This document shows, piece by piece, positions 1 through 64,000 of a stretch of DNA of 64,000 nt. The notes beneath the pieces are model-generated. The model was given only the letters and a program-made list of their open reading frames with translations, ran no database searches and was not told the DNA's origin. Origin of the DNA: Aliidiomarina taiwanensis (GTDB lineage: Bacteria > Pseudomonadota > Gammaproteobacteria > Enterobacterales > Alteromonadaceae); NCBI RefSeq assembly GCF_003987015.1, contig NZ_PIPQ01000003.1:124001-188000 (forward strand), in the 5' to 3' direction. The translations under genes and the position numbers were made by a program. Positions within the stretch are counted from its first letter, which is position 1; the number at the start of each line of letters is the position of its first letter.

Positions 1-221
1 GTAATATCCACGGTGCTTTTTAAGTTATCGAAGGGGTAACGAACCGCCGCGCGGTTGAGGTCTTTATGGGTGCGCAGATAGTCTGCAACACGAGTACGCT
101 CTTGCTCCGGCGCTTTGCGCTGGGCATTTTGGCGCTGTAGCTCCTGTTGCAGCCCTTTGCGCTCATTCAACACTTGGCTGGCCCCACGCCAGTATGGGCC
201 TCGCACCGCGGTTTCTATCAT
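1..221 (-). CDS. Hypothetical protein, N-terminal part only
   Basis: An open minus-strand frame starts with ATG at 221 and runs off the left edge, so only about 73 N-terminal residues are visible. It begins MIETAVRGPYWRGASQ and then has a stretch rich in Gln, Arg and Glu, probably helical, before a more ordinary segment with RYPFDNLKSTVDI. There is no signal peptide or membrane segment. Its ATG overlaps the TGA of the upstream transporter gene (ATGA at 218-221), which suggests translational coupling in one operon. I do not recognise the family and assign no function. Confidence 0.6.
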   Translation of the reverse strand, partial: MIETAVRGPYWRGASQVLNERKGLQQELQRQNAQRKAPEQERTRVADYLRTHKDLNRAAVRYPFDNLKSTVDI

Positions 222-1303
222 ACGGAGCTGTCTCCTTTGTCTGCCGGCACCTGCTCGGTTTCTGCGTGCACGACTTCGTCGCCGCTTAACAAAATAGCCA
301 ACCAACGCGTGCCTGGGTTTTCCTGCAGCACAATTTTCACCATCATGGTGAGGGGCACAGAAAGTAACATGCCCACAGGGCCGAGTAACCACCCCCAAAA
401 AATTAAGCTCAAAAACACCACCAAGGTGGACAAACCCAAACGCTGTCCCATTACACGCGGCTCCACTATGTTGCCCATAATAATGTTAACGGCAGCAAAC
501 AATAAAGCGACAGCCCCAGCCATGGCCGGATTATACTGAATAAGTGCAATACCAATGGCAGGAATGGCGGCAAGAATAGAACCAATGTTCGGTACGTAGT
601 TCAACAAAAAGGCGAGAACTCCCCATAAAACATAGTGATTCACCCCCATAAGCCACAGCACCACACCTATGGTTAACCCTGTAATCAAGCTAATGACGGT
701 TTTTAAAGCCAAGTATTTATTGACCGCCACCAGTAAAGAAGTGAGGGACTGCAATTGGTCTTCGGCTTTATCAAAGGCCATACCCACTTTTCGAGGCATA
801 TTGGCCGCTTCAGCCAGAATAAACACCACCAAAAGAATCACCAAAAAGGAGTTCGTCATCATGCCGCCAACGCCGGAAAGCATGTTCACCATTAAGCTGA
901 CCAAGCGGCTTGAGTCTAGCTGGCTTTGCAGCACGTCTAAATTAATATCAATATTAAAGCCGGCTAAAAAAGTCACCAGCCACTGAAACTGCTCGGTCAT
1001 ACTGGCCCGATAACCCGGGAAACTTTCTAAAAACTCATTCACCGACTGCACAATGAGCATGCTGAGGAAAAAACCAAACACTGAAATTAAAATAAACACG
1101 GCCACAATGGCCAACGCCTTTGGCAGGCCACGTTGATGAAACCAGGTCACCACAGGCTGAGTGATAATGGCAATAAAAATCGCAAGTAGCAGCGGCACAA
1201 TAATCATGCTGGCAGCTTTCACACCAGCCAAAACAATCATAATCGCAGCAGCTATCATAAAAAACCGGCTTACAGGCGCCAGCCCATCGGGTGTTCCGTT
1301 CAT
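218..1303 (-). CDS. AI-2E family (PerM/UPF0118) transporter
   Basis: This 361-residue polytopic inner-membrane protein has the layout of the AI-2E/PerM family: two or three N-terminal helices (about residues 14-85), a hydrophilic stretch with a short amphipathic segment (about 85-150), then a block of C-terminal helices including the LNYVPNIGSILAAIPA segment and the GNIVEPRVMG motif typical of the family. Members have been linked to export of autoinducer-2 or other small solutes and to Na+/H+ antiport, so the substrate cannot be read from sequence. The gene is followed by the unknown gene at the left edge with an ATGA overlap and is divergent from the epimerase gene at 1457. Confidence 0.88.
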   Translation of the reverse strand: MNGTPDGLAPVSRFFMIAAAIMIVLAGVKAASMIIVPLLLAIFIAIITQPVVTWFHQRGLPKALAIVAVFILISVFGFFLSMLIVQSVNEFLESFPGYRASMTEQFQWLVTFLAGFNIDINLDVLQSQLDSSRLVSLMVNMLSGVGGMMTNSFLVILLVVFILAEAANMPRKVGMAFDKAEDQLQSLTSLLVAVNKYLALKTVISLITGLTIGVVLWLMGVNHYVLWGVLAFLLNYVPNIGSILAAIPAIGIALIQYNPAMAGAVALLFAAVNIIMGNIVEPRVMGQRLGLSTLVVFLSLIFWGWLLGPVGMLLSVPLTMMVKIVLQENPGTRWLAILLSGDEVVHAETEQVPADKGDSSV

Positions 1304-1456
1304 GTTTATTCCTAGTTTTCAATGGGTTTAGCAGTATAAAGCAAAGAATAAGAAACCAGAACACAATCTTATAACATTTTGGCCTCGTTCGCTTTCAACT
1401 TGCCAGCACCCCACAGAGTTCATAGACTTAGTATGCACCTATGTTAAGGAGTGGGT

Positions 1457-2353
1457 ATGAACATCTTGTTTACGGGGGGCACGGGCCTCATTGGTTCGGC
1501 TTTTATCAAAGGCATTGGTCAGGACTATCACTACACTGTGCTCACGCGCCAGCCAGAGCAAGCCAAGTGTATTCTCGGGCCCAAAGTGAAAACCATTACA
1601 CGCCTCGACGCACTAAAAGACCTAAACGCCTTTGACGCAGTAATCAATCTCGCTGGCGAACCCATTGCTGACAAGCGCTGGAGTGCAGCTCGTAAAGTCA
1701 AATTAGAACAAAGTCGCTGGGCTTTAACCGAGCAACTTATTCAGCTCATACAAGACTCGAACGCACCACCTCAAGTATTTATTTCCGGCTCTGCTGTGGG
1801 CTACTACGGCCGTCAAGGCCAGCAGCCGATTACCGAAGAAAGCGCCACACCGCACCCCGAATACAGCCATACTCTATGTAAGGTCTGGGAAGACACAGCG
1901 CAAGCAGCGGCGGATAAAACCCGTTTGTGCATTGTCCGTACTGGCATTGTGTTAGCGCCCAAAGGCGGCGCCTTAGCCAAAATGGCCACGCCTTTTAAGC
2001 TTGGTTTAGGCGGCCCTATTGGCTCTGGTCAGCAAATGATGTCGTGGATTCATCTTGACGACATGGTACGAGCCCTGCATTTTTTATTGCAAGAGGAAGC
2101 CTGCCAAGGGGCATTTAACGCCACCGCTCCTCACCCGGTGAGCAATCGTGAGTTCAGCCAAACTCTGGCTCGTACGCTTAACCGCCCTTGCTTTTTTAAA
2201 GTGCCCGCTTTTGTTATGCGTGGCTTGCTGGGTGAAATGGCCGACTTGGTGTTAACCGGTCAAGCCGCCATTCCAAAACGCCTGCAAGACCATGGCTTTG
2301 AGTTTGAATACCCCAACTTAGTTCCTGCCCTGCGCCATACTTTGCAGGGTTAG
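1457..2353 (+). CDS. yfcH: TIGR01777-type NAD(P)-dependent epimerase (YfcH-like)
   Basis: A short-chain-dehydrogenase-like protein of about 298 residues. The N-terminal Rossmann motif GGTGLIG gives the nucleotide-binding turn, followed by VINLAGEPIADKRW and SGSAVGYYG, both hallmarks of the YfcH/SDR39U1 group. The C-terminal FEYPNLVPALRHTL segment matches the DUF1731 end of this family. The cellular substrate of YfcH proteins is not established. I chose ATG 1457 rather than GTG 1451 because AAGGAG at 1445-1450 sits six bases upstream of it. The stop overlaps the convergent permease gene by four bases. Confidence 0.88.
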   Translation: MNILFTGGTGLIGSAFIKGIGQDYHYTVLTRQPEQAKCILGPKVKTITRLDALKDLNAFDAVINLAGEPIADKRWSAARKVKLEQSRWALTEQLIQLIQDSNAPPQVFISGSAVGYYGRQGQQPITEESATPHPEYSHTLCKVWEDTAQAAADKTRLCIVRTGIVLAPKGGALAKMATPFKLGLGGPIGSGQQMMSWIHLDDMVRALHFLLQEEACQGAFNATAPHPVSNREFSQTLARTLNRPCFFKVPAFVMRGLLGEMADLVLTGQAAIPKRLQDHGFEFEYPNLVPALRHTLQG

Positions 2354-4860
2354 CTAATCAGCCGAATTAAGTCCGCCGTGCGCTGCTGCATCAGGCGGCC
2401 TATGCTCAACCAGCCTAAGCTTGCAACTAAACAAGCGCCTACTAGGGGTCCTAGCAGCCAAAAGCGTGGGTGCACACTAGCGGGCATTTGAAACACCTGG
2501 CTTTGCAGCACAAACACGCTCAGCTCCATGGCCAGGGCAGCAATAAAACCGGCCAGCGCTCCCAGCACCAAAAACTCATACCAAACCGCTTGACTCAACA
2601 ACCGCTGCTTCGCCCCTAAGGTGCGTAAAATAACCAGCTCTTGCTGTCGCTCATCCAAAGACGCTTGCACCTGCGCAACGAGCACCAGAGCCCCTGCCAA
2701 AATAACCAGCACCATCACAAAGGTAATGGCTAAGGACACATGCCCAATCACAGTGCGCACTTGCTCCATGACCCCGGCTATATCAATCAGGGAGATCTGC
2801 GGGAAGCTAGTAAACAAGTTATACAGTTCAGGTTGACGCGACTCCGGCAAATAAAAGCTGCCGATATAGGTTACGGGTACCTGAGCAAAGGCCGCAGGGC
2901 TAAAAATCATGTAGAAATTCGGCTGCATGCTATTCCAGTTCACGTCTCGAATACTGCGCACCGGTACTTGAATATCGTCTGCGCCAATGCGGAAAGTCAG
3001 TATATCCCCTAATGCAATCTGCATACGCTCGGCCACACTGGATTCCACAGACACCCCTTGATAGTCCGCTTCTTCAGGCCACCAGCTGCCGGCCACTAAG
3101 GTATTCTCCGGCGGCAGCTGAGCCCGCCAGGTTAGCTGCAATTCGCGCCCGAAGCCTTGCCGCTGAGGAGCTTTTTCACCTTGCTCCGACGCTGGCACCG
3201 CGTCGGCTACAAGTTCGCCATTCACCGCCAATAGTCGCCCAGGCGTTATTGGATAAAAGTCCGTCGCCTCAATATTGTTCTCAGCAAATACCCCGTGCAA
3301 AGGCTCTATTTGCTCTCCTTTCACATTCACCACAAAGTAATTGGGCGCATTTTCAGGTAACTGTTTTTGCCAGTCGGCCAGCAGTTCGTTGCGTAATGCA
3401 AGCACCAGCAAAAACAACATAATCGCCGTGGCAAAACTGATCATTTGCAAGCTATTTTGGCGGCCACGGCGTTGCATATTCGCCATGGCTAAACGCCAGC
3501 TACTGCCCGCCTGCATACCCAAGGTGCGACTAAGTCGGATAAACAAGCGCCCCACCAATAACAACACCACAGCGGCTACTATGCCACCGGCAAACAGCGC
3601 CGCCGACAGCAGCCAATTGCCACTATAGAGCAACATCAGCAGGTACACGCTTAAGCCGCAAAACAGACCATGCAGCCAAACACCCCAGCGGCCGCCTTCA
3701 AGCTCCCGGCGCAGTACCCGCAGCGGTGGTATTTGCAGTAGCCGTATCAGCGGATACAAACTAAATAGAATGGCCGTCAGTAAGCCCGTTGCTAACGCCA
3801 GCCACCATGGTCCCCAGCTAGCCGCAGGCAAGACATAACCCAATTGCTGGCTGACAAAAAAGACCACCACCGTTTGCAACAGATAGCCCAACAACAACCC
3901 GAGACCAATGCTAAACAGACTAAGTAGGGCTAAATGCGCAATAAAAATTCCACCCACCACGCGCTTACGCCCGCCCAAGGCTTTCATAATAGCTACCGCG
4001 TCATAGTTACGCTGGGTATAGCGCTGGGCCGCCACAGCAACGGCGGTAGCGGCTAAGACCACCCCTAACAAACTCGCCAGTAACATGAAGCGATTGGCTC
4101 GCTGCATCGCAGCGGCTAAAGGCGAGTCGCCCCCTTCGACACTGCGCCAGTCTTGCGTTAATGGGTCCAGTTGGGGCAGCAACCAGTTTTCAAAGGCGCT
4201 TAATTGAGTCAAGGCCCCTGCGAATAAGCCATGGTATTGAACCCGGCTGCCCGGCTGAATTAAGTTTGTTGCGGCTAGGTCTGCTAATGGAATCAGTACC
4301 GTGGGCTGGTCATTAAACAGGTTTAAGCTCGCATCGGGCTCTTTTATTAATACCTGCGTAATGGTGAAGCGTTTATCTCCCACTTCCACTGTATCGCCCA
4401 GCGTCACATTCAACTGCCCCATTAAGCCCGAATGCACCCAAGCCTCTCCGCTTGCAGGCAAACTCTGTGTGGCCTCGCCAGGGGCAAATGCCTCCGTAGC
4501 GACCAGCAGTTGGCCCCGCAGCGGATACCCTTGCCCCACCGCCTTTACTTGCGCCAAGGCAAGCTGATCCTGGCCAAAGATCATGGAGCTAAAACTCACT
4601 CGCTCGGTATATTCAAGGCCCGCTTCTGTTGCTTGCATAAACCATTGTTCGGGCAAGGGCCGACTACTTTGTAACACGCGATCTGCCGCCATAAAGGCAC
4701 TGCTTTGTGCCACCAGGCCCTGTTGTAAACGTTCACTAAACAACGACAGTGACAGCACAGCCGCCACGGCTAAGGCCACGGCCAATGCCATAATGGTCAG
4801 TTCCCCACGACGCATTTCGTGCCGAAGCAAGCGCCATGAAATCCGGAATTCACGCCTCAT
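2350..4860 (-). CDS. ybbP: FtsX-like ABC transporter permease (YbbP type)
   Basis: An 836-residue inner-membrane protein with one N-terminal helix (about 20-42), a large periplasmic region, three helices around 255-380, a second anchor pair near 400-440, another long periplasmic domain and three final helices (about 715-830). This duplicated FtsX/MacB-like architecture and the pairing with a LolD/YbbA ATPase match YbbP, a mechanotransmission-type permease. Its start overlaps the end of ybbA (4850-4860), so the two are co-transcribed. In E. coli the same pair lies next to tesA, as here. The exported or extracted substrate is unknown. Confidence 0.9.
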   Translation of the reverse strand: MRREFRISWRLLRHEMRRGELTIMALAVALAVAAVLSLSLFSERLQQGLVAQSSAFMAADRVLQSSRPLPEQWFMQATEAGLEYTERVSFSSMIFGQDQLALAQVKAVGQGYPLRGQLLVATEAFAPGEATQSLPASGEAWVHSGLMGQLNVTLGDTVEVGDKRFTITQVLIKEPDASLNLFNDQPTVLIPLADLAATNLIQPGSRVQYHGLFAGALTQLSAFENWLLPQLDPLTQDWRSVEGGDSPLAAAMQRANRFMLLASLLGVVLAATAVAVAAQRYTQRNYDAVAIMKALGGRKRVVGGIFIAHLALLSLFSIGLGLLLGYLLQTVVVFFVSQQLGYVLPAASWGPWWLALATGLLTAILFSLYPLIRLLQIPPLRVLRRELEGGRWGVWLHGLFCGLSVYLLMLLYSGNWLLSAALFAGGIVAAVVLLLVGRLFIRLSRTLGMQAGSSWRLAMANMQRRGRQNSLQMISFATAIMLFLLVLALRNELLADWQKQLPENAPNYFVVNVKGEQIEPLHGVFAENNIEATDFYPITPGRLLAVNGELVADAVPASEQGEKAPQRQGFGRELQLTWRAQLPPENTLVAGSWWPEEADYQGVSVESSVAERMQIALGDILTFRIGADDIQVPVRSIRDVNWNSMQPNFYMIFSPAAFAQVPVTYIGSFYLPESRQPELYNLFTSFPQISLIDIAGVMEQVRTVIGHVSLAITFVMVLVILAGALVLVAQVQASLDERQQELVILRTLGAKQRLLSQAVWYEFLVLGALAGFIAALAMELSVFVLQSQVFQMPASVHPRFWLLGPLVGACLVASLGWLSIGRLMQQRTADLIRLIS

Positions 4861-5533
4861 ACTTGGCTAACTCCTGTACCCGCCCGTGGTCAATATTGAC
4901 CGTACGCCCACACTGAGCCGCAAGTTGTTGGTCGTGGGTCACAATGATGAGGCTAGTGCCATAGGCTCGGTTTAAGTCAAACAGCAATTGCTCAATTTTT
5001 TTTCCTGTGGCCCTATCTAAATTCCCTGTCGGCTCATCAGCAAATAGCAACTGGGGCCGGCCAATAAAAGCCCGGGCAATGGCCACTCGCTGTTGCTCGC
5101 CACCCGACAATTGGTTCGGATAATGGTGGATGCGATCAGCTAAACCCACTTGGGTTAATAGCTCTTTGGCTTGCGCTTCCGCTGCCTCAGCACCCGCAAG
5201 CTCCGCAGGGAGCATGACATTTTCAAGGGCCGTTAAACTATGCACCAACAAAAAAGACTGAAACACAAAACCCACCTGCTCACCCCGGAGGACAGCACGC
5301 TGTTCTTCCGACAAGTGCGACAGGTTCACTCCGTCTATGCTGACATGCCCCCTATTGGGCAAGTCCAGCCCTGCCAACAAGGCCAACAACGTAGACTTCC
5401 CCGAGCCAGACGCTCCCACAATCGCGAGCGTTTCGCCCGCATCAATGGTAAGGTTAATATCGTCTAATATAGTTAAACGCCCTTCTGGGGTATCCACGTA
5501 ACGATGAATCGAGTGAGCTTGAATAACTGCCAT
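4850..5533 (-). CDS. ybbA: ABC transporter ATP-binding protein YbbA
   Basis: A 227-residue ATPase of the LolD/MacB subfamily. It has Walker A GASGSGKST, the Q-loop FVFQSFLL, the ABC signature LSGGEQQR, Walker B LLFADEPTGNLD and the switch His in VTHD, so it should be active. It partners the YbbP permease, whose start it overlaps. The start codon (CAT on the plus strand at 5531-5533) directly abuts the ATG of the divergent tesA at 5534, so its promoter and ribosome site must lie inside the tesA signal-peptide region; AAAGGA lies about eight bases upstream. Confidence 0.93.
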   Translation of the reverse strand: MAVIQAHSIHRYVDTPEGRLTILDDINLTIDAGETLAIVGASGSGKSTLLALLAGLDLPNRGHVSIDGVNLSHLSEEQRAVLRGEQVGFVFQSFLLVHSLTALENVMLPAELAGAEAAEAQAKELLTQVGLADRIHHYPNQLSGGEQQRVAIARAFIGRPQLLFADEPTGNLDRATGKKIEQLLFDLNRAYGTSLIIVTHDQQLAAQCGRTVNIDHGRVQELAKYEA

Positions 5534-6166
5534 ATGAAAAAAAATTCCTTTCAGTTTGTACTTTTTATTGCCTTACTTTGCTTTATACGGCCTGCGGCTG
5601 CAAATGTATCACTGCTGATTCTCGGTGACAGTTTAAGTGCAGGGTACGGTATAGCCGCTGCCGACAGCTGGCCGCAAGAAGTACAGCGGCGTTGGCAGCA
5701 AAACCACCCCAACTTACAACTTATCAATGCCAGTATAAGCGGTGAAACCACAGCAGGGGCTCTTCGCCGTTTACCTCAACTGATTGAACGACACCAACCG
5801 GACTGGGTGTTTATCGAGCTGGGCGGTAACGACGGGTTACGCGGCTTTAGCCTTCGCACCATGCAAGCCAACTTAAGCCAGATGATTCAGCTCCTCGAAA
5901 GCGCGAACATTAAGGTAGCACTGAGCGAAATCCACATCCCACCGAGTATGGGCCCGCGCTATACCCGCATGTTCCGACAAAGCTTTCCGCAGTTAGCGGA
6001 ACAACACCCAAACGTGGTGCTCATTCCTTTCTTTATGCGCGACATTGCCCTTCAGCCAGACTATATGCAGGCTGACGGCATTCATCCCAATACAGCAGCG
6101 CAAGTGCCCATAGCAGATATCCTAGAGCCGCAACTACGTCAGCTATTGCTACAAGAGGTGAATTAA
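5534..6166 (+). CDS. tesA: Multifunctional acyl-CoA thioesterase I / lysophospholipase L1 / arylesterase
   Basis: A GDSL/SGNH hydrolase of 210 residues. A signal peptide (MKKNSFQFVLFIALLCF, cleaved after AAA) places it in the periplasm. The conserved blocks are GDSLSAGYG (nucleophile Ser), GGNDGLRG (oxyanion Asn) and DGIHPN (catalytic Asp and His). TesA enzymes hydrolyse acyl-CoA, lysophospholipids and aryl esters. The frame is open back to 5504, but ATG 5534 gives a proper signal peptide. It is divergent from ybbA with no gap, and its TAA overlaps the folK ATG (TAATG at 6164-6168). Confidence 0.93.
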   Translation: MKKNSFQFVLFIALLCFIRPAAANVSLLILGDSLSAGYGIAAADSWPQEVQRRWQQNHPNLQLINASISGETTAGALRRLPQLIERHQPDWVFIELGGNDGLRGFSLRTMQANLSQMIQLLESANIKVALSEIHIPPSMGPRYTRMFRQSFPQLAEQHPNVVLIPFFMRDIALQPDYMQADGIHPNTAAQVPIADILEPQLRQLLLQEVN

Positions 6167-6711
6167 TGGCTTGGTACTATTTAAGTTTAGGCAGTAATGT
6201 GGAACCAGAGCGGCACTTGGGGCAAACCCTGCGTACCCTCAGTCAAGAGTTTGGCCCCTTACTGGTATTGCCCGTCGTACAAACCGAGCCCTGCAACATG
6301 GACAGCCCCCATGCATTTTTAAATACCTTGGTTATTCTGCAAAGTGGTCTCGACTGGCAACCCTTAAAACAATACTTTAATCGCCTAGAAGAAAAAGCCG
6401 GGCGCGACAGAAGCGACCCAGAGCGAGCCCACAAAGACAGGCCCTTAGATATCGACATTATGGCCCATTCCACTCAGCTCAGTTTGGCGCCGTTCCACGC
6501 CAGCACCGAGCCCTACTGTTTAGCGAGCGTGCAGGCTTTACAAGAAAACACTTCTAAAGCCCCTTGTGTGGGCTTACGTGTGGGCTCGAAAACCTTATCC
6601 GGCCACAGCGCGGCCACCGTCCACACGCACTACAGCAGCGGTCATGTATTCATTGTTGAGGATACTATAAATACCCTGCTCCAACGCTTCGAAGCCGCCT
6701 TCAGTAGCTAA
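6166..6711 (+). CDS. folK: 6-hydroxymethyl-7,8-dihydropterin pyrophosphokinase (HPPK)
   Basis: A cytoplasmic folate-pathway kinase that transfers pyrophosphate from ATP to 6-hydroxymethyl-dihydropterin. Family signatures are the N-terminal LSLGSN, FLNTLV and the ATP/Mg2+ segment RAHKDRPLDIDIM. At 181 residues it is longer than E. coli FolK (about 160), and the extra C-terminal part overlaps the 3' end of folM on the opposite strand by 117 bases (6595-6711). The part after about residue 140 looks less typical and may be a neutral extension. The start is translationally coupled to tesA. Confidence 0.88.
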   Translation: MAWYYLSLGSNVEPERHLGQTLRTLSQEFGPLLVLPVVQTEPCNMDSPHAFLNTLVILQSGLDWQPLKQYFNRLEEKAGRDRSDPERAHKDRPLDIDIMAHSTQLSLAPFHASTEPYCLASVQALQENTSKAPCVGLRVGSKTLSGHSAATVHTHYSSGHVFIVEDTINTLLQRFEAAFSS

Positions 6712-7371
6712 CAGGGTTTCTGACAGCACCTGCTTTTTTTCTGCTTGGGTATGACTCGGCAGGAACTTAACTGGCCCTGGCTGAATGGCGTTCACGCGCA
6801 CCCTTGGCGCCAGTAATTTAGCGAAACTCACCATCAGGTTCTCAGCGCCCGCTTTGGTAGAGCAATACAAGGCAAACGCCGGGTTTGGGTTATTCACATA
6901 AATATCCGTGATATGAATAATATTTCCCGTGGGTCGTTGGCTTTGCGCAAGGGCTGGTGCTAATAGTTGGTTCAGTCGGGCCGGTGCCTTCATATGAATG
7001 CGGTACAGGTCATCATAAAAGGCCATTTGTTCCGTCGCACAGGCAGCATAGGCGGTGTCTTTTTCGAAAATAGAAGCGTTATGCAAAAGAAAGTCGAGCC
7101 CACCATAACGGTTTAACAGCATATGGCCGAGCCCTTCCACGGCTTGCTCACACAGCAAGTCACAACAAACAATGTCTAAATGCTCTGAATCGAGCGAGGT
7201 CAAGCTTTCGCCCTCTGTTGTAGGGTTTGGCTCAATGCTGCGGGTTACGGCCACCACGTGCCACCCCTGGCTTAATAACGACTGTGTCATGAACAAACCT
7301 AAGCGACGTCCGGCGCCTGTCACCACGGCCACTGGACGGCCCTGTTCATGTACGTGTGTTTGCTCCGCCAT
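6595..7371 (-). CDS. folM: Dihydromonapterin reductase FolM (SDR family)
   Basis: A short-chain dehydrogenase/reductase of 258 residues with the NADP-binding turn VTGAGRRLG, LHNAS, and catalytic YCSTK (Tyr-x3-Lys). The ending VRVDGGRAV is characteristic of FolM-type pteridine reductases, which reduce dihydromonapterin and, weakly, dihydrofolate. The frame is open to 7422, but ATG 7371 is preceded by AGAGGAAAGC, a good ribosome site, so I start there. It converges with folK, another pterin enzyme, and the two coding ends overlap antisense by 117 bases. Confidence 0.87.
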   Translation of the reverse strand: MAEQTHVHEQGRPVAVVTGAGRRLGLFMTQSLLSQGWHVVAVTRSIEPNPTTEGESLTSLDSEHLDIVCCDLLCEQAVEGLGHMLLNRYGGLDFLLHNASIFEKDTAYAACATEQMAFYDDLYRIHMKAPARLNQLLAPALAQSQRPTGNIIHITDIYVNNPNPAFALYCSTKAGAENLMVSFAKLLAPRVRVNAIQPGPVKFLPSHTQAEKKQVLSETLLATEGGFEALEQGIYSILNNEYMTAAVVRVDGGRAVAG

Positions 7372-7513
7372 GCTTTCCTCTTTATCAATGAACCACTCAC
7401 TTGAGTGTACCTGAGAAAACATGAGGGAATAAAGGAAATGCGAAAATCCTGCACGAGGCAGTCTTATTTTGAACGAAAAGGAGTGATTTAGTTTGAGGTG
7501 TCGTCAGCAGAAG

Positions 7514-7589
7514 TGGCGTCCCCTAGGGGGTTCGAACCCCTGTTACCGCCGTGAAAGGGCGGTGTCCTAGGCCACTAGACGAAGGGGAC
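7514..7589 (-). tRNA. tRNA-Glu (TTC), third copy of the array, variant D loop
   Basis: A 76-base cloverleaf with encoded CCA, anticodon TTC in the loop CTTTCAC, and a T arm around GGGGTTCGAACCCCC. It differs from the two neighbouring tRNA-Glu copies in the D loop (GGCCTAGG instead of GGTTAGG, one base longer) and at one T-loop base. It is the last gene of the tRNA-Ala-Glu-Glu-Glu unit. Confidence 0.96.
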
Positions 7590-7631
7590 GCAGTACTTGC
7601 TGAAACCTTCTGTAAGTGTGTGTTAGTAAGA

Positions 7632-7706
7632 TGGCGTCCCCTAGGGGATTCGAACCCCTGTTACCGCCGTGAAAGGGCGGTGTCCTAACCACTAGACGAA
7701 GGGGAC
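7632..7706 (-). tRNA. tRNA-Glu (TTC), second copy
   Basis: A 75-base tRNA-Glu with encoded CCA and anticodon TTC. It is identical to the copy at 7745-7819 across the mature part, and is separated from it by about 38 bases. Confidence 0.97.
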
Positions 7707-7744
7707 GCGGTACTTACTTAACTTACATTGTGCTTTATGTGAAA

Positions 7745-7819
7745 TGGCGTCCCCTAGGGGATTCGAACCCCTGTTACCGCCGTGAAAGGGCGGTGTCCTA
7801 ACCACTAGACGAAGGGGAC
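7745..7819 (-). tRNA. tRNA-Glu (TTC), first copy
   Basis: A 75-base tRNA-Glu with encoded CCA and anticodon TTC, the first Glu copy downstream of tRNA-Ala. The neighbouring gltX encodes the synthetase that charges this tRNA. Confidence 0.97.
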
Positions 7820-7853
7820 GCAACATATTCACATTGTCAAACCGAAACGTTAT

Positions 7854-7929
<76 letters not shown>

Positions 7930-7978
7930 AAAACGTGTCGTTTTGTTTGTCAGGCAAACTGCCCTGACAGCGAGGCGC

Positions 7979-8007
7979 ATTCTAGAAACAGCAGCCCTCG
8001 CTGTCAA
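7979..8007 (-). promoter_or_regulatory. Sigma-70 promoter of the tRNA-Ala-Glu-Glu-Glu unit
   Basis: Reading the minus strand, TTGACA (8007-8002) is followed after 17 bases by TAGAAT (7984-7979) and then a GC-rich discriminator (GCGCC), the pattern of strong, stringently controlled stable-RNA promoters. The first tRNA begins about 50 bases downstream. The region is also palindromic (TGACAGCGAGG/CCTCGCTGTCA), so part of the promoter can fold in the transcript or DNA. Confidence 0.85.
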
Positions 8008-8081
8008 CTCTTTTTTATGAATAAATGTTTGTTTGGCTATTTTTATAGCGAACCGTGTATTTATTCGTCATTTTTAGCAGT

Positions 8082-8711
8082 TTACTCACCATACTGATAA
8101 ATAGGATCCACATCTTCAAGACTGCGAATAGTCACATCTAAATCACGTGCAATCCCGTTTTTCAAACTATACACCCAGCCATGAATGGCTAACTGCTGTC
8201 CTTTTGCCCAGGCGCCTTGAATAATTTGATTTTGCGATAAGTTATGTACCTGCTCAATCACATTCAATTCGCACATACGGTCGAGCTGCTGAGGCGCTGG
8301 TAATTCATCCAGTGCTTGCTTGTGCGTGCGATAAATATCTTTAATTGGGTGCAACCAGTGGTCAACTAAACCGTGACGTTTAGACTCCATGGCAGCCGCA
8401 ACGCCACCACAACCGTAGTGACCGACAATCAAAATATGTTTCACTTTCAGTTGCGTGACCGCATATTCCACCACAGCAAGACAGTTAAAGTCTGTTTGTA
8501 TAACCTGATTGGCTACATTACGGTGAACAAAAAGCTCACCTGGGTCCATGCCGACTATTTCATTTGCTGGTACGCGGCTATCCGCGCACCCTATCCATAA
8601 GTATTCAGGGTTTTGCTGCTTCGCTAAGCGTTCAAAAAACGTGGGGTCTTCGTCTTTGATGCTTTTTGCCCATTGCACATTATTGGCGAGCAAATCCTTA
8701 ATCAATGGCAT
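8082..8711 (-). CDS. can: Beta-class carbonic anhydrase
   Basis: A cytoplasmic zinc enzyme of 209 residues that interconverts CO2 and bicarbonate. The zinc ligands Cys42, Asp44 (CADSRV), His98 and Cys101 (HYGCGG) fall at the same positions as in E. coli Can, so the fold and metal site appear intact. The Asp44 ligand with nearby Arg46 is typical of the bicarbonate-regulated type II enzymes. The start codon overlaps the gltX stop (TAATG at 8711), so the two are translationally coupled. Confidence 0.95.
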   Translation of the reverse strand: MPLIKDLLANNVQWAKSIKDEDPTFFERLAKQQNPEYLWIGCADSRVPANEIVGMDPGELFVHRNVANQVIQTDFNCLAVVEYAVTQLKVKHILIVGHYGCGGVAAAMESKRHGLVDHWLHPIKDIYRTHKQALDELPAPQQLDRMCELNVIEQVHNLSQNQIIQGAWAKGQQLAIHGWVYSLKNGIARDLDVTIRSLEDVDPIYQYGE

Positions 8712-10135
8712 TAGCTTTGGTCCTCTCTTGCTTGTATGAAGTCAAGTGCAAGTCCAATCCGTGCAACAACAGTCTCTTGAGGGATTAAGGCTAAGGTGGC
8801 GTCGAGCGCTGGCGAGTTGCCACCACCTGTCACTGCAACCCGCAGTGGCATACCGACCTTCCCCATACCCACAGCCAGTGCTTCACAGGTGGCTTGTATG
8901 GCTTGTTGAATCGATTCGGCCGACCAGTCACTGATAGTTGCTAAGCGCTGCTGAATGTCGAGCAGTACTTCTTTGGCCACAGGGCGTAAGTGCTTTTTCG
9001 CTGCTGCTGCATCAAATTCAGTCACTGGCGTATAGAAGTAACGGCTGATCTCCGCCATTTCTTTCAGGGTTTTTACCCGCTCTGCCTGTAGTTTAACAAC
9101 ATCGACCAGTGCAGGTCCGTCCTCCGTCGCCACACCTAATTGCTCAAAATGCCATCCTAACTCTGCTGCAACCTGTTCACCTGGAAGGGTTTTCATGTAG
9201 TGCTGGTTTAGCCAGTTCAATTTTTCTGTATTAAAGGCAGACGCTGCTTTATTAATGTCGCTCAGCTTAAACAGCTGAATCATTTCTTCACGACTAAATA
9301 CTTCTTGGTCACCATGAGACCAGCCTAAGCGTACTAGGTAGTTCAACACGGCTTCTGGCAAGTAACCATTGTCGCGGTACTCTGTCACACTCACAGCACC
9401 ATGACGCTTCGACAGTTTCTTCCCATCATCGCCTAAAATCATGGCCACGTGTGCGTATTCAGGTAAAGGCGCGTTGAGTGCACGCAAAATATTTATCTGG
9501 CGGGGCGTGTTATTAATATGGTCTTCACCACGCACCACATGGGTAATGCCCATATCCCAGTCATCAATCACCACACAAAAGTTATATGTAGGCGTGCCGT
9601 CGGTCCGCGCAATAATCAGGTCGTCTAATTCACTATTCGCAATTTCAATGCGGCCGCGCACATGGTCGTCGAATACCACAGTCCCTTCTTGCGGGTTACG
9701 GAAACGAATAACAAAAGGTTGCCCTTCTTTTTCTTCTCGCTGCTCTGGTGTTAGGTCACGGCATGTGCCGTCGTAACGGGCTTTTTCGCCCGCCGCCATT
9801 TGTGCTTCACGCATTGCGTCTAAACGCTCAGCCGAGCAGTAACATTTATAAGCTTTGTTTTCTTCCAGCAACTGGTTAATAAAAACGCCGTAGCGATCAA
9901 AACGCTGGGTTTGGTAGACAGGCTCTTCATCCCAGTCTAGGCCGAGCCACTTCATACCGGCAAAAATAGCATCGATGGCCGCTTGGGTTGAACGCTCTCG
10001 GTCCGTGTCTTCAATACGTAGCACAAACTTACCACCCGCAGCGCGGGCGACCAGCCATGCATACAGCGCAGTACGGGCGCCACCAACGTGTAAATAACCA
10101 GTAGGACTAGGAGCAAAACGAGAAACTACAGACAT
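8711..10135 (-). CDS. gltX: Glutamyl-tRNA synthetase
   Basis: A class I aminoacyl-tRNA synthetase of 474 residues, the usual size for bacterial GluRS. The HIGH-type signature appears as GYLHVGG near residues 13-19 and the KMSKS-type loop as KLSKRHG. A Cys-containing insertion (CYCSAERL ... CRDL) corresponds to the zinc-binding region of E. coli GluRS. It charges tRNA-Glu and supplies glutamyl-tRNA for tetrapyrrole synthesis. It sits between tRNA-Val and tRNA-Glu genes and is followed by can with a one-base overlap. Confidence 0.97.
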
Positions 10136-10199
10136 GGGATATATTCCTGCTAAACAATTAAGTGTCTATGAAAGAAAAAGTTAGCCGGGATTATAGCAG

Positions 10200-10243
10200 A
10201 AAAAAAAAGGGGTCAGCGCAACTAATTTTGCTCTGACCCCTTC
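10200..10243 (-). terminator. Intrinsic terminator after the tRNA-Val genes
   Basis: A ten-base-pair stem, AAGGGGTCAG paired with CTGACCCCTT (10207-10216 with 10233-10242), is followed on the minus strand by a run of eight or nine T (10208 down to 10200). This ends transcription of the two tRNA-Val genes before gltX. The GGGGTCAG palindrome resembles REP-type elements (see findings). Confidence 0.85.
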
Positions 10244-10249
10244 TTTATT

Positions 10250-10325
10250 TGGTGGATGGTACTGGGCTTGAACCAGTGACCCCCGCCTTGTAAGGGCGGT
10301 GCTCTACCAACTGAGCTAACCATCC
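10250..10325 (-). tRNA. tRNA-Val (TAC), second copy
   Basis: A 76-base tRNA with encoded CCA, anticodon loop CTTACAA (anticodon TAC) on a CCGCC/GGCGG stem. It is identical to the copy at 10350-10425. Confidence 0.96.
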
Positions 10326-10349
10326 GAAATGTGTACCACCATGTAAAAT

Positions 10350-10425
10350 TGGTGGATGGTACTGGGCTTGAACCAGTGACCCCCGCCTTGTAAGGGCGGT
10401 GCTCTACCAACTGAGCTAACCATCC
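10350..10425 (-). tRNA. tRNA-Val (TAC), first copy
   Basis: A 76-base tRNA with encoded CCA and anticodon TAC, promoter-proximal in a two-gene unit. A 24-base spacer separates it from the identical second copy. Confidence 0.96.
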
Positions 10426-10460
10426 ATCCTGTGTTATCCATTCCCTGAACAACGAGCGCT

Positions 10461-10488
10461 ATTATAGGGGCGTTATAGAAACTGTCAA
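10461..10488 (-). promoter_or_regulatory. Sigma-70 promoter of the tRNA-Val pair
   Basis: On the minus strand TTGACA (10488-10483) and TATAAT (10466-10461) are separated by 16 bases; both hexamers match consensus exactly. A discriminator AGCGCTCG follows, and the first tRNA starts about 35 bases downstream. Confidence 0.88.
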
Positions 10489-10566
10489 CTGTTCATCTGC
10501 TCTTTTTCGCATGTTTTGGTTCGTTTGCTGAAAAAAAGAACATTGCGGCGACAATCTAGTCAGTTT

Positions 10567-12627
10567 CTACGTGCCGTAGGTTTTAAGGGCCTCTCGCAGC
10601 TCGTGAATTTCGTCGCGCATGGCCGCAGCCTTTTCAAACTCCAGGTCTTTTGCTGCTTTATACATAGCCGCTTCTTGCTCTGCAATTTTCGCCAACAATT
10701 CCTTTTCCGTTTTAAAGGTGCGCATGGTCACCAACTTACGGGCTTCTTGCTCCCGCTCACGGCGGCGACGACGGTTCGGGTCACCGCCCATGTCCATCAC
10801 ATCTGTCACCCGCTTATTCAAGCCCTTCGGGGTAATGCCATGCTCTTCGTTATGCGCAATTTGTTTTTCCCGGCGGCGATTGGTTTCATCAATGGCCTTT
10901 TGCATCGAACGGGTTATTCGGTCGCCATATAAAATAGCCTTACCATTTAGATTTCGAGCAGCACGGCCTATGGTTTGAATCAGTGAGTTTTCGGAGCGCA
11001 AAAAGCCTTCTTTGTCCGCATCAAAAATGGCCACCAAAGAAACCTCAGGCATGTCCAAACCTTCTCGCAAAAGGTTAATACCTATCAACACATCAAACTC
11101 ACCTAAACGCAGGTCACGAATAATCTCCATCCGTTCAACTGTGTCTATGTCCGAATGCAAATAACGAACTTTAATGCCGTGCTCATCTAAATAGTCGGCT
11201 AAGTCTTCTGCCATGCGTTTGGTTAAGGTGGTAATTAATACCCGCTCATTCTGCTCCGCACGCAACCGTATTTCCGACATCACGTCATCGACTTGGGTTG
11301 CCACAGGGCGAATTTCTATTTCCGGGTCAATCAAGCCCGTTGGCCGCACCACTTGTTCTATTATTTCGTCACCGCAACGTTCTAATTCATACTTACCAGG
11401 CGTGGCCGACACATAAATTGTTTGCGGTGAAATGGCTTCAAACTCTTCAAACTTTAAGGGCCTGTTGTCAAGCGCCGAAGGCAAGCGGAACCCATAGTTC
11501 ACCAGGTTTTCTTTGCGGGAACGGTCCCCTTTATACATGGCCCCCACCTGCGACACAGTCACATGGGACTCGTCAATAATGAGCAAAGCGTCATCCGGCA
11601 GGTAATCCATTAAAGTCGGAGGTGGCTCGCCCGGTGCTCGGCCCGACAAGTAGCGCGAGTAGTTTTCAATTCCCGAGCAATACCCTAGCTCCAACATCAT
11701 TTCTATATCAAATTGGGTGCGCTCGCGAATCCGCTGTTCTTCAATCAGCTTATTACCACTCATAAACTGTTCCCGGCGCTCTTTTAGCTCGGCCTTTATA
11801 TGCTCAACCGCGTCCACAATTTTTTCTCGTGGGGTGACATAGTGAGTTTTCGGATACACGGTATAACGGGCAATATCGCGCTGAACAATTTGCCCCGTTA
11901 AGGGTTCGAAAATAGAAATACATTCTATTTCATCGTCGAATAACTCCACCCGTACCGCTAAGTCTTCCGACTCAGCCGGGAAGATATCTATAATTTCACC
12001 TCGCACACGATACGTACCGCGAGCAAAGGCCTCGTCATTTCGTTTGTACTGTAAGGTCGCTAAATTCCGCAGCATATCGCGCTGATCGATAATGGCACCG
12101 CGACGTAAATGCAGCATCATTTTCATATATGAATCTGGGTCACCTAAACCATATATCGCTGAAACCGACGCAATCAGTACAACATCTCGGCGTTCCATTA
12201 AGGCTTTGGTAGCCGAAAGACGCATTTGCTCAATATGCTCGTTTATCGCTGCATCTTTTTCTATAAAGGTGTCTGTGGTGGCCACATAGGCTTCGGGCTG
12301 GTAATAGTCGTAATAGGAAACAAAGTATTCCACCGCATTGTTCGGAAAGAACTCCTTCATTTCACCATACAGCTGCGCAGCTAAGGTTTTATTGTGGGCA
12401 AGTATTAAGGTGGGTCGCCCTGTTTGGGCTATCACGTTGGCCATGGTAAAGGTTTTTCCTGAACCTGTTACCCCAAGCAAAATTTGACTGGCGAGTCCCG
12501 CATCAATGTTGTCAACTAGCGCCTCAATCGCCGCTGGCTGATCACCCGCTGGCTGATATTCAGACACTAGTTCAAAAGGACGAGCCTTCTCGTTTACCAG
12601 CTGCTCAACCCGTTGTTTGTCACTCAC
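10567..12627 (-). CDS. uvrB: UvrABC excision nuclease subunit B
   Basis: The damage-verification helicase-like subunit of nucleotide excision repair, 686 residues. It has Walker [10 protein letters not shown] near residue 55, the beta-hairpin [11 protein letters not shown] that clamps damaged DNA, the DEAD-like [10 protein letters not shown], helicase motif [11 protein letters not shown], and a C-terminal UVR coiled coil ([12 protein letters not shown]) for UvrA/UvrC contact. The start is GTG at 12627, inside the end of the MATE gene (8-base overlap), with AGGTGG upstream. I see no LexA-type CTGT-N8-ACAG site just before it, so SOS control is not evident at this position. Confidence 0.97.
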
Positions 12628-14008
12628 TGCTATCCACCTGTTGTTTTAATTCATTTTGCTGTTGCGCTTGCCCCTGGGTGACACGCATAAACCAGCGGTA
12701 GGCCACCACAGCTGTGAACACATTGGCGACCACACCACCAATAAATAACCCCATCAAGCCGGCAACCGCATTCCCCACGATCGACAAAGGAATAAAGGTA
12801 ACAAATAACCGTACCACACTTAACGAAAGCGCCTGCATCGGTTTATGCAAGGCATTTAGTGAAGAGTTGGTTAAAATAATCCAACCTTGCAGCCCGTAAC
12901 CTAGTGGCATGATCCAAATAAATAAAGCCAGCACCTCGGCCACGGCCGCGTCCCGTGCAAAAGCCGCCTGAATCCCGCCGCTCAGTAGCACCAATAAGGC
13001 ATACACCAGCAACTGAAACCCTAAGCAAAACATTAACGCCGTGCGGTACGCAGTGCGCACTCGTAACATATTGCCTGCACCAAAGTTTTGCGAAATAAAA
13101 GGCGGCAGGCTCATCGACAGTGCCAATATAATCACCGAAGCCAACGACTCCAAGCGCACTCCCACACCAAAAGCGGCCACCGCAGGTGCTCCATGGGTTG
13201 CTACAATGGCCGTTAATACAGCCATAGCAAAGGGAGTTAACATATTCGCTCCTGCGGCCGGTAGACCTATCGCCAGCAAACGTTTACAAGAGCGAACAAA
13301 TAAAGGCAAAGCGGGTGGCCGACCATCAATCACTTTGCGTCGCCACACCAACCAATAAATAATAAGTACGAAGCCCAGTGCCCAGGAGATCACACTGGCA
13401 TAAGCGGCGCCTTTTAACCCCAGTGCTGGGAATGGGCCTAAGCCAAAAATAAGCAGCGGGTCTAAAATAGCATTCGACAAGCCCCCTAGCCCCATAATCA
13501 AGGACGGTGTTTTCGTGTCTCCCGACGCTCTTAACACACTATTCCCTACCATAGGCACTACCAGCAAAATAGCACCTGCGTACCAAATGTACATATAGTC
13601 TTTAATATGCCCCATCAGCTCAGCTGTAGCTCCAAGGGTTTGGAAAATTGGTTCGGTAAGCAAAAACAAAAGAAACGCCAGGCAACCCACTAACAAAGCC
13701 GACAAATAAATAGCACTACTACCCGCTTGCCGGGCCCCTTCTGTATCATCACTTCCGAGTTTACGGGCCACCACTGCCGAGGTGCCTATGCCTAAACCTA
13801 TGGTTAGGCTAATAACAGTAAAGCTCACAGGGAAGGTAAAGCCCACTGCCGCAAGCTCTTCGGTGCCTAAAAAGCTAATAAAAAGCGTGTCTATAAAATT
13901 AAAGCTAATAAGGGTGGCGACACCAAACACCACAGGCCATGTCATGGACCAAAGTGTGGGGCCAACGGGCCCTGTCAGCAACGTGCGAGGCGCTGGGGCT
14001 GGAGGCAT
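12620..14008 (-). CDS. MATE family efflux transporter
   Basis: A polytopic inner-membrane protein of 462 residues with about twelve helices in two related halves, beginning [20 protein letters not shown] as in the DinF/NorM-like MatE family. Members export cationic drugs or metabolites in exchange for Na+ or H+; the substrate is unknown. The frame is open to 14131, but the extra 41 residues look unlike membrane-protein sequence, and ATG 14008 has AAGGAG six bases upstream, so I start there. uvrB follows with an 8-base overlap, an unusual partner. Confidence 0.88.
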
Positions 14009-14188
14009 GCGAACTCCTTGAATAAATCGCGCAAAATCGAGCCTGTCATGGTACTGAAAATGCCTGTTAAATACCAATGGATCGGGCGATCTGACTAGAC
14101 ATTCTTCGCCTACAACCCTATAGTCTGTCATGCATTTTTATTGGGTTTATAGCCTGTCCAACCATCAACGACTTAGTTAGGTACCTTT

Positions 14189-15373
14189 GTGGAATACAAA
14201 CTTTCTCAACGCGTTAATGCTATTCAGCCTTCGCCTACCCTTGCCGTCAGTCAAAAATCGGCCGAGTTAAAAGCAGAAGGGCATAATGTTATTGGTCTTG
14301 GTGTCGGTGAGCCCGACTTCCCTACTCCGAAATTTATCTGTGAAGCGGCAAAAGTAGCCATTGACCAAGGCCATACCCGTTACACGGCGGTCGACGGCAT
14401 TCCAGAGCTAAAGCAAGCCGTGATCAACAAGTTTAAACGCGACAACCAGCTTGACTACGGCATGGATCAAATTCTGGTGTCTGCAGGCGGAAAGCACTCT
14501 ATTTTTAATTTACTTAGCGCATGGATTAATGACGGCGACGAAGTCATTATCCCTGCTCCGTTTTGGGTGTCTTACCCCGACATGACCATTTTACTGGGTG
14601 GTGTCCCTGTTATTGTCGAAGCAGGCATTGAACAGGCTTATAAAATCACCCCCGAGCAATTAGCCGCGGCTATTACCCCAAAAACCCGCATGCTCTTTTT
14701 AAACAGTCCTTCAAACCCAACCGGTATGGCTTACACAGCCGAAGAACTGCGTGGCCTCGCAGAGGTATTGCGCCAACACCCACAGGTGCTGGTCGCCACC
14801 GACGATATGTACGAGCATGTACTTTGGAGCGACGAGTCCTTTCATAACATCGCCATGGTCGCACCTGACTTGATGGATCGCATTGTGGTTCTTTCTGGTG
14901 TATCTAAGGCCTATGCAATGACAGGTTGGCGCATTGGTTATGCAGCAGGTCCAGCACCTATTATTGCCGCTATGAAAAAAATTCAATCACAAAGTACTTC
15001 CAACCCATGCTCTATCGCCCAACACGCCGCTTTAGCCGCGCTCGAAGGTGACCAGAGCTTTATCGGGGAAATGGTCACTGAGTTTAAAGCACGCCACGAG
15101 CGCTTGGTAGAAGGCTTGAATGCCATCGAAGGAATAAAAGCTATCCCAGCCGACGGTACTTTCTATAGTTTCCCAAATATTGAAGGTCTTATGGCAGCAA
15201 AAGGGGTTTCTACCGACGTTGAACTCTGTGAGTTGCTGTTACAAGAGCAAAAGGTTGCCTTAGTTCCAGGTACTGCCTTTGGTGCTCCTGGCCACTTTCG
15301 TTTGTCTTTCGCAGCAGCACAAGAAGTACTTGACGACGCTGTGCGCCGTATCGCGGCCTTTGCAGCCAAGTAA
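14189..15373 (+). CDS. Pyridoxal-phosphate aminotransferase, probable aspartate aminotransferase
   Basis: A fold-type I, class I aminotransferase of 394 residues. The PLP lysine is in SGVSKAYAMTGWRIG, the cofactor Asn in NSPSNPTG, and the substrate Arg in FRLSFA near the C-terminus. The sequence resembles the I-gamma (Thermus/rhizobial AatA) branch rather than E. coli AspC, so aspartate:2-oxoglutarate transamination is likely; prephenate or other keto acids are possible. It has a GTG start and is divergent from the MATE-uvrB unit, sharing the 14009-14188 gap for promoters. Confidence 0.88.
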   Translation: MEYKLSQRVNAIQPSPTLAVSQKSAELKAEGHNVIGLGVGEPDFPTPKFICEAAKVAIDQGHTRYTAVDGIPELKQAVINKFKRDNQLDYGMDQILVSAGGKHSIFNLLSAWINDGDEVIIPAPFWVSYPDMTILLGGVPVIVEAGIEQAYKITPEQLAAAITPKTRMLFLNSPSNPTGMAYTAEELRGLAEVLRQHPQVLVATDDMYEHVLWSDESFHNIAMVAPDLMDRIVVLSGVSKAYAMTGWRIGYAAGPAPIIAAMKKIQSQSTSNPCSIAQHAALAALEGDQSFIGEMVTEFKARHERLVEGLNAIEGIKAIPADGTFYSFPNIEGLMAAKGVSTDVELCELLLQEQKVALVPGTAFGAPGHFRLSFAAAQEVLDDAVRRIAAFAAK

Positions 15374-15385
15374 GCTCTCCCTCCT

Positions 15386-15422
15386 ATTAGGTACTTTTAG
15401 CTGCTGGCTGAAAGTACCTAAT
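15386..15422. repeat. Inverted repeat after the aminotransferase gene
   Basis: Two perfect 12-base arms, ATTAGGTACTTT and AAAGTACCTAAT, flank a 13-base centre. The position 12 bases after the aminotransferase stop suggests a transcript-end hairpin, but no T-run follows on either strand, so it would be an atypical terminator or an mRNA-stabilising stem. Confidence 0.6.
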
Positions 15423-15831
15423 TATCTCAAAGCAGGCCTTTGCTACAGAAAAGCAGCTCTCTGCACGCTGCAAGGCAGGTAATAAGAAAGAAAACGCGGT
15501 ATTTTGTGTCTCTATCTGCATTTTCATTCATTCTTGTTTGTGCATTTTAAAGGCATATTTAGCGGCCACCTACATATTCCATTTTATTTTTTCAATCCCT
15601 TAAAACTTCGTATCACACCACACCTTGCCGCATACTTTTCCACCGTTTTGACTTGATAATACACAAACAGGCAGTTTTCACTGTAATATTTTTATAACAA
15701 AAGGCTAGTCTTTGCTCGCTTCCAGCACCAAAGCTAAATCATTGATATTAAAAGAAAATAAAAACCATGCCAGAAAGTGCTCAAATAAAAAAATCAGCTA
15801 TAACCCACATAGTTACTACACTTCCACAGAC

Positions 15832-15866
15832 TTAACCACAAAGTTATCCACAGAAACAGTGGATAA
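15832..15866. promoter_or_regulatory. Cluster of DnaA-box-like sequences
   Basis: A perfect DnaA box TTATCCACA lies at 15844-15852. It is flanked by TTAACCACA at 15832-15840 (one mismatch) and by an inverted TTATCCACT at 15866-15858 (one mismatch), with 3- and 5-base gaps. A match this dense is unlikely to be chance in 35 bases, but the site is not next to mnmG/dnaA and lacks a clear unwinding element, so a DnaA-titration or regulatory site is more likely than a chromosomal origin. Confidence 0.5.
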
Positions 15867-16077
15867 GATCCTCTAGCCCGTACAGGTCGTGCCTTTGTGC
15901 CCCATTCAAGCAGCGATCGGTAAATTTTGCGGTTTGATGGAAAATCGAGCTACAGCAAGCAATTTACGTGGAAATTGTAAAATTAAGGGCTTTGCGCTCA
16001 AAAATACGCCAAATACGCATAATTGTATGTTTTTCCCTCGATCAAACCTTTTTTTATGAAATTATTCTTTTCTATGG

Positions 16078-16106
16078 TTGACACCGCTCACGACTCCCAT
16101 TAACAT
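16078..16106 (+). promoter_or_regulatory. Sigma-70 promoter of the tRNA-Asn pair
   Basis: TTGACA (16078-16083) and TAACAT (16101-16106) are spaced by 17 bases, followed by a C-rich discriminator (TCTGCCCC) typical of stable-RNA promoters. The first tRNA-Asn begins 18 bases after the -10 hexamer. Confidence 0.8.
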
Positions 16107-16124
16107 TCTGCCCCGTTAAGCGAT

Positions 16125-16201
16125 TCCCCAGTAGCTCAGTTGGTTAGAGCGGTGGACTGTTAATCCATGTGTCGTTGGTTCGACTCCAACCTGGGGAGCC
16201 A
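16125..16201 (+). tRNA. tRNA-Asn (GTT), first copy
   Basis: A 77-base tRNA with encoded CCA; acceptor TCCCCAG/CTGGGGA, anticodon loop CTGTTAA with anticodon GTT. It is identical to the following copy. Confidence 0.97.
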
Positions 16202-16255
16202 TCGCTAACAAAATAAACCTTCAACATGAAGGTTGTATGATAAGCTTCCAGCAAT

Positions 16256-16332
16256 TCCCCAGTAGCTCAGTTGGTTAGAGCGGTGGACTGTTAATCCATG
16301 TGTCGTTGGTTCGACTCCAACCTGGGGAGCCA
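16256..16332 (+). tRNA. tRNA-Asn (GTT), second copy
   Basis: A 77-base tRNA with encoded CCA and anticodon GTT, identical to the first copy. The 54-base spacer contains a small hairpin (AACCTTCA/TGAAGGTT, about 16216-16233) that may direct processing of the joint precursor. Confidence 0.97.
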
Positions 16333-16424
16333 TCATACTTCAGCCCGTTCGTGGCACCTTTCCCTCGTACCCTATTTTATTTAGCCCCTGCGTTTATTCA
16401 GCACGAAGCGAATGCGTGTGTGCG

Positions 16425-16961
16425 TTATTGGATCAATCCAATAAACAGCATGCCAATACCCGTTCCTAAAATCGCACCAGCAATCACATCACTTGGGTAA
16501 TGAACCCCAAGCACAATGCGCGACATAGCAACTAACACAGCCCATAAGTAAACGGCACTCGACCAAATAGGAAAGCTAGTAACCACTAGAATGGCAAAAA
16601 GAAATGCGGCCGTGGAATGGCCAGAGGGAAAGCTAAATTCATCAGCTGGAGTAATGGCCGCCTGAAACGCTGGTCGGTCAGGACGTGCCCGTTTCAATAC
16701 GTGCTTCAAGCCAATAAACAAAGGTATTTCCACAGCGAAGGCAATCAAGAGGCGCTGCACAAACAACCAACTACCTTCCACCGTTGCAATGACCGCTAGT
16801 AAAGCAAACAAGGCGTAATAAGGCCCATCGCCGCTGCGCGAGAACCAAAAAACTAGGCGTGTCTTGCGCAGCCCCGCTGTTTTCACAAACAGCCAGTAAA
16901 ATACGGCTTCATCGAGCGCACGCAAACGGTGAAATAACTGAATCAAGTGAGCTCCTTGCAC
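16425..16961 (-). CDS. PAP2-family membrane phosphatase
   Basis: A 178-residue inner-membrane protein with about five helices and the three acid-phosphatase motifs of the PAP2 superfamily: KHVLKRARP (K-x6-RP), PSGH and SRIVLGVHYPSD (SR-x5-H-x3-D). Such enzymes dephosphorylate undecaprenyl pyrophosphate, phosphatidylglycerol phosphate or phosphatidic acid; sequence alone does not decide between them. It is a single gene facing away from rnfA. The stop lies about 90 bases past the tRNA-Asn pair, which points toward it. Confidence 0.87.
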   Translation of the reverse strand: MQGAHLIQLFHRLRALDEAVFYWLFVKTAGLRKTRLVFWFSRSGDGPYYALFALLAVIATVEGSWLFVQRLLIAFAVEIPLFIGLKHVLKRARPDRPAFQAAITPADEFSFPSGHSTAAFLFAILVVTSFPIWSSAVYLWAVLVAMSRIVLGVHYPSDVIAGAILGTGIGMLFIGLIQ

Positions 16962-17067
16962 TGGCCTATTCGCCTGCTCCTAACCTTCAAAGGCCGAATA
17001 GTAACTAAATCTAACTGTGGGTGCATATATTATTACACACCCTGCTATAAAAGCAGCCAAGTGCTGG

Positions 17068-17096
17068 TTGTTAAACCTTGCTTAAAAAAGGATAAT
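17068..17096 (+). promoter_or_regulatory. Probable promoter of the rnf operon
   Basis: TTGTTA (17068-17073) and GATAAT (17091-17096) are separated by 17 bases, about 57 bases ahead of the rnfA ATG. Each hexamer differs slightly from consensus. Confidence 0.55.
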
Positions 17097-17152
17097 AGCA
17101 GTATTCACTTTCTGAGGTCTAATGCCTCCTAACACGCGAATGACAGAGTTCC

Positions 17153-17731
17153 ATGACTGAAATCTTGCTTCTTCTTATAGCGACAGTATTGGTAAATAAC
17201 TTCGTGCTTGTGCAGTTCCTCGGGCTTTGCCCCTTTATGGGAGTTTCGGGCAAGTTAGAAACAGCCATTGGCATGTCGGCCGCAACCACCTTCGTGCTGA
17301 CCTTGGCTTCTGTATGTAGTTACTTGGTGAACCAATATATTTTAATCCCCCTCGAGCTTATGGCACTGCGCACCCTAAGTTTCATTTTGGTCATTGCCGT
17401 GGTGGTGCAATTTACTGAAATGGTGGTGCATAAAGTAAGTCCTACTTTGTATCGTTTGCTGGGTATATTCCTGCCTCTTATCACCACCAACTGTGCTGTG
17501 CTTGGGGTCGCTTTATTGAACATCACCAAACAACATCACTTTGTCGAGTCCATTTTTTACGGGTTTGGTGCAGCTTTAGGCTTTTCCATGGTGCTTATTC
17601 TTTTTTCTGCAATTCGTGAACGTATAGCCGCTGCAGACGTGCCTGTGGCATTCCGTGGGGCCGCCATCGGCATGATCACCGCCGGCTTAATGTCGCTGGC
17701 GTTTATGGGCTTTACAGGATTGGCAAGCTAA
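17153..17731 (+). CDS. rnfA: Rnf/Rsx electron transport complex subunit A
   Basis: A 192-residue inner-membrane subunit with six helices, strongly matching RnfA/RsxA ([16 protein letters not shown]; the central [10 protein letters not shown] holds the conserved Cys that helps bind an Fe-S cluster together with RnfE). RnfA and RnfE form the symmetric transmembrane core of the complex that moves electrons between NADH and ferredoxin with ion translocation, or reduces SoxR in E. coli. It is the first of six rnf genes; rnfB starts in the rnfA stop codon (TAATG). Confidence 0.96.
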
Positions 17732-18333
17732 TGGTGTGGCTCATTGGACTTTTAACCCTGGCTGGGCTGGCCCTGTTGTTTGGTGTCATCCTTGGCTTCG
17801 CAGCCGTGCGCTTTAAAGTAGAAGGCGACCCCTTGGTGGACCAGCTCAATGAGGTTCTGCCTCAAACCCAGTGTGGTCAATGTGGGTACCCGGGCTGCCG
17901 GCCCTATGCAGAAGCTATTGCCAATGGCGAAGAAATTAATAAATGCCCGCCCGGGGGCGAAGCGACCATTCAAAAAATAGCCGACATGACAGGTCGCGAC
18001 CCTAAACCGCTCGACGCCGCCCATGGGGTCGAAGAAGTGAAAACCGTGGCCTATATTCGTGAAGACGAATGCATTGGCTGCACTAAATGTATTCAGGCCT
18101 GCCCAGTGGACGCCATTATTGGTGCCACTCGGCAAATGCATACTGTTATTGCCGACGAATGTACCGGTTGTGACCTCTGTGTTGACCCATGCCCTGTAGA
18201 CTGTATCGACATGCTCCCGATTGAGCCTAACACGAGTCGCTGGCAATGGGACTTAGAGCGCATTCCGGTGCAAACCATCGACGTTAGTCAAGCACAACCG
18301 ATTACTCTAAAGAATAAACAGGAGTCGTCATGA
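17731..18333 (+). CDS. rnfB: Rnf/Rsx electron transport complex subunit B (ferredoxin)
   Basis: A 200-residue membrane-anchored iron-sulfur protein. One N-terminal helix (about 2-22) is followed by the four-Cys Fe-S domain with CGQCGYPGC and a more distal Cys (KCPPGG), then two [4Fe-4S] ferredoxin motifs, [12 protein letters not shown] and [12 protein letters not shown]. All cluster cysteines are present. It shuttles electrons between RnfC and the membrane core. It overlaps rnfC by four bases (ATGA at 18330-18333). Confidence 0.96.
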
Positions 18334-20159
18334 GTCAGCCTCATTCGCCTGTGAAACTTTGGCGATTCCATGGTGGCGTGCACCCACCAGAACGCAAAAC
18401 CATTGCCAATACCACGGCTATTCGCACGCTGCCGCTACCAAAAGCTTTGTATATCCCTTTGCGACAGCACATAGGTGTGTCTGGCGACGTTTGCGTTCAG
18501 CCTGGCCAACAGGTTTTACGGGGCCAAGCCTTAACAGAGCCGGGGGTCTATGGCGGCTTACCCGTCCACGCCCCCACTTCGGGCATCATTGGCGAGGTGG
18601 TCGAGCATCCAAGCAACCACCCGTCACAACTGCCAGAGCCCGTGCTGACCCTTATTCCCGATGGTCAGCACACGTCTGCTTCTTTGCAGCCAGTTGCAGA
18701 CCCCTTCTCCTTAAGCGGACTTGAACTTATTCAACATCTGCACGACATGGGAGTAGCAGGTTTAGGTGGCGCAGGCTTCCCAACTGCGCAAAAGCTGAGT
18801 CAGGCTCGGGCTATCAACCTCATTATTATTAACGGCGTTGAATGCGAGCCTTATATTGTGTCGGACGACCGACTTATGCGCGAGCATGCCAAGGACATAG
18901 TGCGTGGTGTGCAGCTACTACAGTATATTTTAACGGAAGAAAACCAGGCGCCAAAGGCTGTTATTGCTATTGAAGACAATAAGCCAGAAGCCATTGCCGC
19001 CATGGAGCAGGCCATTGCTATTTCGCACGCTCCTATCCAATTACAGGTTATTCCTACCTTGTATCCTTCCGGGGGCGAAAAACAGCTGATTGAAATTTTA
19101 ACGGGCAAACAGGTTCCTGCCCGCGGTTACCCCGCCGACATTGGTATTCTCATGCAGAACGTGGGTACCGCCTTTGCCGTGGCAGAAGCCATAGACCAGG
19201 GTGAGCCCTTTACCCGACGTGTAGTTACACTGACCGGCGAGTCGTTCCAACAGCCTGGTACCGCATGGGTTTTACTCGGTACGCCTATTCAGCACCTGCT
19301 TGAATGCGCAGAATTACAACCGGACACCCCTCAGCGTATTATTGTTGGTGGCCCCATGATGGGATACACGATTGCCGACCCACGCACGCCCATTATTAAA
19401 ACCAGTAACTGTATTTTAGCACCCACCAACAAAGAATTACCGGCGGCACAAAACGAGAGCCCTTGCATTCGTTGTGGAGCCTGTGAACAAGTGTGCCCTG
19501 CTAAGTTATTACCACAGCAACTACTATGGATGGCCAAAGCACAGGACCATGAAGGACTGAATCAGCACCACTTGTCCGACTGTATCGAATGTGGTGCTTG
19601 TGCCTACGTGTGTCCAAGCGAAATTCCACTGGTACATTACTACCGCAAAGCAAAAGCAGAAATTCGCGAAGAAAAGATTGAACAGCAAAAGTCGGAAGTA
19701 GCGCGTCAACGCTTCGAGGCTCGCCAGGAACGCTTAGAGCGCGAGAAGCAAGAGCGCCTTGAACGCCATAAAAAGGCAGCAGAGGCCCGAGCTAAAGCGT
19801 TAGCTGAGCGTGAAAAGCTAGCAGAACAGCAAGCAACCGCTACGGGTGCTCCTGCCTGTGATGATGAGACAGATCCGATCAAAGCTGCGGTCGCTCGTGC
19901 CAAAGCCAAGCGCGCCCAGCAGCAGGCGGAAGCCAGTAGCGACAGCGAAGACCCGCAAAAAGCCAAAGTGGCCGCAGCGGTCGCCCGTGCCAAAGCTAAG
20001 CGCGCCCAGCAGCAGGCGGAAGCAAGTAGCGACAGCGAAGACCCGCAAAAAGCCAAAGTGGCCGCAGCGGTCGCCCGTGCCAAAGCTAAGCGCGCTCAGC
20101 AGCAAGCGGAAACGGCTGCTAAAGCATCCGATGCGTCAAAGGAAAAGGACGAATCATGA
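18330..20159 (+). CDS. rnfC: Rnf/Rsx electron transport complex subunit C with repetitive tail
   Basis: A 609-residue peripheral subunit on the cytoplasmic face that oxidises or reduces NADH. The NADH/FMN-binding core contains [12 protein letters not shown] and GVECEPYI; two [4Fe-4S] sites are [12 protein letters not shown] and [12 protein letters not shown]. After about residue 450 there is a highly charged helical tail ending in tandem copies of a 30-residue unit ([15 protein letters not shown]...), a feature common but variable in proteobacterial RnfC. It overlaps rnfB and rnfD by four bases each. Confidence 0.95.
19887..20110 (+). repeat. 90-bp tandem repeat in the 3' end of rnfC
   Basis: Two complete 90-base units (19887-19976 and 19977-20066) that differ at only three or so positions are followed by a third partial unit of about 44 bases. 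Each encodes [20 protein letters not shown] plus [10 protein letters not shown]. The near identity at silent sites indicates recent duplication, so copy number probably varies among strains. Confidence 0.92.
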
Positions 20160-21232
20160 GTTTTTATATTGCGTCATCTCCCCACCACCACGTGCGACGT
20201 ACCACCCACGACATTATGCGCTGGGTTTTACTGGCCATGGTGCCGGGCGTGCTTGCCCAACTGTACTTCTTCGGCTGGGGTGTTTTATTTCAACTTGTGT
20301 TGGCTATCTGTGTTGCTTTATTCGCTGAAGCGGGCGCCCTCTTTTTACGTCACCGGCCCATAAAGCCCGCATTGCATGACTACTCCGCCGTGGTTACCGC
20401 CGCTTTATTAGCGGTCAGCATACCGCCCCTTGCTCCTTGGTGGGTCATTCTCATTGGTACCCTGTTCGCCATTTTAGTGGTGAAACATATGTTTGGTGGT
20501 ATTGGTCAGAATATTTTCAATCCTGCCATGGCCGCCTACGTCATGTTGCTGGTTTCTTTCCCGGTGCAAATGACAGCGTGGATGCCACCAGCCGTTGCTG
20601 GCTACCAAGCCCCAGGGCTCTTTGACAGCCTCTGGCTGTTCTTCACCACTTATACAGCTGAAGGCTACAGCCTTGAGCAGGTTCGCTTGGTTTGGTCCGA
20701 GTCAGGCCTAGACGCCATGGCCATGGCCACGCCCTTAGACCATATAAAAACCGAAGTAAGCCGAGGCTTTACCTTGGCTGAAAGCATGCAGTCGGCCATT
20801 TTTTCTTGGTTTGCAGGGGCCGGTTGGCAATGGGTCAACTTAGCCTTTCTCGCAGGCGGGCTCACCTTATTAGTTCAGCGTATTATTACCTGGCATATCC
20901 CCGTGGCTTTGCTTTCCAGCCTTGGTCTCTGTGCCATTCTAGGTGCCTTAGCCTCGCCCGATTTACTGCCTGGTTTCAATATTCACTTGCTCAGTGGGGG
21001 CACCATGTTGGCGGCTTTCTTTATCGCCACCGACCCTGTTTCTGCTGCCACTTCCAACAAAGGCAAGCTGGTATATGCAGCCTTAATAGGCCTGCTGATT
21101 TATATTATTCGGACCTGGGGTGGTTACCCCGACGCTGTGGCCTTTGCCGTGCTGCTTGGGAATTTGTGTGTACCTGTTATTGACCAATACACACGACCAC
21201 AAACTTACGGCCATGGAGAACCTCGCCCATGA
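20156..21232 (+). CDS. rnfD: Rnf/Rsx electron transport complex subunit D
   Basis: A 358-residue polytopic subunit related to NqrB. It carries the flavin attachment site: Thr192 within MAMATPLD is the likely covalent FMN residue. The conserved GGIGQNIFNPAM and FIATDPVSAAT segments are present. It overlaps rnfC and rnfG by four bases at either end. Confidence 0.95.
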   Translation: MSFYIASSPHHHVRRTTHDIMRWVLLAMVPGVLAQLYFFGWGVLFQLVLAICVALFAEAGALFLRHRPIKPALHDYSAVVTAALLAVSIPPLAPWWVILIGTLFAILVVKHMFGGIGQNIFNPAMAAYVMLLVSFPVQMTAWMPPAVAGYQAPGLFDSLWLFFTTYTAEGYSLEQVRLVWSESGLDAMAMATPLDHIKTEVSRGFTLAESMQSAIFSWFAGAGWQWVNLAFLAGGLTLLVQRIITWHIPVALLSSLGLCAILGALASPDLLPGFNIHLLSGGTMLAAFFIATDPVSAATSNKGKLVYAALIGLLIYIIRTWGGYPDAVAFAVLLGNLCVPVIDQYTRPQTYGHGEPRP

Positions 21233-21891
21233 TGACATCAATGCGCCGCAATGGACTTATCCTCGCTGTTTTTGCGTTGGTAGCAACCGGGCTGCTGATG
21301 TTTACCCAGCACCTCACTGCCGACCGAATTGCCGCCCAACAGCGCAACGAACTTATGCGCACCCTGCATGAGCTCATACCCGACGCCAGTTATAACAACG
21401 ACTTATACGCCGACTGCACCCAGGTACACGCTCCCGAAGCACTCGGTAGCCAGTCGCAACAACCCATATATCGAGCCCGCTTACATGGTCAGCCCGTCGC
21501 CTTGGCCATTCGCACCACAGCGCCGGACGGTTACAGTGGCGACATTCACCTGCTGGTCGCCATAGCGAACAGCGGCACCGTGCTCGGTGCACGAGTACTC
21601 GAGCACCGCGAAACACCGGGTTTAGGCGACAAAATCGACGTCCGACGCAGCGACTGGATAGAGAGTTTTGCCAATGAACAGGTACAAAGCGCCACAGACC
21701 CTCGCTGGGAAGTACGTCGCGACGGCGGCGCTTTCGACCAGTTTAGTGGCGCTACCATTACCCCGCGTGCCGTTATCAATGCCATTCAACGTACTGTGGT
21801 TTGGGCTAACCAGCAGCAGGCAGCGTTATTTGCTTTACCCGTAACCTGTCAAAGCAATAGCCCACTGCAAGAGGAGCCAGCCCATGAGTGA
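21229..21891 (+). CDS. rnfG: Rnf/Rsx electron transport complex subunit G
   Basis: A 220-residue subunit with one N-terminal helix (about 9-28) and a periplasmic FMN-binding domain related to NqrC. The covalent flavin site is SGATITPR, with Thr176 the expected attachment residue, preceded by the usual [11 protein letters not shown] motif. It is coupled to rnfD through ATGA at 21229-21232; an ATG five codons in is an alternative start. Confidence 0.94.
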
Positions 21892-22594
21892 TCAAGAACT
21901 GTCCAATGAACTCAAAACCCTGGCCCGGAATGGTTTATGGGAGAACAACCCGGCCTTAGTTCAACTGCTCGGGCTGTGTCCCTTGTTGGCGGTGACCGGC
22001 ACAGTCACCAATGCGTTAGGCCTAGGCCTCGCCACCTTGCTGGTGCTAGTGGGCTCAAACGTTACCGTGTCCTTGGTGCGAAACTGGGTCCCTAACGAGG
22101 TGCGCATCCCCGTCTTTGTGATTGTTATTGCCACCTTTGTGACCTTTGTAGAGCTCATGATGCACGCCTTCACCTATGGGCTATTTACCGCCTTAGGTAT
22201 TTTTATTCCTTTAATTGTCACCAACTGCGCCATTATTGGCCGAGCCGAAGCCTATGCGTCGAAAAACCCTTGGCATAAAGCCGCCTTTGACGGACTCACC
22301 ATGGGGGCAGGTTTTGCGCTGGTGTTAGTCTTACTTGGTGCATTACGAGAAATTATTGGTCAAGGAACGCTGTTCGATGGAGCCGACTTACTACTCGGCT
22401 CGTGGGCAGCAGGCCTGCGCATTGAACTTATTCAGTTTGACTACCCACTCCTGCTTGCGGTACTTCCGCCCGGTGCATTTATTGGTATGGGTATTATGAT
22501 TGCTGTGAAAAACGTTATCGACCGTCAGCGCAATGAAAAAGCTGCACAAGCACCGGTTGAAAAAGCACAACGTGCGCGTGTCACCTCTCAGTAA
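21884..22594 (+). CDS. rnfE: Rnf/Rsx electron transport complex subunit E
   Basis: A 236-residue six-helix membrane subunit, paralogous to Rnf[15 protein letters not shown] and [16 protein letters not shown] mirror the RnfA motifs and hold the matching Fe-S cysteine. It overlaps rnfG by eight bases. A short basic, hydrophilic C-terminal tail follows the last helix. Confidence 0.95.
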
Positions 22595-22612
22595 AGGCAC
22601 TATAGAAACAAC

Positions 22613-23251
22613 ATGAACCAAAAGAAACGTATTGAAATTTTAACCCGCTTACGGGACAACAACCCGAACCCCACCACCGAGCTTAACTTCTCAAACCCTT
22701 TTGAGTTGCTTATTGCGGTACTCCTTTCGGCGCAAGCCACCGACGTGGGGGTCAACAAAGCAACAGGGCCATTATTTAAAGTCGCCAACAACCCTGCCGA
22801 CATGCTGGCGCTCGGTGTCGAAGGAGTAAAGGACTACATTAAAACCATCGGCTTATTTAATACCAAAGCAGAAAACGTGATAAAAACCTGCCGCATGTTG
22901 CTCGAGCTGCATGGCGGGGAAGTTCCTGAAGACAGAGCTGCCCTCGAAGCCTTGCCTGGCGTCGGTAGAAAAACCGCAAACGTAGTGCTAAACACCGCCT
23001 TTGGCTGGCCCACGATCGCCGTGGACACGCATATTTTTCGGGTCAGCAACCGCACCAAGTTCGCCCCAGGAAAAACCGTGGACCAAGTGGAACAACGCTT
23101 ATTAAAAGTGGTACCTGCCGAGTTTAAGTTAGATGTGCATCACTGGTTTATCTTGCATGGCCGTTACACCTGTATCGCTCGTAAGCCCCGCTGCGGCTCT
23201 TGTATTATTGAAGACTTGTGCGAATACAAAGACAAAATAGAAATCGAGTAA
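22613..23251 (+). CDS. nth: Endonuclease III (Nth)
   Basis: A 212-residue DNA glycosylase/AP lyase that removes oxidised pyrimidines. It has the helix-hairpin-helix LPGVGRKTANVV with the catalytic Lys, the catalytic Asp in AVDTHIFRV and a C-terminal [4Fe-4S] loop C-x6-C-x2-C-x5-C (CIARKPRCGSCIIEDLC). It begins 18 bases after rnfE and, as in E. coli, closes the rsx/rnf operon. A bidirectional terminator follows. Confidence 0.96.
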   Translation: MNQKKRIEILTRLRDNNPNPTTELNFSNPFELLIAVLLSAQATDVGVNKATGPLFKVANNPADMLALGVEGVKDYIKTIGLFNTKAENVIKTCRMLLELHGGEVPEDRAALEALPGVGRKTANVVLNTAFGWPTIAVDTHIFRVSNRTKFAPGKTVDQVEQRLLKVVPAEFKLDVHHWFILHGRYTCIARKPRCGSCIIEDLCEYKDKIEIE

Positions 23252-23270
23252 TCTAGCATAATGACGAAAT

Positions 23271-23297
23271 AAAAAAGGGGCTTTCAGCCCCTTTTTT
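23271..23297. terminator. Bidirectional intrinsic terminator between nth and the S8 protease gene
   Basis: A 12-base-pair stem AAAAAAGGGGCT/AGCCCCTTTTTT with a TTC loop has T-runs on both strands. It serves the converging rnf-nth and protease transcripts. Confidence 0.92.
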
Positions 23298-23315
23298 TAT
23301 ACCTTCTTTGCAGTC

Positions 23316-26300
23316 TTATGCTTGCAAGCGATGGCGGCGACGACGTAACCACACCAGTGGCAACGCAAGGGCCGCAATAAAGGCGCCGAAGCTACCTTCG
23401 TACCACTTCTTGCTTTCTTTCGGTAAAACAGTGACCTTCGCTTGTGCAACACGGGTTTCATACCCATCCGACACAGACACTTCAAAGGTTAAGTCTGTTT
23501 GAGCCTGCACACTAGGTGCAATAAAGCGGGCTTCAACCGTGTTCGCGTTGGCAAGTGACACATCCGGACCGCCCACCTGTGACCAGGTAAAGCTTAGCGT
23601 GTCACCGTCCACGTCGCTACTTTCTGCTGCGCTTAACGTAACTTCTGCACCGGTTCGCACAGTTGCCTGATCTACACTGGCTTTTGCAACAGGTGCTGTA
23701 TTGTCACGCTCAACCACAACCGTCACAGTACCCGCCGTAGTTTGTTGACCATTCACACCCTCTGCAACAAAAGTAAAGCTGTCGGTACCAACAAAGCCTG
23801 CTTCTGCTGTATACACAAACTGTCCCGGTGTTCCTTCCACAGGAACAACTGCACCATGCTCTGGCTCTGTTGCAATCACAGCTTGCGCTGTTTCACTTGG
23901 CAAAATAGAGAATGGTTGAATAGAACGATACTCTTCTTGTGCCGCTGTGACCAAGGTTCCTTTACTAATGAACCCAGTGCTGCCCGTCGTGAAGGCATTC
24001 GTAAGGTCAATCGTAACAGGCTCTTGCTCGACGGTGCTCACATCAGTGTCTTGAGCCGCCCCAAACACACTCGGTTCCACCTGGTAGTTCAAGAACACAA
24101 ACCCTTTTTCGCCTTCCGCAATACCTGCGCGCAATGCTTCACCCGTGACTGGGGCTGTACCTTGTGTGGCAGCAAATGCATTGGCGTAGTAATAGGTAAA
24201 GCCTTTCGTACCTGTTATGTCTTCAATACCAACGGTGAGGCTGTCTGGTACTTCTGGAATCGAGACATAGTTAAAGTACACCTCGTCGGAACCCATTTTC
24301 AGCCAAATGGAGAAGGTGTATTTAGTTGCTGTCGGGTCCACAATCAGACCATCGGCATCCATTTTTGCTTCCGTCACGTCTTGCCATTCAAACACTAGCC
24401 AGTCGCTGGTGCCGTCGTTTGCCACCACAAAGTTTACTTGGCCACCATGCTCGCCACCCACCACTAAGTCAGACCAGAACGGTGCAATAATGGCGTTAAT
24501 CGCATCTTCTGTCGGCAACACAGTGTTGTTATAGCTTAGGTAATAGCTTTGTGGTGCGGCCGTTATAAAACCATTGGGTGAAATGGTAATTTCTTCTACT
24601 AGCTTACCATTCCAAATAAAGCCACCGTATTCACCAATGGACATATCAAATGGCAACTCATCGCAACGAGACGACTCACACGGCAAGGTCGGCGCATCGG
24701 TAATGCCCAAGTCCGCTAGCGTCGCGCCAGCAAACAAGAAGTCACTGCTTGGCTCCACTAACTGAGCACCTTCGTCTTGTGAAATCTGGCCTGTCCAAGT
24801 AATGGTACGTTGATCTTCAGACACGGTCAGGCTGGTTTCAGTGGCCAAGCTCATCTCTGTTTGTACCGAGTCCAACACCAAGTTGGTGCCTTCAGGCACT
24901 TCCGCCGTCACCGTCACGTCTTCATTGCTACCTGGGTAGCCGGCGCGCACACTTAAACCAAGGAGGTCATCGGCTGTCACTTCACCGGCTGCTAATAGCG
25001 CCGTTAAAACACTGGTGTCATCACTTTGCCTTGCCATGACGGCAATAGGCATGTGAGCTGTTGGGTACTGGCCGGTACTATCCGTGAAAACAACCTGACC
25101 AAAGGTCCAGCCTTCGTCCGCATAGGTGGTATCGACATTCACGGTAAAGTTGGCTGTTGCCTTATGCTCTTCTTCCTCGTTTTCTGAGAAGGTGGTAGGC
25201 GCTAACTCAATGCTTGGCGTCGACACAGTGCCCGTTACATGACTGTCAACAAACTCTACCCGAGCGTACCAGGTACCCTCTTCAGCAAGTAAGTTCGTCA
25301 CGGTTCGTTCGAAGCTACAAGAAGCTACACACGCAGGCGACACGAAAGAAGGCTTGTCAAAGCTAATGGCTGTTTTGCTCGCTGCATCCATATCCATTAA
25401 GCCGGCACCTCGGTCAAACGGCGTGGTGTCCGAGGTAGAGTCATGGTTTTTCACCTCAGGGTTGCTCGAGGTCATAAGAATCGACTTTATTTCAAAGGCG
25501 TTCAGCTCGGGTCGCATTTGGCGAAGAACCGCCGCAGCACCCGCTACATGAGGGCTAGCCATCGACGTCCCTGAGTTAAGCTGGTAATTAGCCACTCCTT
25601 CTTCTTCTGTCGGATAGGCCGACAGTATATCCGAGCCAGGAGCTGCAATTTCAGGTTTAAGGAAACTGCTGTCACCATTCGGACCACGTGAACTAAAGTC
25701 GGACATGCTATTTTTAGCAAGAGAGCTAAACAAAGCTTGGTTGCGTGTAATGGTGGCTGAGCTGCCTTGCGTCCAAGCTTCCAGCACAGACTCGCCTTGC
25801 TCTTGTGAAATCGACACGCTCGGCAAGGTCGCATCAGGCATGGACATCACCAAACCACCTGGGGCATTATTATACAGCACCATGGCCACTGCACCCGCGG
25901 CTTCTGCATGGTTTGCTTTGTCGCCAAAGCTACATTCACCTCGTGAAATAAAGGCGATACTCCCTTCAAAGGCGCCGGCCGGGAAGGGTTCACAGGCCAA
26001 AGCATTTGCTTCATCCACTTCCATGGCTGGCAGTAAAGGCGCCGTAATATCTGCCGATAGTTCAAAGTTACCTGAGCCAGGTCGTGCATAAATCGTGTCG
26101 ACACCTGGGGCTGTTAATAAGCTTCCGAAGACACGCCCCGTTTGGGTGCTCGCAACGGTAATACCTGCTTCAACGCAGCCTGGGCAGCCAACAGTTTGTG
26201 CACCTGGGCCGTCATTTCCCGCAGCGGTGACCAACACCACACCAGCAGCTTCTGCGTTGGTGAAAATAGAACGATACACACTATTCGATGGATCGCCTCC

Positions 26301-27347
26301 AGCACCACCACCCCACGAGTTATTAATTACGTCGGCACCATCGGCTACAGCATCTTCTAGGGCCGAAGCTAAATTAATAGAGCTTCCTGTACCTTGACCT
26401 TGCGGGTTAATGTACAAAGCTTTGTAGACCATCAGGCTAGCACCAGGGGCTACCCCAGAAATATTGACATCCATTGAGTCATATTCTGCGTAAACCGCAT
26501 TACCAACAGCGGTACCCGCCACATGCGTACCATGACCACCGAAGTCTTTTGGGGTCAACGTTTCATCCGGATGAGCCGCGCCAAGTGGCTCATAATAACG
26601 CGCCACAACCAGCTTACTATTACAGAAGGTAGGGTCTTGGGTTGCACAGTAGTCATCCGTCGGTAAACCTTCCGGACGCTCATGACCTACACCACTAAAC
26701 ATCGGGTGGTGGGGTGTAATCCCCGTATCAATCACAGCCACTTTCACGCCTGCACCGGCTGAGTCTTGGCCGCCGGCCTGCGCCCAGGTAGTCGGGGCTT
26801 TTATAATGTCGAGAGAGGCGTCCATTTGGGTGTAGAAGATTTCGTTCTCATATACTTTTTTCACCCCAGTCACCGACTGCAGTTGCGCCACCACATCGTC
26901 CTGACGGGGAACGCTTACCACAAAACCATTTAAGGTCACATTGAAGTTACGCTCAATGGAAAGACTCGGTAGCTTAGCCTGTAACGCAGACGCCACACGC
27001 GCCTGTTGCGTCTGTAAGTACTGGGTGTAGGCAATGGCTTCAACAGAATCGGTTTCTAAGCGCTCAGCACTTGTAAAAGTACGCGCCGTTGGCGCTAAAC
27101 CACGCACACCACCGCTATAAGTAGCTAATGGAGCGTCTTCAAGTTCAACAATAAAGTACGCTGGTTGACTCCGTTGCAGTGCTGCCCGAGGCACCTTCTG
27201 AATGTTTTCATTCGCTTCTTTTGGCATCGGCCCCTGCTGCATAGGAACCGGCGTTAATGTGTTAGCAACCGCACCGTACGACAGCGCTGATGCTACGAAC
27301 GCAGCAAGCGCTGTGAGTTGTGGCAGTGTCTTTGTTGATGACTGCAT
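23316..27347 (-). CDS. Exported S8 (subtilisin-like) serine protease with PA, Ig-like and GlyGly-CTERM-like regions
   Basis: A 1343-residue secreted protease. In order it has a signal peptide (about 1-28), an I9-type propeptide (about 60-170), and a subtilase domain with catalytic Asp207 (VAVIDTG), His272 (GHGTHVAGT), Asn378 (AAGNDG) and Ser595 (GTSMASPH). A protease-associated domain is inserted at about 440-530. Beyond 660 come Fn3-like and other beta domains, a cadherin-like repeat and a PKD/Ig-like domain (about 1220-1305). The end (GSFGAFIAALALPLVWLRRRR) is a helix plus Arg cluster like GlyGly-CTERM sorting tails processed by rhombosortase. It probably degrades external protein. Confidence 0.92.
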   Translation of the reverse strand: MQSSTKTLPQLTALAAFVASALSYGAVANTLTPVPMQQGPMPKEANENIQKVPRAALQRSQPAYFIVELEDAPLATYSGGVRGLAPTARTFTSAERLETDSVEAIAYTQYLQTQQARVASALQAKLPSLSIERNFNVTLNGFVVSVPRQDDVVAQLQSVTGVKKVYENEIFYTQMDASLDIIKAPTTWAQAGGQDSAGAGVKVAVIDTGITPHHPMFSGVGHERPEGLPTDDYCATQDPTFCNSKLVVARYYEPLGAAHPDETLTPKDFGGHGTHVAGTAVGNAVYAEYDSMDVNISGVAPGASLMVYKALYINPQGQGTGSSINLASALEDAVADGADVINNSWGGGAGGDPSNSVYRSIFTNAEAAGVVLVTAAGNDGPGAQTVGCPGCVEAGITVASTQTGRVFGSLLTAPGVDTIYARPGSGNFELSADITAPLLPAMEVDEANALACEPFPAGAFEGSIAFISRGECSFGDKANHAEAAGAVAMVLYNNAPGGLVMSMPDATLPSVSISQEQGESVLEAWTQGSSATITRNQALFSSLAKNSMSDFSSRGPNGDSSFLKPEIAAPGSDILSAYPTEEEGVANYQLNSGTSMASPHVAGAAAVLRQMRPELNAFEIKSILMTSSNPEVKNHDSTSDTTPFDRGAGLMDMDAASKTAISFDKPSFVSPACVASCSFERTVTNLLAEEGTWYARVEFVDSHVTGTVSTPSIELAPTTFSENEEEEHKATANFTVNVDTTYADEGWTFGQVVFTDSTGQYPTAHMPIAVMARQSDDTSVLTALLAAGEVTADDLLGLSVRAGYPGSNEDVTVTAEVPEGTNLVLDSVQTEMSLATETSLTVSEDQRTITWTGQISQDEGAQLVEPSSDFLFAGATLADLGITDAPTLPCESSRCDELPFDMSIGEYGGFIWNGKLVEEITISPNGFITAAPQSYYLSYNNTVLPTEDAINAIIAPFWSDLVVGGEHGGQVNFVVANDGTSDWLVFEWQDVTEAKMDADGLIVDPTATKYTFSIWLKMGSDEVYFNYVSIPEVPDSLTVGIEDITGTKGFTYYYANAFAATQGTAPVTGEALRAGIAEGEKGFVFLNYQVEPSVFGAAQDTDVSTVEQEPVTIDLTNAFTTGSTGFISKGTLVTAAQEEYRSIQPFSILPSETAQAVIATEPEHGAVVPVEGTPGQFVYTAEAGFVGTDSFTFVAEGVNGQQTTAGTVTVVVERDNTAPVAKASVDQATVRTGAEVTLSAAESSDVDGDTLSFTWSQVGGPDVSLANANTVEARFIAPSVQAQTDLTFEVSVSDGYETRVAQAKVTVLPKESKKWYEGSFGAFIAALALPLVWLRRRRHRLQA

Positions 27348-27562
27348 GTAAAGCCTCTTATTATTTATTTTTTTGAGTAAGGCAGTATCAGCAAAGGCCC
27401 TCCCTAGCTAACACTGCAAGGCAATAGTGCATGAAGCCCATGCATTCAACAAGGAAGCAAAATAGGGAAAAGCGTGAGTTTGTTATAAATATGATGCAAA
27501 GCGGTGTCTGTTATGGCTTACGCAATTGTTTCTAAATATTACACTTCGTCACACATCAGGCT

Positions 27563-27584
27563 CAGGCTGAAGAAATTCAGCCTG
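27563..27584. repeat. Hairpin after motY
   Basis: Nine-base arms CAGGCTGAA/TTCAGCCTG around GAAA lie about 20 bases past the motY stop. No T-run follows, so its role as terminator is uncertain. Confidence 0.5.
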
Positions 27585-27602
27585 TAAGCCCAATGTAAAG
27601 CC

Positions 27603-28520
27603 TTATCGGCTACTTAATAAGCCCTGATCAAAGGGACGGCTGATTTGCACCACAACGCGGCGGTTTTGGCTACGCTCTAGCTCGTTTTCATTGCCCGCCG
27701 AATGGCGCATTTCACCATGGCCTTGAATGGAAATTTTCGACTCGTCTAGCCCTCGCTCTACCAAAAAGTCTTTCACCTCTTGGGCTCGAGCCACCGACAG
27801 GGTTTGGTTTTCATCGTAGCTACCATAGGCGTCCGTGTAACCGGCCACCAGCACCAACTCAATGTTTTGATCATGGCTTAGGTACTCGCCAACCCGGAGT
27901 AATTTACGCTTCGAGCTATTGGTTAGCTCTGTGGACTTTTCATGGTAATTCAGCACAGTAAAGGAAATATCGTCAAATCCAAATGGCAGCAGCCCCGACA
28001 CACAGTCCATGAAGTCGTCATAGCGTTGCTGAAAGTTAATCGCTGAAATTCGCACCTGCACCTGGTCAACTTGGTTGTGCCAGTCCGCGTAAGAAATCAG
28101 TGGCATCATGCCCTTTTCCAGCTCTGTTAACAGCACCCAGGACATTTCCTTTCCCAGTTCACTTTCGTATTGTCGGTACAAAGGCAAAGTACCTAGTTTC
28201 CGCGGTGCTTCTGTGGTTCGCCAGCTCGGGGCAACACTATACACTTGGGCTTCACTATAGGTGTCCGGCAAGCGACGCATACCCAGCACCACGCGCATGT
28301 TGAGTTCGCGGCTGGCCTCACTTTCAAAGCGCACTTGCCCATAGCGTGGAATGTCGTGCTCCAGGGTGCACTGCAGCGGTGAGTACTCGCTTACCCGCCA
28401 CTCAGACCGTTCCATCACAGCGCCGTAGGAACGTGCAGCAGCCTTGGCGTCGGCAACGGAAAACCACAAACACGTAGACACGCCCACGGCTAGCAAAAGC
28501 GTTCGAATGTGCATACACAC
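27603..28520 (-). CDS. motY: Sodium-type flagellar protein MotY
   Basis: A 305-residue exported protein. A signal peptide ends near residue 28; the MotY-specific N-terminal domain (about 30-175, with PLQCTLEHDIPRYG) is followed by an OmpA-like peptidoglycan-binding domain (about 185-300, with GYTDAYGSYDENQTLSVARA and NRRVVVQI). MotY forms the T ring of polar flagella driven by Na+ stators in Vibrio and relatives. It is transcribed alone, divergent from rnt. Confidence 0.92.
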   Translation of the reverse strand: MCMHIRTLLLAVGVSTCLWFSVADAKAAARSYGAVMERSEWRVSEYSPLQCTLEHDIPRYGQVRFESEASRELNMRVVLGMRRLPDTYSEAQVYSVAPSWRTTEAPRKLGTLPLYRQYESELGKEMSWVLLTELEKGMMPLISYADWHNQVDQVQVRISAINFQQRYDDFMDCVSGLLPFGFDDISFTVLNYHEKSTELTNSSKRKLLRVGEYLSHDQNIELVLVAGYTDAYGSYDENQTLSVARAQEVKDFLVERGLDESKISIQGHGEMRHSAGNENELERSQNRRVVVQISRPFDQGLLSSR

Positions 28521-28626
28521 CCCTTCTTTATTTATAACTTGCTTCTTGTATCGGCCAGGCTTACCGGTCCTTTAGCAATCAAGCCTTGTTTCTGGCATAC
28601 TTCCCTGTCTAATTTAAGGAGCATGC

Positions 28627-29253
28627 ATGGCAAGTCACGATGAACTTATGAAGACGCGATTTCGCGGCTACTTACCTGTTGTTATCGACGTAGAAACAGC
28701 TGGCTTTAACGCCCAAACCGACGCCCTACTGGAAATTGCAGCAGTCATCCTCGACTTCGACAGTCACGGAGACCTAAAGCCCGTGGCAACACATCACGCG
28801 CATATCGAGCCATTCCCTGGGGCTAATATTGAACAAGCAGCTATTGAGTTTAATGGCATAGACCCACACAGTGCTTTGCGGGGCGCCGTAGAAGAAAGCG
28901 AAGGTTTGCGAGAAATATTCAAAGCCATTCGTAAGGCCCAGCGCAAAGCAGGCTGCCAGCGGTCGGTGCTGGTTGGCCATAACGCCACCTTCGACCATAA
29001 GTTTGTGATGGCAGCGGCAGAGCGCGGCAACTTAAAGCGAAACCCATTTCACCCTTTTGTCACCTTTGACACGGCAGCCTTATCCGCCGTGTTCCTTGGC
29101 CAAACTGTGCTTATTAAGGCATGCCAAGCGGCGGGTATTCCTTTCGACTCTAACGAAGCGCACTCGGCCATTTACGACACAGAGCGCACTGCTGAACTCT
29201 TTTGCTATATGGTCAACCGCTATAAACAGCTCGGCGGCTGGCCATTAACCTGA
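28627..29253 (+). CDS. rnt: Ribonuclease T
   Basis: A 208-residue DEDDh exonuclease that trims tRNA and other RNA 3' ends and acts on the tRNA CCA. The exonuclease motifs are VIDVETAGF (Asp, Glu), HNATFDHKF and [14 protein letters not shown] precedes the ATG by about seven bases. Directly behind the stop is a degraded piece of dbpA. Confidence 0.95.
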
Positions 29254-29593
29254 TAGGCCCAAACGACGCGTATAAAATGCGGGTACTGGAAGACACCTTG
29301 GCAGAGCCTCTCCTATTGCAGTCGCTGCCTATGGCGGCCCCAGCAGACAACTCCTTAAGGTCTCACTGGGCCACGTTGCAGCTAACCGGCGGCAAAAAAG
29401 ACAAACTACGCCCTGGGGATATCGTGGGAGCTTTAACGCGCGACAACCAGATAAGCCAAGAGCAGCTTGGTAAAATAAAATCCAAAGCAACTGGAGCTTT
29501 GTTACCGTCCATCAAGCTTTGGCAAAGCGCGCGCTCACGCTCTTTAATCAAGACAGAATCAAAGGCAAACGCTTCCGCGCTCGTCTTCTCTAA
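29254..29593 (+). pseudogene. dbpA: 3' remnant of dbpA (DEAD-box helicase, RNA-binding domain), truncated and frameshifted
   Basis: Only about the last 110 codons of a DbpA-like helicase remain. The frame reading GPNDAYKMRVLEDTL, then GGKKDKLRPGDIVGALT and QEQLGKI matches the end of the helicase core and the start of the DbpA 23S-rRNA hairpin-92 binding domain. At an A-run (29477-29480) one base is missing, and the domain continues in the next frame as IQSNWSFVTVHQALAKRAL ... IKGKRFRARLL to TAA at 29593. All helicase motifs are absent. The remnant abuts the rnt stop, so a deletion joined the two. A sequencing error could explain the frameshift, but not the lost 5' part. Confidence 0.85.
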
Positions 29594-29604
29594 AACCCTA
29601 ATAA

Positions 29605-29633
29605 AAAAGGCCGCTTCAGTGAAGCGGCCTTTT
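29605..29633. terminator. Bidirectional intrinsic terminator
   Basis: A 13-base-pair stem AAAAGGCCGCTTC/GAAGCGGCCTTTT with a three-base loop. It lies between the dbpA remnant and the converging peroxiredoxin gene and may be the original dbpA terminator. Confidence 0.9.
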
Positions 29634-29654
29634 GCTATTTATGAAGAAGCGAGC

Positions 29655-30260
29655 TTATAGCTTGTCTGCGTTCTTCGTTAGGTATGCAGCAACACCTTCA
29701 GCGTCAGCTTTCATACCTTCTTCACCAGCTTCCCAACCTGCTGGGCACACTTCACCGTGCTCAGAGTGGAAGTTGAGTGCGTCCACCATGCGTAGCATTT
29801 CATCAATGTTACGGCCTAGTGGTAGGTCGTTTACTACCTGATGACGTACAACGCCTTCTTCGTCAATGAGGAACGACGCACGGAAAGCAACGCCCGCTTC
29901 TGGGTGTGCAACGTCGTAAGCTTCCATAATTTCACGCTTAATATCAGCAACCAGTGGGTACTTCACTTGGCCAATACCGCCGTCTTCAACAGCAGTATTA
30001 CGCCATGCAGTGTGCGTGAACTGAGAGTCAAGTGAGCAACCAATCACCTGTACTCCACGCTTTTCAAACTCTGCTAAACGCTTGTCGAAAGCAATCAGCT
30101 CAGAAGGACATACAAATGTAAAGTCTAGCGGGTAGAAGAAAAGTACCGCTTTTTTACCTTTAATGTGCTCACTAAAAGTAAAGTTTTCAACGATTTCACC
30201 AGTACCCATTACGGTCGCTGCTGTGAAGTCTGGGGCCTTGCGGCCTACTAATACAGCCAT
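29655..30260 (-). CDS. Typical 2-Cys peroxiredoxin (Prx1/AhpC group)
   Basis: A 201-residue cytoplasmic peroxidase that reduces H2O2 and organic hydroperoxides. The peroxidatic Cys51 is in FTFVCPSE, with the active-site Pro and Thr just before (FYPLDFTFVC), and the resolving Cys172 in GEVCPAGW. It has a GGIG loop but the C-terminal YF motif of hyperoxidation-sensitive enzymes is absent, so it should be robust. Neighbours are a monothiol glutaredoxin and Fe-SOD, giving an oxidative-stress patch. Confidence 0.93.
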   Translation of the reverse strand: MAVLVGRKAPDFTAATVMGTGEIVENFTFSEHIKGKKAVLFFYPLDFTFVCPSELIAFDKRLAEFEKRGVQVIGCSLDSQFTHTAWRNTAVEDGGIGQVKYPLVADIKREIMEAYDVAHPEAGVAFRASFLIDEEGVVRHQVVNDLPLGRNIDEMLRMVDALNFHSEHGEVCPAGWEAGEEGMKADAEGVAAYLTKNADKL

Positions 30261-30332
30261 GTTAAATCTCCATATATTGGTTAATGTAAAAAATCACTGC
30301 ATTTCAGCAGTATGATGCTGCTCAACAGCACC

Positions 30333-30686
30333 TTACTCAGCGGCTGGCGCTTCTGGCGCAGCCTCTGCAATAAGAGGCTCTAATTCGCCCTGTTGGGCCA
30401 TTTCTAAAATAATATCACAACCGCCAATTAACTCGCCTTTCACCCACAGTTGCGGGAAAGTTGGCCAGTTTGCAATTTTTGGCAGTTCTGCGCGAATATC
30501 TGGGTTTTGCAAAATATCAACATAGGCAAATGGTTTGCCACAGCTCATTAAAGCTTGAGAAGCCTGTGAAGAAAACCCACAGCTTGGCAGATTTGGTGAA
30601 CCCTTCATGTAAAGCAACACTGGGTTCTCGTTAATTTGCTCTTTAATGCGTGCATGTACTTCTTGAACTTGCTCTTCGTTTTGCAT
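30333..30686 (-). CDS. grxD: Monothiol glutaredoxin (Grx4/GrxD)
   Basis: A 117-residue protein with the CGFS active site (Cys36) after KGSPNLPS and the conserved WPTFPQLWVKGELIGGCDI glutathione-binding stretch. Grx4 proteins bind a bridged [2Fe-2S] cluster with BolA partners and take part in Fe-S delivery and iron sensing. An Ala/Glu/Pro-rich tail (APEAPAAE) follows the domain. It is divergent from sodB. Confidence 0.95.
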   Translation of the reverse strand: MQNEEQVQEVHARIKEQINENPVLLYMKGSPNLPSCGFSSQASQALMSCGKPFAYVDILQNPDIRAELPKIANWPTFPQLWVKGELIGGCDIILEMAQQGELEPLIAEAAPEAPAAE

Positions 30687-30737
30687 CTATCTTACTCCGC
30701 TCCAAACTCGACAATATCGGCTCTGTGTACTGGGTTT

Positions 30738-30746
30738 ATTATATCA
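30738..30746 (-). promoter_or_regulatory. Extended -10 promoter element for grxD
   Basis: The minus strand reads TGATATAAT (30746-30738), a consensus -10 with the TGn extension, about 52 bases upstream of the grxD ATG. No good -35 hexamer is at the right distance, as is common for extended -10 promoters. Confidence 0.5.
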
Positions 30747-30929
30747 TACAGAGAATATGAACGCGCCCTTGAAATACGCTTTCTTTATCCCCATATAGGT
30801 ATTGTAAGTAAAAAAAACAATCCCCTAGAGAAGCGCCCAACGAGGGTGCTATACTGAACATTAATGGCTGCGCTGTAAACCAGCATGGCACATTTCTTTA
30901 TACATTTATCGGATAACGGAGAGCAGATA

Positions 30930-31511
30930 ATGGCTTTTGAATTACCCGCACTGCCATACGAAATGGACGCACTTGAACCACACATTTCAGCAGAAACTTT
31001 AGAGTACCACTACGGTAAGCACCACCAAACCTACGTGACCAACCTAAACAACCTTATCGCTGACACGGATATGGCTGGTAAGTCCTTGGAAGAAATTGTT
31101 CGTTCTTCAGACGGTGGCGTGTTTAATAATGCTGCTCAAGTCTGGAACCACTCTTTCTACTGGAACTGCTTAAGCCCGAACGGTGGTGGCGAGCCAACAG
31201 GCGCACTTGCTGACGCTATCAACGCTAAATGGGGTTCTTTTGCAGCATTTAAAGAAGCATTCACCCAAAGCGCAGTCACTAACTTTGGTTCTTCGTGGAC
31301 TTGGTTAGTTAAAACGGCCGACGGCAGCTTAGACATCGTCAACACAAGCAACGCAGCAACACCACTAACTGAAGAAGGTGTTACACCTGTCATGACTGTT
31401 GACCTGTGGGAACACGCCTACTACATCGACTACCGCAACGCGCGTCCTAAGTACATGGAAGGCTTCTGGGCCTTAATTAACTGGGACTTTGCAGCGAAAA
31501 ACTTCGCTTAA
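30930..31511 (+). CDS. sodB: Iron superoxide dismutase
   Basis: A 193-residue cytoplasmic enzyme that dismutes superoxide. Metal ligands are His27 ([11 protein letters not shown]), the His in VWNHSFYW, and Asp and His in [12 protein letters not shown]. The segment [13 protein letters not shown] is typical of the Fe form. The frame is open to 30885, but ATG 30930 ([10 protein letters not shown]) matches the family start and has GGAGAG upstream. A terminator follows at 31531. Confidence 0.95.
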
Positions 31512-31530
31512 GTCTTTCGGTTAAACAGCA

Positions 31531-31557
31531 AAAAAGCGAGCCTCGGCTCGCTTTTTT
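31531..31557. terminator. Bidirectional intrinsic terminator between sodB and fadR
   Basis: A stem AAAAAGCGAGCC/GGCTCGCTTTTT with a very short loop and T-runs on both strands separates the converging sodB and fadR genes. Confidence 0.9.
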
Positions 31558-31582
31558 TATTCTTATTAACAAGACCCGTCGC

Positions 31583-32293
31583 TTATTCAACAAAGTTTTC
31601 AGGAAGCGAGTCTCGTATCTGCATCCAGATCTTCGCAGAGTTATAGCCGTATTCGCGCACAAGCGCCATCGCTTCCGTGTAATCGCCCTGCTCCGCTAAT
31701 GTAGCTAAGCGTGCATAATAATCACGTGCCAGCTCTCTTGCTTCTGGCTTCGAGAAATAAAACTGACCAATCCGTGCATACAAGCCTTTGAATCCATTTA
31801 ACACCAGTACATACACTTTATTACCCGAAGCATGGGCTAGCTGTTGGTTTAATTGGTAGTCAAACTCTGCAAAGGCACGGCCTGTATCTTCCAGATCTTC
31901 AGCACCTGCTAGGGCGTCCATCGCCTTGGCTTTGTTGTGGCGTAAGGCCGCACGAATATAAATAGCGCTAATGTTTGTGCGGGCCGACAGTAAGTCGTCT
32001 ATTAAGTCAGGCATGCCTTCTTCGTCAAGGCGGGCCAAGGTTTCTAAAATATTTAAGCCTGACGTTTCCCAGAAATTATTTACTTTCGTAGGCTTGCCAT
32101 GTTGAATGGTCAGCCAGCCGTCACGGGCCAAACGCTGTAATACTTCACGCAGCGTGGTTCGGGTTACCCCAATAAGTTCAGAGAGTTCACGCTCTGCAGG
32201 CAAAATAGAGCCCGGAGCAAAGTCCCCTTTCCAAATAGACTTAACAATAAACTCTTCTGCAAAACCCGCGGGGCTTTTCGCTTTAATAATCAT
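31583..32293 (-). CDS. fadR: Fatty acid metabolism regulator FadR
   Basis: A GntR-family regulator of 236 residues. The N-terminal winged helix is almost identical to E. coli FadR ([20 protein letters not shown]), followed by [18 protein letters not shown] and the FadR-type acyl-CoA binding C-terminal domain. It represses fad genes and activates fabA/fabB, and acyl-CoA releases it. ATG 32293 ([15 protein letters not shown]) matches the usual start; TTG 32302 in frame is less likely. A candidate operator lies in front of fadD at 37722. Confidence 0.95.
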
Positions 32294-32473
32294 GTGTGCC
32301 AAAATAAAAGTCCTGTATAAAGCATTAGGGTGTCAAAAACGACATCCCATTTGCATTCAAGATTGTAACCCGCTTGCTATGGTCGGACAAGTATTACCCT
32401 GTTCTCGAGCAATGGCATAATTTATGGTACTTTCCATGACACTATAACAACACTCTTATTCACAGGTATATGC

Positions 32474-33007
32474 ATGTTATCGAGCCTTACCCGCGCCCTA
32501 TCTAATTGGCCCCACAAGCGTTGGCCTTGGGTTTTACTTGCCACCACTGCCACTTTACTCACCTTAACAGCCCTGTACTTTCAGCACGTGCTTCAACTGG
32601 AACCGTGCGAACAGTGTATTTACCAGCGCACCGCTGTCATAGCCATTGCGATTGGCGCTTGGGTGGCCGCCATAGCACCGCACCTTTTCGTGCTACGCTT
32701 GGTGGGCTACATAAGCTGGGGCTGGGCTGCTATTGCAGGGTTTGCTAGCGCCCATTATCACGTGTGGGTCCAAACGGGCATAAATGCATTATTTGCCAGT
32801 TGTAATCTTGAGCCTAATTTCCCTGTGTGGTTACCGTTACACGAATGGCTGCCAAGCGTATTTGCTGTTACTGGGCTTTGTAGCGACGCCAACTGGCAGT
32901 TTTTGAATATGGCCATGAGTGAATGGATGCGACTTATTTTTGCTCTCTATATAGCCGCAGCGGGCATCATCATTGGCTGCCGCCTTTGGCACAAGCGTAT
33001 GCCTTAA
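32474..33007 (+). CDS. dsbB: Disulfide bond formation protein DsbB
   Basis: A 177-residue four-helix inner-membrane protein that reoxidises DsbA and passes electrons to quinones. The first redox pair is Cys45-Cys48 (CEQC), the second Cys110 and Cys136 in the second periplasmic loop, and the quinone-site Arg follows CEQCIYQR. It is divergent from fadR, as the two are neighbours in E. coli too. Its end overlaps the converging ycgN by four bases. Confidence 0.94.
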   Translation: MLSSLTRALSNWPHKRWPWVLLATTATLLTLTALYFQHVLQLEPCEQCIYQRTAVIAIAIGAWVAAIAPHLFVLRLVGYISWGWAAIAGFASAHYHVWVQTGINALFASCNLEPNFPVWLPLHEWLPSVFAVTGLCSDANWQFLNMAMSEWMRLIFALYIAAAGIIIGCRLWHKRMP

Positions 33008-33498
33008 GGCGCCGTATGCAAGGGCCAACGAATAATAAGCAGGTCGTCTTCGTCAAGCTCGTCGGCGTCGGAATAAAGTGTATAACCTGTGGTGGCCATA
33101 CCGGCTGCCACCATGGCCGCCCGCGAACCGTCGTGGCGTAACGGGTGCCATGAAGGTAAGGGCTTACCTTCCGCTAAACGCCGATACGCACAGCTCGGTG
33201 GCATATAGTGCACTTCATCAATTTTTTCCGGTGTCAGCACCACACATTCTGGCACATGATCCAACCGATTTTCATAGTGCCGGCACTGACTGGTCTGCGT
33301 GTCTAACAAGCGGCACGCCACGTTCACAAAGTGCATGGTGTCGTCAGGGCCCATGGGCGCATCGTCAGGCACATCCTCTCGAGCTTCCAGCACTTTATGT
33401 AGGCAGCATTTACCGCAACCGTCGCAGAGCAGCTCCCACTCCTCTTGCGACATCTGCTGCAGCGACTTTTGTTGCCAAAAATCAGGCGAAATACTCAT
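33004..33498 (-). CDS. ycgN: YcgN family cysteine cluster protein (UPF0260)
   Basis: A 164-residue protein with the cysteine pattern of the CxxCxxxCC family: LLCDGCGKCCLHK near the start, then CRLLD, CRHY, CVVL and CAYR. The cysteines suggest a metal or Fe-S centre, but no function is established. It is the last gene of the long minus-strand run from yoaA and is only six bases after mltB. Confidence 0.92.
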   Translation of the reverse strand: MSISPDFWQQKSLQQMSQEEWELLCDGCGKCCLHKVLEAREDVPDDAPMGPDDTMHFVNVACRLLDTQTSQCRHYENRLDHVPECVVLTPEKIDEVHYMPPSCAYRRLAEGKPLPSWHPLRHDGSRAAMVAAGMATTGYTLYSDADELDEDDLLIIRWPLHTAP

Positions 33499-33504
33499 GG
33501 AGAA

Positions 33505-34482
33505 CTAGCGACCTAAGCGAATGCGGTCAGCCAAGTGTCCCACCACTACCACGAAGTAATTCGAGCGGTTCCAGTCCATGAGCACATCCCAGTTGGTATA
33601 GCTTAAGTACACACGGCCTTTTTCGTCGTCAGGAATCACTAAGCCCGCGGTAATATCCCGAGTCGGTAAGTCACTCCCGTCGTAGCGGCGCACACCCAAG
33701 GCTTGCCACTCGGCAAGGCTACGTTTGTTCTGGCGACCGGCTAGACTTAAGTCAAAGTCACTTGGTAAACGCACCTGCCGACCCCAGGTTTTGCTGTCGT
33801 CCCAACCGGCGCTTTTTAAGTAGTTTGCCGCAGAAGCAAACACGTCGCCCTGGCTGTTCCAAATATCAATTTTACCGTCTTGGTCATAGTCCACCGCATA
33901 GGCTAAAAAGGAGCTTGGCATAAACTGGGTTTGGCCCATAGCTCCCGCCCAAGAGCCCCGCATTTGTTCCGGATCAATATGGCCAGCTTCAATGATTTCT
34001 AAAGCCTGCATGAGCTGCTTCTTAAAAAAAGCTTCACGGCGACCTTCGTAGGCCATGGTTGCTAAAGCCGACACCACCTTAAAGTTCCCGGTATAACGAC
34101 CAAAGTTAGTTTCCACCCCCCATAACGCCACAATAAAGCGTGGCTGCACACCGTAGGCGGCACCTATCTCTTCTAAAAGCTCTCGGTGTTGGTTGTACAT
34201 TTCAATACCTTGGCGCACCTTCCAGTCTGGCACTGCTTTCGGTAAATAAGTGTCTAAGGTTAACTTAAATTCCGGCTGGTTCCGGTCCGCTGACACGGCC
34301 CGCTGATAAAACGTCGCATCGGCGAACGCTCGCGTTATGGTATTTTCTGAAAAGCCTTGGCTTCGTGCTTCTTCTTTTAGCTGCTCCACATAGGCTGGAA
34401 AACCAGCAGGATCCGCAGCAAACACAAGGGAACTAAACAACACACTAGCGGCTGTGACCAGTCGCAACAGGGACAACAACAT
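33505..34482 (-). CDS. Lytic murein transglycosylase B family protein
   Basis: A 325-residue exported GH103 enzyme that cleaves the peptidoglycan glycan strand, forming 1,6-anhydromuramyl ends. The signal peptide ends at FAAD with no lipobox, so this is a soluble MltB (SltB-like) rather than a lipoprotein. Catalytic Glu124 is in WGVETNFGR, with GAMGQTQFMPSSF and DYDQDGKIDIWNS as family motifs. It lies four bases after ycgL. Confidence 0.93.
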   Translation of the reverse strand: MLLSLLRLVTAASVLFSSLVFAADPAGFPAYVEQLKEEARSQGFSENTITRAFADATFYQRAVSADRNQPEFKLTLDTYLPKAVPDWKVRQGIEMYNQHRELLEEIGAAYGVQPRFIVALWGVETNFGRYTGNFKVVSALATMAYEGRREAFFKKQLMQALEIIEAGHIDPEQMRGSWAGAMGQTQFMPSSFLAYAVDYDQDGKIDIWNSQGDVFASAANYLKSAGWDDSKTWGRQVRLPSDFDLSLAGRQNKRSLAEWQALGVRRYDGSDLPTRDITAGLVIPDDEKGRVYLSYTNWDVLMDWNRSNYFVVVVGHLADRIRLGR

Positions 34483-34486
34483 AAGC

Positions 34487-34786
34487 TTATTCCTCGTCTT
34501 TTGAAGGGGTACGTGAATGCAGGTAATCCGGCGCTGCCGCCGGTAAAGGTGCGTCGTGGGCTGGCGGCAATTGCAAGTAGTAGCCGGGCTCAGCTAAATG
34601 CTCTAGCAGCTCAGCTCCCGACAACCGAGCCAGCTTTTTCTCTGCCGTAATATGCAAAGTCATGGCTGTTTGCTGGGGTGTAAACAACACCTGCAACGAC
34701 TCTGGTAAAGCATCAAAATCCGCATCTTTCGGTAAATATAAGTAGGTATCGGGTTTCTTCGTCGACTTAAGAACTGTACACAACAT
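34487..34786 (-). CDS. ycgL: YcgL family protein
   Basis: A 99-residue cytoplasmic protein with the YcgL fold signatures YLYLPKDADFDALPESL and LLEHLAEPGYYLQLPP. The biochemical role is unknown. AAGGA precedes the ATG. Between rnd and mltB, it keeps the ycgL-ycgN association seen in other gammaproteobacteria. Confidence 0.92.
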   Translation of the reverse strand: MLCTVLKSTKKPDTYLYLPKDADFDALPESLQVLFTPQQTAMTLHITAEKKLARLSGAELLEHLAEPGYYLQLPPAHDAPLPAAAPDYLHSRTPSKDEE

Positions 34787-34824
34787 AAGGGGTATCCTTT
34801 TACTCGATCTTAAATACGCGGCTG

Positions 34825-35967
34825 TTATAAGGCATCCGCAAGGGCTAGTACGGCTTCACCTGCTACCTGGTAACGCCAGCTCGACAACATTTCAGGCTTA
34901 GGTACTTGTGCTTTGACAGCAGGATCGGTGAATTTGCTCCACACAAACACCTCATTTATTTGTTTTCTCGACCCAAGTAGCTGCGGTGCCACGCCAGCCT
35001 GAGTCGCACGCTCCTTAATTAACGTTTTGGCCTCTTTAAACCACTTCTTATAACCGCTGTGGTCGTCCAAGCGCGGTATGGCCCGAGGCCATGCTTGCTC
35101 TGGTGTGCTAAGCCCCCGTTCTATGGCAGCCAAAATATCTTTCCCGCGCTGCCTTAACACTTTCGGGTGCAACTCTGACACTTCGGCCAACGCTTGTTTG
35201 CTCCGTGGTTGTGCATGGGCTATTTCCGTTAGCACGTTGTCTCGAAGCAAGAACGGCAGGGCAATGTCCTCTTGCTGGGCGCAGCTTAAGCGCCACTTAG
35301 CAAGCTCGGCTAATACAGCCCGTTCAACCCCCTGCATTTGCGCATAACCACCTACATCACGCCAAGCAAACTCCGGGTTCGCGACTCGGCTCCGCTTTTC
35401 CACCTGAAACGCACATTCTTGCACAAAGAAGTCATATTGAGGCGACTGCTCTATCTGCTTTTTCAGTACCGGGTAAACTTTTGCCAGGTATAAACTATCC
35501 GCCGCCGCATATTCCAGTTGCGCCTGTGATAGCGGGCGTTTCAGCCAGTCCGTGCGCGACAGTGACTTGTCTAAAGTCACCCCACACATTTCTTCCACCA
35601 TGCCTGCATAACCAATTTGCGCACCTTCGTGCAAAAACGACCAGGCAATTTGGGTGTCAAACATTTGTTTTGGTGCGGCGCTACATTTGCGGTTAATAAT
35701 TTCCAGGTCTTCCCCTGCTGCATGCATCACGGTTAACACTTTGTCTTCGCTCAGCAATTCCCATAGGGGGCTCATATCCACATCCAGCAGCGGATCGAGA
35801 ATCAGCCACTCATCAGCAGCCCAAAGTTGCACCAGGCCAAGCTTCGCATAGTAGGTCCGAGTTCTTACAAACTCTGTATCGAGAGCGACCCAGCCAACTT
35901 CACGGGCTAGATCGCAAAACGCCACCAAATCTTTGGTGGCGTTAATTAAGCGGAAATTATCTTGCAT
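34825..35967 (-). CDS. rnd: Ribonuclease D
   Basis: A 380-residue DEDDy 3'-5' exoribonuclease involved in tRNA 3' maturation. The exonuclease domain has ALDTEFVRTRTYYAKLGLVQ (Asp, Glu), AAGEDLEI and YAAADSLYL (Tyr, Asp), followed by two HRDC domains (about 215-295 and 300-380). Its ATG directly follows the fadD stop, with no gap. Confidence 0.95.
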   Translation of the reverse strand: MQDNFRLINATKDLVAFCDLAREVGWVALDTEFVRTRTYYAKLGLVQLWAADEWLILDPLLDVDMSPLWELLSEDKVLTVMHAAGEDLEIINRKCSAAPKQMFDTQIAWSFLHEGAQIGYAGMVEEMCGVTLDKSLSRTDWLKRPLSQAQLEYAAADSLYLAKVYPVLKKQIEQSPQYDFFVQECAFQVEKRSRVANPEFAWRDVGGYAQMQGVERAVLAELAKWRLSCAQQEDIALPFLLRDNVLTEIAHAQPRSKQALAEVSELHPKVLRQRGKDILAAIERGLSTPEQAWPRAIPRLDDHSGYKKWFKEAKTLIKERATQAGVAPQLLGSRKQINEVFVWSKFTDPAVKAQVPKPEMLSSWRYQVAGEAVLALADAL

Positions 35968-37629
35968 TCACGACTCTTCTTCTTTTAATGCACGGCGAAG
36001 TATTTTGCCCACATTTGTTTTTGGCAGTTCTTCCCGGAATTCAACCAACTTGGGTACTTTATAGGCGGTTAAATTCTCACGACAATAATCACGCAACTCA
36101 CGCTCGCTCAGCGAATCGTCTTTCTTCACCACGAACACTTTGACCACCTCACCCGAGGTTTCGTGCGGCACGCCAATGGCGGCCACTTCCAGCACTTTCG
36201 GATGCGCAGCCACGACATCTTCAATTTCGTTCGGGTACACGTTAAAGCCCGACACCAAAATCATGTCTTTTTTCCGGTCCACAATTTTGAAGAAGCCCTG
36301 TTCGTCCACAGTTGCCATATCTCCCGTAGCAAACCAGCCGTCTTGAATCGCTTCTGCTGTCGCTTCGGGTCGACCTAAGTAACCAGGCATCACTTGTGGG
36401 CCTTTTACTAACAGCTCACCTGGCTCGCCAAGGGGTACTTCCTCACCGTGTTCGTCCACTATTTTCACATCGGTGGACGGCACCGGAATACCAATACTGC
36501 CGGTATAAGTTTTTATGTCGTACGGATTAATCGACACCACAGGCGCACACTCGGTTAAGCCGTAGCCTTCCAGCAACACACTGCCGGTTACTTTCATCCA
36601 GTTTTCCGCTACGGCGCGCTGTACCGCCATACCGCCACCCAGCGCAACTTTCAGGGAAGAAAAGTCCAGCTCGGCAAAGCCTGGGGTATTCAGTAGCCCA
36701 TTAAACAAGGTGTTCACTCCTGGGAAAACCGTTATCTTATGCTTCGCCAGCTCTTTCACAAAACCTGGCATATCCCGTGGGTTGGTAATCAGGACGTTCA
36801 AACCACCGTGCTTCATAAAAGTCAGGCAGTTCGCTGTCAGTGCAAAAATATGGTACAGCGGCAGTGCGGTCACAACGACTTCTTTACCGTCTTCCACCAG
36901 TGGGTTCACCACCGCAGACACCTGCTCTAAGTTCGCCACCATATTACGGTGGGAAAGCATAGCCCCCTTGGACACACCCGTTGTGCCACCCGTGTACTGT
37001 AAGAAGGCTAAATCACTGGCTACAACTTCAGGCCGTGTGTAGTTGCACTTCTTGCCACGCTTTAACACCTGATTAAACTGTAATTCATTTTCAAGTTGGT
37101 AACTCGGAACCATTTTTTTCAGGTAGCGAACCGCTAAATTCACCACCCAGCGCTTAGGCGCAGGCAACAAGTCACCTATTTCTGTTACTATAATTTGGTC
37201 GAGTTCCACTTCATGCTGAATTTTGTCCAAGGTGCAGGCAAAGTTTTTCAAAATAACAATGCCTTTGGCCCCAGAGTCTTCCAGCTGATGCTTCAATTCT
37301 CGGGCTGTATACAGGGGGTTTACATTCACCGCCACCATGCCAGCTCGCAAAATACCAAATAAAGCTACTGGGTACTGCAGCAAGTTCGGCATCATTAACG
37401 CAACCGGGTCGCCTTTCTTCAGCCCTGTACTTTGCAAGTAGGCAGCGAAATCTTTTGAAAGCTCATCGAGCTCTTTAAAAGAAATATAACGATCCATGTT
37501 CACAAAAGCAGGACGCTCAGCAAAATTTTTGCTACTTTCTTCAAAAATGTCTAATAGCGACGAATAATGATCAGGATCAATTTCGTTCGGTACCCCAGTT
37601 GGGTAACGTTTCTGCCATATCTTTTCCAC
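35968..37629 (-). CDS. fadD: Long-chain fatty acid-CoA ligase FadD
   Basis: A 553-residue adenylate-forming enzyme that activates exogenous fatty acids for beta-oxidation. It has the AMP-binding P-loop [22 protein letters not shown], and the FACS signature around [20 protein letters not shown] plus the catalytic Lys near the end ([10 protein letters not shown]). The start is GTG at 37629 with AGGAG about eight bases upstream. A FadR-like operator lies about 100 bases upstream. It is directly followed by rnd. Confidence 0.95.
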
Positions 37630-37721
37630 AGTATTAGCTCCTGCTCTCGTTATTCTTATCTTTGTTCAGTTCAGTGTAGCAAGGCCTTAGAGGCCCCTAG
37701 CTAGTTCATGAGAAATATTTT

Positions 37722-37738
37722 GACACATACGACCAGTG
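37722..37738 (-). promoter_or_regulatory. Candidate FadR operator upstream of fadD
   Basis: The minus strand reads CACTGGTCGTATGTGTC, agreeing with the E. coli FadR consensus (ACTGGTCnGACnTGT) in all the left half and most of the right half. It lies in the 121-base gap before fadD and upstream of the likely transcription start. The assignment is by eye. Confidence 0.5.
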
Positions 37739-37750
37739 AATCCTAGTTTC

Positions 37751-38608
37751 TCAGTTCAGCCGACGAAGAAATGCGTTTATTTCCTTCGCAACCTGTTCCG
37801 GGTATTCTAAATGCACATGGTGTCCGCCGCTCAGTTCCACCTGCTCAAAATGCGTCAAGGTTCCTGACCATTGCTGTACGGCCCGTGTCAACTCAGGAAA
37901 CCCTTGCTCTCCTCGAATAAGCTGCACAGGACATTGAATACCTGCCATCAAGTCATTGGCTTGCTCCAATGTGAAGCGAAATGGCGAGCCCAGTCGCACC
38001 CGAGGGTCAACCCGCCAACTCCAACCACCTTCCACAGGCATTAAATTGCGCTCGACAATGCCAACAATTTGCGCCGGTGTCACCTGACTTGTTTCCGCTC
38101 GCACCCGAATAATGCGTTCTTTGTCTGGGTATACGGGTGCGCGTTTGCTCGCTAACTCACGTCGCTGCACCAAGGCTTTCTTTAACTTTTCCCGTGTTTC
38201 TTCCGCCTTGAAGGTCAGCATACCAAACCCTTCTATCAGGCTCATGGCAGCAATTCGTTCAGGCATCACACTCGCCACCAACTGGCTAATAAACGCGCCC
38301 ATGCTGTGTCCAATTAAATGCACCTGTTGCCAGTCGTATTGCTCGATAAGGGCAATAATATCTGCTGCCCATTCAATAAAGTAATACGCAGCCCCTGCAG
38401 ATCTGTGGCTCGACAAGCCATGTCCAGGAAAGTCCAGGGCTAATAAAGGGTGCGTGTCTAAGTGTGGCCAAAGAGGCGCAAAACTTGCCGCATTATCCAG
38501 CCAGCCATGTAAGGCCAGGGTAGGTGTTTCTATTTGCTCAAGCGGGGTCGATGTAGAGCTGAAGCCCGCAAGCTCCAGCTCGTTGATGTGAATTGAAATG
38601 GGGATCAT
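37751..38608 (-). CDS. Alpha/beta hydrolase
   Basis: A 285-residue cytoplasmic hydrolase. The nucleophile elbow is IGHSMGAF, the oxyanion region LHGWLDNAASF, the acid probably in LIRGEQG and the catalytic His in SGGHHVHLEYP. This sequence type resembles the MhpC/serine-hydrolase-like (SERHL) group; substrate unknown. It overlaps slp by four bases and precedes fadD, an insertion relative to E. coli, where yeaY directly precedes fadD. Confidence 0.88.
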   Translation of the reverse strand: MIPISIHINELELAGFSSTSTPLEQIETPTLALHGWLDNAASFAPLWPHLDTHPLLALDFPGHGLSSHRSAGAAYYFIEWAADIIALIEQYDWQQVHLIGHSMGAFISQLVASVMPERIAAMSLIEGFGMLTFKAEETREKLKKALVQRRELASKRAPVYPDKERIIRVRAETSQVTPAQIVGIVERNLMPVEGGWSWRVDPRVRLGSPFRFTLEQANDLMAGIQCPVQLIRGEQGFPELTRAVQQWSGTLTHFEQVELSGGHHVHLEYPEQVAKEINAFLRRLN

Positions 38609-39276
38609 TCTTGCTTTAAAGCTCTTTGCGAGCTTCTCAACTCTTCTCGTGAACTCGACATAGGGCGCGGTCTATTGTCCTGCGCCCCTGAGTTAGACTT
38701 ACTGCCGCTGTCTTGGTGACGCACACGGATAGTGCCTGGCATATAAAATGGATGACGATAGTAAGGCGACCCAAAACCGTAGTACATCATGACATCCACT
38801 TGCTGAGTTTCGTCTTGCACCCGCCATAAGTGCACCCCTTTGCTTTCTATCACTGGAAAGTCATAAACAAACTCACCAATTTTGTCGGTTTCCTTGCCCA
38901 CATAGGTGCCATACACAGTGACTGAACGACCCGCAGTAAACACATCTGGGTCCACAAATCCATTCACCCGAATGCGGAACCGGCCTGCGCTTTGTTCATT
39001 GACCACAGGGCGGCCCGAGCCTTTTAAGGCCATTTGCACCACCTCAATGGTGGACGTGGTTTCCGTATTGGTCACCTCAGCCACGACTCCTCCCCAACGG
39101 GCAAGCTGCCCAACACCTTGTTCTTCGGTATTGATTGCTTGGGTAAAGGGTAGTAATGCAGCAGCGTCGTCAGCGCGAATATTTTCAGGCATTCGGCTTG
39201 CGCACGCGCTCAGCGTTAAGCCCGCTAAAGCAACAAGCACGACCCGTAAAAAAGAGTATTTTACATTGGAGAACAT
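38605..39276 (-). CDS. Slp/YeaY family outer membrane lipoprotein
   Basis: A 223-residue lipoprotein: signal peptide with lipobox LSAC (Cys at about residue 24), followed by the Slp domain (FTQAINTEEQGVGQLARWGG and GSPYYRHPFYMPG). Asp is not at position +2 after the Cys, consistent with outer-membrane sorting. The C-terminal 40 residues are Ser/Arg/Gln-rich and probably disordered. The tsaB-yeaY-fadD order matches E. coli. Function of Slp proteins is not well defined (starvation and acid-stress associated). Confidence 0.9.
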   Translation of the reverse strand: MFSNVKYSFLRVVLVALAGLTLSACASRMPENIRADDAAALLPFTQAINTEEQGVGQLARWGGVVAEVTNTETTSTIEVVQMALKGSGRPVVNEQSAGRFRIRVNGFVDPDVFTAGRSVTVYGTYVGKETDKIGEFVYDFPVIESKGVHLWRVQDETQQVDVMMYYGFGSPYYRHPFYMPGTIRVRHQDSGSKSNSGAQDNRPRPMSSSREELRSSQRALKQE

Positions 39277-39289
39277 GGTGTTACCTCCG

Positions 39290-40003
39290 TCATTCGTTTC
39301 CCCGACCCGGCAGTTTCTGCCAAGTCACTTCATTTCGTACATAATGCACTTCGAAGGCTTCAGCAGCAACCGCTTTACCTTCCCTAAACATGGCGGCACC
39401 TAACACCAGCATATCCTCTGCATGGGGTAAACGCACCTCCGTTTGCTGAACCTGTACGCCCTCTTGGCTGAGTTTTTCTAGCAAGTCTGGGTATGCAGCA
39501 AACCCTGTGCCTACCGCATGCCAAACTCTCTCCGTTTGCTCTTCTTGGTGAGGCAAGGTCACTGCTTGGGGGGCCGCCACCTGCTCTTCCGTTACCGGCT
39601 GCATCACACCGCCGACATTTCTATAGTAAGCATAGTAAACCTCGCCCATGCGTGCATCTATGGCCGCTAGTACGGCTTCAGCACCCAGCAGGCGGTGGGC
39701 TTGTTGGGCCATGGCTTGCAAGCTCGACACCCCGACCACTGGCAGGTTTTGACTAAAAGCCAAGCCTTGGCCAATGCCTGCGGCAATTCGAACCCCAGTA
39801 AAGCTGCCAGGGCCTCGGCCTATCACTAAGCCGTCTAAGTCTGCTAACGACATGTCCGCTTCGGCCAGTACTTCTTGCACAAAAGGAAGAATAAGCTGCG
39901 CATGTTGTCGGGGGGCTTCTTCACCCCGCACCACAGGCTCCGCTTTTGTATTCACCGCTGCAGAGCAAAACTCCGTTGCTGTGTCTAATGCTAATAATCG
40001 CAA
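39290..40003 (-). CDS. tsaB: tRNA threonylcarbamoyladenosine biosynthesis protein TsaB
   Basis: A 237-residue ASKHA-fold protein that scaffolds TsaD and TsaE in making t6A37 of ANN-decoding tRNAs. The N-terminal LALDTATEFCSAAV and GLVIGRGPGSFTGVRIAAGIGQGLA segments are diagnostic. It sits between yoaA and slp as in E. coli. Confidence 0.95.
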   Translation of the reverse strand: MRLLALDTATEFCSAAVNTKAEPVVRGEEAPRQHAQLILPFVQEVLAEADMSLADLDGLVIGRGPGSFTGVRIAAGIGQGLAFSQNLPVVGVSSLQAMAQQAHRLLGAEAVLAAIDARMGEVYYAYYRNVGGVMQPVTEEQVAAPQAVTLPHQEEQTERVWHAVGTGFAAYPDLLEKLSQEGVQVQQTEVRLPHAEDMLVLGAAMFREGKAVAAEAFEVHYVRNEVTWQKLPGRGNE

Positions 40004-40054
40004 GAAAAACCTCTCAAAATGAGTACTTATACTTAGGGGCTATTGTACCAGACT

Positions 40055-41974
40055 TTATGCTTCCGGCTCACGGCCTAAAAACGCCAATGCCTTACCCAAG
40101 GAGCGCGTTCGCCCCATGGGAGGCAAGCTTGCTAAAAACAATTTGCCGTAGTGGCGGGTCACTAGTCGGTTATCACAAATAATCAGCACTCCTTCGTCGT
40201 TTACCGAACGTACAAGCCGACCGGCCCCTTGTTTCATAGCTAAAATAGCTTGTGGCAACTGCACTTCTGCAAACGGGTCTCTACCTCGCTTACGGCAGTC
40301 TTCCACCTGTGCTTGCAATAAAGGGTCGTCAGGCGAGGCAAAGGGCAATTTGTCAATCAGCACACAACGTAACGCGCTTCCGGCCACATCCACCCCCTCC
40401 CAAAAAGAGCTGGTACCCAATAACACAGCGTCCCCGGCCTCGGTGAAAGCCTCCATCAGCTCACGCTTCGACGTGGTGCCTTGCACCAACAAGGGCCGTT
40501 CTATCCGGTCTGCCAGTCGTTTCGCTACTGCCTGCAGCATGCGGTGGCTGGTAAACAGAATGAAACTACCACCATAGTTATGCTCCGCTATTTGTAAGGT
40601 TATTTCTGTCAGCGTTTCCACCATGCTGCGCTCGTGGGGCTCAGGCAGATAACGTGGTAAACACAACAGCGCTTGCTCTGCGAAGTTAAAAGGGCTTTCC
40701 AACTGCAGGGTTTGTGGGCTTTCTAAGCCTAAACGTTGATTAAAGTAATCAAAACGGTTGTTCACCGTTAAGGTGGCCGAGGTGAATACCCAACGTGCTT
40801 CCTGCTCTGCCATGGCTCGGCTAAAGGGCTCTGCCACCGAAAGAGGAGTGCGATGAAAACTGACATGGTAGCGGGTACTTTCATACCAAAAACTATAGCC
40901 CGTGCGTTCCACCGACAATACGTCTTCGAAGCGTTTTACAATCAACTCCAAGCGCTCAATAATATTGTCTAAACCTTTGTCGCGGCCCACATGGGTATTA
41001 CAAATACGCAATAGGTTGTCTAATTTTTCCTGCAACTCCGACACACTGTTCGTCACTTTGTCGCTGTCTAACGCCTGACGCAAGTTGCCTCGCTCTGGGT
41101 CTATATTAAACTGAAGCCGCAGGTCTTTGGCGGTGCGCTCTACCTGCTGTGCCATTTGCGACATGGCGCGGGCATCCTTAAGCGCCGTCATATACACAGC
41201 TTCTATGTCTTTACATAACTCCGTTACCTGCCGGGTCGACACTGTGTCACTAAAATACTGGCTGGCAATTTCTGGCAACTGGTGCGCTTCATCAAACACC
41301 ACCAAATCGGCTTCCGGAATAAGTTCACCAAAGCCTGTGTCCTTCAGCACCAAGTCGGCACAAAATAAATGATGGTTCACCACCACCACGTCCGCTTCTA
41401 ATGCCGCTTTGCGCGCATGCACCAAATGGCATTCGTCATAATGAGGACAGTCTCGACCTAAGCAGTTGTCTTGTGTACTGGTCACAAAGGGAAGAATGGC
41501 AGCCCCTTCAGGCAAGGCTGACAATTCACCTATATCACCGGTTTTGGTTTCATTGGCCCACATTCGCACGACTTTTAATTGCTTCATGGCGTCTTGGCTG
41601 CCACCTTGCGGATGGGCGCTAAACTGGGCTAAGCGCTGTATACATAAGTAGTTAGAACGACCTTTTAACAGAGTCACTACTTTTTCTGGCCCCAACACTT
41701 CACGTAGCCGCGGCATGTCTCTATGATAGAGCTGCTCTTGCAGATTACGGGTTCCCGTTGACAGTATGACTTTACCGGTGCCCAGCAAGGCCGGGGCTAC
41801 ATAGGCAAAGGTTTTACCTGTGCCGGTTTCAGCTTCAACCACCAGCTGATCCCCTGCTTTTTTCAGCCCCTGAATGGCCGTCGCCATTTGCAGCTGAGCA
41901 TCGCGGGGTTGAAAGTCAGGTAGTGCTTTACTTAGCGCGCCATCGGCGCGAAAAACATCAGATATACGGCTCAT
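40055..41974 (-). CDS. yoaA: ATP-dependent helicase YoaA (DinG/XPD-like)
   Basis: A 639-residue superfamily 2 helicase. Walker A is EAETGTGKTFAYV, motif II VVFDEAHQL, and motif VI QGAGRLVRS. An Fe-S cluster is expected from four cysteines between motifs Ia and II (NYLCIQRL and NCLGRDCPHYDEC). YoaA works with the clamp-loader chi subunit in DNA damage tolerance in E. coli. It heads the minus-strand run through tsaB and fadD. Confidence 0.94.
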   Translation of the reverse strand: MSRISDVFRADGALSKALPDFQPRDAQLQMATAIQGLKKAGDQLVVEAETGTGKTFAYVAPALLGTGKVILSTGTRNLQEQLYHRDMPRLREVLGPEKVVTLLKGRSNYLCIQRLAQFSAHPQGGSQDAMKQLKVVRMWANETKTGDIGELSALPEGAAILPFVTSTQDNCLGRDCPHYDECHLVHARKAALEADVVVVNHHLFCADLVLKDTGFGELIPEADLVVFDEAHQLPEIASQYFSDTVSTRQVTELCKDIEAVYMTALKDARAMSQMAQQVERTAKDLRLQFNIDPERGNLRQALDSDKVTNSVSELQEKLDNLLRICNTHVGRDKGLDNIIERLELIVKRFEDVLSVERTGYSFWYESTRYHVSFHRTPLSVAEPFSRAMAEQEARWVFTSATLTVNNRFDYFNQRLGLESPQTLQLESPFNFAEQALLCLPRYLPEPHERSMVETLTEITLQIAEHNYGGSFILFTSHRMLQAVAKRLADRIERPLLVQGTTSKRELMEAFTEAGDAVLLGTSSFWEGVDVAGSALRCVLIDKLPFASPDDPLLQAQVEDCRKRGRDPFAEVQLPQAILAMKQGAGRLVRSVNDEGVLIICDNRLVTRHYGKLFLASLPPMGRTRSLGKALAFLGREPEA

Positions 41975-42033
41975 AAAACAAATGTGTTAGGCTTAGGGCT
42001 CTCAAATTAAAAATGACATATAGGGTTACACGC

Positions 42034-44013
42034 ATGGTCCGTTGCTGCAAGCAACTCCGCTTCGCATTATTACTTCTTTTTGTCAGTTATGTCGTCGGCT
42101 TTCAGGCGCAAGCCATTGAAGCGAACAACATTTCCGACGACGAGCTACGCGCAGGCTATCTAACGGCTGTGATGCGCTATATCACGTGGCCAGACGAACC
42201 CGAGCGCCAGCAGCTCGTTATTGGTACTTTAAATGCGGGCTCCGTCAATGCGGCACTGCAAAGCACACCGTTACCTCGTATCCGTGGTATGCAAGTGCAA
42301 CTGCGCGAAATTCACCGCATTACCCAGGTGGCTGAAGTAGACGTGCTCTATGTGGGCTCCCGCGCCGCTTCTCAGTTGCGCACCCTCGACCCCATTGCCC
42401 GCAATCATAATATTCTGCTTGTAACCGAAGGCGTTGTGGGCCGTGAAGAAGTCATGATCAACCTTATTTCTTCGCGCCAAAGTCGCTTTAGCTTTCAAGT
42501 CAATACCGACAAAATTCAAGACGCTGGCTTAGCGCCTTCAGAAAACCTTATTCGCATTAGTGGCCTAGAACTTGAAATGGTCGTTGCCTATCGCCGCAAA
42601 CAACAAGAGTTACAACAGGTCCGCGCCCAACTAACAGAGCTTGAGCAAGCCCTGCATAGCAATGAGCAGCGCCAAAACTCGTTGCAAGAGCGAGTTGCCA
42701 TGCTGGAAGCAGGCATTGAAGAGCGCGACTCCGTGCTACGGGCCCAAGCGGGCTCTTTAGAAGACAAGCAGCAGGTGATGGACTCGCAACAAACCACCTT
42801 GAACCGATTACTGCAAGAACTCGATGAGCAACGCATGCGGCTTTTCTCGCGGGAAGAGCAGCTGGCCATTATTCAACGCAACCTTGCCAATGCTGAACGT
42901 GCCCTTGCCGCCCACCAGGCTGAACTCGAGTATAAAGAGCGTCAGTTACAAGAAAAGCAACTTGAGAGTGACGCTTTAGCCGAGCGGATCGCTATTAACC
43001 GCAGTACGCTTGCCACACAGCAACAAGTATTACGCGACCAGCGAGCCGCTATTGCAGAACAGGTGTCCTTATTAGAAAGCCGCGAAGAAACCATTAACAA
43101 GCAACGTGAGCTGCTGATGTATGTGGGCATTGGCTTTTTTATTGCCCTCATCTTCGCCTTGCTCAGTATTTTGCTTTATTACAATAAACGCAAAACAGCT
43201 GCACAGCTTATGCAGGCCCTCGACGAGCTACACGACGCCCAGGACAAACTCGTTGAGGCTGAAAAAATGGCCGCCTTAGGTAACCTGGTCGCGGGTGTCG
43301 CTCATGAGGTCAATACACCTCTTGGCGTAGCACTGACAGCCACCACCATGCTGAACGACGGTCGCCAGCAGCTTGTTAGCACCATAGAGCAAGGCAAGCT
43401 AAGTAAGTCACAGCTCGACAAGTTTTTAACCAAAGCGGCCGAGTCCTTGCAACTGACCGAGCGGAATTTGGAACGGGTCGCGCGCCTTATTAGCAACTTC
43501 AAACAAGTTGCCGTGGAGCAAATGGTCACCGAGCGACGGGAAATAAACCTAGAAGAATACTTAGAAGAAGTGATGTCCACTTTATCCATTGAGCTACGCC
43601 GCGTAGGGGTTACTTATACCATTGAAAGTGACCCAAACATTACCATGCTCACCACGCCGGGGGCCATGGCGCAAATTTTTACCAACTTAACCACCAACGC
43701 CATACGCCACGCTTTCGATGGCCAAGGCGGTACCCTCACCATACGGGCTAAAAAAGCGCCGGGCGACAATATTCATATTGAATTTTGTGACGATGGGACA
43801 GGTATGGATGAAGAGGTACTTGGTAAACTATTCGACCCCTTCTTTACCACGCGCCGTAATGACGGCGGCACAGGCTTAGGAATGTCGATTGTGTACAACT
43901 TGGTGCGACAAAAACTACATGGCGACATTCACGTAAGCAGTGAACCTAACAAAGGCACCTGTTTTACCTTAGATATGCCGCGCGTAACACACCCCGTGGC
44001 TGCCACACAGTAG
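42034..44013 (+). CDS. Sensor histidine kinase with periplasmic YfiR-type domain and long coiled coil
   Basis: A 659-residue membrane kinase with unusual layout: signal peptide/anchor (1-27), a YfiR/HmsC-like DUF4154 domain (about 33-185, with YLTAVMRYITWP and RIRGMQVQLREI), a very long coiled coil (about 190-360), one transmembrane helix (about 363-383), then a HisKA domain with His424 in VAHEVNTPLG and an HATPase with NAIRHAF, DDGTGMD and GGTGLGMSIV. ATG 42034 has AGGG upstream; 42013 in frame is possible. No response regulator is adjacent. YfiR domains normally inhibit a diguanylate cyclase, so here that input seems joined to phosphorelay; signal and target are unknown. Confidence 0.88.
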   Translation: MVRCCKQLRFALLLLFVSYVVGFQAQAIEANNISDDELRAGYLTAVMRYITWPDEPERQQLVIGTLNAGSVNAALQSTPLPRIRGMQVQLREIHRITQVAEVDVLYVGSRAASQLRTLDPIARNHNILLVTEGVVGREEVMINLISSRQSRFSFQVNTDKIQDAGLAPSENLIRISGLELEMVVAYRRKQQELQQVRAQLTELEQALHSNEQRQNSLQERVAMLEAGIEERDSVLRAQAGSLEDKQQVMDSQQTTLNRLLQELDEQRMRLFSREEQLAIIQRNLANAERALAAHQAELEYKERQLQEKQLESDALAERIAINRSTLATQQQVLRDQRAAIAEQVSLLESREETINKQRELLMYVGIGFFIALIFALLSILLYYNKRKTAAQLMQALDELHDAQDKLVEAEKMAALGNLVAGVAHEVNTPLGVALTATTMLNDGRQQLVSTIEQGKLSKSQLDKFLTKAAESLQLTERNLERVARLISNFKQVAVEQMVTERREINLEEYLEEVMSTLSIELRRVGVTYTIESDPNITMLTTPGAMAQIFTNLTTNAIRHAFDGQGGTLTIRAKKAPGDNIHIEFCDDGTGMDEEVLGKLFDPFFTTRRNDGGTGLGMSIVYNLVRQKLHGDIHVSSEPNKGTCFTLDMPRVTHPVAATQ

Positions 44014-44028
44014 CCACAACCCGCGTTG

Positions 44029-44331
44029 CTACGCGTAGGTGTCTAAGTTGCGTCCTTTGTTGCTCGCGCCTTCTATGCCTGTGTCTGTTTCGTCGGGGCT
44101 TTCTTTCTCGGCGCTCTGCTGTTGCCCTTGCTGTCGCTTTTTTCGCTGCTCTTGCTGCTTGCGCTGACGCTCTTCTATACGGGCTTGTTGAGTATCATCA
44201 TTGGCCTCATCGCCCGCCACGCCTTTTATTTTTTGTTTCTTCTGCAACTGACTCACACGATCCAAGCCGCTTTCCACCGCAACTGTGGTGTTACGAGGCA
44301 ACAAAGGGAAGATGAGATCTTCACTGGCCAT
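44029..44331 (-). CDS. Hypothetical charged, Gln-rich protein
   Basis: A 100-residue protein with no signal peptide or membrane segment. The N-terminal 30 residues (LIFPLLPRNTTVAVESGLDRV) look ordered; the middle is an Arg/Lys/Gln/Glu-rich helix (RIEERQRKQQEQRKKRQQGQ) and the end is polar. AAAGGAG precedes the ATG at a good distance, which supports translation. It converges with the kinase gene, 15 bases apart. I do not recognise a family. Confidence 0.65.
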   Translation of the reverse strand: MASEDLIFPLLPRNTTVAVESGLDRVSQLQKKQKIKGVAGDEANDDTQQARIEERQRKQQEQRKKRQQGQQQSAEKESPDETDTGIEGASNKGRNLDTYA

Positions 44332-44436
44332 GGGGCGCTCCTTTTCTCAGTTATATAAATAAGTTTACCTTATATCGGCCGTTCTGGCGAAAAAACAAGC
44401 AGCAAGCGCTTTTTGCCATTTTCTTTTTGATTTTTC

Positions 44437-44466
44437 TTTACAGACTGAATTTGCTTCTGCTAGCAT
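44437..44466 (+). promoter_or_regulatory. Promoter of the histidine operon
   Basis: TTTACA (44437-44442) and TAGCAT (44461-44466) are spaced by 18 bases, about 40 bases before the hisL ATG. The match is moderate, but the position is right for the leader transcript. Confidence 0.6.
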
Positions 44467-44507
44467 CTATACAACTTAATGAAGTTGTTTGAAATAAGAG
44501 AGCCCAC

Positions 44508-44576
44508 ATGCAGCCGATAAATATCAGTCAGCGACATCATCACCGCCATACTCATGTGCGGTCACTTCTTATTTAA
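44508..44576 (+). CDS. hisL: his operon leader peptide
   Basis: A 22-codon reading frame whose centre reads HHHRHTH: five His in seven codons, the hallmark of a his attenuator. Ribosome stalling at these codons when His-tRNA is scarce should favour the antiterminator fold over the terminator at 44639. AGAGAG before the ATG may serve as ribosome site. It stops 117 bases before hisG. Confidence 0.93.
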
Positions 44577-44600
44577 CGGCGAAATTTAACCACATAATAA

Positions 44601-44622
44601 GGTACCGCACAGCCGCGGTACC
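44601..44622 (+). promoter_or_regulatory. Leader RNA hairpin of the his attenuator
   Basis: Perfect eight-base arms GGTACCGC/GCGGTACC with a six-base loop lie between hisL and the terminator. This is a likely component of the alternative-pairing switch. Confidence 0.65.
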
Positions 44623-44638
44623 TTCCTTGCATACAGTC

Positions 44639-44674
44639 AGCCCCGGGAAGGTTTCCTTCTCGGGGCTTTTTTTT
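44639..44674 (+). terminator. Attenuator terminator of the his operon
   Basis: A long hairpin, AGCCCCG and GAAGG pairing with CCTTC and CGGGGCT around a TTT loop, ends in eight T. It lies 63 bases after the hisL stop and 19 bases before hisG, exactly where a his attenuator should be. Confidence 0.93.
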
Positions 44675-44692
44675 GCCAACAGGACATATTTT

Positions 44693-45592
44693 ATGACAGA
44701 ACCAACACGCCTCACTCTCGCTATACAAAAGTCGGGTCGACTCAGCAAAGAAAGTATTCACTTGCTAAAAGCTTGTGGCATTCAGTTTCAGTTGCATGAA
44801 CAGCGCCTCATTGCACACAGCACCAGTTACCCTATCGACTTACTGCGTGTACGCGACGACGATATCCCTGGGCTGGTTATGGACGGTGTGGTTGACTTAG
44901 GCATTGTCGGTGAAAACGTGTTGGAAGAAGCCCGGCTCGAACGTCAGCAAGAACAAAGAGCCGCCAGCTTCACTGCCCTGCGCCAGCTCGACTTTGGCTA
45001 TTGCCGACTTAGCTTAGCTGTGCCAAACGAGTTCGACTACCAAGGTGTGCAAAGCCTCAACAATAAAAAAATTGCCACCACCTACCCCCGTCTTACGGAA
45101 GCCTTTTTACGCCAGCAAGGCGTAACGGCACAAACCGTGATGCTGACAGGCTCCGTAGAAGTTGCCCCCCGAGCCGGCTTAGCCGACGCCATTTGTGATT
45201 TAGTTTCAACCGGGGCCACCTTAGAAGCGAACGGGCTGAGTGAACAAGACGTTATTTTTCGCTCCCAGGTTAAGCTCATTCAAAGTCAAACCCCGTTGCC
45301 AGAAGCCAAGCAGTCTCTGATTAACAAACTCCTCGACCGGCTCGATGGGGTGCAGCTGGCCAAGGAAAGCAAATACATTATGCTGCACGCACCCACCAAA
45401 GAAGTACAACGAGTGGCCAGTATACTCCCAGGCGCCGAGCGTCCTACGGTACTCCCCCTCAGTTACACGGACGAGCAAGTGGCTATGCACGTGGTCAGCA
45501 CGGAAAATTTATTTTGGGAAACCATGGAACAACTAAAAACTCTCGGCTGCAGTTCCATTCTCGTAATGCCCATTGAAAAAATGATGCGCTAA
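44693..45592 (+). CDS. hisG: ATP phosphoribosyltransferase, long form
   Basis: A 299-residue enzyme that starts histidine synthesis by joining ATP and PRPP. The N-terminal [30 protein letters not shown] and [14 protein letters not shown] motifs are present, and the C-terminal ACT-like domain (about 225-299) for histidine feedback marks the HisZ-independent long form. ATG 44693 ([10 protein letters not shown]) has AGGA upstream; the open frame back to 44627 crosses the terminator and is not used. Confidence 0.96.
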
Positions 45593-45601
45593 GGACCCCT
45601 T

Positions 45602-46945
45602 ATGAGTTATTCAATACCCACGTCTGTTCGCTGGAGCCAGCTTAACGCAAAGCAGCAGCAAAACTTGCTGCAACGGCCCGTGCTCACAACAGACACACGC
45701 TTACAAGCGGCGGTCGCTGACATTTTGGCCACAGTCCGTTGCCAAGGTGACGAAGCAGTGCAAGCCTATAGCCAAGCCTTCGACGGCATGCCAAGTCGCT
45801 TGCTCACCATCACCGCAGACCTTTCTGCTGGGCTCAATGCCCAAGTGAAAAAGGCCATCGACACAGCCTATGCCAATATCCGCCGTTTCCACCAACAGCA
45901 GCAGCCCAGCAATATACAGGTGGAAACCAGCCCTGGCGTACAATGCCAACTCAACTACACCCCGTTTGAGTCCGTCGGTTTGTATATTCCAGGTGGTAGC
46001 GCCGTGCTGCCCAGCACAGTGCTGATGTTAGGGGTTCCTGCACAACTTGCCGGTTGTCAGCAGGTGCTGCTTGCCACGCCGCCCAACCGTCATGGCGACG
46101 TGTCCCCTGCGGTGGCCTATGCTGCACAAAAATGCGGTATCCAACAGGTATTACTAGCAGGCGGTGCACAAGCCATCGCCGCTTTCGCTTACGGCACGGA
46201 AAGTGTTCCCGCCGTACACAAGATATTTGGCCCTGGCAATGCCTATGTCACAGCCGCAAAACAACAAGTGAGCCAACAGTTCGGTGGCCCCGCCTTCGAC
46301 ATGCCAGCAGGCCCTAGTGAACTGCTGGTGGTGGCCGACAGCAGCGCCGAACCCGACTTTATTGCAGCCGATCTGCTGTCCCAAGCAGAGCATGGCCCCG
46401 ACTCACAAGTTCTCTGTGTGTCGCCCTCGCGTTCCTTGCTCCAAGCCGTAGAGAAAGCGTTACAACAGCAAGTGACCAGCCTGCCTCGACACGACATTGC
46501 ATTGCAGGCGCTTTCCCAAAGCCGACTGATCGAAACCGACAGTTTGGCCCAAGCCTATGCCATTAGCCAAAACTACGCCCCTGAACACCTCAGTGTGCAA
46601 GTTGCCCCTGAACGCGAGGCTGAGGCCCTGCAACATCTCACCCGAGCGGGCTCCATTTTTGTGGGCCACTACACGCCCGAGTCGGGGGGAGACTACGCCA
46701 CAGGCACCAACCATGTACTGCCCACATATGGCTTTGCCAAAAACTACAGCAGCTTAGGTTTACTCGACTTTTATCGCCGCTTCACAGTGCAGCGCATCAG
46801 CCCGCAAGGGCTCGCCGAGCTAGGTGGCACCATTCAGTGCTTAGCCCAGCTTGAAGGATTAGAAGCCCATGCCCGTGCTGTTAGCCTGCGCCTCCAAAGT
46901 GAACGCTTCCGCACCGACAGCACCTTAACAGGAGTTTCTTCATGA
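45602..46945 (+). CDS. hisD: Histidinol dehydrogenase
   Basis: A 447-residue zinc enzyme that oxidises histidinol to histidine in two NAD-dependent steps. Conserved stretches include GLYIPGGSAVLPSTVLML, KIFGPGNAYVTAAK and the catalytic-base/zinc region YAPEHLSVQV with GHYTPESGGDYATGTNHVLPT. It is nine bases after hisG and overlaps hisC by four bases. Confidence 0.97.
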   Translation: MSYSIPTSVRWSQLNAKQQQNLLQRPVLTTDTRLQAAVADILATVRCQGDEAVQAYSQAFDGMPSRLLTITADLSAGLNAQVKKAIDTAYANIRRFHQQQQPSNIQVETSPGVQCQLNYTPFESVGLYIPGGSAVLPSTVLMLGVPAQLAGCQQVLLATPPNRHGDVSPAVAYAAQKCGIQQVLLAGGAQAIAAFAYGTESVPAVHKIFGPGNAYVTAAKQQVSQQFGGPAFDMPAGPSELLVVADSSAEPDFIAADLLSQAEHGPDSQVLCVSPSRSLLQAVEKALQQQVTSLPRHDIALQALSQSRLIETDSLAQAYAISQNYAPEHLSVQVAPEREAEALQHLTRAGSIFVGHYTPESGGDYATGTNHVLPTYGFAKNYSSLGLLDFYRRFTVQRISPQGLAELGGTIQCLAQLEGLEAHARAVSLRLQSERFRTDSTLTGVSS

Positions 46946-48066
46946 GCAGCATTCAAAACTTATTACGCCCTCATTTACGAGGCATGCAGGCCTACCCCTC
47001 GGCCCGCCGTAGTATGTCCGGCGGCACCTTGTGGTTGAACGCCAATGAGTCGCCCTACCCAGGCCCTGGAGGAGAAAGCACTACGGCAAACAACAACCGC
47101 TACCCGAATTTCCAGTCCACCGACCTGAACCGTGCGTATGCGGCCTATGCGGGCATTGCGGCCAACCAACTACTCAGCCACCGTGGCAGCGACGAAGGCA
47201 TTGACTTGCTTATTCGTGCGTTTTGCCAACCCTGTGAAGACGCTGTGCTTATTTGCCCACCCACCTATGGCATGTACGCTATTGCCGCGCAGTTAAATAA
47301 CAGCCCCGTTGTAACGGCTCCTTTGCTGCAACAAGGTAATGACTTCCAACTCGACCTGGCTGCCATTGAAGACGCCCTGAACCCAAGTGCCCCAAAACAG
47401 CCTCGGGTGAAGGTTATTTTCTTATGTAACCCTTCGAACCCCCTCGGCAACCTGTTAGAGCCGAAGGACATCGAACAAGTCCTCGCCCTCGCCGCCGGCA
47501 AAGCCATTGTGGTGGTGGACGAAGCCTACCTTGAGTACGCAGAAACCAGCACCCAGCAAACCACCGCCGAGCTCAGCTGGGCTTCCCGTATAGACACCTA
47601 TGCCAACTTGGTGGTGCTGCGCACCCTATCGAAAGCCTTTGGCTTAGCAGGCATACGCGTTGGCTTTACCTTGGCCCAAGCGGAACTCATTCAAGCACTC
47701 GAGCCCGTGTTAGCGCCATACCCGCTGCCCGAGCCAAGCATACAGGTCGCCACCCAAGCTCTCGGCCTCGACGCCCTTATTCCTATGCGCCAGCAAGTCA
47801 TTGAAGCGGTCACTGAACGTCAGCTACTGGCGCAGAAACTGCAAGCATTGTCTTGGGTAAAAACGGTATTCCCAAGCACCACCAATTTTATTTTATTGCA
47901 GGTGCCAGAAGCAGAAGCGGTGATGGCCTATTGCCAAGCTGCGGGCGTGCTGCTGCGCCAATTTAAATTTCCTTCCTTAGGGCCATGTATTCGCATCAGC
48001 GTCGGCAGCCCCGAGGAAAATGAACAACTTATGCGTATTCTTTCAGGTTTTGGAGAAACACAATGA
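46942..48066 (+). CDS. hisC: Histidinol-phosphate aminotransferase
   Basis: A 374-residue PLP enzyme (fold type I). The Schiff-base Lys is in [15 protein letters not shown], with NPSNPLG and the phosphate-binding [10 protein letters not shown] at the N-terminus. It converts imidazole-acetol phosphate to histidinol phosphate. It overlaps both hisD and hisB by four bases. Confidence 0.96.
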
Positions 48067-49127
48067 ACCCTATTTTATTTATCGACCGCGACGGCACACT
48101 TATTGCTGAGCCCGCCAGTGACAAACAAGTAGATCGCCTCGATAAACTCGAATATGAGCCGGGTGTTATTCCCGCTTTGCTTGCGCTACAGGCAGAAGGT
48201 TTCCGTTTGGTTATGGTCAGTAACCAAGACGGCCTTGGCACCGACAGCTTTCCTCAAGCCGACTTTGACGCGCCCCACCAGGCCATGATGGCGCTTTTTC
48301 GCAGTCAGGGCATCACCTTCGACGAGGTGCTTATTTGCCCGCACTTTGACAGTCAAAACTGCAGCTGTCGCAAGCCCAAACTGGGGCTGGTGCAAAACTA
48401 CCTACAACAGGGCCAAGTCGACTTTCAGCGCTCCGCTGTTATCGGCGACCGGCAAACCGACCTGCAAATGGCCGCGGCCATGGGAATTCGCGGGCTGCTC
48501 TATAACCGCAACACCCTAGGTTGGCCGGAGTTAGTGCGCACCCTCACGGGGCCCGAGCGCACCGCCAGTGTCACGCGTGTCACCCGCGAAACGGCCATTG
48601 AGGTGTCGGTGAATTTAGACCAAACCCAGCCCTTAGCCTTTGACACAGGCATCGGCTTTTTCGACCACATGCTCGAACAGGTGGCCACCCATGGCGGTTT
48701 TTCCTTACAGGTGAGCGTCAAAGGCGACTTGCACATCGACGACCACCACACAGTAGAAGACACCGCCTTGGCCCTCGGCGAGGCCATGCGTAAAGCGCTG
48801 GGCAACAAACGTGGCATCGGCCGCTTTGGTTTTGCCCTGCCCATGGACGAGTGCCGGGCCGAATGCCTTATCGACTTATCAGGCCGCCCTTGGTTGGAGT
48901 TTTCAGCAAACTTTAGTCAAGCACAGGTTGGTCAACTCAGTACAGAGATGGTGCCCCACTTCTTTCGTTCCTTTGCAGACAGTATGAAAGTTAGCCTGCA
49001 CCTAAGCACCACCGAAGGGAACAGCCATCACCAAGTAGAAAGCCTGTTTAAAGTGTTTGGCCGGGCTTTGCGCCAAGCCATTCGCAAAGAAGGCAACGAA
49101 CTGCCATCCACTAAGGGCGTACTCTAA
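48063..49127 (+). CDS. hisB: Bifunctional imidazoleglycerol-phosphate dehydratase / histidinol-phosphatase
   Basis: A 354-residue fusion of two activities. The N-terminal HAD phosphatase (about 1-165) has FIDRDGTLI with catalytic Asp8 and Asp10 and a zinc loop [15 protein letters not shown]. The C-terminal dehydratase (about 166-354) has the metal-binding motifs [10 protein letters not shown] and [10 protein letters not shown]. This fused form is typical of enterobacteria and relatives. hisA follows after only 15 bases; hisH, which sits here in E. coli, is missing. Confidence 0.97.
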
Positions 49128-49142
49128 CCAAAGGAACACAAA

Positions 49143-49898
49143 ATGCTTATTCCAGCACTCGATATTATCGAAGGACAGGTAGTGCGCCTACAGAAAGGCG
49201 ACTTTAACCAACAAACCAATTATCACTCGGACCCTGTGGCCGTGGCACGTGACTATCAAGCCCAAGGCGCTGACTATTTACACCTGGTTGATCTTGACGG
49301 CGCGCGCGCCCCTAAACTGCGCCAGCTAGCACTCATCACCCAGCTTGTGCAACAACTTGATATTCCCGTACAGGTCGGCGGCGGCGTCCGTCATCGCGAA
49401 GACATTCAGCAGTTATTAGCTGCCGGGGTGGCCCGGGTTGTTATTGGCTCCACAGCGGTCAACCAACCCACCCTCGTGAAGGAGTGGTTTCAAGAGTTCG
49501 GTGGCGAACGTTTGGTCCTCGCCCTCGATGTCAATATTAATCAGCAAGGCCAGCGCATGTTGGCCACCCACGGCTGGCAAACCACCTCGCAACAGCAACT
49601 CGAGCCCTGCTTGCAAGCTTATCTCGACGTGGGCTGCCAACATGTGTTGTGCACCGACATAAGCCGCGACGGTATGCTGCAAGGCAGTAACGTGGCGTTG
49701 TACCAAGAGCTCAAGCAGGCCTTTCCAAGTATTCAATGGCAGGCTTCCGGCGGTGTCGCCAGCTTAGCCGAGCTCACTGAGTTACAAGCAGCCCAATGCG
49801 ACAGCGTTATTTTAGGCAAGTCGCTTCTTACCAATACATTCACACTTGCGGAGGCCCTAGCATGTTGGAACAACGCATCATCGCCTGTCTCGATGTAA
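49143..49898 (+). CDS. hisA: ProFAR isomerase (HisA)
   Basis: A 251-residue TIM barrel that isomerises 5'-ProFAR to PRFAR. The catalytic Asp pair is in [13 protein letters not shown] and CTDISRDGM, with phosphate-binding QVGGGVR and QASGGVAS. The end overlaps the start of hisF by 37 bases, longer than usual coupling. Confidence 0.96.
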
Positions 49899-51265
49899 AT
49901 AACGGCAAAGTTGTCAAAGGCACACAGTTTCGACAACACGAAATTATGGGCGATATTCTGCCCTTGGCGGAAAAATACGCAGCAGAAGGAGCCGACGAAC
50001 TGGTGCTCTACGACATTAGCGCCAGCGTTGAACAACGGGTCGTGGATAAGTCATGGATTCAAGACATTGCCGAACGCATTCACATTCCCTTGGCTGTTGC
50101 AGGCGGCATCAATAGCGTCGAACAAGCACGAGAAGTTCTTGCTTATGGTGCCGCTAAAGTGTCTATTAACTCCCCTGCATTGCAGCGACCCGAACTAATA
50201 AATGAATTGGTGGCTGCCTTTGGCTCGGACAAAGTTGTGGTGGGCATAGACAGTTTCTACCATGCAGAAACTAACAGCTACCAAGTCCTGCAATTTACGG
50301 GCGACGAAAACCGCACGGAAACGACCCAGTGGAACACCTTCGACTGGGTAAAGGAAGTGGTAAAGCGAGGCGCCGGTGAAATTGTATTGAACTGCATGAA
50401 CCAAGACGGTGTTCGCCAAGGTTACGACATTGAACAACTACAGGCGGTGCGCGCCATTTGCCCAGTGCCTTTGGTAGCCTCTGGAGGGGCTGGCAGCATT
50501 CAGCACGTGCGTCAGGTGTTTGCCGAAGCCCGCGTCAATGGTGCCTTACTGGCTTCTGCTTTACATAAAAACCTGGTCAGCCTTCGCGTCTTACAGGCGG
50601 ACCTTCGTGTAAATCCTGTGCGCGCAACCTCCGTGTGCACAAACAGCTTGAACTTAGATACCCTAGCATGGCAGAAAATGAACCAGCTGTTACCCTGCGT
50701 GGTGCAATGTGTGTCCACCGGACACGTGCTGATGCAAGGGTATATGGACCGGGCGTCGGCTGAGGCCACCTTAGCTTCTGGTCAGGTTACTTTTTTTAGC
50801 CGCAGCAAAAACCGGTTGTGGCGCAAAGGCGAAACATCAGGAAACACCTTAGATCTGGTCGAGCTCACCGCCGACTGCGACCGCGACGCACTGCTCGCTT
50901 TGGTACGCCCTCAAGGGCCCACCTGCCATTTAGGCAGCACCAGCTGCTGGCAAACGCAAACGCCTTTAGCCACAGCGCCCTACACGCAGCTGGCGACACT
51001 TGAACAGACCATTGCCGCACGCAAACAGGCCGCTGCGCCAGACACCAGCTACACTGCCCAACTGTTTGCTGAAGGGGTGCAGCGCTGCGCTCAAAAAGTG
51101 GGTGAAGAAGGTGTGGAGGTGGCGTTAGCTGGCGTGGTAGAAGACGACGCGGCCTTGCTCAATGAAAGTGCAGACTTGCTCTACCACCTTCTGGTGTTAC
51201 TGCAAGCCCGAAACCTAAGCCTCGCAGATGTCAGCAAGGTATTAGCCACGCGGGCTCAAGCTTAA
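49862..51265 (+). CDS. HisF-HisI-HisE fusion: imidazole glycerol phosphate synthase cyclase, PR-AMP cyclohydrolase and PR-ATP pyrophosphohydrolase in one chain
   Basis: A single 467-residue frame. Residues 1 to about 250 are HisF: catalytic Asp11 in [13 protein letters not shown], the second Asp in VVVGIDSFY, and ASGGAG for phosphate; residues matching the HisH interface (Arg5, the Lys of [10 protein letters not shown], the Glu of GAGEIVLN) are kept. About 265-370 is HisI with [21 protein letters not shown] and zinc cysteines in DCDRD, TCH and SCW. About 375-467 is HisE with [13 protein letters not shown]. No stop or frame change lies at the joint. HisIE fusions are common; a chain that also carries HisF is not something I know as standard. 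ATG 49862 has GGAGG seven bases upstream. Confidence 0.93.
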
Positions 51266-51268
51266 ACG

Positions 51269-51297
51269 AAAAAACGCACCCAGTTGAGGTGCGTTTT
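51269..51297. terminator. Terminator of the his operon and the converging norM-like gene
   Basis: A stem AAAACGCACC/GGTGCGTTTT with a loop CAGTTGA and T-runs on both strands lies just past the hisF-IE stop. Confidence 0.9.
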
Positions 51298-51315
51298 TAT
51301 TCTCTGCATACCCTG

Positions 51316-52668
51316 TTAGCCGCTCACCAAGTGCCGTTTTTGAATACGCAGCAAGCGAATGGTCAGCATCACCGCCGCCACACTTAAACCACTAATAAAA
51401 CCAATCCAAAAACCTGCTGCACCTAGGGCCGGTACAACCAAGTCCGTCAGACCTAACACAATCCCCACGGTTAAACCAAAGGGCCAATAGGCAATAATAG
51501 TCACCAACATGGCTGCACGGGTGTCCTTGTAGCCGCGCAGGGCTCCCATGGCAATAGCCTGAAAGCTGTCAGACACCGTATAAATAGCAGCCAGCCCTAA
51601 CAAGGTACCTGCTAGCTCAATAATCTCGGCATTCCCTGTATAAAAGCCCGCAAGCCAGCGCCCCCCAAACCACATACCCATGCCATTCACAATGGCAAAA
51701 GCCACGCCCAGCATTAACGCCACATGGTAGGCATGCACTGCGTCTTTAGGCTTGCCTGAACCAAGGGCAAAGCCAACTCGCAAGGTAATAGCCATACTGA
51801 GGCTCAAGGGGAACATATACACAATGGAGGACACATTTAGCGCCACCTGGTGCCCCGACACCATCACAGGCCCAAGGGGCGCAATTAAAATAGCCACCGC
51901 TGCAAACAAGCTGGTTTCAAAAAACAGCGACATAGATATAGGCCCGCCTAAACGGAAAAAATAAACAATATCGTCCCAGTCGGGTTTAAAGAATTGTTTG
52001 AAAGGCATCACCTCAGCGTAACGTTTCGAAAATATCACATAAGCTAAGAGACTCAATGCCATGGACCACAGCACAATAGCAGACGCTAAGCCCGAGCCAG
52101 CACCGCCAAGTGCTGGCATACCGAGCTTGCCGTATATAAAAACATAGTTCATGGGAATGTTCACCAGCAGCCCAATCACACCAATCACAAGCGAAGGCAT
52201 CGTGTGGGACAAGCCCTCACAGAAATTTCTCAGCACTGCGTAAAGCACAAAGGCAGGCAAACCCCACATAATAAAACGCAGGTACTGCAAGGTCATTGCC
52301 CGAAAGGCAGGCTCCACATCCATCAGCGCCAAAAAGTACGGTGCCAAATACAACAACAAGCCCGTAAACAAGGCGCCCACAATGCAGGTGTACAGCGACT
52401 GCTGCACATAGCGTGGCATTTGGCTTTTGTCGCCGCGGCCATGGTGGTGGCTTATTACAGGTGCAAGAGCCATGCTCAAACCAAATATAAGCAGAGTCAA
52501 CGGCATCCAAATAGCACTGCCTACAGCTACAGCTGCCAAGTCAATAGCCCCGACGCGGCCGGCCATTAAGGTGTCCACCACGCCCATCAGCATTTGCGTT
52601 AACTGAGCCACCAAAATAGGCCCTGTCAGTAGCGCAAGTTTCTTCGTTTCAGGCCAAAAATGGCGCAT
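51316..52668 (-). CDS. MATE family multidrug efflux transporter (NorM/MdtK-like)
   Basis: A 450-residue, twelve-helix membrane protein. The start LLTGPILVAQLTQMLMGVVDTLMAGRVG and the ALAPVISHHHGRGD stretch are characteristic of the NorM branch, which exports fluoroquinolones, dyes and other cations by Na+ or H+ antiport. It is a second MATE gene in this window, only distantly similar to the one at 12620. It converges with the his operon. Confidence 0.92.
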   Translation of the reverse strand: MRHFWPETKKLALLTGPILVAQLTQMLMGVVDTLMAGRVGAIDLAAVAVGSAIWMPLTLLIFGLSMALAPVISHHHGRGDKSQMPRYVQQSLYTCIVGALFTGLLLYLAPYFLALMDVEPAFRAMTLQYLRFIMWGLPAFVLYAVLRNFCEGLSHTMPSLVIGVIGLLVNIPMNYVFIYGKLGMPALGGAGSGLASAIVLWSMALSLLAYVIFSKRYAEVMPFKQFFKPDWDDIVYFFRLGGPISMSLFFETSLFAAVAILIAPLGPVMVSGHQVALNVSSIVYMFPLSLSMAITLRVGFALGSGKPKDAVHAYHVALMLGVAFAIVNGMGMWFGGRWLAGFYTGNAEIIELAGTLLGLAAIYTVSDSFQAIAMGALRGYKDTRAAMLVTIIAYWPFGLTVGIVLGLTDLVVPALGAAGFWIGFISGLSVAAVMLTIRLLRIQKRHLVSG

Positions 52669-52706
52669 GTTGAGTGTCCTACAGTGTTACAAAAAAGAAA
52701 ATTCTA

Positions 52707-53438
52707 TTAACCGGGTAAGGCGTTTAACAGTAAGGGTGTTACGCGTCGGGCATCTGTGAGAGGGCCCATATGCCCTGCCTCGACACGGGTAAGGTTCGCC
52801 TTCGGAATCGCCTCGGCCAATAACTGAGCCACGGTTCTACTCGACAAAGGCGACTGTGTGCCTTTGAAAAGGTGCACGGGCATTGGCAGGTTGGCGTAGG
52901 CGTCAAGGCTTGCCGGCTCGTTCAGCAAGGCATCGAAGTCTGCGCTTACTTTTGGCTGCTGCTGCACCATAAGTTGCTGGGCCGCTTTCGGTAGCGCTGC
53001 AAAATAACCAGGGGTATTCCAATAGTCCACAAAGTGCTGGCAAGCTTGCTGGTCTGTCATACTCTCCATGGCATCGGCCACAGCCGTTATTTCTGTACGT
53101 GCCACATGCCCCTCTGGCAATACATGAAAGGCCACAGGCTCATAGAGTATAAGCGCCTGGACTGCCTCGGGAAAGCGCCTGGCCCAATGCAGCGCTAAGG
53201 CTCCACCATAAGAGTGCCCAACCAAGACCACAGGCCCTTGGCTTGGGGTCAGGCCTTGCCGCTCTATAGCCGCAAGCTCATGGCTTAAACGAAAGTCAGG
53301 TGTTGGCGTAAACGTTTGGTTTGCGCCATAGCCTATCAGGTTGGGCGCTTCTAAACTAAAGCCCGCCGGCAATCCTTTAGCAAAAGAGCGCCACTGGCCG
53401 CCATGGCTTTGAGAGCTATGCAGAGCAATACAACGCAT
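52707..53438 (-). CDS. Alpha/beta hydrolase
   Basis: A 243-residue hydrolase with the nucleophile elbow VGHSYGGAL, an oxyanion region around LHSSQSHGGQW, and catalytic His near EAGHMGPLTD. The C-terminal GHMGPLT and overall length resemble MhpC-like or lipase-like hydrolases; substrate unknown. It lies 34 bases after the MAPEG gene and may share its transcript. Confidence 0.85.
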   Translation of the reverse strand: MRCIALHSSQSHGGQWRSFAKGLPAGFSLEAPNLIGYGANQTFTPTPDFRLSHELAAIERQGLTPSQGPVVLVGHSYGGALALHWARRFPEAVQALILYEPVAFHVLPEGHVARTEITAVADAMESMTDQQACQHFVDYWNTPGYFAALPKAAQQLMVQQQPKVSADFDALLNEPASLDAYANLPMPVHLFKGTQSPLSSRTVAQLLAEAIPKANLTRVEAGHMGPLTDARRVTPLLLNALPG

Positions 53439-53472
53439 ACCAATAACAGCGCCCTTTTATCCTGAGTCTGGG

Positions 53473-53871
53473 TTACAGGGTGTAACCCAAGAAAAATCCA
53501 ATGAGGTAAGCCGCTTGGAACAGCAGCACAGCAACCGTTCCCAGCACACCAAAAGCACGGAAACTGCTGGTGCCAATACTGCGGGTCAAGCCAAATGCAT
53601 GACTGATCCGAGCGACAAACAGCAGGCCACCGCAAGCATAGAGTAGCACCGCACTGGCGCCAGCTAACTCCATCAATGCGAGTAAAATAATGCCCATAGG
53701 CACAAACTCAGTGAAGTTCCCGTGCACCCGCACCGCTACTTCCAATGGCTTGCTTTCGCCCACACCAATACCCACTCGTTCTTTCCAGCGCAAGGCAATA
53801 ATGCGGAAGGTAAGAACCAACAATAGCAAGGCAAGTAGCCCAGCAAATAAGCTTGTTATAGGTAATGGCAT
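53473..53871 (-). CDS. MAPEG family membrane protein
   Basis: A 132-residue protein with four helices and the MAPEG motif region VRVHGNFTEFVPMGIILLAL followed by ARISHAFGL. Eukaryotic members are glutathione transferases or eicosanoid enzymes; bacterial ones of this type have no confirmed activity. It lies 42 bases downstream of adk. Confidence 0.88.
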   Translation of the reverse strand: MPLPITSLFAGLLALLLLVLTFRIIALRWKERVGIGVGESKPLEVAVRVHGNFTEFVPMGIILLALMELAGASAVLLYACGGLLFVARISHAFGLTRSIGTSSFRAFGVLGTVAVLLFQAAYLIGFFLGYTL

Positions 53872-53913
53872 GGCGGTGTCCTTTTTGTTTAACCGAATTT
53901 TTTAGGCAACAAC

Positions 53914-54588
<675 letters not shown>

Positions 54589-54645
54589 TCAAAGAATTAG
54601 CGCAACTTTACCCGATAGCGCTCCGCTAGGCAACGGAGCATCCAA

Positions 54646-54675
54646 CGAAAAACCCCGCTTGAATTAAGCGGGGTT
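54646..54675 (-). terminator. Intrinsic terminator after htpG
   Basis: A ten-base-pair stem AACCCCGCTT/AAGCGGGGTT followed by T on the minus strand separates the heat-shock gene from adk. Confidence 0.85.
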
Positions 54676-54715
54676 AATTTCTACTATCGGCTTACGCCTT
54701 TATGAACGGCTCAGA

Positions 54716-56635
54716 CTACGCCAGTTTCAGTAATAAGTCGTTCATACGACGTACAAAGCTGCTTGGGTCTTTCAAATTACCCCGCTCGGCCAAGGTTGCT
54801 TGGTCCAGCAACAGCTCCGCCCAGTCAGCAAATTGCGCTTCGTCTGTTTCGTCCGCAATACGAGTCACCAAGGGGTGCTCTGGGTTCAACTCCAGAATGT
54901 ACTTGGTTTCTGGTACCTTCTGACCCGCCGCTTCCATCAGCTTGGCCATTTGCGTGCTCATATCGTTCTCATCGGTCACAATACATGCCGGCGAGTCCGT
55001 TAAGCGGTGCGTACTACGGACCAACTTCACCTTATCGCCCAGCGCTTCAGTAAAGCGCTCCACTACAGGCTTAAAGGCTTCATCTGCAGCTTCTTGCTCT
55101 TTCTTGTCTTCTTCTGTGTCTAAGTCACCTAAGTCAAGATCACCACGGGTTACCGACTGGAACTGCTTGTCTTTAAACTCCGTGAGGTGCGTCATCAACC
55201 ATTCGTCAATACGGTCGGAAAGCAACAACACTTCCACACCTTTCTTACGGAAGATTTCCAACGACGGGTTATTGCGCGCCGCTTCAAAGCTGTCAGCCAC
55301 AATGTAGTAAATCTTGTCTTGGCCTTCTTTCATTCGCTCAAGGTAGTCGTCTAGCGACACACGCTGTTCTGCAGTGTCCGTGTGCGTAGAAGAGAAGCGC
55401 AACAACTCAGCAATTCGTTCTACGTTGGCTTGGTCTTCTGCTGGGCCTTCTTTTAACACAGTACCAAAGGCATCCCAGAACGTGTTGTAGGCGTCCACGT
55501 CGTTTTTCGCTAAACGGCTTAGCATACTCAGTACACGCTTGGTGCTGGCTGAACGCATAGAGCGAGTAATTTTGTTGTCTTGCAAAATTTCACGCGACAC
55601 GTTTAATGGTAGGTCGTTCGAGTCGATCAAACCACGGACAAAGCGCAGGTACGGCGGCATAAACTGCTCTGCGTCGTCCATAATAAAGACCCGCTGCACA
55701 TACAGCTTAATGCCCTTTTGCGCATCACGATTCCATAAGTCAAATGGCGCGCGCTGCGGAATATAGAACAGGCTGGTGTACTCGTGCTTACCTTCTACCT
55801 TGTTGTGACTCCACACCAATGGGTTTTCAAAGTCATGGGCCAGCGACTTGTAAAATTCGTGGTGCTCTTCATCCGTCACTTCGCTGCGGTCACGAAGCCA
55901 CAGTGCTTTACCTGCGTTAATGGTTTCCCACTCGCCAGGTACAGCCGCAATTTTCTCACCGTCTTCCCCTTCACGCTCTGGCTGCTCGTCTTTCCACATT
56001 TGCACCGGCATGTTCAGGTGGTCTGAATAACGGGTAATAATTTGGCGCAAGTTCCAGGTCTCTAAAAACTCTTCCGCGTCGTCACGTAAGTGCAGAATAA
56101 TGTCCGTTCCGCGGCTTTCTTTTTCAATTTCCGCTAGGGTGAACTCGCCATCACCTGCCGACTTCCATTCAACCCCAGCCGACTTGTCGACACCTGCAGC
56201 ACGGGAACGTACGGTGACACTGTCGGCCACAATAAAGGCCGAGTAAAAACCAACACCAAACTGGCCAATGAGTTGTGAGTCTTTGGTTTGATCGCCAGAA
56301 AGCTGGCTAAAGAATTCTTTGGTGCCCGACTTCGCAATGGTTCCTAGGTTCACCAATGCTTCGTCTTTGGTCATACCTATTCCGTTATCGCTCACGGTCA
56401 GCGTACGGGCTTCTTTGTTTACGCTAACGCGCACATGTAGGTCTGGGTCGTCTTCAAAAAGGCTGGTATTTTCGAGCGCTTTAAAACGTAATTTGTCCGC
56501 CGCGTCCGAGGCGTTGGAAATAAGCTCACGTAGGAAAATTTCTTTGTTTGAATACAGCGAATGAATCATTAAATTCAATAGCTGCTTTACTTCTGTTTGA
56601 AATCCATGTTTTTCTGCAGTTGTATTATCAGCCAT
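54716..56635 (-). CDS. htpG: Molecular chaperone HtpG (Hsp90)
   Basis: A 639-residue Hsp90. The N-terminal ATPase domain has [22 protein letters not shown] and [11 protein letters not shown]; the middle domain contains the catalytic Arg region [11 protein letters not shown], and a C-terminal dimerisation domain follows. ATG 56635 ([15 protein letters not shown]) fits family starts and has AGGAG upstream; the frame is open seven codons further. A sigma-32 promoter lies just before it. Confidence 0.97.
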
Positions 56636-56683
56636 GGCTGAGTCTCTCCTGATCATACGTTATTTAAATGAACGTTATGAAGG

Positions 56684-56712
56684 AGATGGGGACTCAGCCT
56701 GGTTTTTTCAAT
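56684..56712 (-). promoter_or_regulatory. Sigma-32 heat-shock promoter of htpG
   Basis: On the minus strand ATTGAAA (56712-56706) is followed after 14 bases by CCCCATCT (56691-56684), a perfect match to the RpoH -10 element. It lies in the gap after recR, about 49 bases before the htpG start, so htpG can be induced separately from dnaX-ybaB-recR. Confidence 0.85.
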
Positions 56713-56722
56713 CCTTTCGCCA

Positions 56723-57325
56723 TTAAACTTTTTTACGGCCCTGAAAAGCATGGCCCAAGGTGCGGTGATCCACATACTCCAGCTCACCTCCCACAGGCAC
56801 GCCATGGGCAATCCGACTAGTGTCAATTTGGTAGCGCGCCGCAGACTCTGCAATGTAATGCGCCGTGGCTTCACCTTCAACCGTGGGGTTGGTGGCAAGA
56901 ATAACCTCTTGAATATGGCCTTGTTGCAAGCGTTGCTCGAGTAAGTCTAAGCCAATGTCTTTCGGGCCAATGCCGTCTAACGGCGACAGGTTACCCATTA
57001 AAACAAAGTATTGGCCATGAAACTCCCCAGTTTGCTCAACGGCAATCACATCTGCGGGTGACTCAACAATACACAATACACCTTGCTCCGCCCTTTGCGG
57101 GTCAAGGCAAATAGCACACACTTCACCTTCGGTTAAGGTGCGGCACTGCTGACAGCGCCCCACCACCTGTAAAGCATGCTCAATACTTGCAGCCAGCTTT
57201 TCAGCCCCGCCCCGCTGCCGTTCAAGCAGCATAAAGGCCATTCGCTGTGCTGTTTTTTGGCCTACGCCTGGCAGCACCCGCAAAGCCTGAATCAGCGAAG
57301 CTATCGCAGGACTAAAACCGCTCAT
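56723..57325 (-). CDS. recR: Recombination mediator RecR
   Basis: A 200-residue protein with an N-terminal helix-hairpin-helix ([14 protein letters not shown]), a Cys4 zinc finger ([16 protein letters not shown]) and a Toprim domain with VEATP-like [10 protein letters not shown] and the [18 protein letters not shown] end. With RecF and RecO it loads RecA at gaps. Its start touches the ybaB stop (57325). Confidence 0.96.
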
Positions 57326-57657
57326 TAAAATGGCATCTTAAAGCCTGGTGGTAAACCCATACCACCGGTAACGTCCGCCATTTTCTGCTTCGACGCTTCT
57401 TCCACACGGCGCACTGCGTCGTTGGTTGCCGCAGCAATTAAGTCTTCCAGCATTTCACGGTCATCTTCATCGCCAATAATGCTTGGGTCAATTTCAACAC
57501 GCTTCACATTGTGGTTACCGTACATGGTCACTTTTACCATGCCAGCACCTGCTTCGCCTGTTACTTCCAAGCTTGCAATTTCTTCTTGGGCTTTTTGCAT
57601 GCGCTCTTGCATTTGCTGCGCCTGCTTCATCATATTTCCCATACCGCCTTTAAACAT
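57325..57657 (-). CDS. ybaB: YbaB/EbfC nucleoid-associated protein
   Basis: A 110-residue dimeric DNA-binding protein: a Met/Gln-rich amphipathic helix ([20 protein letters not shown]) followed by the beta-sheet core with [21 protein letters not shown] and a Gly/Pro/Met-rich end. It sits in the conserved dnaX-ybaB-recR set. Confidence 0.95.
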
Positions 57658-57729
57658 GTGCTTCTCTCTTTTTCAGTACAAATAAAGTCAATTATACACT
57701 GCCCATGCAGCGTACGTATCATAACAGCC

Positions 57730-59781
57730 TCAATCGCGTGGTTGAATACTTCCATCCACCAGCTCCAGTTCCAGGGCTGCTGTTAAGGCTTGAATATCGT
57801 CGTGTTGTTCTACATAGCTGGCCGCAAGTTGCAGTCGGTAACTGTCAATTTCTTGCTGAATCATAAAGGGCGTGTTCTGCACCTCACCAAACTCAATGGT
57901 TAAAGGCGCATCCCCTATCAGCTGTTGCAGCGTATTCGTTAAGTGCTGCTCGGTTTGTGGCGACCATAAGGTTTGCTTGTTGCTGCCTATGGTGAGCACA
58001 TAACCGCCAGCCTGCTGCTTTAAGTTCGAATGCAGTAATAACTGTCGTACTAAGCCTTGCGGCTCAATACCAGCAATAGAAGCACTCCAGCCGTCAATGT
58101 CAGCGGCTTCTCGTACCTGGGGGGTAAGCTCTGCCCGTGGTGCCTGTAAAGCGTGAACGTGCTCCGGCACCAAAACCTGTGGCTCAGGCGCCGGTTCAGG
58201 CTTTGGGGGCGGGCTGTCCGCTCTCGGAGTAGGTTCCGCAGTTGTTGGGATTGGCTCTGAAGCCTGCGGTGTCGGCGGGGTTGCCCCACTGTCCGTACCC
58301 GCTAGTAAGTCACGGGTCGCCAGCAAACTGGCTAACGGGTCTTCGGCCACCTTCTCCGCCGTTGCCGCAGGCTGCTCAACAGCAGCTGCTGGCGGCTCTA
58401 CCATAGGCTCTGGCTGCGATGGCGCTGGCACGTGTTGCGCACTCGCTTGTTGCAAAATAGCGTCTTGCTGCTGCACGAGTTCCGCTTCATCCAGGGCTGT
58501 CGGTGGCGGCGTAGGCTTCGCTGGCATACGCGGCGGTGTTGGCGGTGCTGCTTGCACCGGTTGCTCTGCTACCTGCTCTGGCTGCTGTTGCGCCACTTCT
58601 GGCTCTGCCAAGGTTGGCTCAGGTTCAGGCTCAGGCTCTGGTAAAGCTGGTTCACCATGACTTGCAGGTGCCGACGTTTGCAAGCTCGATGCCGTCACAG
58701 GACGAAACGTCAATAACCGCAGCAAGGTCATTTCAACAGCTGCAAAGGCGTCTGTGGCTAATGGTAGCTCTCGGCGCCCTTCCAGCACCATGCGGTACCA
58801 TACTTGAATTTGCTCAGGCGCTAATAAGGCAGCCAGCGCCTGCATGCCTTCTTGGTGTTTCACTAAACCCGAGTCTAAATAATTCGGCGCGATTTGTAGC
58901 AGCGCCAATTGGTGTAGTAAATTTTGCAGCTCATTCAGGACATCACTAATGTCCGTCATCCGGTCAGGCAGGCTACGCAAGTGTTGTAACGCTTGGTCCA
59001 CCTGCCCCTGTGCTAAATAGTTCAACAGGGCAATGTTATCACGTGGGTCTAAGCGACCAAGCATCATGGCCACGCCTTGTTCGTTGACTTGGCCGTCCCC
59101 TTGAGCAATCGCTTGGTCAGTCAGGCTTAAAGCGTCGCGCATACTGCCACGGGCTGCCCGTGCTAACAGCTCAAGCGCACTCGCTTCAAAAGGAATAGAC
59201 TCGGCGGACAATACCTTACTTAACTGCCCCGCAATTTCTTCACGGGTTAAAGCACGTAAGTTAAATTGCAAACAGCGCGACAGAACCGTGACCGGTAATT
59301 TGTCGGGCTCTGTTGTGGCGAGTAAGAAAATAGCGTGTTCAGGTGGTTCTTCTAAGGTTTTGAGTAAGGCATTAAAACTGTGTCGTGAAAGCATGTGCAC
59401 TTCGTCTATCAAGTACACCTTATACCGACCTGAAGTAGGTCTATATTGCACATTCTCAAGAATTTCGCGTGTGTCTTCCACCTTGGTGCGCGACGCCGCG
59501 TCAATTTCTAGCAGGTCAACAAAGCGGCCCTCATTAATTTGAACACAGGCTTCGCACTCACCACACGGATTAGGGGTAATACCTGTCACACAATTCAAAC
59601 TGCGAGAAAGAATACGGGCAATGGTGGTTTTGCCCACTCCTCGGGTACCTGATAATAAGTAAGCATGGTGTAGTCGTTGGTGGCGAAGCGCATTACTCAA
59701 CGCTTGCAGCACATGCTGCTGGCCCACCACTTCAGAAAAAGTACTTGGACGCCATTGTCGTGCTAACACCTGATAACTCAT
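57730..59781 (-). CDS. dnaX: DNA polymerase III subunit tau/gamma
   Basis: The clamp-loader ATPase, about 683 residues. Walker A is GTRGVGKTT, the zinc module CGECEAC, Walker B LIDEVHML and the sensor SRC. After domain III there is a long Pro/Glu/Gln/Ala-rich linker (about 385-560) before the tau-specific domain V that binds the polymerase. I see no A AAA AAG slippery site, so a gamma form by frameshifting is not evident. ATG 59781 or 59784 (MMSYQVLARQWRP), both preceded by AGGGG, are better than the frame start at 59817. Confidence 0.95.
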   Translation of the reverse strand: MSYQVLARQWRPSTFSEVVGQQHVLQALSNALRHQRLHHAYLLSGTRGVGKTTIARILSRSLNCVTGITPNPCGECEACVQINEGRFVDLLEIDAASRTKVEDTREILENVQYRPTSGRYKVYLIDEVHMLSRHSFNALLKTLEEPPEHAIFLLATTEPDKLPVTVLSRCLQFNLRALTREEIAGQLSKVLSAESIPFEASALELLARAARGSMRDALSLTDQAIAQGDGQVNEQGVAMMLGRLDPRDNIALLNYLAQGQVDQALQHLRSLPDRMTDISDVLNELQNLLHQLALLQIAPNYLDSGLVKHQEGMQALAALLAPEQIQVWYRMVLEGRRELPLATDAFAAVEMTLLRLLTFRPVTASSLQTSAPASHGEPALPEPEPEPEPTLAEPEVAQQQPEQVAEQPVQAAPPTPPRMPAKPTPPPTALDEAELVQQQDAILQQASAQHVPAPSQPEPMVEPPAAAVEQPAATAEKVAEDPLASLLATRDLLAGTDSGATPPTPQASEPIPTTAEPTPRADSPPPKPEPAPEPQVLVPEHVHALQAPRAELTPQVREAADIDGWSASIAGIEPQGLVRQLLLHSNLKQQAGGYVLTIGSNKQTLWSPQTEQHLTNTLQQLIGDAPLTIEFGEVQNTPFMIQQEIDSYRLQLAASYVEQHDDIQALTAALELELVDGSIQPRD

Positions 59782-59848
59782 CATCACCCCTGTAATGTGC
59801 TGCCTAACCTTCTGCACTCGCGCTCTGGTTTATGCTATCGCGTACGCG

Positions 59849-60403
59849 TTAGTCGTATGCCACCATGGCATAGCTTGAAATACCTTTTTCAGCCAAACGC
59901 TTACGGCCTGGCAAATATAAAAGCTCTGCTACAAATGCTGCTTCTACTATGGTCGCTTCGGTTTTTTGTATTAAGTCAATGGCAGCACTCATTGTGCCCC
60001 CAGTGGCTAACATATCGTCCATCACCACCACTCGGTCACGGTGGGTTAAGGCGTCTTTATGCAATTCAAGGGCACTTTCACCGTATTCCAAGGCATACTC
60101 TTCGCGGTATGCGTCGCGGGGCAACTTGCCTTCCTTACGAATCAAAGTAATGCCTATACCAAGTCTGTCCGCTAGCGCAGCTGCAAATAAAAAGCCACGC
60201 GCTTCGACCGCTACAATTTGCGTAAGACCATAGTTTTCATAGCGTTCGTGTAATAAGTCAATGCTATAGCGCAGTGCCTTTGGGTCGGCAAGCATAGTGG
60301 TAATATCACGAAACACCACCCCTTTACTGGGGTAGTCTGGTACATCCCGAATAGTGTCGGCAATGTACTTTCCGCGCAAATCTGCGCAAGCATAGTGCGT
60401 CAT
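59849..60403 (-). CDS. apt: Adenine phosphoribosyltransferase
   Basis: A 184-residue purine salvage enzyme that forms AMP from adenine and PRPP. The PRPP loop is VVVMDDMLATGGTM, and the flanking VEARGFLFAAALADRLG and YALEYGESALELHKDA segments are diagnostic. Its ATG overlaps the stop of the lone receiver gene (TAATG at 60401-60405 on the minus strand), and dnaX follows 67 bases later as in E. coli. Confidence 0.96.
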   Translation of the reverse strand: MTHYACADLRGKYIADTIRDVPDYPSKGVVFRDITTMLADPKALRYSIDLLHERYENYGLTQIVAVEARGFLFAAALADRLGIGITLIRKEGKLPRDAYREEYALEYGESALELHKDALTHRDRVVVMDDMLATGGTMSAAIDLIQKTEATIVEAAFVAELLYLPGRKRLAEKGISSYAMVAYD

Positions 60404-60777
60404 TAAACAATATCTCGTTGTCGATAGGAATTTAAAAGCTGCAGCAGGCTCTCGTCTAGCGGCTTGGCCAATACATGGTCGGCTCCCACACGTTCTGCGC
60501 GCTCCCTCACTTGCGCCACGTCACCTGTGGTCATTAAGCATAGGGGCGTGTTCTTATAGCTTGGCAACTCACTTAAGTTACGAATAAGCGCTATACCGTC
60601 CATTATTGGCATTTTGTGATCTGTTAGTACCACGTCGAAGGGCTGTTTTTTGGCTAAGTTCAGTCCGCCTAAACCGTCCTCTGCTACCGTCACCTGAAAA
60701 TATGCTGGGTTCAACATGGCCAATACCGACTCACGCGCACGGGCGTTGTCGTCCACCAGCAAAACATGTAACACCAT
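60403..60777 (-). CDS. Stand-alone response regulator receiver (CheY-like)
   Basis: A 124-residue receiver with the acidic pair Asp9-Asp10 (LLVDDN), phospho-acceptor Asp53 (VLTDHKMPIMDG), Thr83/84 and Lys105 (VLAKPL). All phosphorylation residues are present and there is no output domain. It is translationally coupled to apt, an unexpected link. No kinase is adjacent; chemotaxis-like or phosphorelay roles are possible. Confidence 0.9.
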   Translation of the reverse strand: MVLHVLLVDDNARARESVLAMLNPAYFQVTVAEDGLGGLNLAKKQPFDVVLTDHKMPIMDGIALIRNLSELPSYKNTPLCLMTTGDVAQVRERAERVGADHVLAKPLDESLLQLLNSYRQRDIV

Positions 60778-60811
60778 AGTTTAATCCCTTAAAACAACAC
60801 AAAAGGTGTTA

Positions 60812-60940
60812 TTAAGCGCCAAATACCAGCATAAGAACACGCAACAAAGGCGTTAACAGCGCAATGCCAACAAAGGCTAGTACACCTAATACAATGTGTA
60901 AAACCCCTGCTTGTTCGTATTTTGTATTATCTAAAGTCAT
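60812..60940 (-). CDS. Small single-helix membrane protein (42 aa)
   Basis: A minus-strand frame from ATG 60940 to TAA 60812 encodes 42 residues: a hydrophilic start (MTLDNTKYEQAG), then a continuous hydrophobic stretch (LHIVLGVLAFVGIALL) and a second hydrophobic segment after TPLLR. A weak AGGGT ribosome site precedes it. It ends 34 bases ahead of the receiver gene, so it may be the first gene of that transcript. No family recognised; coding status rests on composition and position. Confidence 0.5.
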   Translation of the reverse strand: MTLDNTKYEQAGVLHIVLGVLAFVGIALLTPLLRVLMLVFGA

Positions 60941-61072
60941 TATAAATACCCTATAAAAAAGAACCTTTATGATGCGCATACTAACCGATAACAGGCTTTT
61001 TTGGAAGGTAAAGTCTTAGGCTTAAGCCCTTGCTTAGCCCATTTTGGTGCCAGCGGAATTCTGCAGCAGACA

Positions 61073-61100
61073 CAAAAAAGCCCGCCGAAGCGGGCTTTTT
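61073..61100 (-). terminator. Terminator of the tonB-TPR operon
   Basis: An 11-base-pair stem AAAAAGCCCGC/GCGGGCTTTTT with a CGAA loop has a T-run on the minus strand, just after the TPR gene. Confidence 0.9.
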
Positions 61101-61114
61101 AAAAACAGAGTCAA

Positions 61115-62425
61115 CTACAGGTTCACACCACGTCGTTGAGCGGTTTCACGAATGTAACCAGCCCAGTTCTCTGCATTACGGCGAGTTGCCGAATAGCGAG
61201 CCGCATTTTCCATCGCTGCAATAGCCTGACGGTATTGCTTCGCGTTGAAATGTGCTTCACCGAGAGACATGTACAGTCGACCTGCATCCGCACCCTCAGC
61301 AGCACCTACATCAAGGGCACGTTGGAACGACTGTGCCGCCTTGCTGTATTCATCCGATAATGCATAAGCATCACCTTGTGAACGGTACGCTTTCATGAGC
61401 TCTTCGTCGTCGTCAGTAAACTTCACAACTTCGTTGTACGTTTCAGCTGCACGCTCAAACTCACGAGCGGTGTAGTAGCTACGAGCCGCCGAAGCCCAGT
61501 TCGAACGCGTTGCTTCAATCTCGCCCGACTTCAAGTGCTTCGTCATAATCTCGCCAGCGTAAAACGGAATGTTGCTGTTCGAGTACATTTGCACTAGGTA
61601 GCGGTAGTCTGAAGAACGGTCCAAGTAACCCGCGTCGTATGCAATGGCAAGTGTTGAAAGCGCTTTGTCATACTGTTCGTTCATTGCATAGAACATACCT
61701 AGCTGGCTCCACCAGCGGGTTTGCTCAGGCAATACAGTGACACCTTCTTCCAGTACTTTGATAGCGTTAGGAATATCATTTAACTCAAAGTACGCACCTA
61801 TCATTAATACATAGGGGTTACGGTTAGGCTCGTCGTAGTTTTCAATTGCTTTGCGAGCAAAAGGTATAACTTGGTTATAGTTCTTTAACTCCATGTGCGC
61901 AGCAGCCATTCGGAATAGAATTTCCGGCTCCCACTCACCAGCAAACTGAAGGTAGCGTTTAAATGTTTCAATCGCATCTTCAAAGTGCTCTTCTTGAAGC
62001 TGAAGGTTACCGAGCAGTTGTAACGACTGCTTTTGGTCACCATAACTTAAAATGTCATACGCAACTGCTTCACGAAGAAGTTCAAGAGCCTTTTCAGGCT
62101 GTGCTTCTTCGTCTTCAAGCGAGGCATACATAGTACCTAGAAAGCGGCCAATATAAGCGCGCTCGTAGTCACTGCGAGGTGACAACTCTTCTAGAACCAC
62201 AATAGCCTGTTGAATTTCAGACGCTTCGTAATGCTCAAACGCTTGCACAACGGCACGCGCTAGGCGGTCGCCTAAAGCGTGCGAGCGGCGGTTTTCCTGC
62301 ATGGCTGTCACTTCTTCCTGGGTAGGAATGGTGAAGCCAACATCCGCCTGTTGAGCTTGCGCTGGAAGGAATGCCATACTCAGCAACGCAACCGCAGCAC
62401 ATAGTGTTGTTGTTAAACGCATCAT
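61115..62425 (-). CDS. Periplasmic TPR protein of the TonB2-type system
   Basis: A 436-residue exported protein: signal peptide (about 1-24, ending QAQ) and at least eight TPR-like helical repeats over most of the length (for example DAIETFKRYLQFAGEWEPEI and ALSTLAIAYDAGYLDRSSDY). A TPR gene follows tonB2 in Vibrio and Shewanella TonB2 loci, where it helps TonB2-dependent uptake. It begins six bases after tonB. Confidence 0.88.
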   Translation of the reverse strand: MMRLTTTLCAAVALLSMAFLPAQAQQADVGFTIPTQEEVTAMQENRRSHALGDRLARAVVQAFEHYEASEIQQAIVVLEELSPRSDYERAYIGRFLGTMYASLEDEEAQPEKALELLREAVAYDILSYGDQKQSLQLLGNLQLQEEHFEDAIETFKRYLQFAGEWEPEILFRMAAAHMELKNYNQVIPFARKAIENYDEPNRNPYVLMIGAYFELNDIPNAIKVLEEGVTVLPEQTRWWSQLGMFYAMNEQYDKALSTLAIAYDAGYLDRSSDYRYLVQMYSNSNIPFYAGEIMTKHLKSGEIEATRSNWASAARSYYTAREFERAAETYNEVVKFTDDDEELMKAYRSQGDAYALSDEYSKAAQSFQRALDVGAAEGADAGRLYMSLGEAHFNAKQYRQAIAAMENAARYSATRRNAENWAGYIRETAQRRGVNL

Positions 62426-62431
62426 GAGTGA

Positions 62432-63046
62432 TTAACCCCCTTCCATTGTGAAATCAAGCTGAACCGTCATACCTTCTTGACGAACTGGCACACCGTCAAC
62501 CATCTTCGCGGCATAACGCCAGCGACGAAGGGCTGCTCGTGCCTCGCGGTCGAATACACGACGCGGCTCTGCCTCAATGATTTCGATATCTTCAACACCA
62601 CCAACTTCGTTAATGGTGAAGCGCAAACGCACCCAACCTTCAATACCGTCGCGCGCAGCAGCTGCCGGATAACGAGGTTCAACACGCACCAGCGGTTGAG
62701 CATCACCATCACGGGACATACCTGCGCCCGGGCCGGATAGGCCGGTATCACCAGCGCCAATGTTCACGTCACCTAAGTCCAAGTTAAAGCTTACAGCATC
62801 ATCTGTCGCTTGTGGCTCTTGTGGTGGACTCTCCGGCGGCGTTTCTGGCGGCGGTGGAGGTGGAGGCGGAGTACGACGACGAGCGTCAACTTCTTGGTCC
62901 GCCTGCGTTTGTACAATATCGATCGTAGCAGGAGCTTCAGGCGGTTCGTTCCGCTGTTCTCCGCCACTAATCAGGAATGCCATTAAGACAAACAGAGCGA
63001 AGGTGACAGCAGCGCCTAGTAATATTGATACTAATACGCGCACCAT
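62432..63046 (-). CDS. tonB2: TonB2-type energy transducer
   Basis: A 204-residue protein with one N-terminal helix (about 6-28), a Pro-rich spacer (TPPPPPPPPETPPESPPQEP) that spans the periplasm, and a C-terminal TonB domain (about 115-204, with EPRYPAAAARDGIEGWVRLRF and ALRRWRYAAKM). It transmits proton-motive energy to outer-membrane receptors for iron complexes or other nutrients. It follows exbD by two bases. Confidence 0.94.
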   Translation of the reverse strand: MVRVLVSILLGAAVTFALFVLMAFLISGGEQRNEPPEAPATIDIVQTQADQEVDARRRTPPPPPPPPETPPESPPQEPQATDDAVSFNLDLGDVNIGAGDTGLSGPGAGMSRDGDAQPLVRVEPRYPAAAARDGIEGWVRLRFTINEVGGVEDIEIIEAEPRRVFDREARAALRRWRYAAKMVDGVPVRQEGMTVQLDFTMEGG

Positions 63047-63048
63047 AA

Positions 63049-63450
63049 TTAATCGTTCTCCGCTGCTATTGATATTTGAGCAATACCTGCTTCTTTAATT
63101 TGGTCCATGACCTTCACTACAATTCCGTGCTTCGCGTTGTCATCAGCCTGAATAACCACCATATCGGTAGGCTGTTCTGCTAATAAACGCTCAAGGTTTG
63201 CAGCAACTCGTTCTACATCTACCTGACGACGGTCCATCCATACTTCACCGTTCTCGCGAACAGCAATAAAGATGTTAGCCGAAGGCTTAGATGTCGCTTG
63301 TGAAGCTTCAGGACGATTTACATCAATACCTGCCTCTTTCACAAACGAGGTCGTTACGATAAAGAAGATCAACATGATAAATACGATGTCGAGCATCGGC
63401 GTCATGTCGAGTGTTGCTTCTTCTTCTTCACGAATACGTTTACGTGCCAT
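63049..63450 (-). CDS. exbD2: ExbD2-type biopolymer transport protein
   Basis: A 133-residue protein with a charged cytoplasmic start, one helix (about 21-41, DMTPMLDIVFIMLIFFIVTT) that includes the conserved protonatable Asp21, and a periplasmic domain. It works with ExbB and TonB. It starts 12 bases after exbB2. Confidence 0.95.
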   Translation of the reverse strand: MARKRIREEEEATLDMTPMLDIVFIMLIFFIVTTSFVKEAGIDVNRPEASQATSKPSANIFIAVRENGEVWMDRRQVDVERVAANLERLLAEQPTDMVVIQADDNAKHGIVVKVMDQIKEAGIAQISIAAEND

Positions 63451-63462
63451 AATTTTACTCTC

Positions 63463-63990
63463 TTAATGATGAGGCATACTGTCGATTAGCTTCGATTTCT
63501 CGCGCGCGACGCGAACGTCAAGACGCTGAACGAAGAACATGCCCGACAATGCTGCCACCATTCCAGACATGGTCGGAATAGTCGCCATTGAAATACCGCC
63601 AGCCATCAGACGTGGGTTACCTGTCCCCTGCACCGCCATAATTTCAAATACTGAAATCATTCCGGTGACCGTACCAAACAGTCCGATAAGCGGACAAATG
63701 GCAATGGTTGTCTTTAGCAGCAGCATCCGCGCTGTTAAGTTGCTCGACGCTTCTGAAATCCATGCTTCACGGATTCTATGTGCGTACCAGGAGGTTTTAT
63801 CTTCCCTAGCATTCCAATTCTTGATGATCTGCTCCCGCTCGCGCGGGAACACACCAAGGATGTACCAGTAACGCTCAACCATCACAATCCACATAATGAG
63901 AAGCGCTACGGCTACTAGGTAAAGTACATTACCACCAGTGCCAATAAAATCCCTGACAGTTTCCCAAAGGCCTATCAGGTACAATTCCAT
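63463..63990 (-). CDS. exbB2: ExbB2-type proton channel protein
   Basis: A 175-residue MotA/TolQ/ExbB family protein with three helices; the conserved CPLIGLFGTVTGMISVFEIM and GISMATIPTMSGMVAALSGMFF segments line the proton channel. The upstream gene lies beyond the right edge; a TAA six bases before the ATG could be its stop. In TonB2 loci that gene is usually ttpC. Confidence 0.94.
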   Translation of the reverse strand: MELYLIGLWETVRDFIGTGGNVLYLVAVALLIMWIVMVERYWYILGVFPREREQIIKNWNAREDKTSWYAHRIREAWISEASSNLTARMLLLKTTIAICPLIGLFGTVTGMISVFEIMAVQGTGNPRLMAGGISMATIPTMSGMVAALSGMFFVQRLDVRVAREKSKLIDSMPHH

Positions 63991-64000
63991 GGCTTACTCT

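Follow-up and report, generated by a model that had tools for sequence, protein, structure and literature searches.

A HisF-HisI-HisE fusion in an Aliidiomarina histidine operon without hisH

HisF and HisH are the textbook model of ammonia tunnelling and allostery, and HisF needs HisH to use glutamine. The his operon of Aliidiomarina taiwanensis raises the question of what becomes of HisF when hisH is gone from its operon. This operon lies in the window, that is, the whole 64,000-nucleotide stretch analysed here (contig NZ_PIPQ01000003.1, positions 124,001 to 188,000), and runs in the order leader peptide, attenuator-like hairpin, hisG, hisD, hisC, hisB, hisA and hisF-IE, as follows.

44508..44576, + strand: his leader peptide of 22 aa with five His codons, recognized from its translation, a His run and the downstream hairpin
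44639..44667, + strand: terminator-like hairpin with a T run, candidate his attenuator (13 pairs, nine of them G-C), from a consensus scan only, which gave 14 such sites in the region against 10.2 expected
44693..45592, + strand: hisG, 299 aa, named from sequence; same length as hisG of the congeneric genome G014
45602..46945, + strand: hisD, an ORF named from sequence and operon order
46942..48066, + strand: hisC, an ORF named from sequence and operon order
48063..49127, + strand: hisB, bifunctional HolPase-IGP dehydratase (NCBIfam NF003937, 588.4 bits)
49128..49142, + strand: gap of 15 nt in the ORF list at the usual place of hisH, where relatives have the gene
49143..49898, + strand: hisA (TIGR00007, 243.9 bits, above cut-off), overlapping the fusion gene by 37 nt
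49862..51265, + strand: hisF-hisI-hisE fusion gene, one open frame of 467 codons plus stop (467 aa), no internal stop
49862..50611, + strand: HisF domain, residues 1-250 of the fusion, from Pfam and NCBIfam; a complete barrel in the AlphaFold model
50612..50647, + strand: linker, residues 251-262, with pLDDT <50 at 254-260; G014 has 15 fewer residues in this region
50648..50977, + strand: HisI (PRA-CH) domain, about residues 263-372 (PF01502, 8e-30, core 291-364); the boundary with HisE is approximate
50978..51265, + strand: HisE (PRA-PH) domain, about residues 373-467, and stop (PF01503, 1.6e-18, core 378-464)

The ORF-list version of hisG begins earlier, at a TTG, and an Rfam scan at the gathering threshold gave no match for the his leader. 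A His-rich leader with an attenuator is typical of the enterobacterial his operon. The window resembles that operon in its leader and attenuator-like hairpin, its gene order, its bifunctional hisB and its joined hisI and hisE (hisGDC[NB]HAF[IE] in enterobacteria; PMC8305728), but differs in having no hisH and in fusing hisF to hisIE. The interval between hisB and hisA, where only 15 nt are left in the window and hisH is absent, holds a HisH match in 74 of 80 named loci; none was found in the other six, most of which are cut short upstream. The preliminary description of this DNA had concentrated on the fusion and overlooked the loss of hisH from the operon, which alters what the fusion means. 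In one of the loci with a HisH match, from a Coxiellaceae MAG (L088:5636-6949, +), HisH and HisA matches fall in a single frame of 324 aa, with a further HisA piece after it: either a fusion or a frameshift.

We found that the fusion is real and consists of a complete HisF barrel, a short linker and a full HisIE. An upstream ATG at 49796 would give a longer frame, but the homologues agree with a start (MLAKRI...) at the 49862 ATG, which lies 37 nt before hisA ends. Pfam placed His_biosynth at residues 5-238, PRA-CH at 291-364 and PRA-PH at 378-464. With NCBIfam TIGR00735 the HisF part (residues 1-248) scored 293.1 bits against a whole-protein cut-off of 294.55, and 295 in the genome search, while the HisF part of the G014 counterpart scored 310.6 bits. 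The HisIE part (263-466) matched NF002747 at 255.1 bits, above the cut-off of 187, with both domains present. Against the profiles of the sugar-amidation HisF paralogues, both scores lay below the cut-offs (WbuZ, 217.9 against 299.7 bits; AglZ-HisF2, 182.8 against 310 bits). Together with the residue checks given below, these matches bear out the original observation that HisF, HisI and HisE share one frame with their motifs intact. No stop or frameshift, which had been named as something that would refute the fusion, was seen in the frame near the joint, and G014 has a one-frame counterpart. In G014 the HisF tail runs straight on into HisIE, in agreement with the suggestion that a small change at the joint would be sufficient.

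An AlphaFold model of the fusion from a 28-row alignment (mean pLDDT 87.3, pTM 0.59) contains the complete HisF barrel, whose final helix spans 241-250, then a segment of low confidence (254-260) and a HisIE that is folded; at this pTM, domain placement is too unsure to position HisIE relative to the HisH face. Foldseek matched the two halves to separate HisF chains and HisIE chains. No solved structure covering both HisF and HisIE was present among the 50 Foldseek matches listed, nor among 60 listed otherwise.

The same one-frame architecture is present in the congeneric Aliidiomarina genome G014, at 73-74% amino-acid identity, and among 17 genus genomes we found it in that genome and the window's own only. 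The fusion occurs in two of 395 family genomes among the matches listed, in a search in which a fusion with a long linker could appear as two matches; the possibility, raised at the outset, that it is widespread does not hold for the family. In that search 46 of the rows listed span the full query and are stop-free only in the two fusion genomes, indicating that the fusion is not a product of chance. Long open frames had led us to suspect fusions in five further genomes (G001, G013, G015, G029 and G148), and reading their ORFs showed hisF and hisIE to be separate in all five. The fusion was found in none of the 80 named loci, a set that may leave out the window's own genome. A scan of 276 class genomes at E 1e-100 returned only the window's own fusion; a diverged fusion would miss this threshold, and the scan gives weak support for rarity outside the family. 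Between the two fusions dN is far below dS in both the HisF and the HisIE domains. For the HisF domain, dN was 0.18 and dS 1.67, comparable to the values for the other his genes (dN 0.11-0.33, with dS near or past saturation). A single origin of the fusion, in the common ancestor of the two Aliidiomarina lineages, is most likely.

The gene hisH is present in B. subtilis. The HisH profile put 13 of 14 known genomes above its cut-off and B. subtilis below it, so the profile can miss a HisH; with it, HisH was above the cut-off in 389 of 393 family genomes that are at least 97% complete. Two of the remaining four, G343 and G363, also lack a hisF match and were rejected as HisH-free pathways, and the other two, G014 and G368, have one. 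The operon of G014 (L040) is an intact hisG-D-C-B-A-FIE with a His-rich leader upstream, 2 nt between hisB and hisA and no hisH, and the genome has one hisF copy. A profile search of G014 for HisH gave nothing above the cut-off, and a search with a congener's HisH gave a best E of 0.013, to parts of two GuaA-like frames of 534 and 551 aa. These frames lie on one contig (L134:631-2232 and L135:542-2194, +) and are possible alternative ammonia sources, as is a 228-aa frame with a weak HisH-profile match at G014:C2:127733-128101. G368, from the genus that includes Pseudidiomarina mangrovi, has hisG-D-C-B-A-F-IE in order (L133, which is G368 C12:74500-82500), with hisF and hisIE unfused and six His in a row in its leader. 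No hisH was found in its operon, nor in the genome by the profile or a second search.

Judging from these two genomes, an otherwise intact operon appears to have lost hisH on at least two occasions, one accompanied by a fusion and one not. The loss in G368 indicates that the disappearance of hisH and the fusion are not obligately linked. Both genomes are drafts (about 50 contigs in G014 and about 30 in G368) in which hisH could sit in a gap, although in each of them the site that it normally occupies is contiguous and empty. Either of the two could also be a histidine auxotroph.

The window's genome (2.53 Mb, 29 contigs) has two other HisF-HisH pairs, on contigs C1 and C11, and both HisH proteins score above the profile cut-off.

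C1 393169-394518 (L005:5143-6525, - strand on L005): hisH-hisF pair, complete and above curated his cut-offs
L006:2319-4863, - strand (C11): WbuX-type amidotransferase, HisH-like protein and AglZ/HisF2-type HisF in a surface-sugar cluster

The C11 pair is a sugar-amidation set. The C1 pair has its own His-rich leader upstream, MTLNQTAVHHHHHSPE, and lies between recD and an isochorismatase-family gene that was absent from all 16 other genus genomes at E 1e-40. No hisH-hisF pair was found beside recD (about 1.5 kb of flank) at 13 other genus loci, three genomes with split recD matches having been left out, and this makes the C1 pair look acquired. The pair is apparently of foreign origin, and within the genus it was seen in the window's genome only. 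In trees, C1 HisH falls outside Idiomarinaceae and C1 HisF near Chromatiaceae/Alkalimonas, on very long branches (2.0 and 2.33). With two HisH above the cut-off elsewhere in this genome, the window's species does not need a HisF that works without HisH.

The HisF domain of the fusion lineage has changed faster than its neighbours. In the HisF tree the two fusion domains form one clade (100/100) inside Idiomarinaceae, with a stem length of 1.06 changes per column. We calculated a relative distance for each protein as its distance to 14 Pseudidiomarina/Idiomarina loci over that of 14 other Aliidiomarina loci; the loci were hand-chosen from the 80, and L106, one of the 14 Aliidiomarina, was kept although the HisF tree places it on the side of Pseudidiomarina. 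For HisF this value was 1.64 in the window's genome and 1.52 in G014, compared with 1.03 and 1.04 for HisB, 1.10 and 0.95 for HisA, and 1.08 and 1.04 for HisIE. HisF has thus evolved about 1.5-1.6-fold faster in the fusion lineage, and HisA, HisB and HisIE have not. At 125 columns conserved in at least 95% of the 80 relatives, the window's HisF domain departs at 17 and that of G014 at 11 (16 and 10 of 124 without one column that was truncated in this comparison), and G368 HisF and C1 HisF at 5 each. Because it is these 80 relatives that define the columns, their own departures are biased low (the median is 0, with a maximum of 16 in a distant relative).

The residues that changed are unevenly shared. 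Both fusions keep the catalytic Asp11 and Asp130, as well as Gly82, Asn103, Asp176, Gly177, Gly203, Ala224 and Ser225 (T. maritima numbering), which we take to be the phosphate site. R5, E46, K99 and E173, presumably the ammonia gate, are kept in all HisF copies checked. The substitutions D98A and Q123D occur in the window's genome only; D and Q are found in 80 of 80 relatives, and G014 and G368 keep both. F216V (T. maritima F210) is common to the two fusions, and F is present in 79 of the 80 relatives. Position 124 is changed in all three lineages and says little, because Ala also stands there in T. maritima and in one relative. The conserved C-terminal Arg, which we take to be fR249, is absent in G014, where the tail is replaced, and comes two residues early in the window's genome, where the tail is shifted. 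Catalytic roles of the HisF Asp residues have been described (PMC11350729). Residue D98 touches HisH in the active complex (PMC8115485), and D98A is among the mutations that dramatically alter PRFAR-induced allostery (PMC10115891). fR249 lies at the HisH interface, and F210A weakens HisF-HisH binding about 3-fold, though F210 itself is off the interface (PMC9032424).

The sequences show a true fusion in an operon without hisH, and we give an about even chance to the reading that its product is a trifunctional HisF-HisI-HisE whose HisF would work on free ammonia without HisH. Under this reading hisH would have been lost first, from a his operon that was ordinary in other respects and had a His leader. 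HisF, released from HisH, would have changed fast and later settled under constraint, and its tail would then have been joined to HisIE. The fused HisF would make IGP and AICAR from PRFAR using free ammonia rather than ammonia tunnelled from HisH, and HisE and HisI on the same chain would carry out steps 2 and 3. The window's species would have gained a foreign hisH-hisF pair, restoring a glutamine-using IGP synthase. We infer the order of events, the use of ammonia and the activity of the chain, and the foreign pair could instead have come first and then been lost in G014. The fusion lineage may represent a histidine pathway that in nature came to run without HisH. D98 and Q123 stand against the HisH-free reading, since both are kept in G014 and G368, unlike what long HisH-free evolution predicts. 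A wider version is plausible, if short of probable: Idiomarinaceae would have lost HisH at least twice with the pathway kept, one lineage rebuilding its fused HisF as a stand-alone ammonia-fed cyclase, and one member of that lineage later taking up a foreign hisH-hisF pair.

HisB does step 6 of the pathway. The chain had been credited with steps 2, 3 and 5-6; steps 2, 3 and 5 stand, while step 6 does not, as HisF corresponds to step 5 only (PMC8305728).

Free ammonia as a substrate has precedents. At pH 9-10, more of the external ammonia is free NH3. The growth optimum of a named congener, A. halalkaliphila, is pH 9-10 (PMC9558577). In vitro, ammonium by itself is a substrate for HisF at basic pH (PMC11350729), and high ammonium rescued a hisH mutant of K. 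pneumoniae (PMC5919458). Growth of C. glutamicum without hisH has been cited as unpublished, with the comment that no further enzyme of this kind had been reported (PMC3896937). Apparent work of HisF in vivo without HisH is what we propose for the window's fusion as well; Corynebacterium glutamicum differs in that it keeps hisH, and the same text describes no such fusion.

An unlikely alternative, yet one to be taken seriously, is that in the window's species the C1 HisH-HisF does the cyclase work and the fused HisF is a redundant, drifting passenger, kept for folding or stability as the N-terminal part of a needed HisIE chain, hence D98A and Q123D. The completeness of the C1 pair, its scores above curated cut-offs and its own His leader all suit this account, as does the contrast between 5 departures of 125 in C1 HisF and 17 in the fusion (16 of 124 without the truncated column). 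Drift is harder to reconcile with a HisF-domain dN/dS between the two fusions that is like that of other his genes and with the retention of the active-site residues checked, and G014, with no other hisF, is left unexplained.

It is improbable that the fused HisF docks a glutaminase in trans, which would be C1 HisH in the window's genome and a class-I amidotransferase, for example of GuaA or TrpG type, in G014. The retention of R5, E46, K99 and E173 in all copies, and of D98 and Q123 in G014, would be expected if a partner still docked, and G014 offers candidates in its GuaA-like frames and the 228-aa frame with its weak HisH-profile match. However, D98 and Q123 are lost in the window's genome and F216 in both fusions, and the C-terminal tail that carries the conserved Arg has been replaced in G014, while in the window's genome it is shifted. 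A review also considers it unlikely that other amidotransferases stand in for HisH (PMC3896937).

Channelling of intermediates, which the preliminary description had put forward, fares worse. That the fusion was selected for channelling between steps 2, 3 and 5 is very improbable: the three activities do sit on one chain, but step 4 lies between HisI and HisF and is carried out by HisA, a separate protein from a separate gene, which makes a direct form unlikely, and in the AlphaFold model the linker is of low confidence and the domains are placed with little certainty (pTM 0.59). An assembly or sequencing artefact joining two genes has next to no likelihood, since the window being part of a draft contig is the one point in its favour that we found, and the 73-74% identical G014 fusion, with codon-level constraint in both domains, excludes sequencing error.

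Returning to the fusion with loss of hisH, we compared it with described systems. It adds a bacterial HisF-HisIE architecture to the known his fusions; hisF-hisIE is not among the five his fusions in the available text of Fani et al. 2007 (PMC1963479). Yeast HIS7 and bacterial HisHF (PMC1963479) likewise hold HisF within a multifunctional chain. HIS7 joins the glutaminase to HisF, whereas in the window the glutaminase gene is gone from the operon and other pathway domains have been added. On the question of whether the fusion had already been described, HisA/F-HisIE fusions are reported from four archaeal metagenome assemblies (cluster 787.1; PMC11237513). Likened by architecture, these too have a HisA/HisF-type barrel followed by HisIE in one frame; they differ in coming from DPANN and unclassified archaea, in having the barrel written as HisA/F and, as far as the available text goes, in having no stated link to loss of hisH. 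The C1 pair recalls the extra hisF2-hisH2 copies of three Bacteroidota/Chlorobiota in being a second hisH-hisF outside the operon, but the accessible part of that source does not say that the operon copies are lost (PMC8305728), whereas hisH is gone from the window's operon. Our literature search, whose coverage left out most subscription papers, turned up neither a reported bacterial hisF-hisIE fusion nor a reported natural his operon without HisH.

If the fused HisF does work on free ammonia, a HisH-free lineage with HisF under selection would reveal which HisF residues serve HisH only, and would tell whether free ammonia suffices in a natural cell. It would be a natural counterpart of the ammonium-only HisF pathway, which in the available texts is otherwise found only for mutants (C. 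glutamicum, PMC3896937; K. pneumoniae, PMC5919458) and in vitro.

HisA-HisI-HisE fusions of 410-412 aa were also observed in three other families of the same order, at L158:521-1759 (-) in G039, L159:1149-2381 (-) in G046 and L160:2335-3570 (+) in G036; in these genomes hisH and hisF are separate and present. They are like the window's fusion in that HisIE is fused behind a his-pathway barrel, and differ in that the barrel reads as HisA, the product is about 410 aa long and both hisH and hisF are retained as separate genes. They are a second, independent kind of barrel-HisIE fusion, and they indicate that the joining of a barrel to HisIE happened more than once. Elsewhere in the window there are three tRNA clusters, with three Glu and one Ala at 7514-7929 (-), two Val at 10250-10425 (-) and two Asn at 16125-16332 (+).
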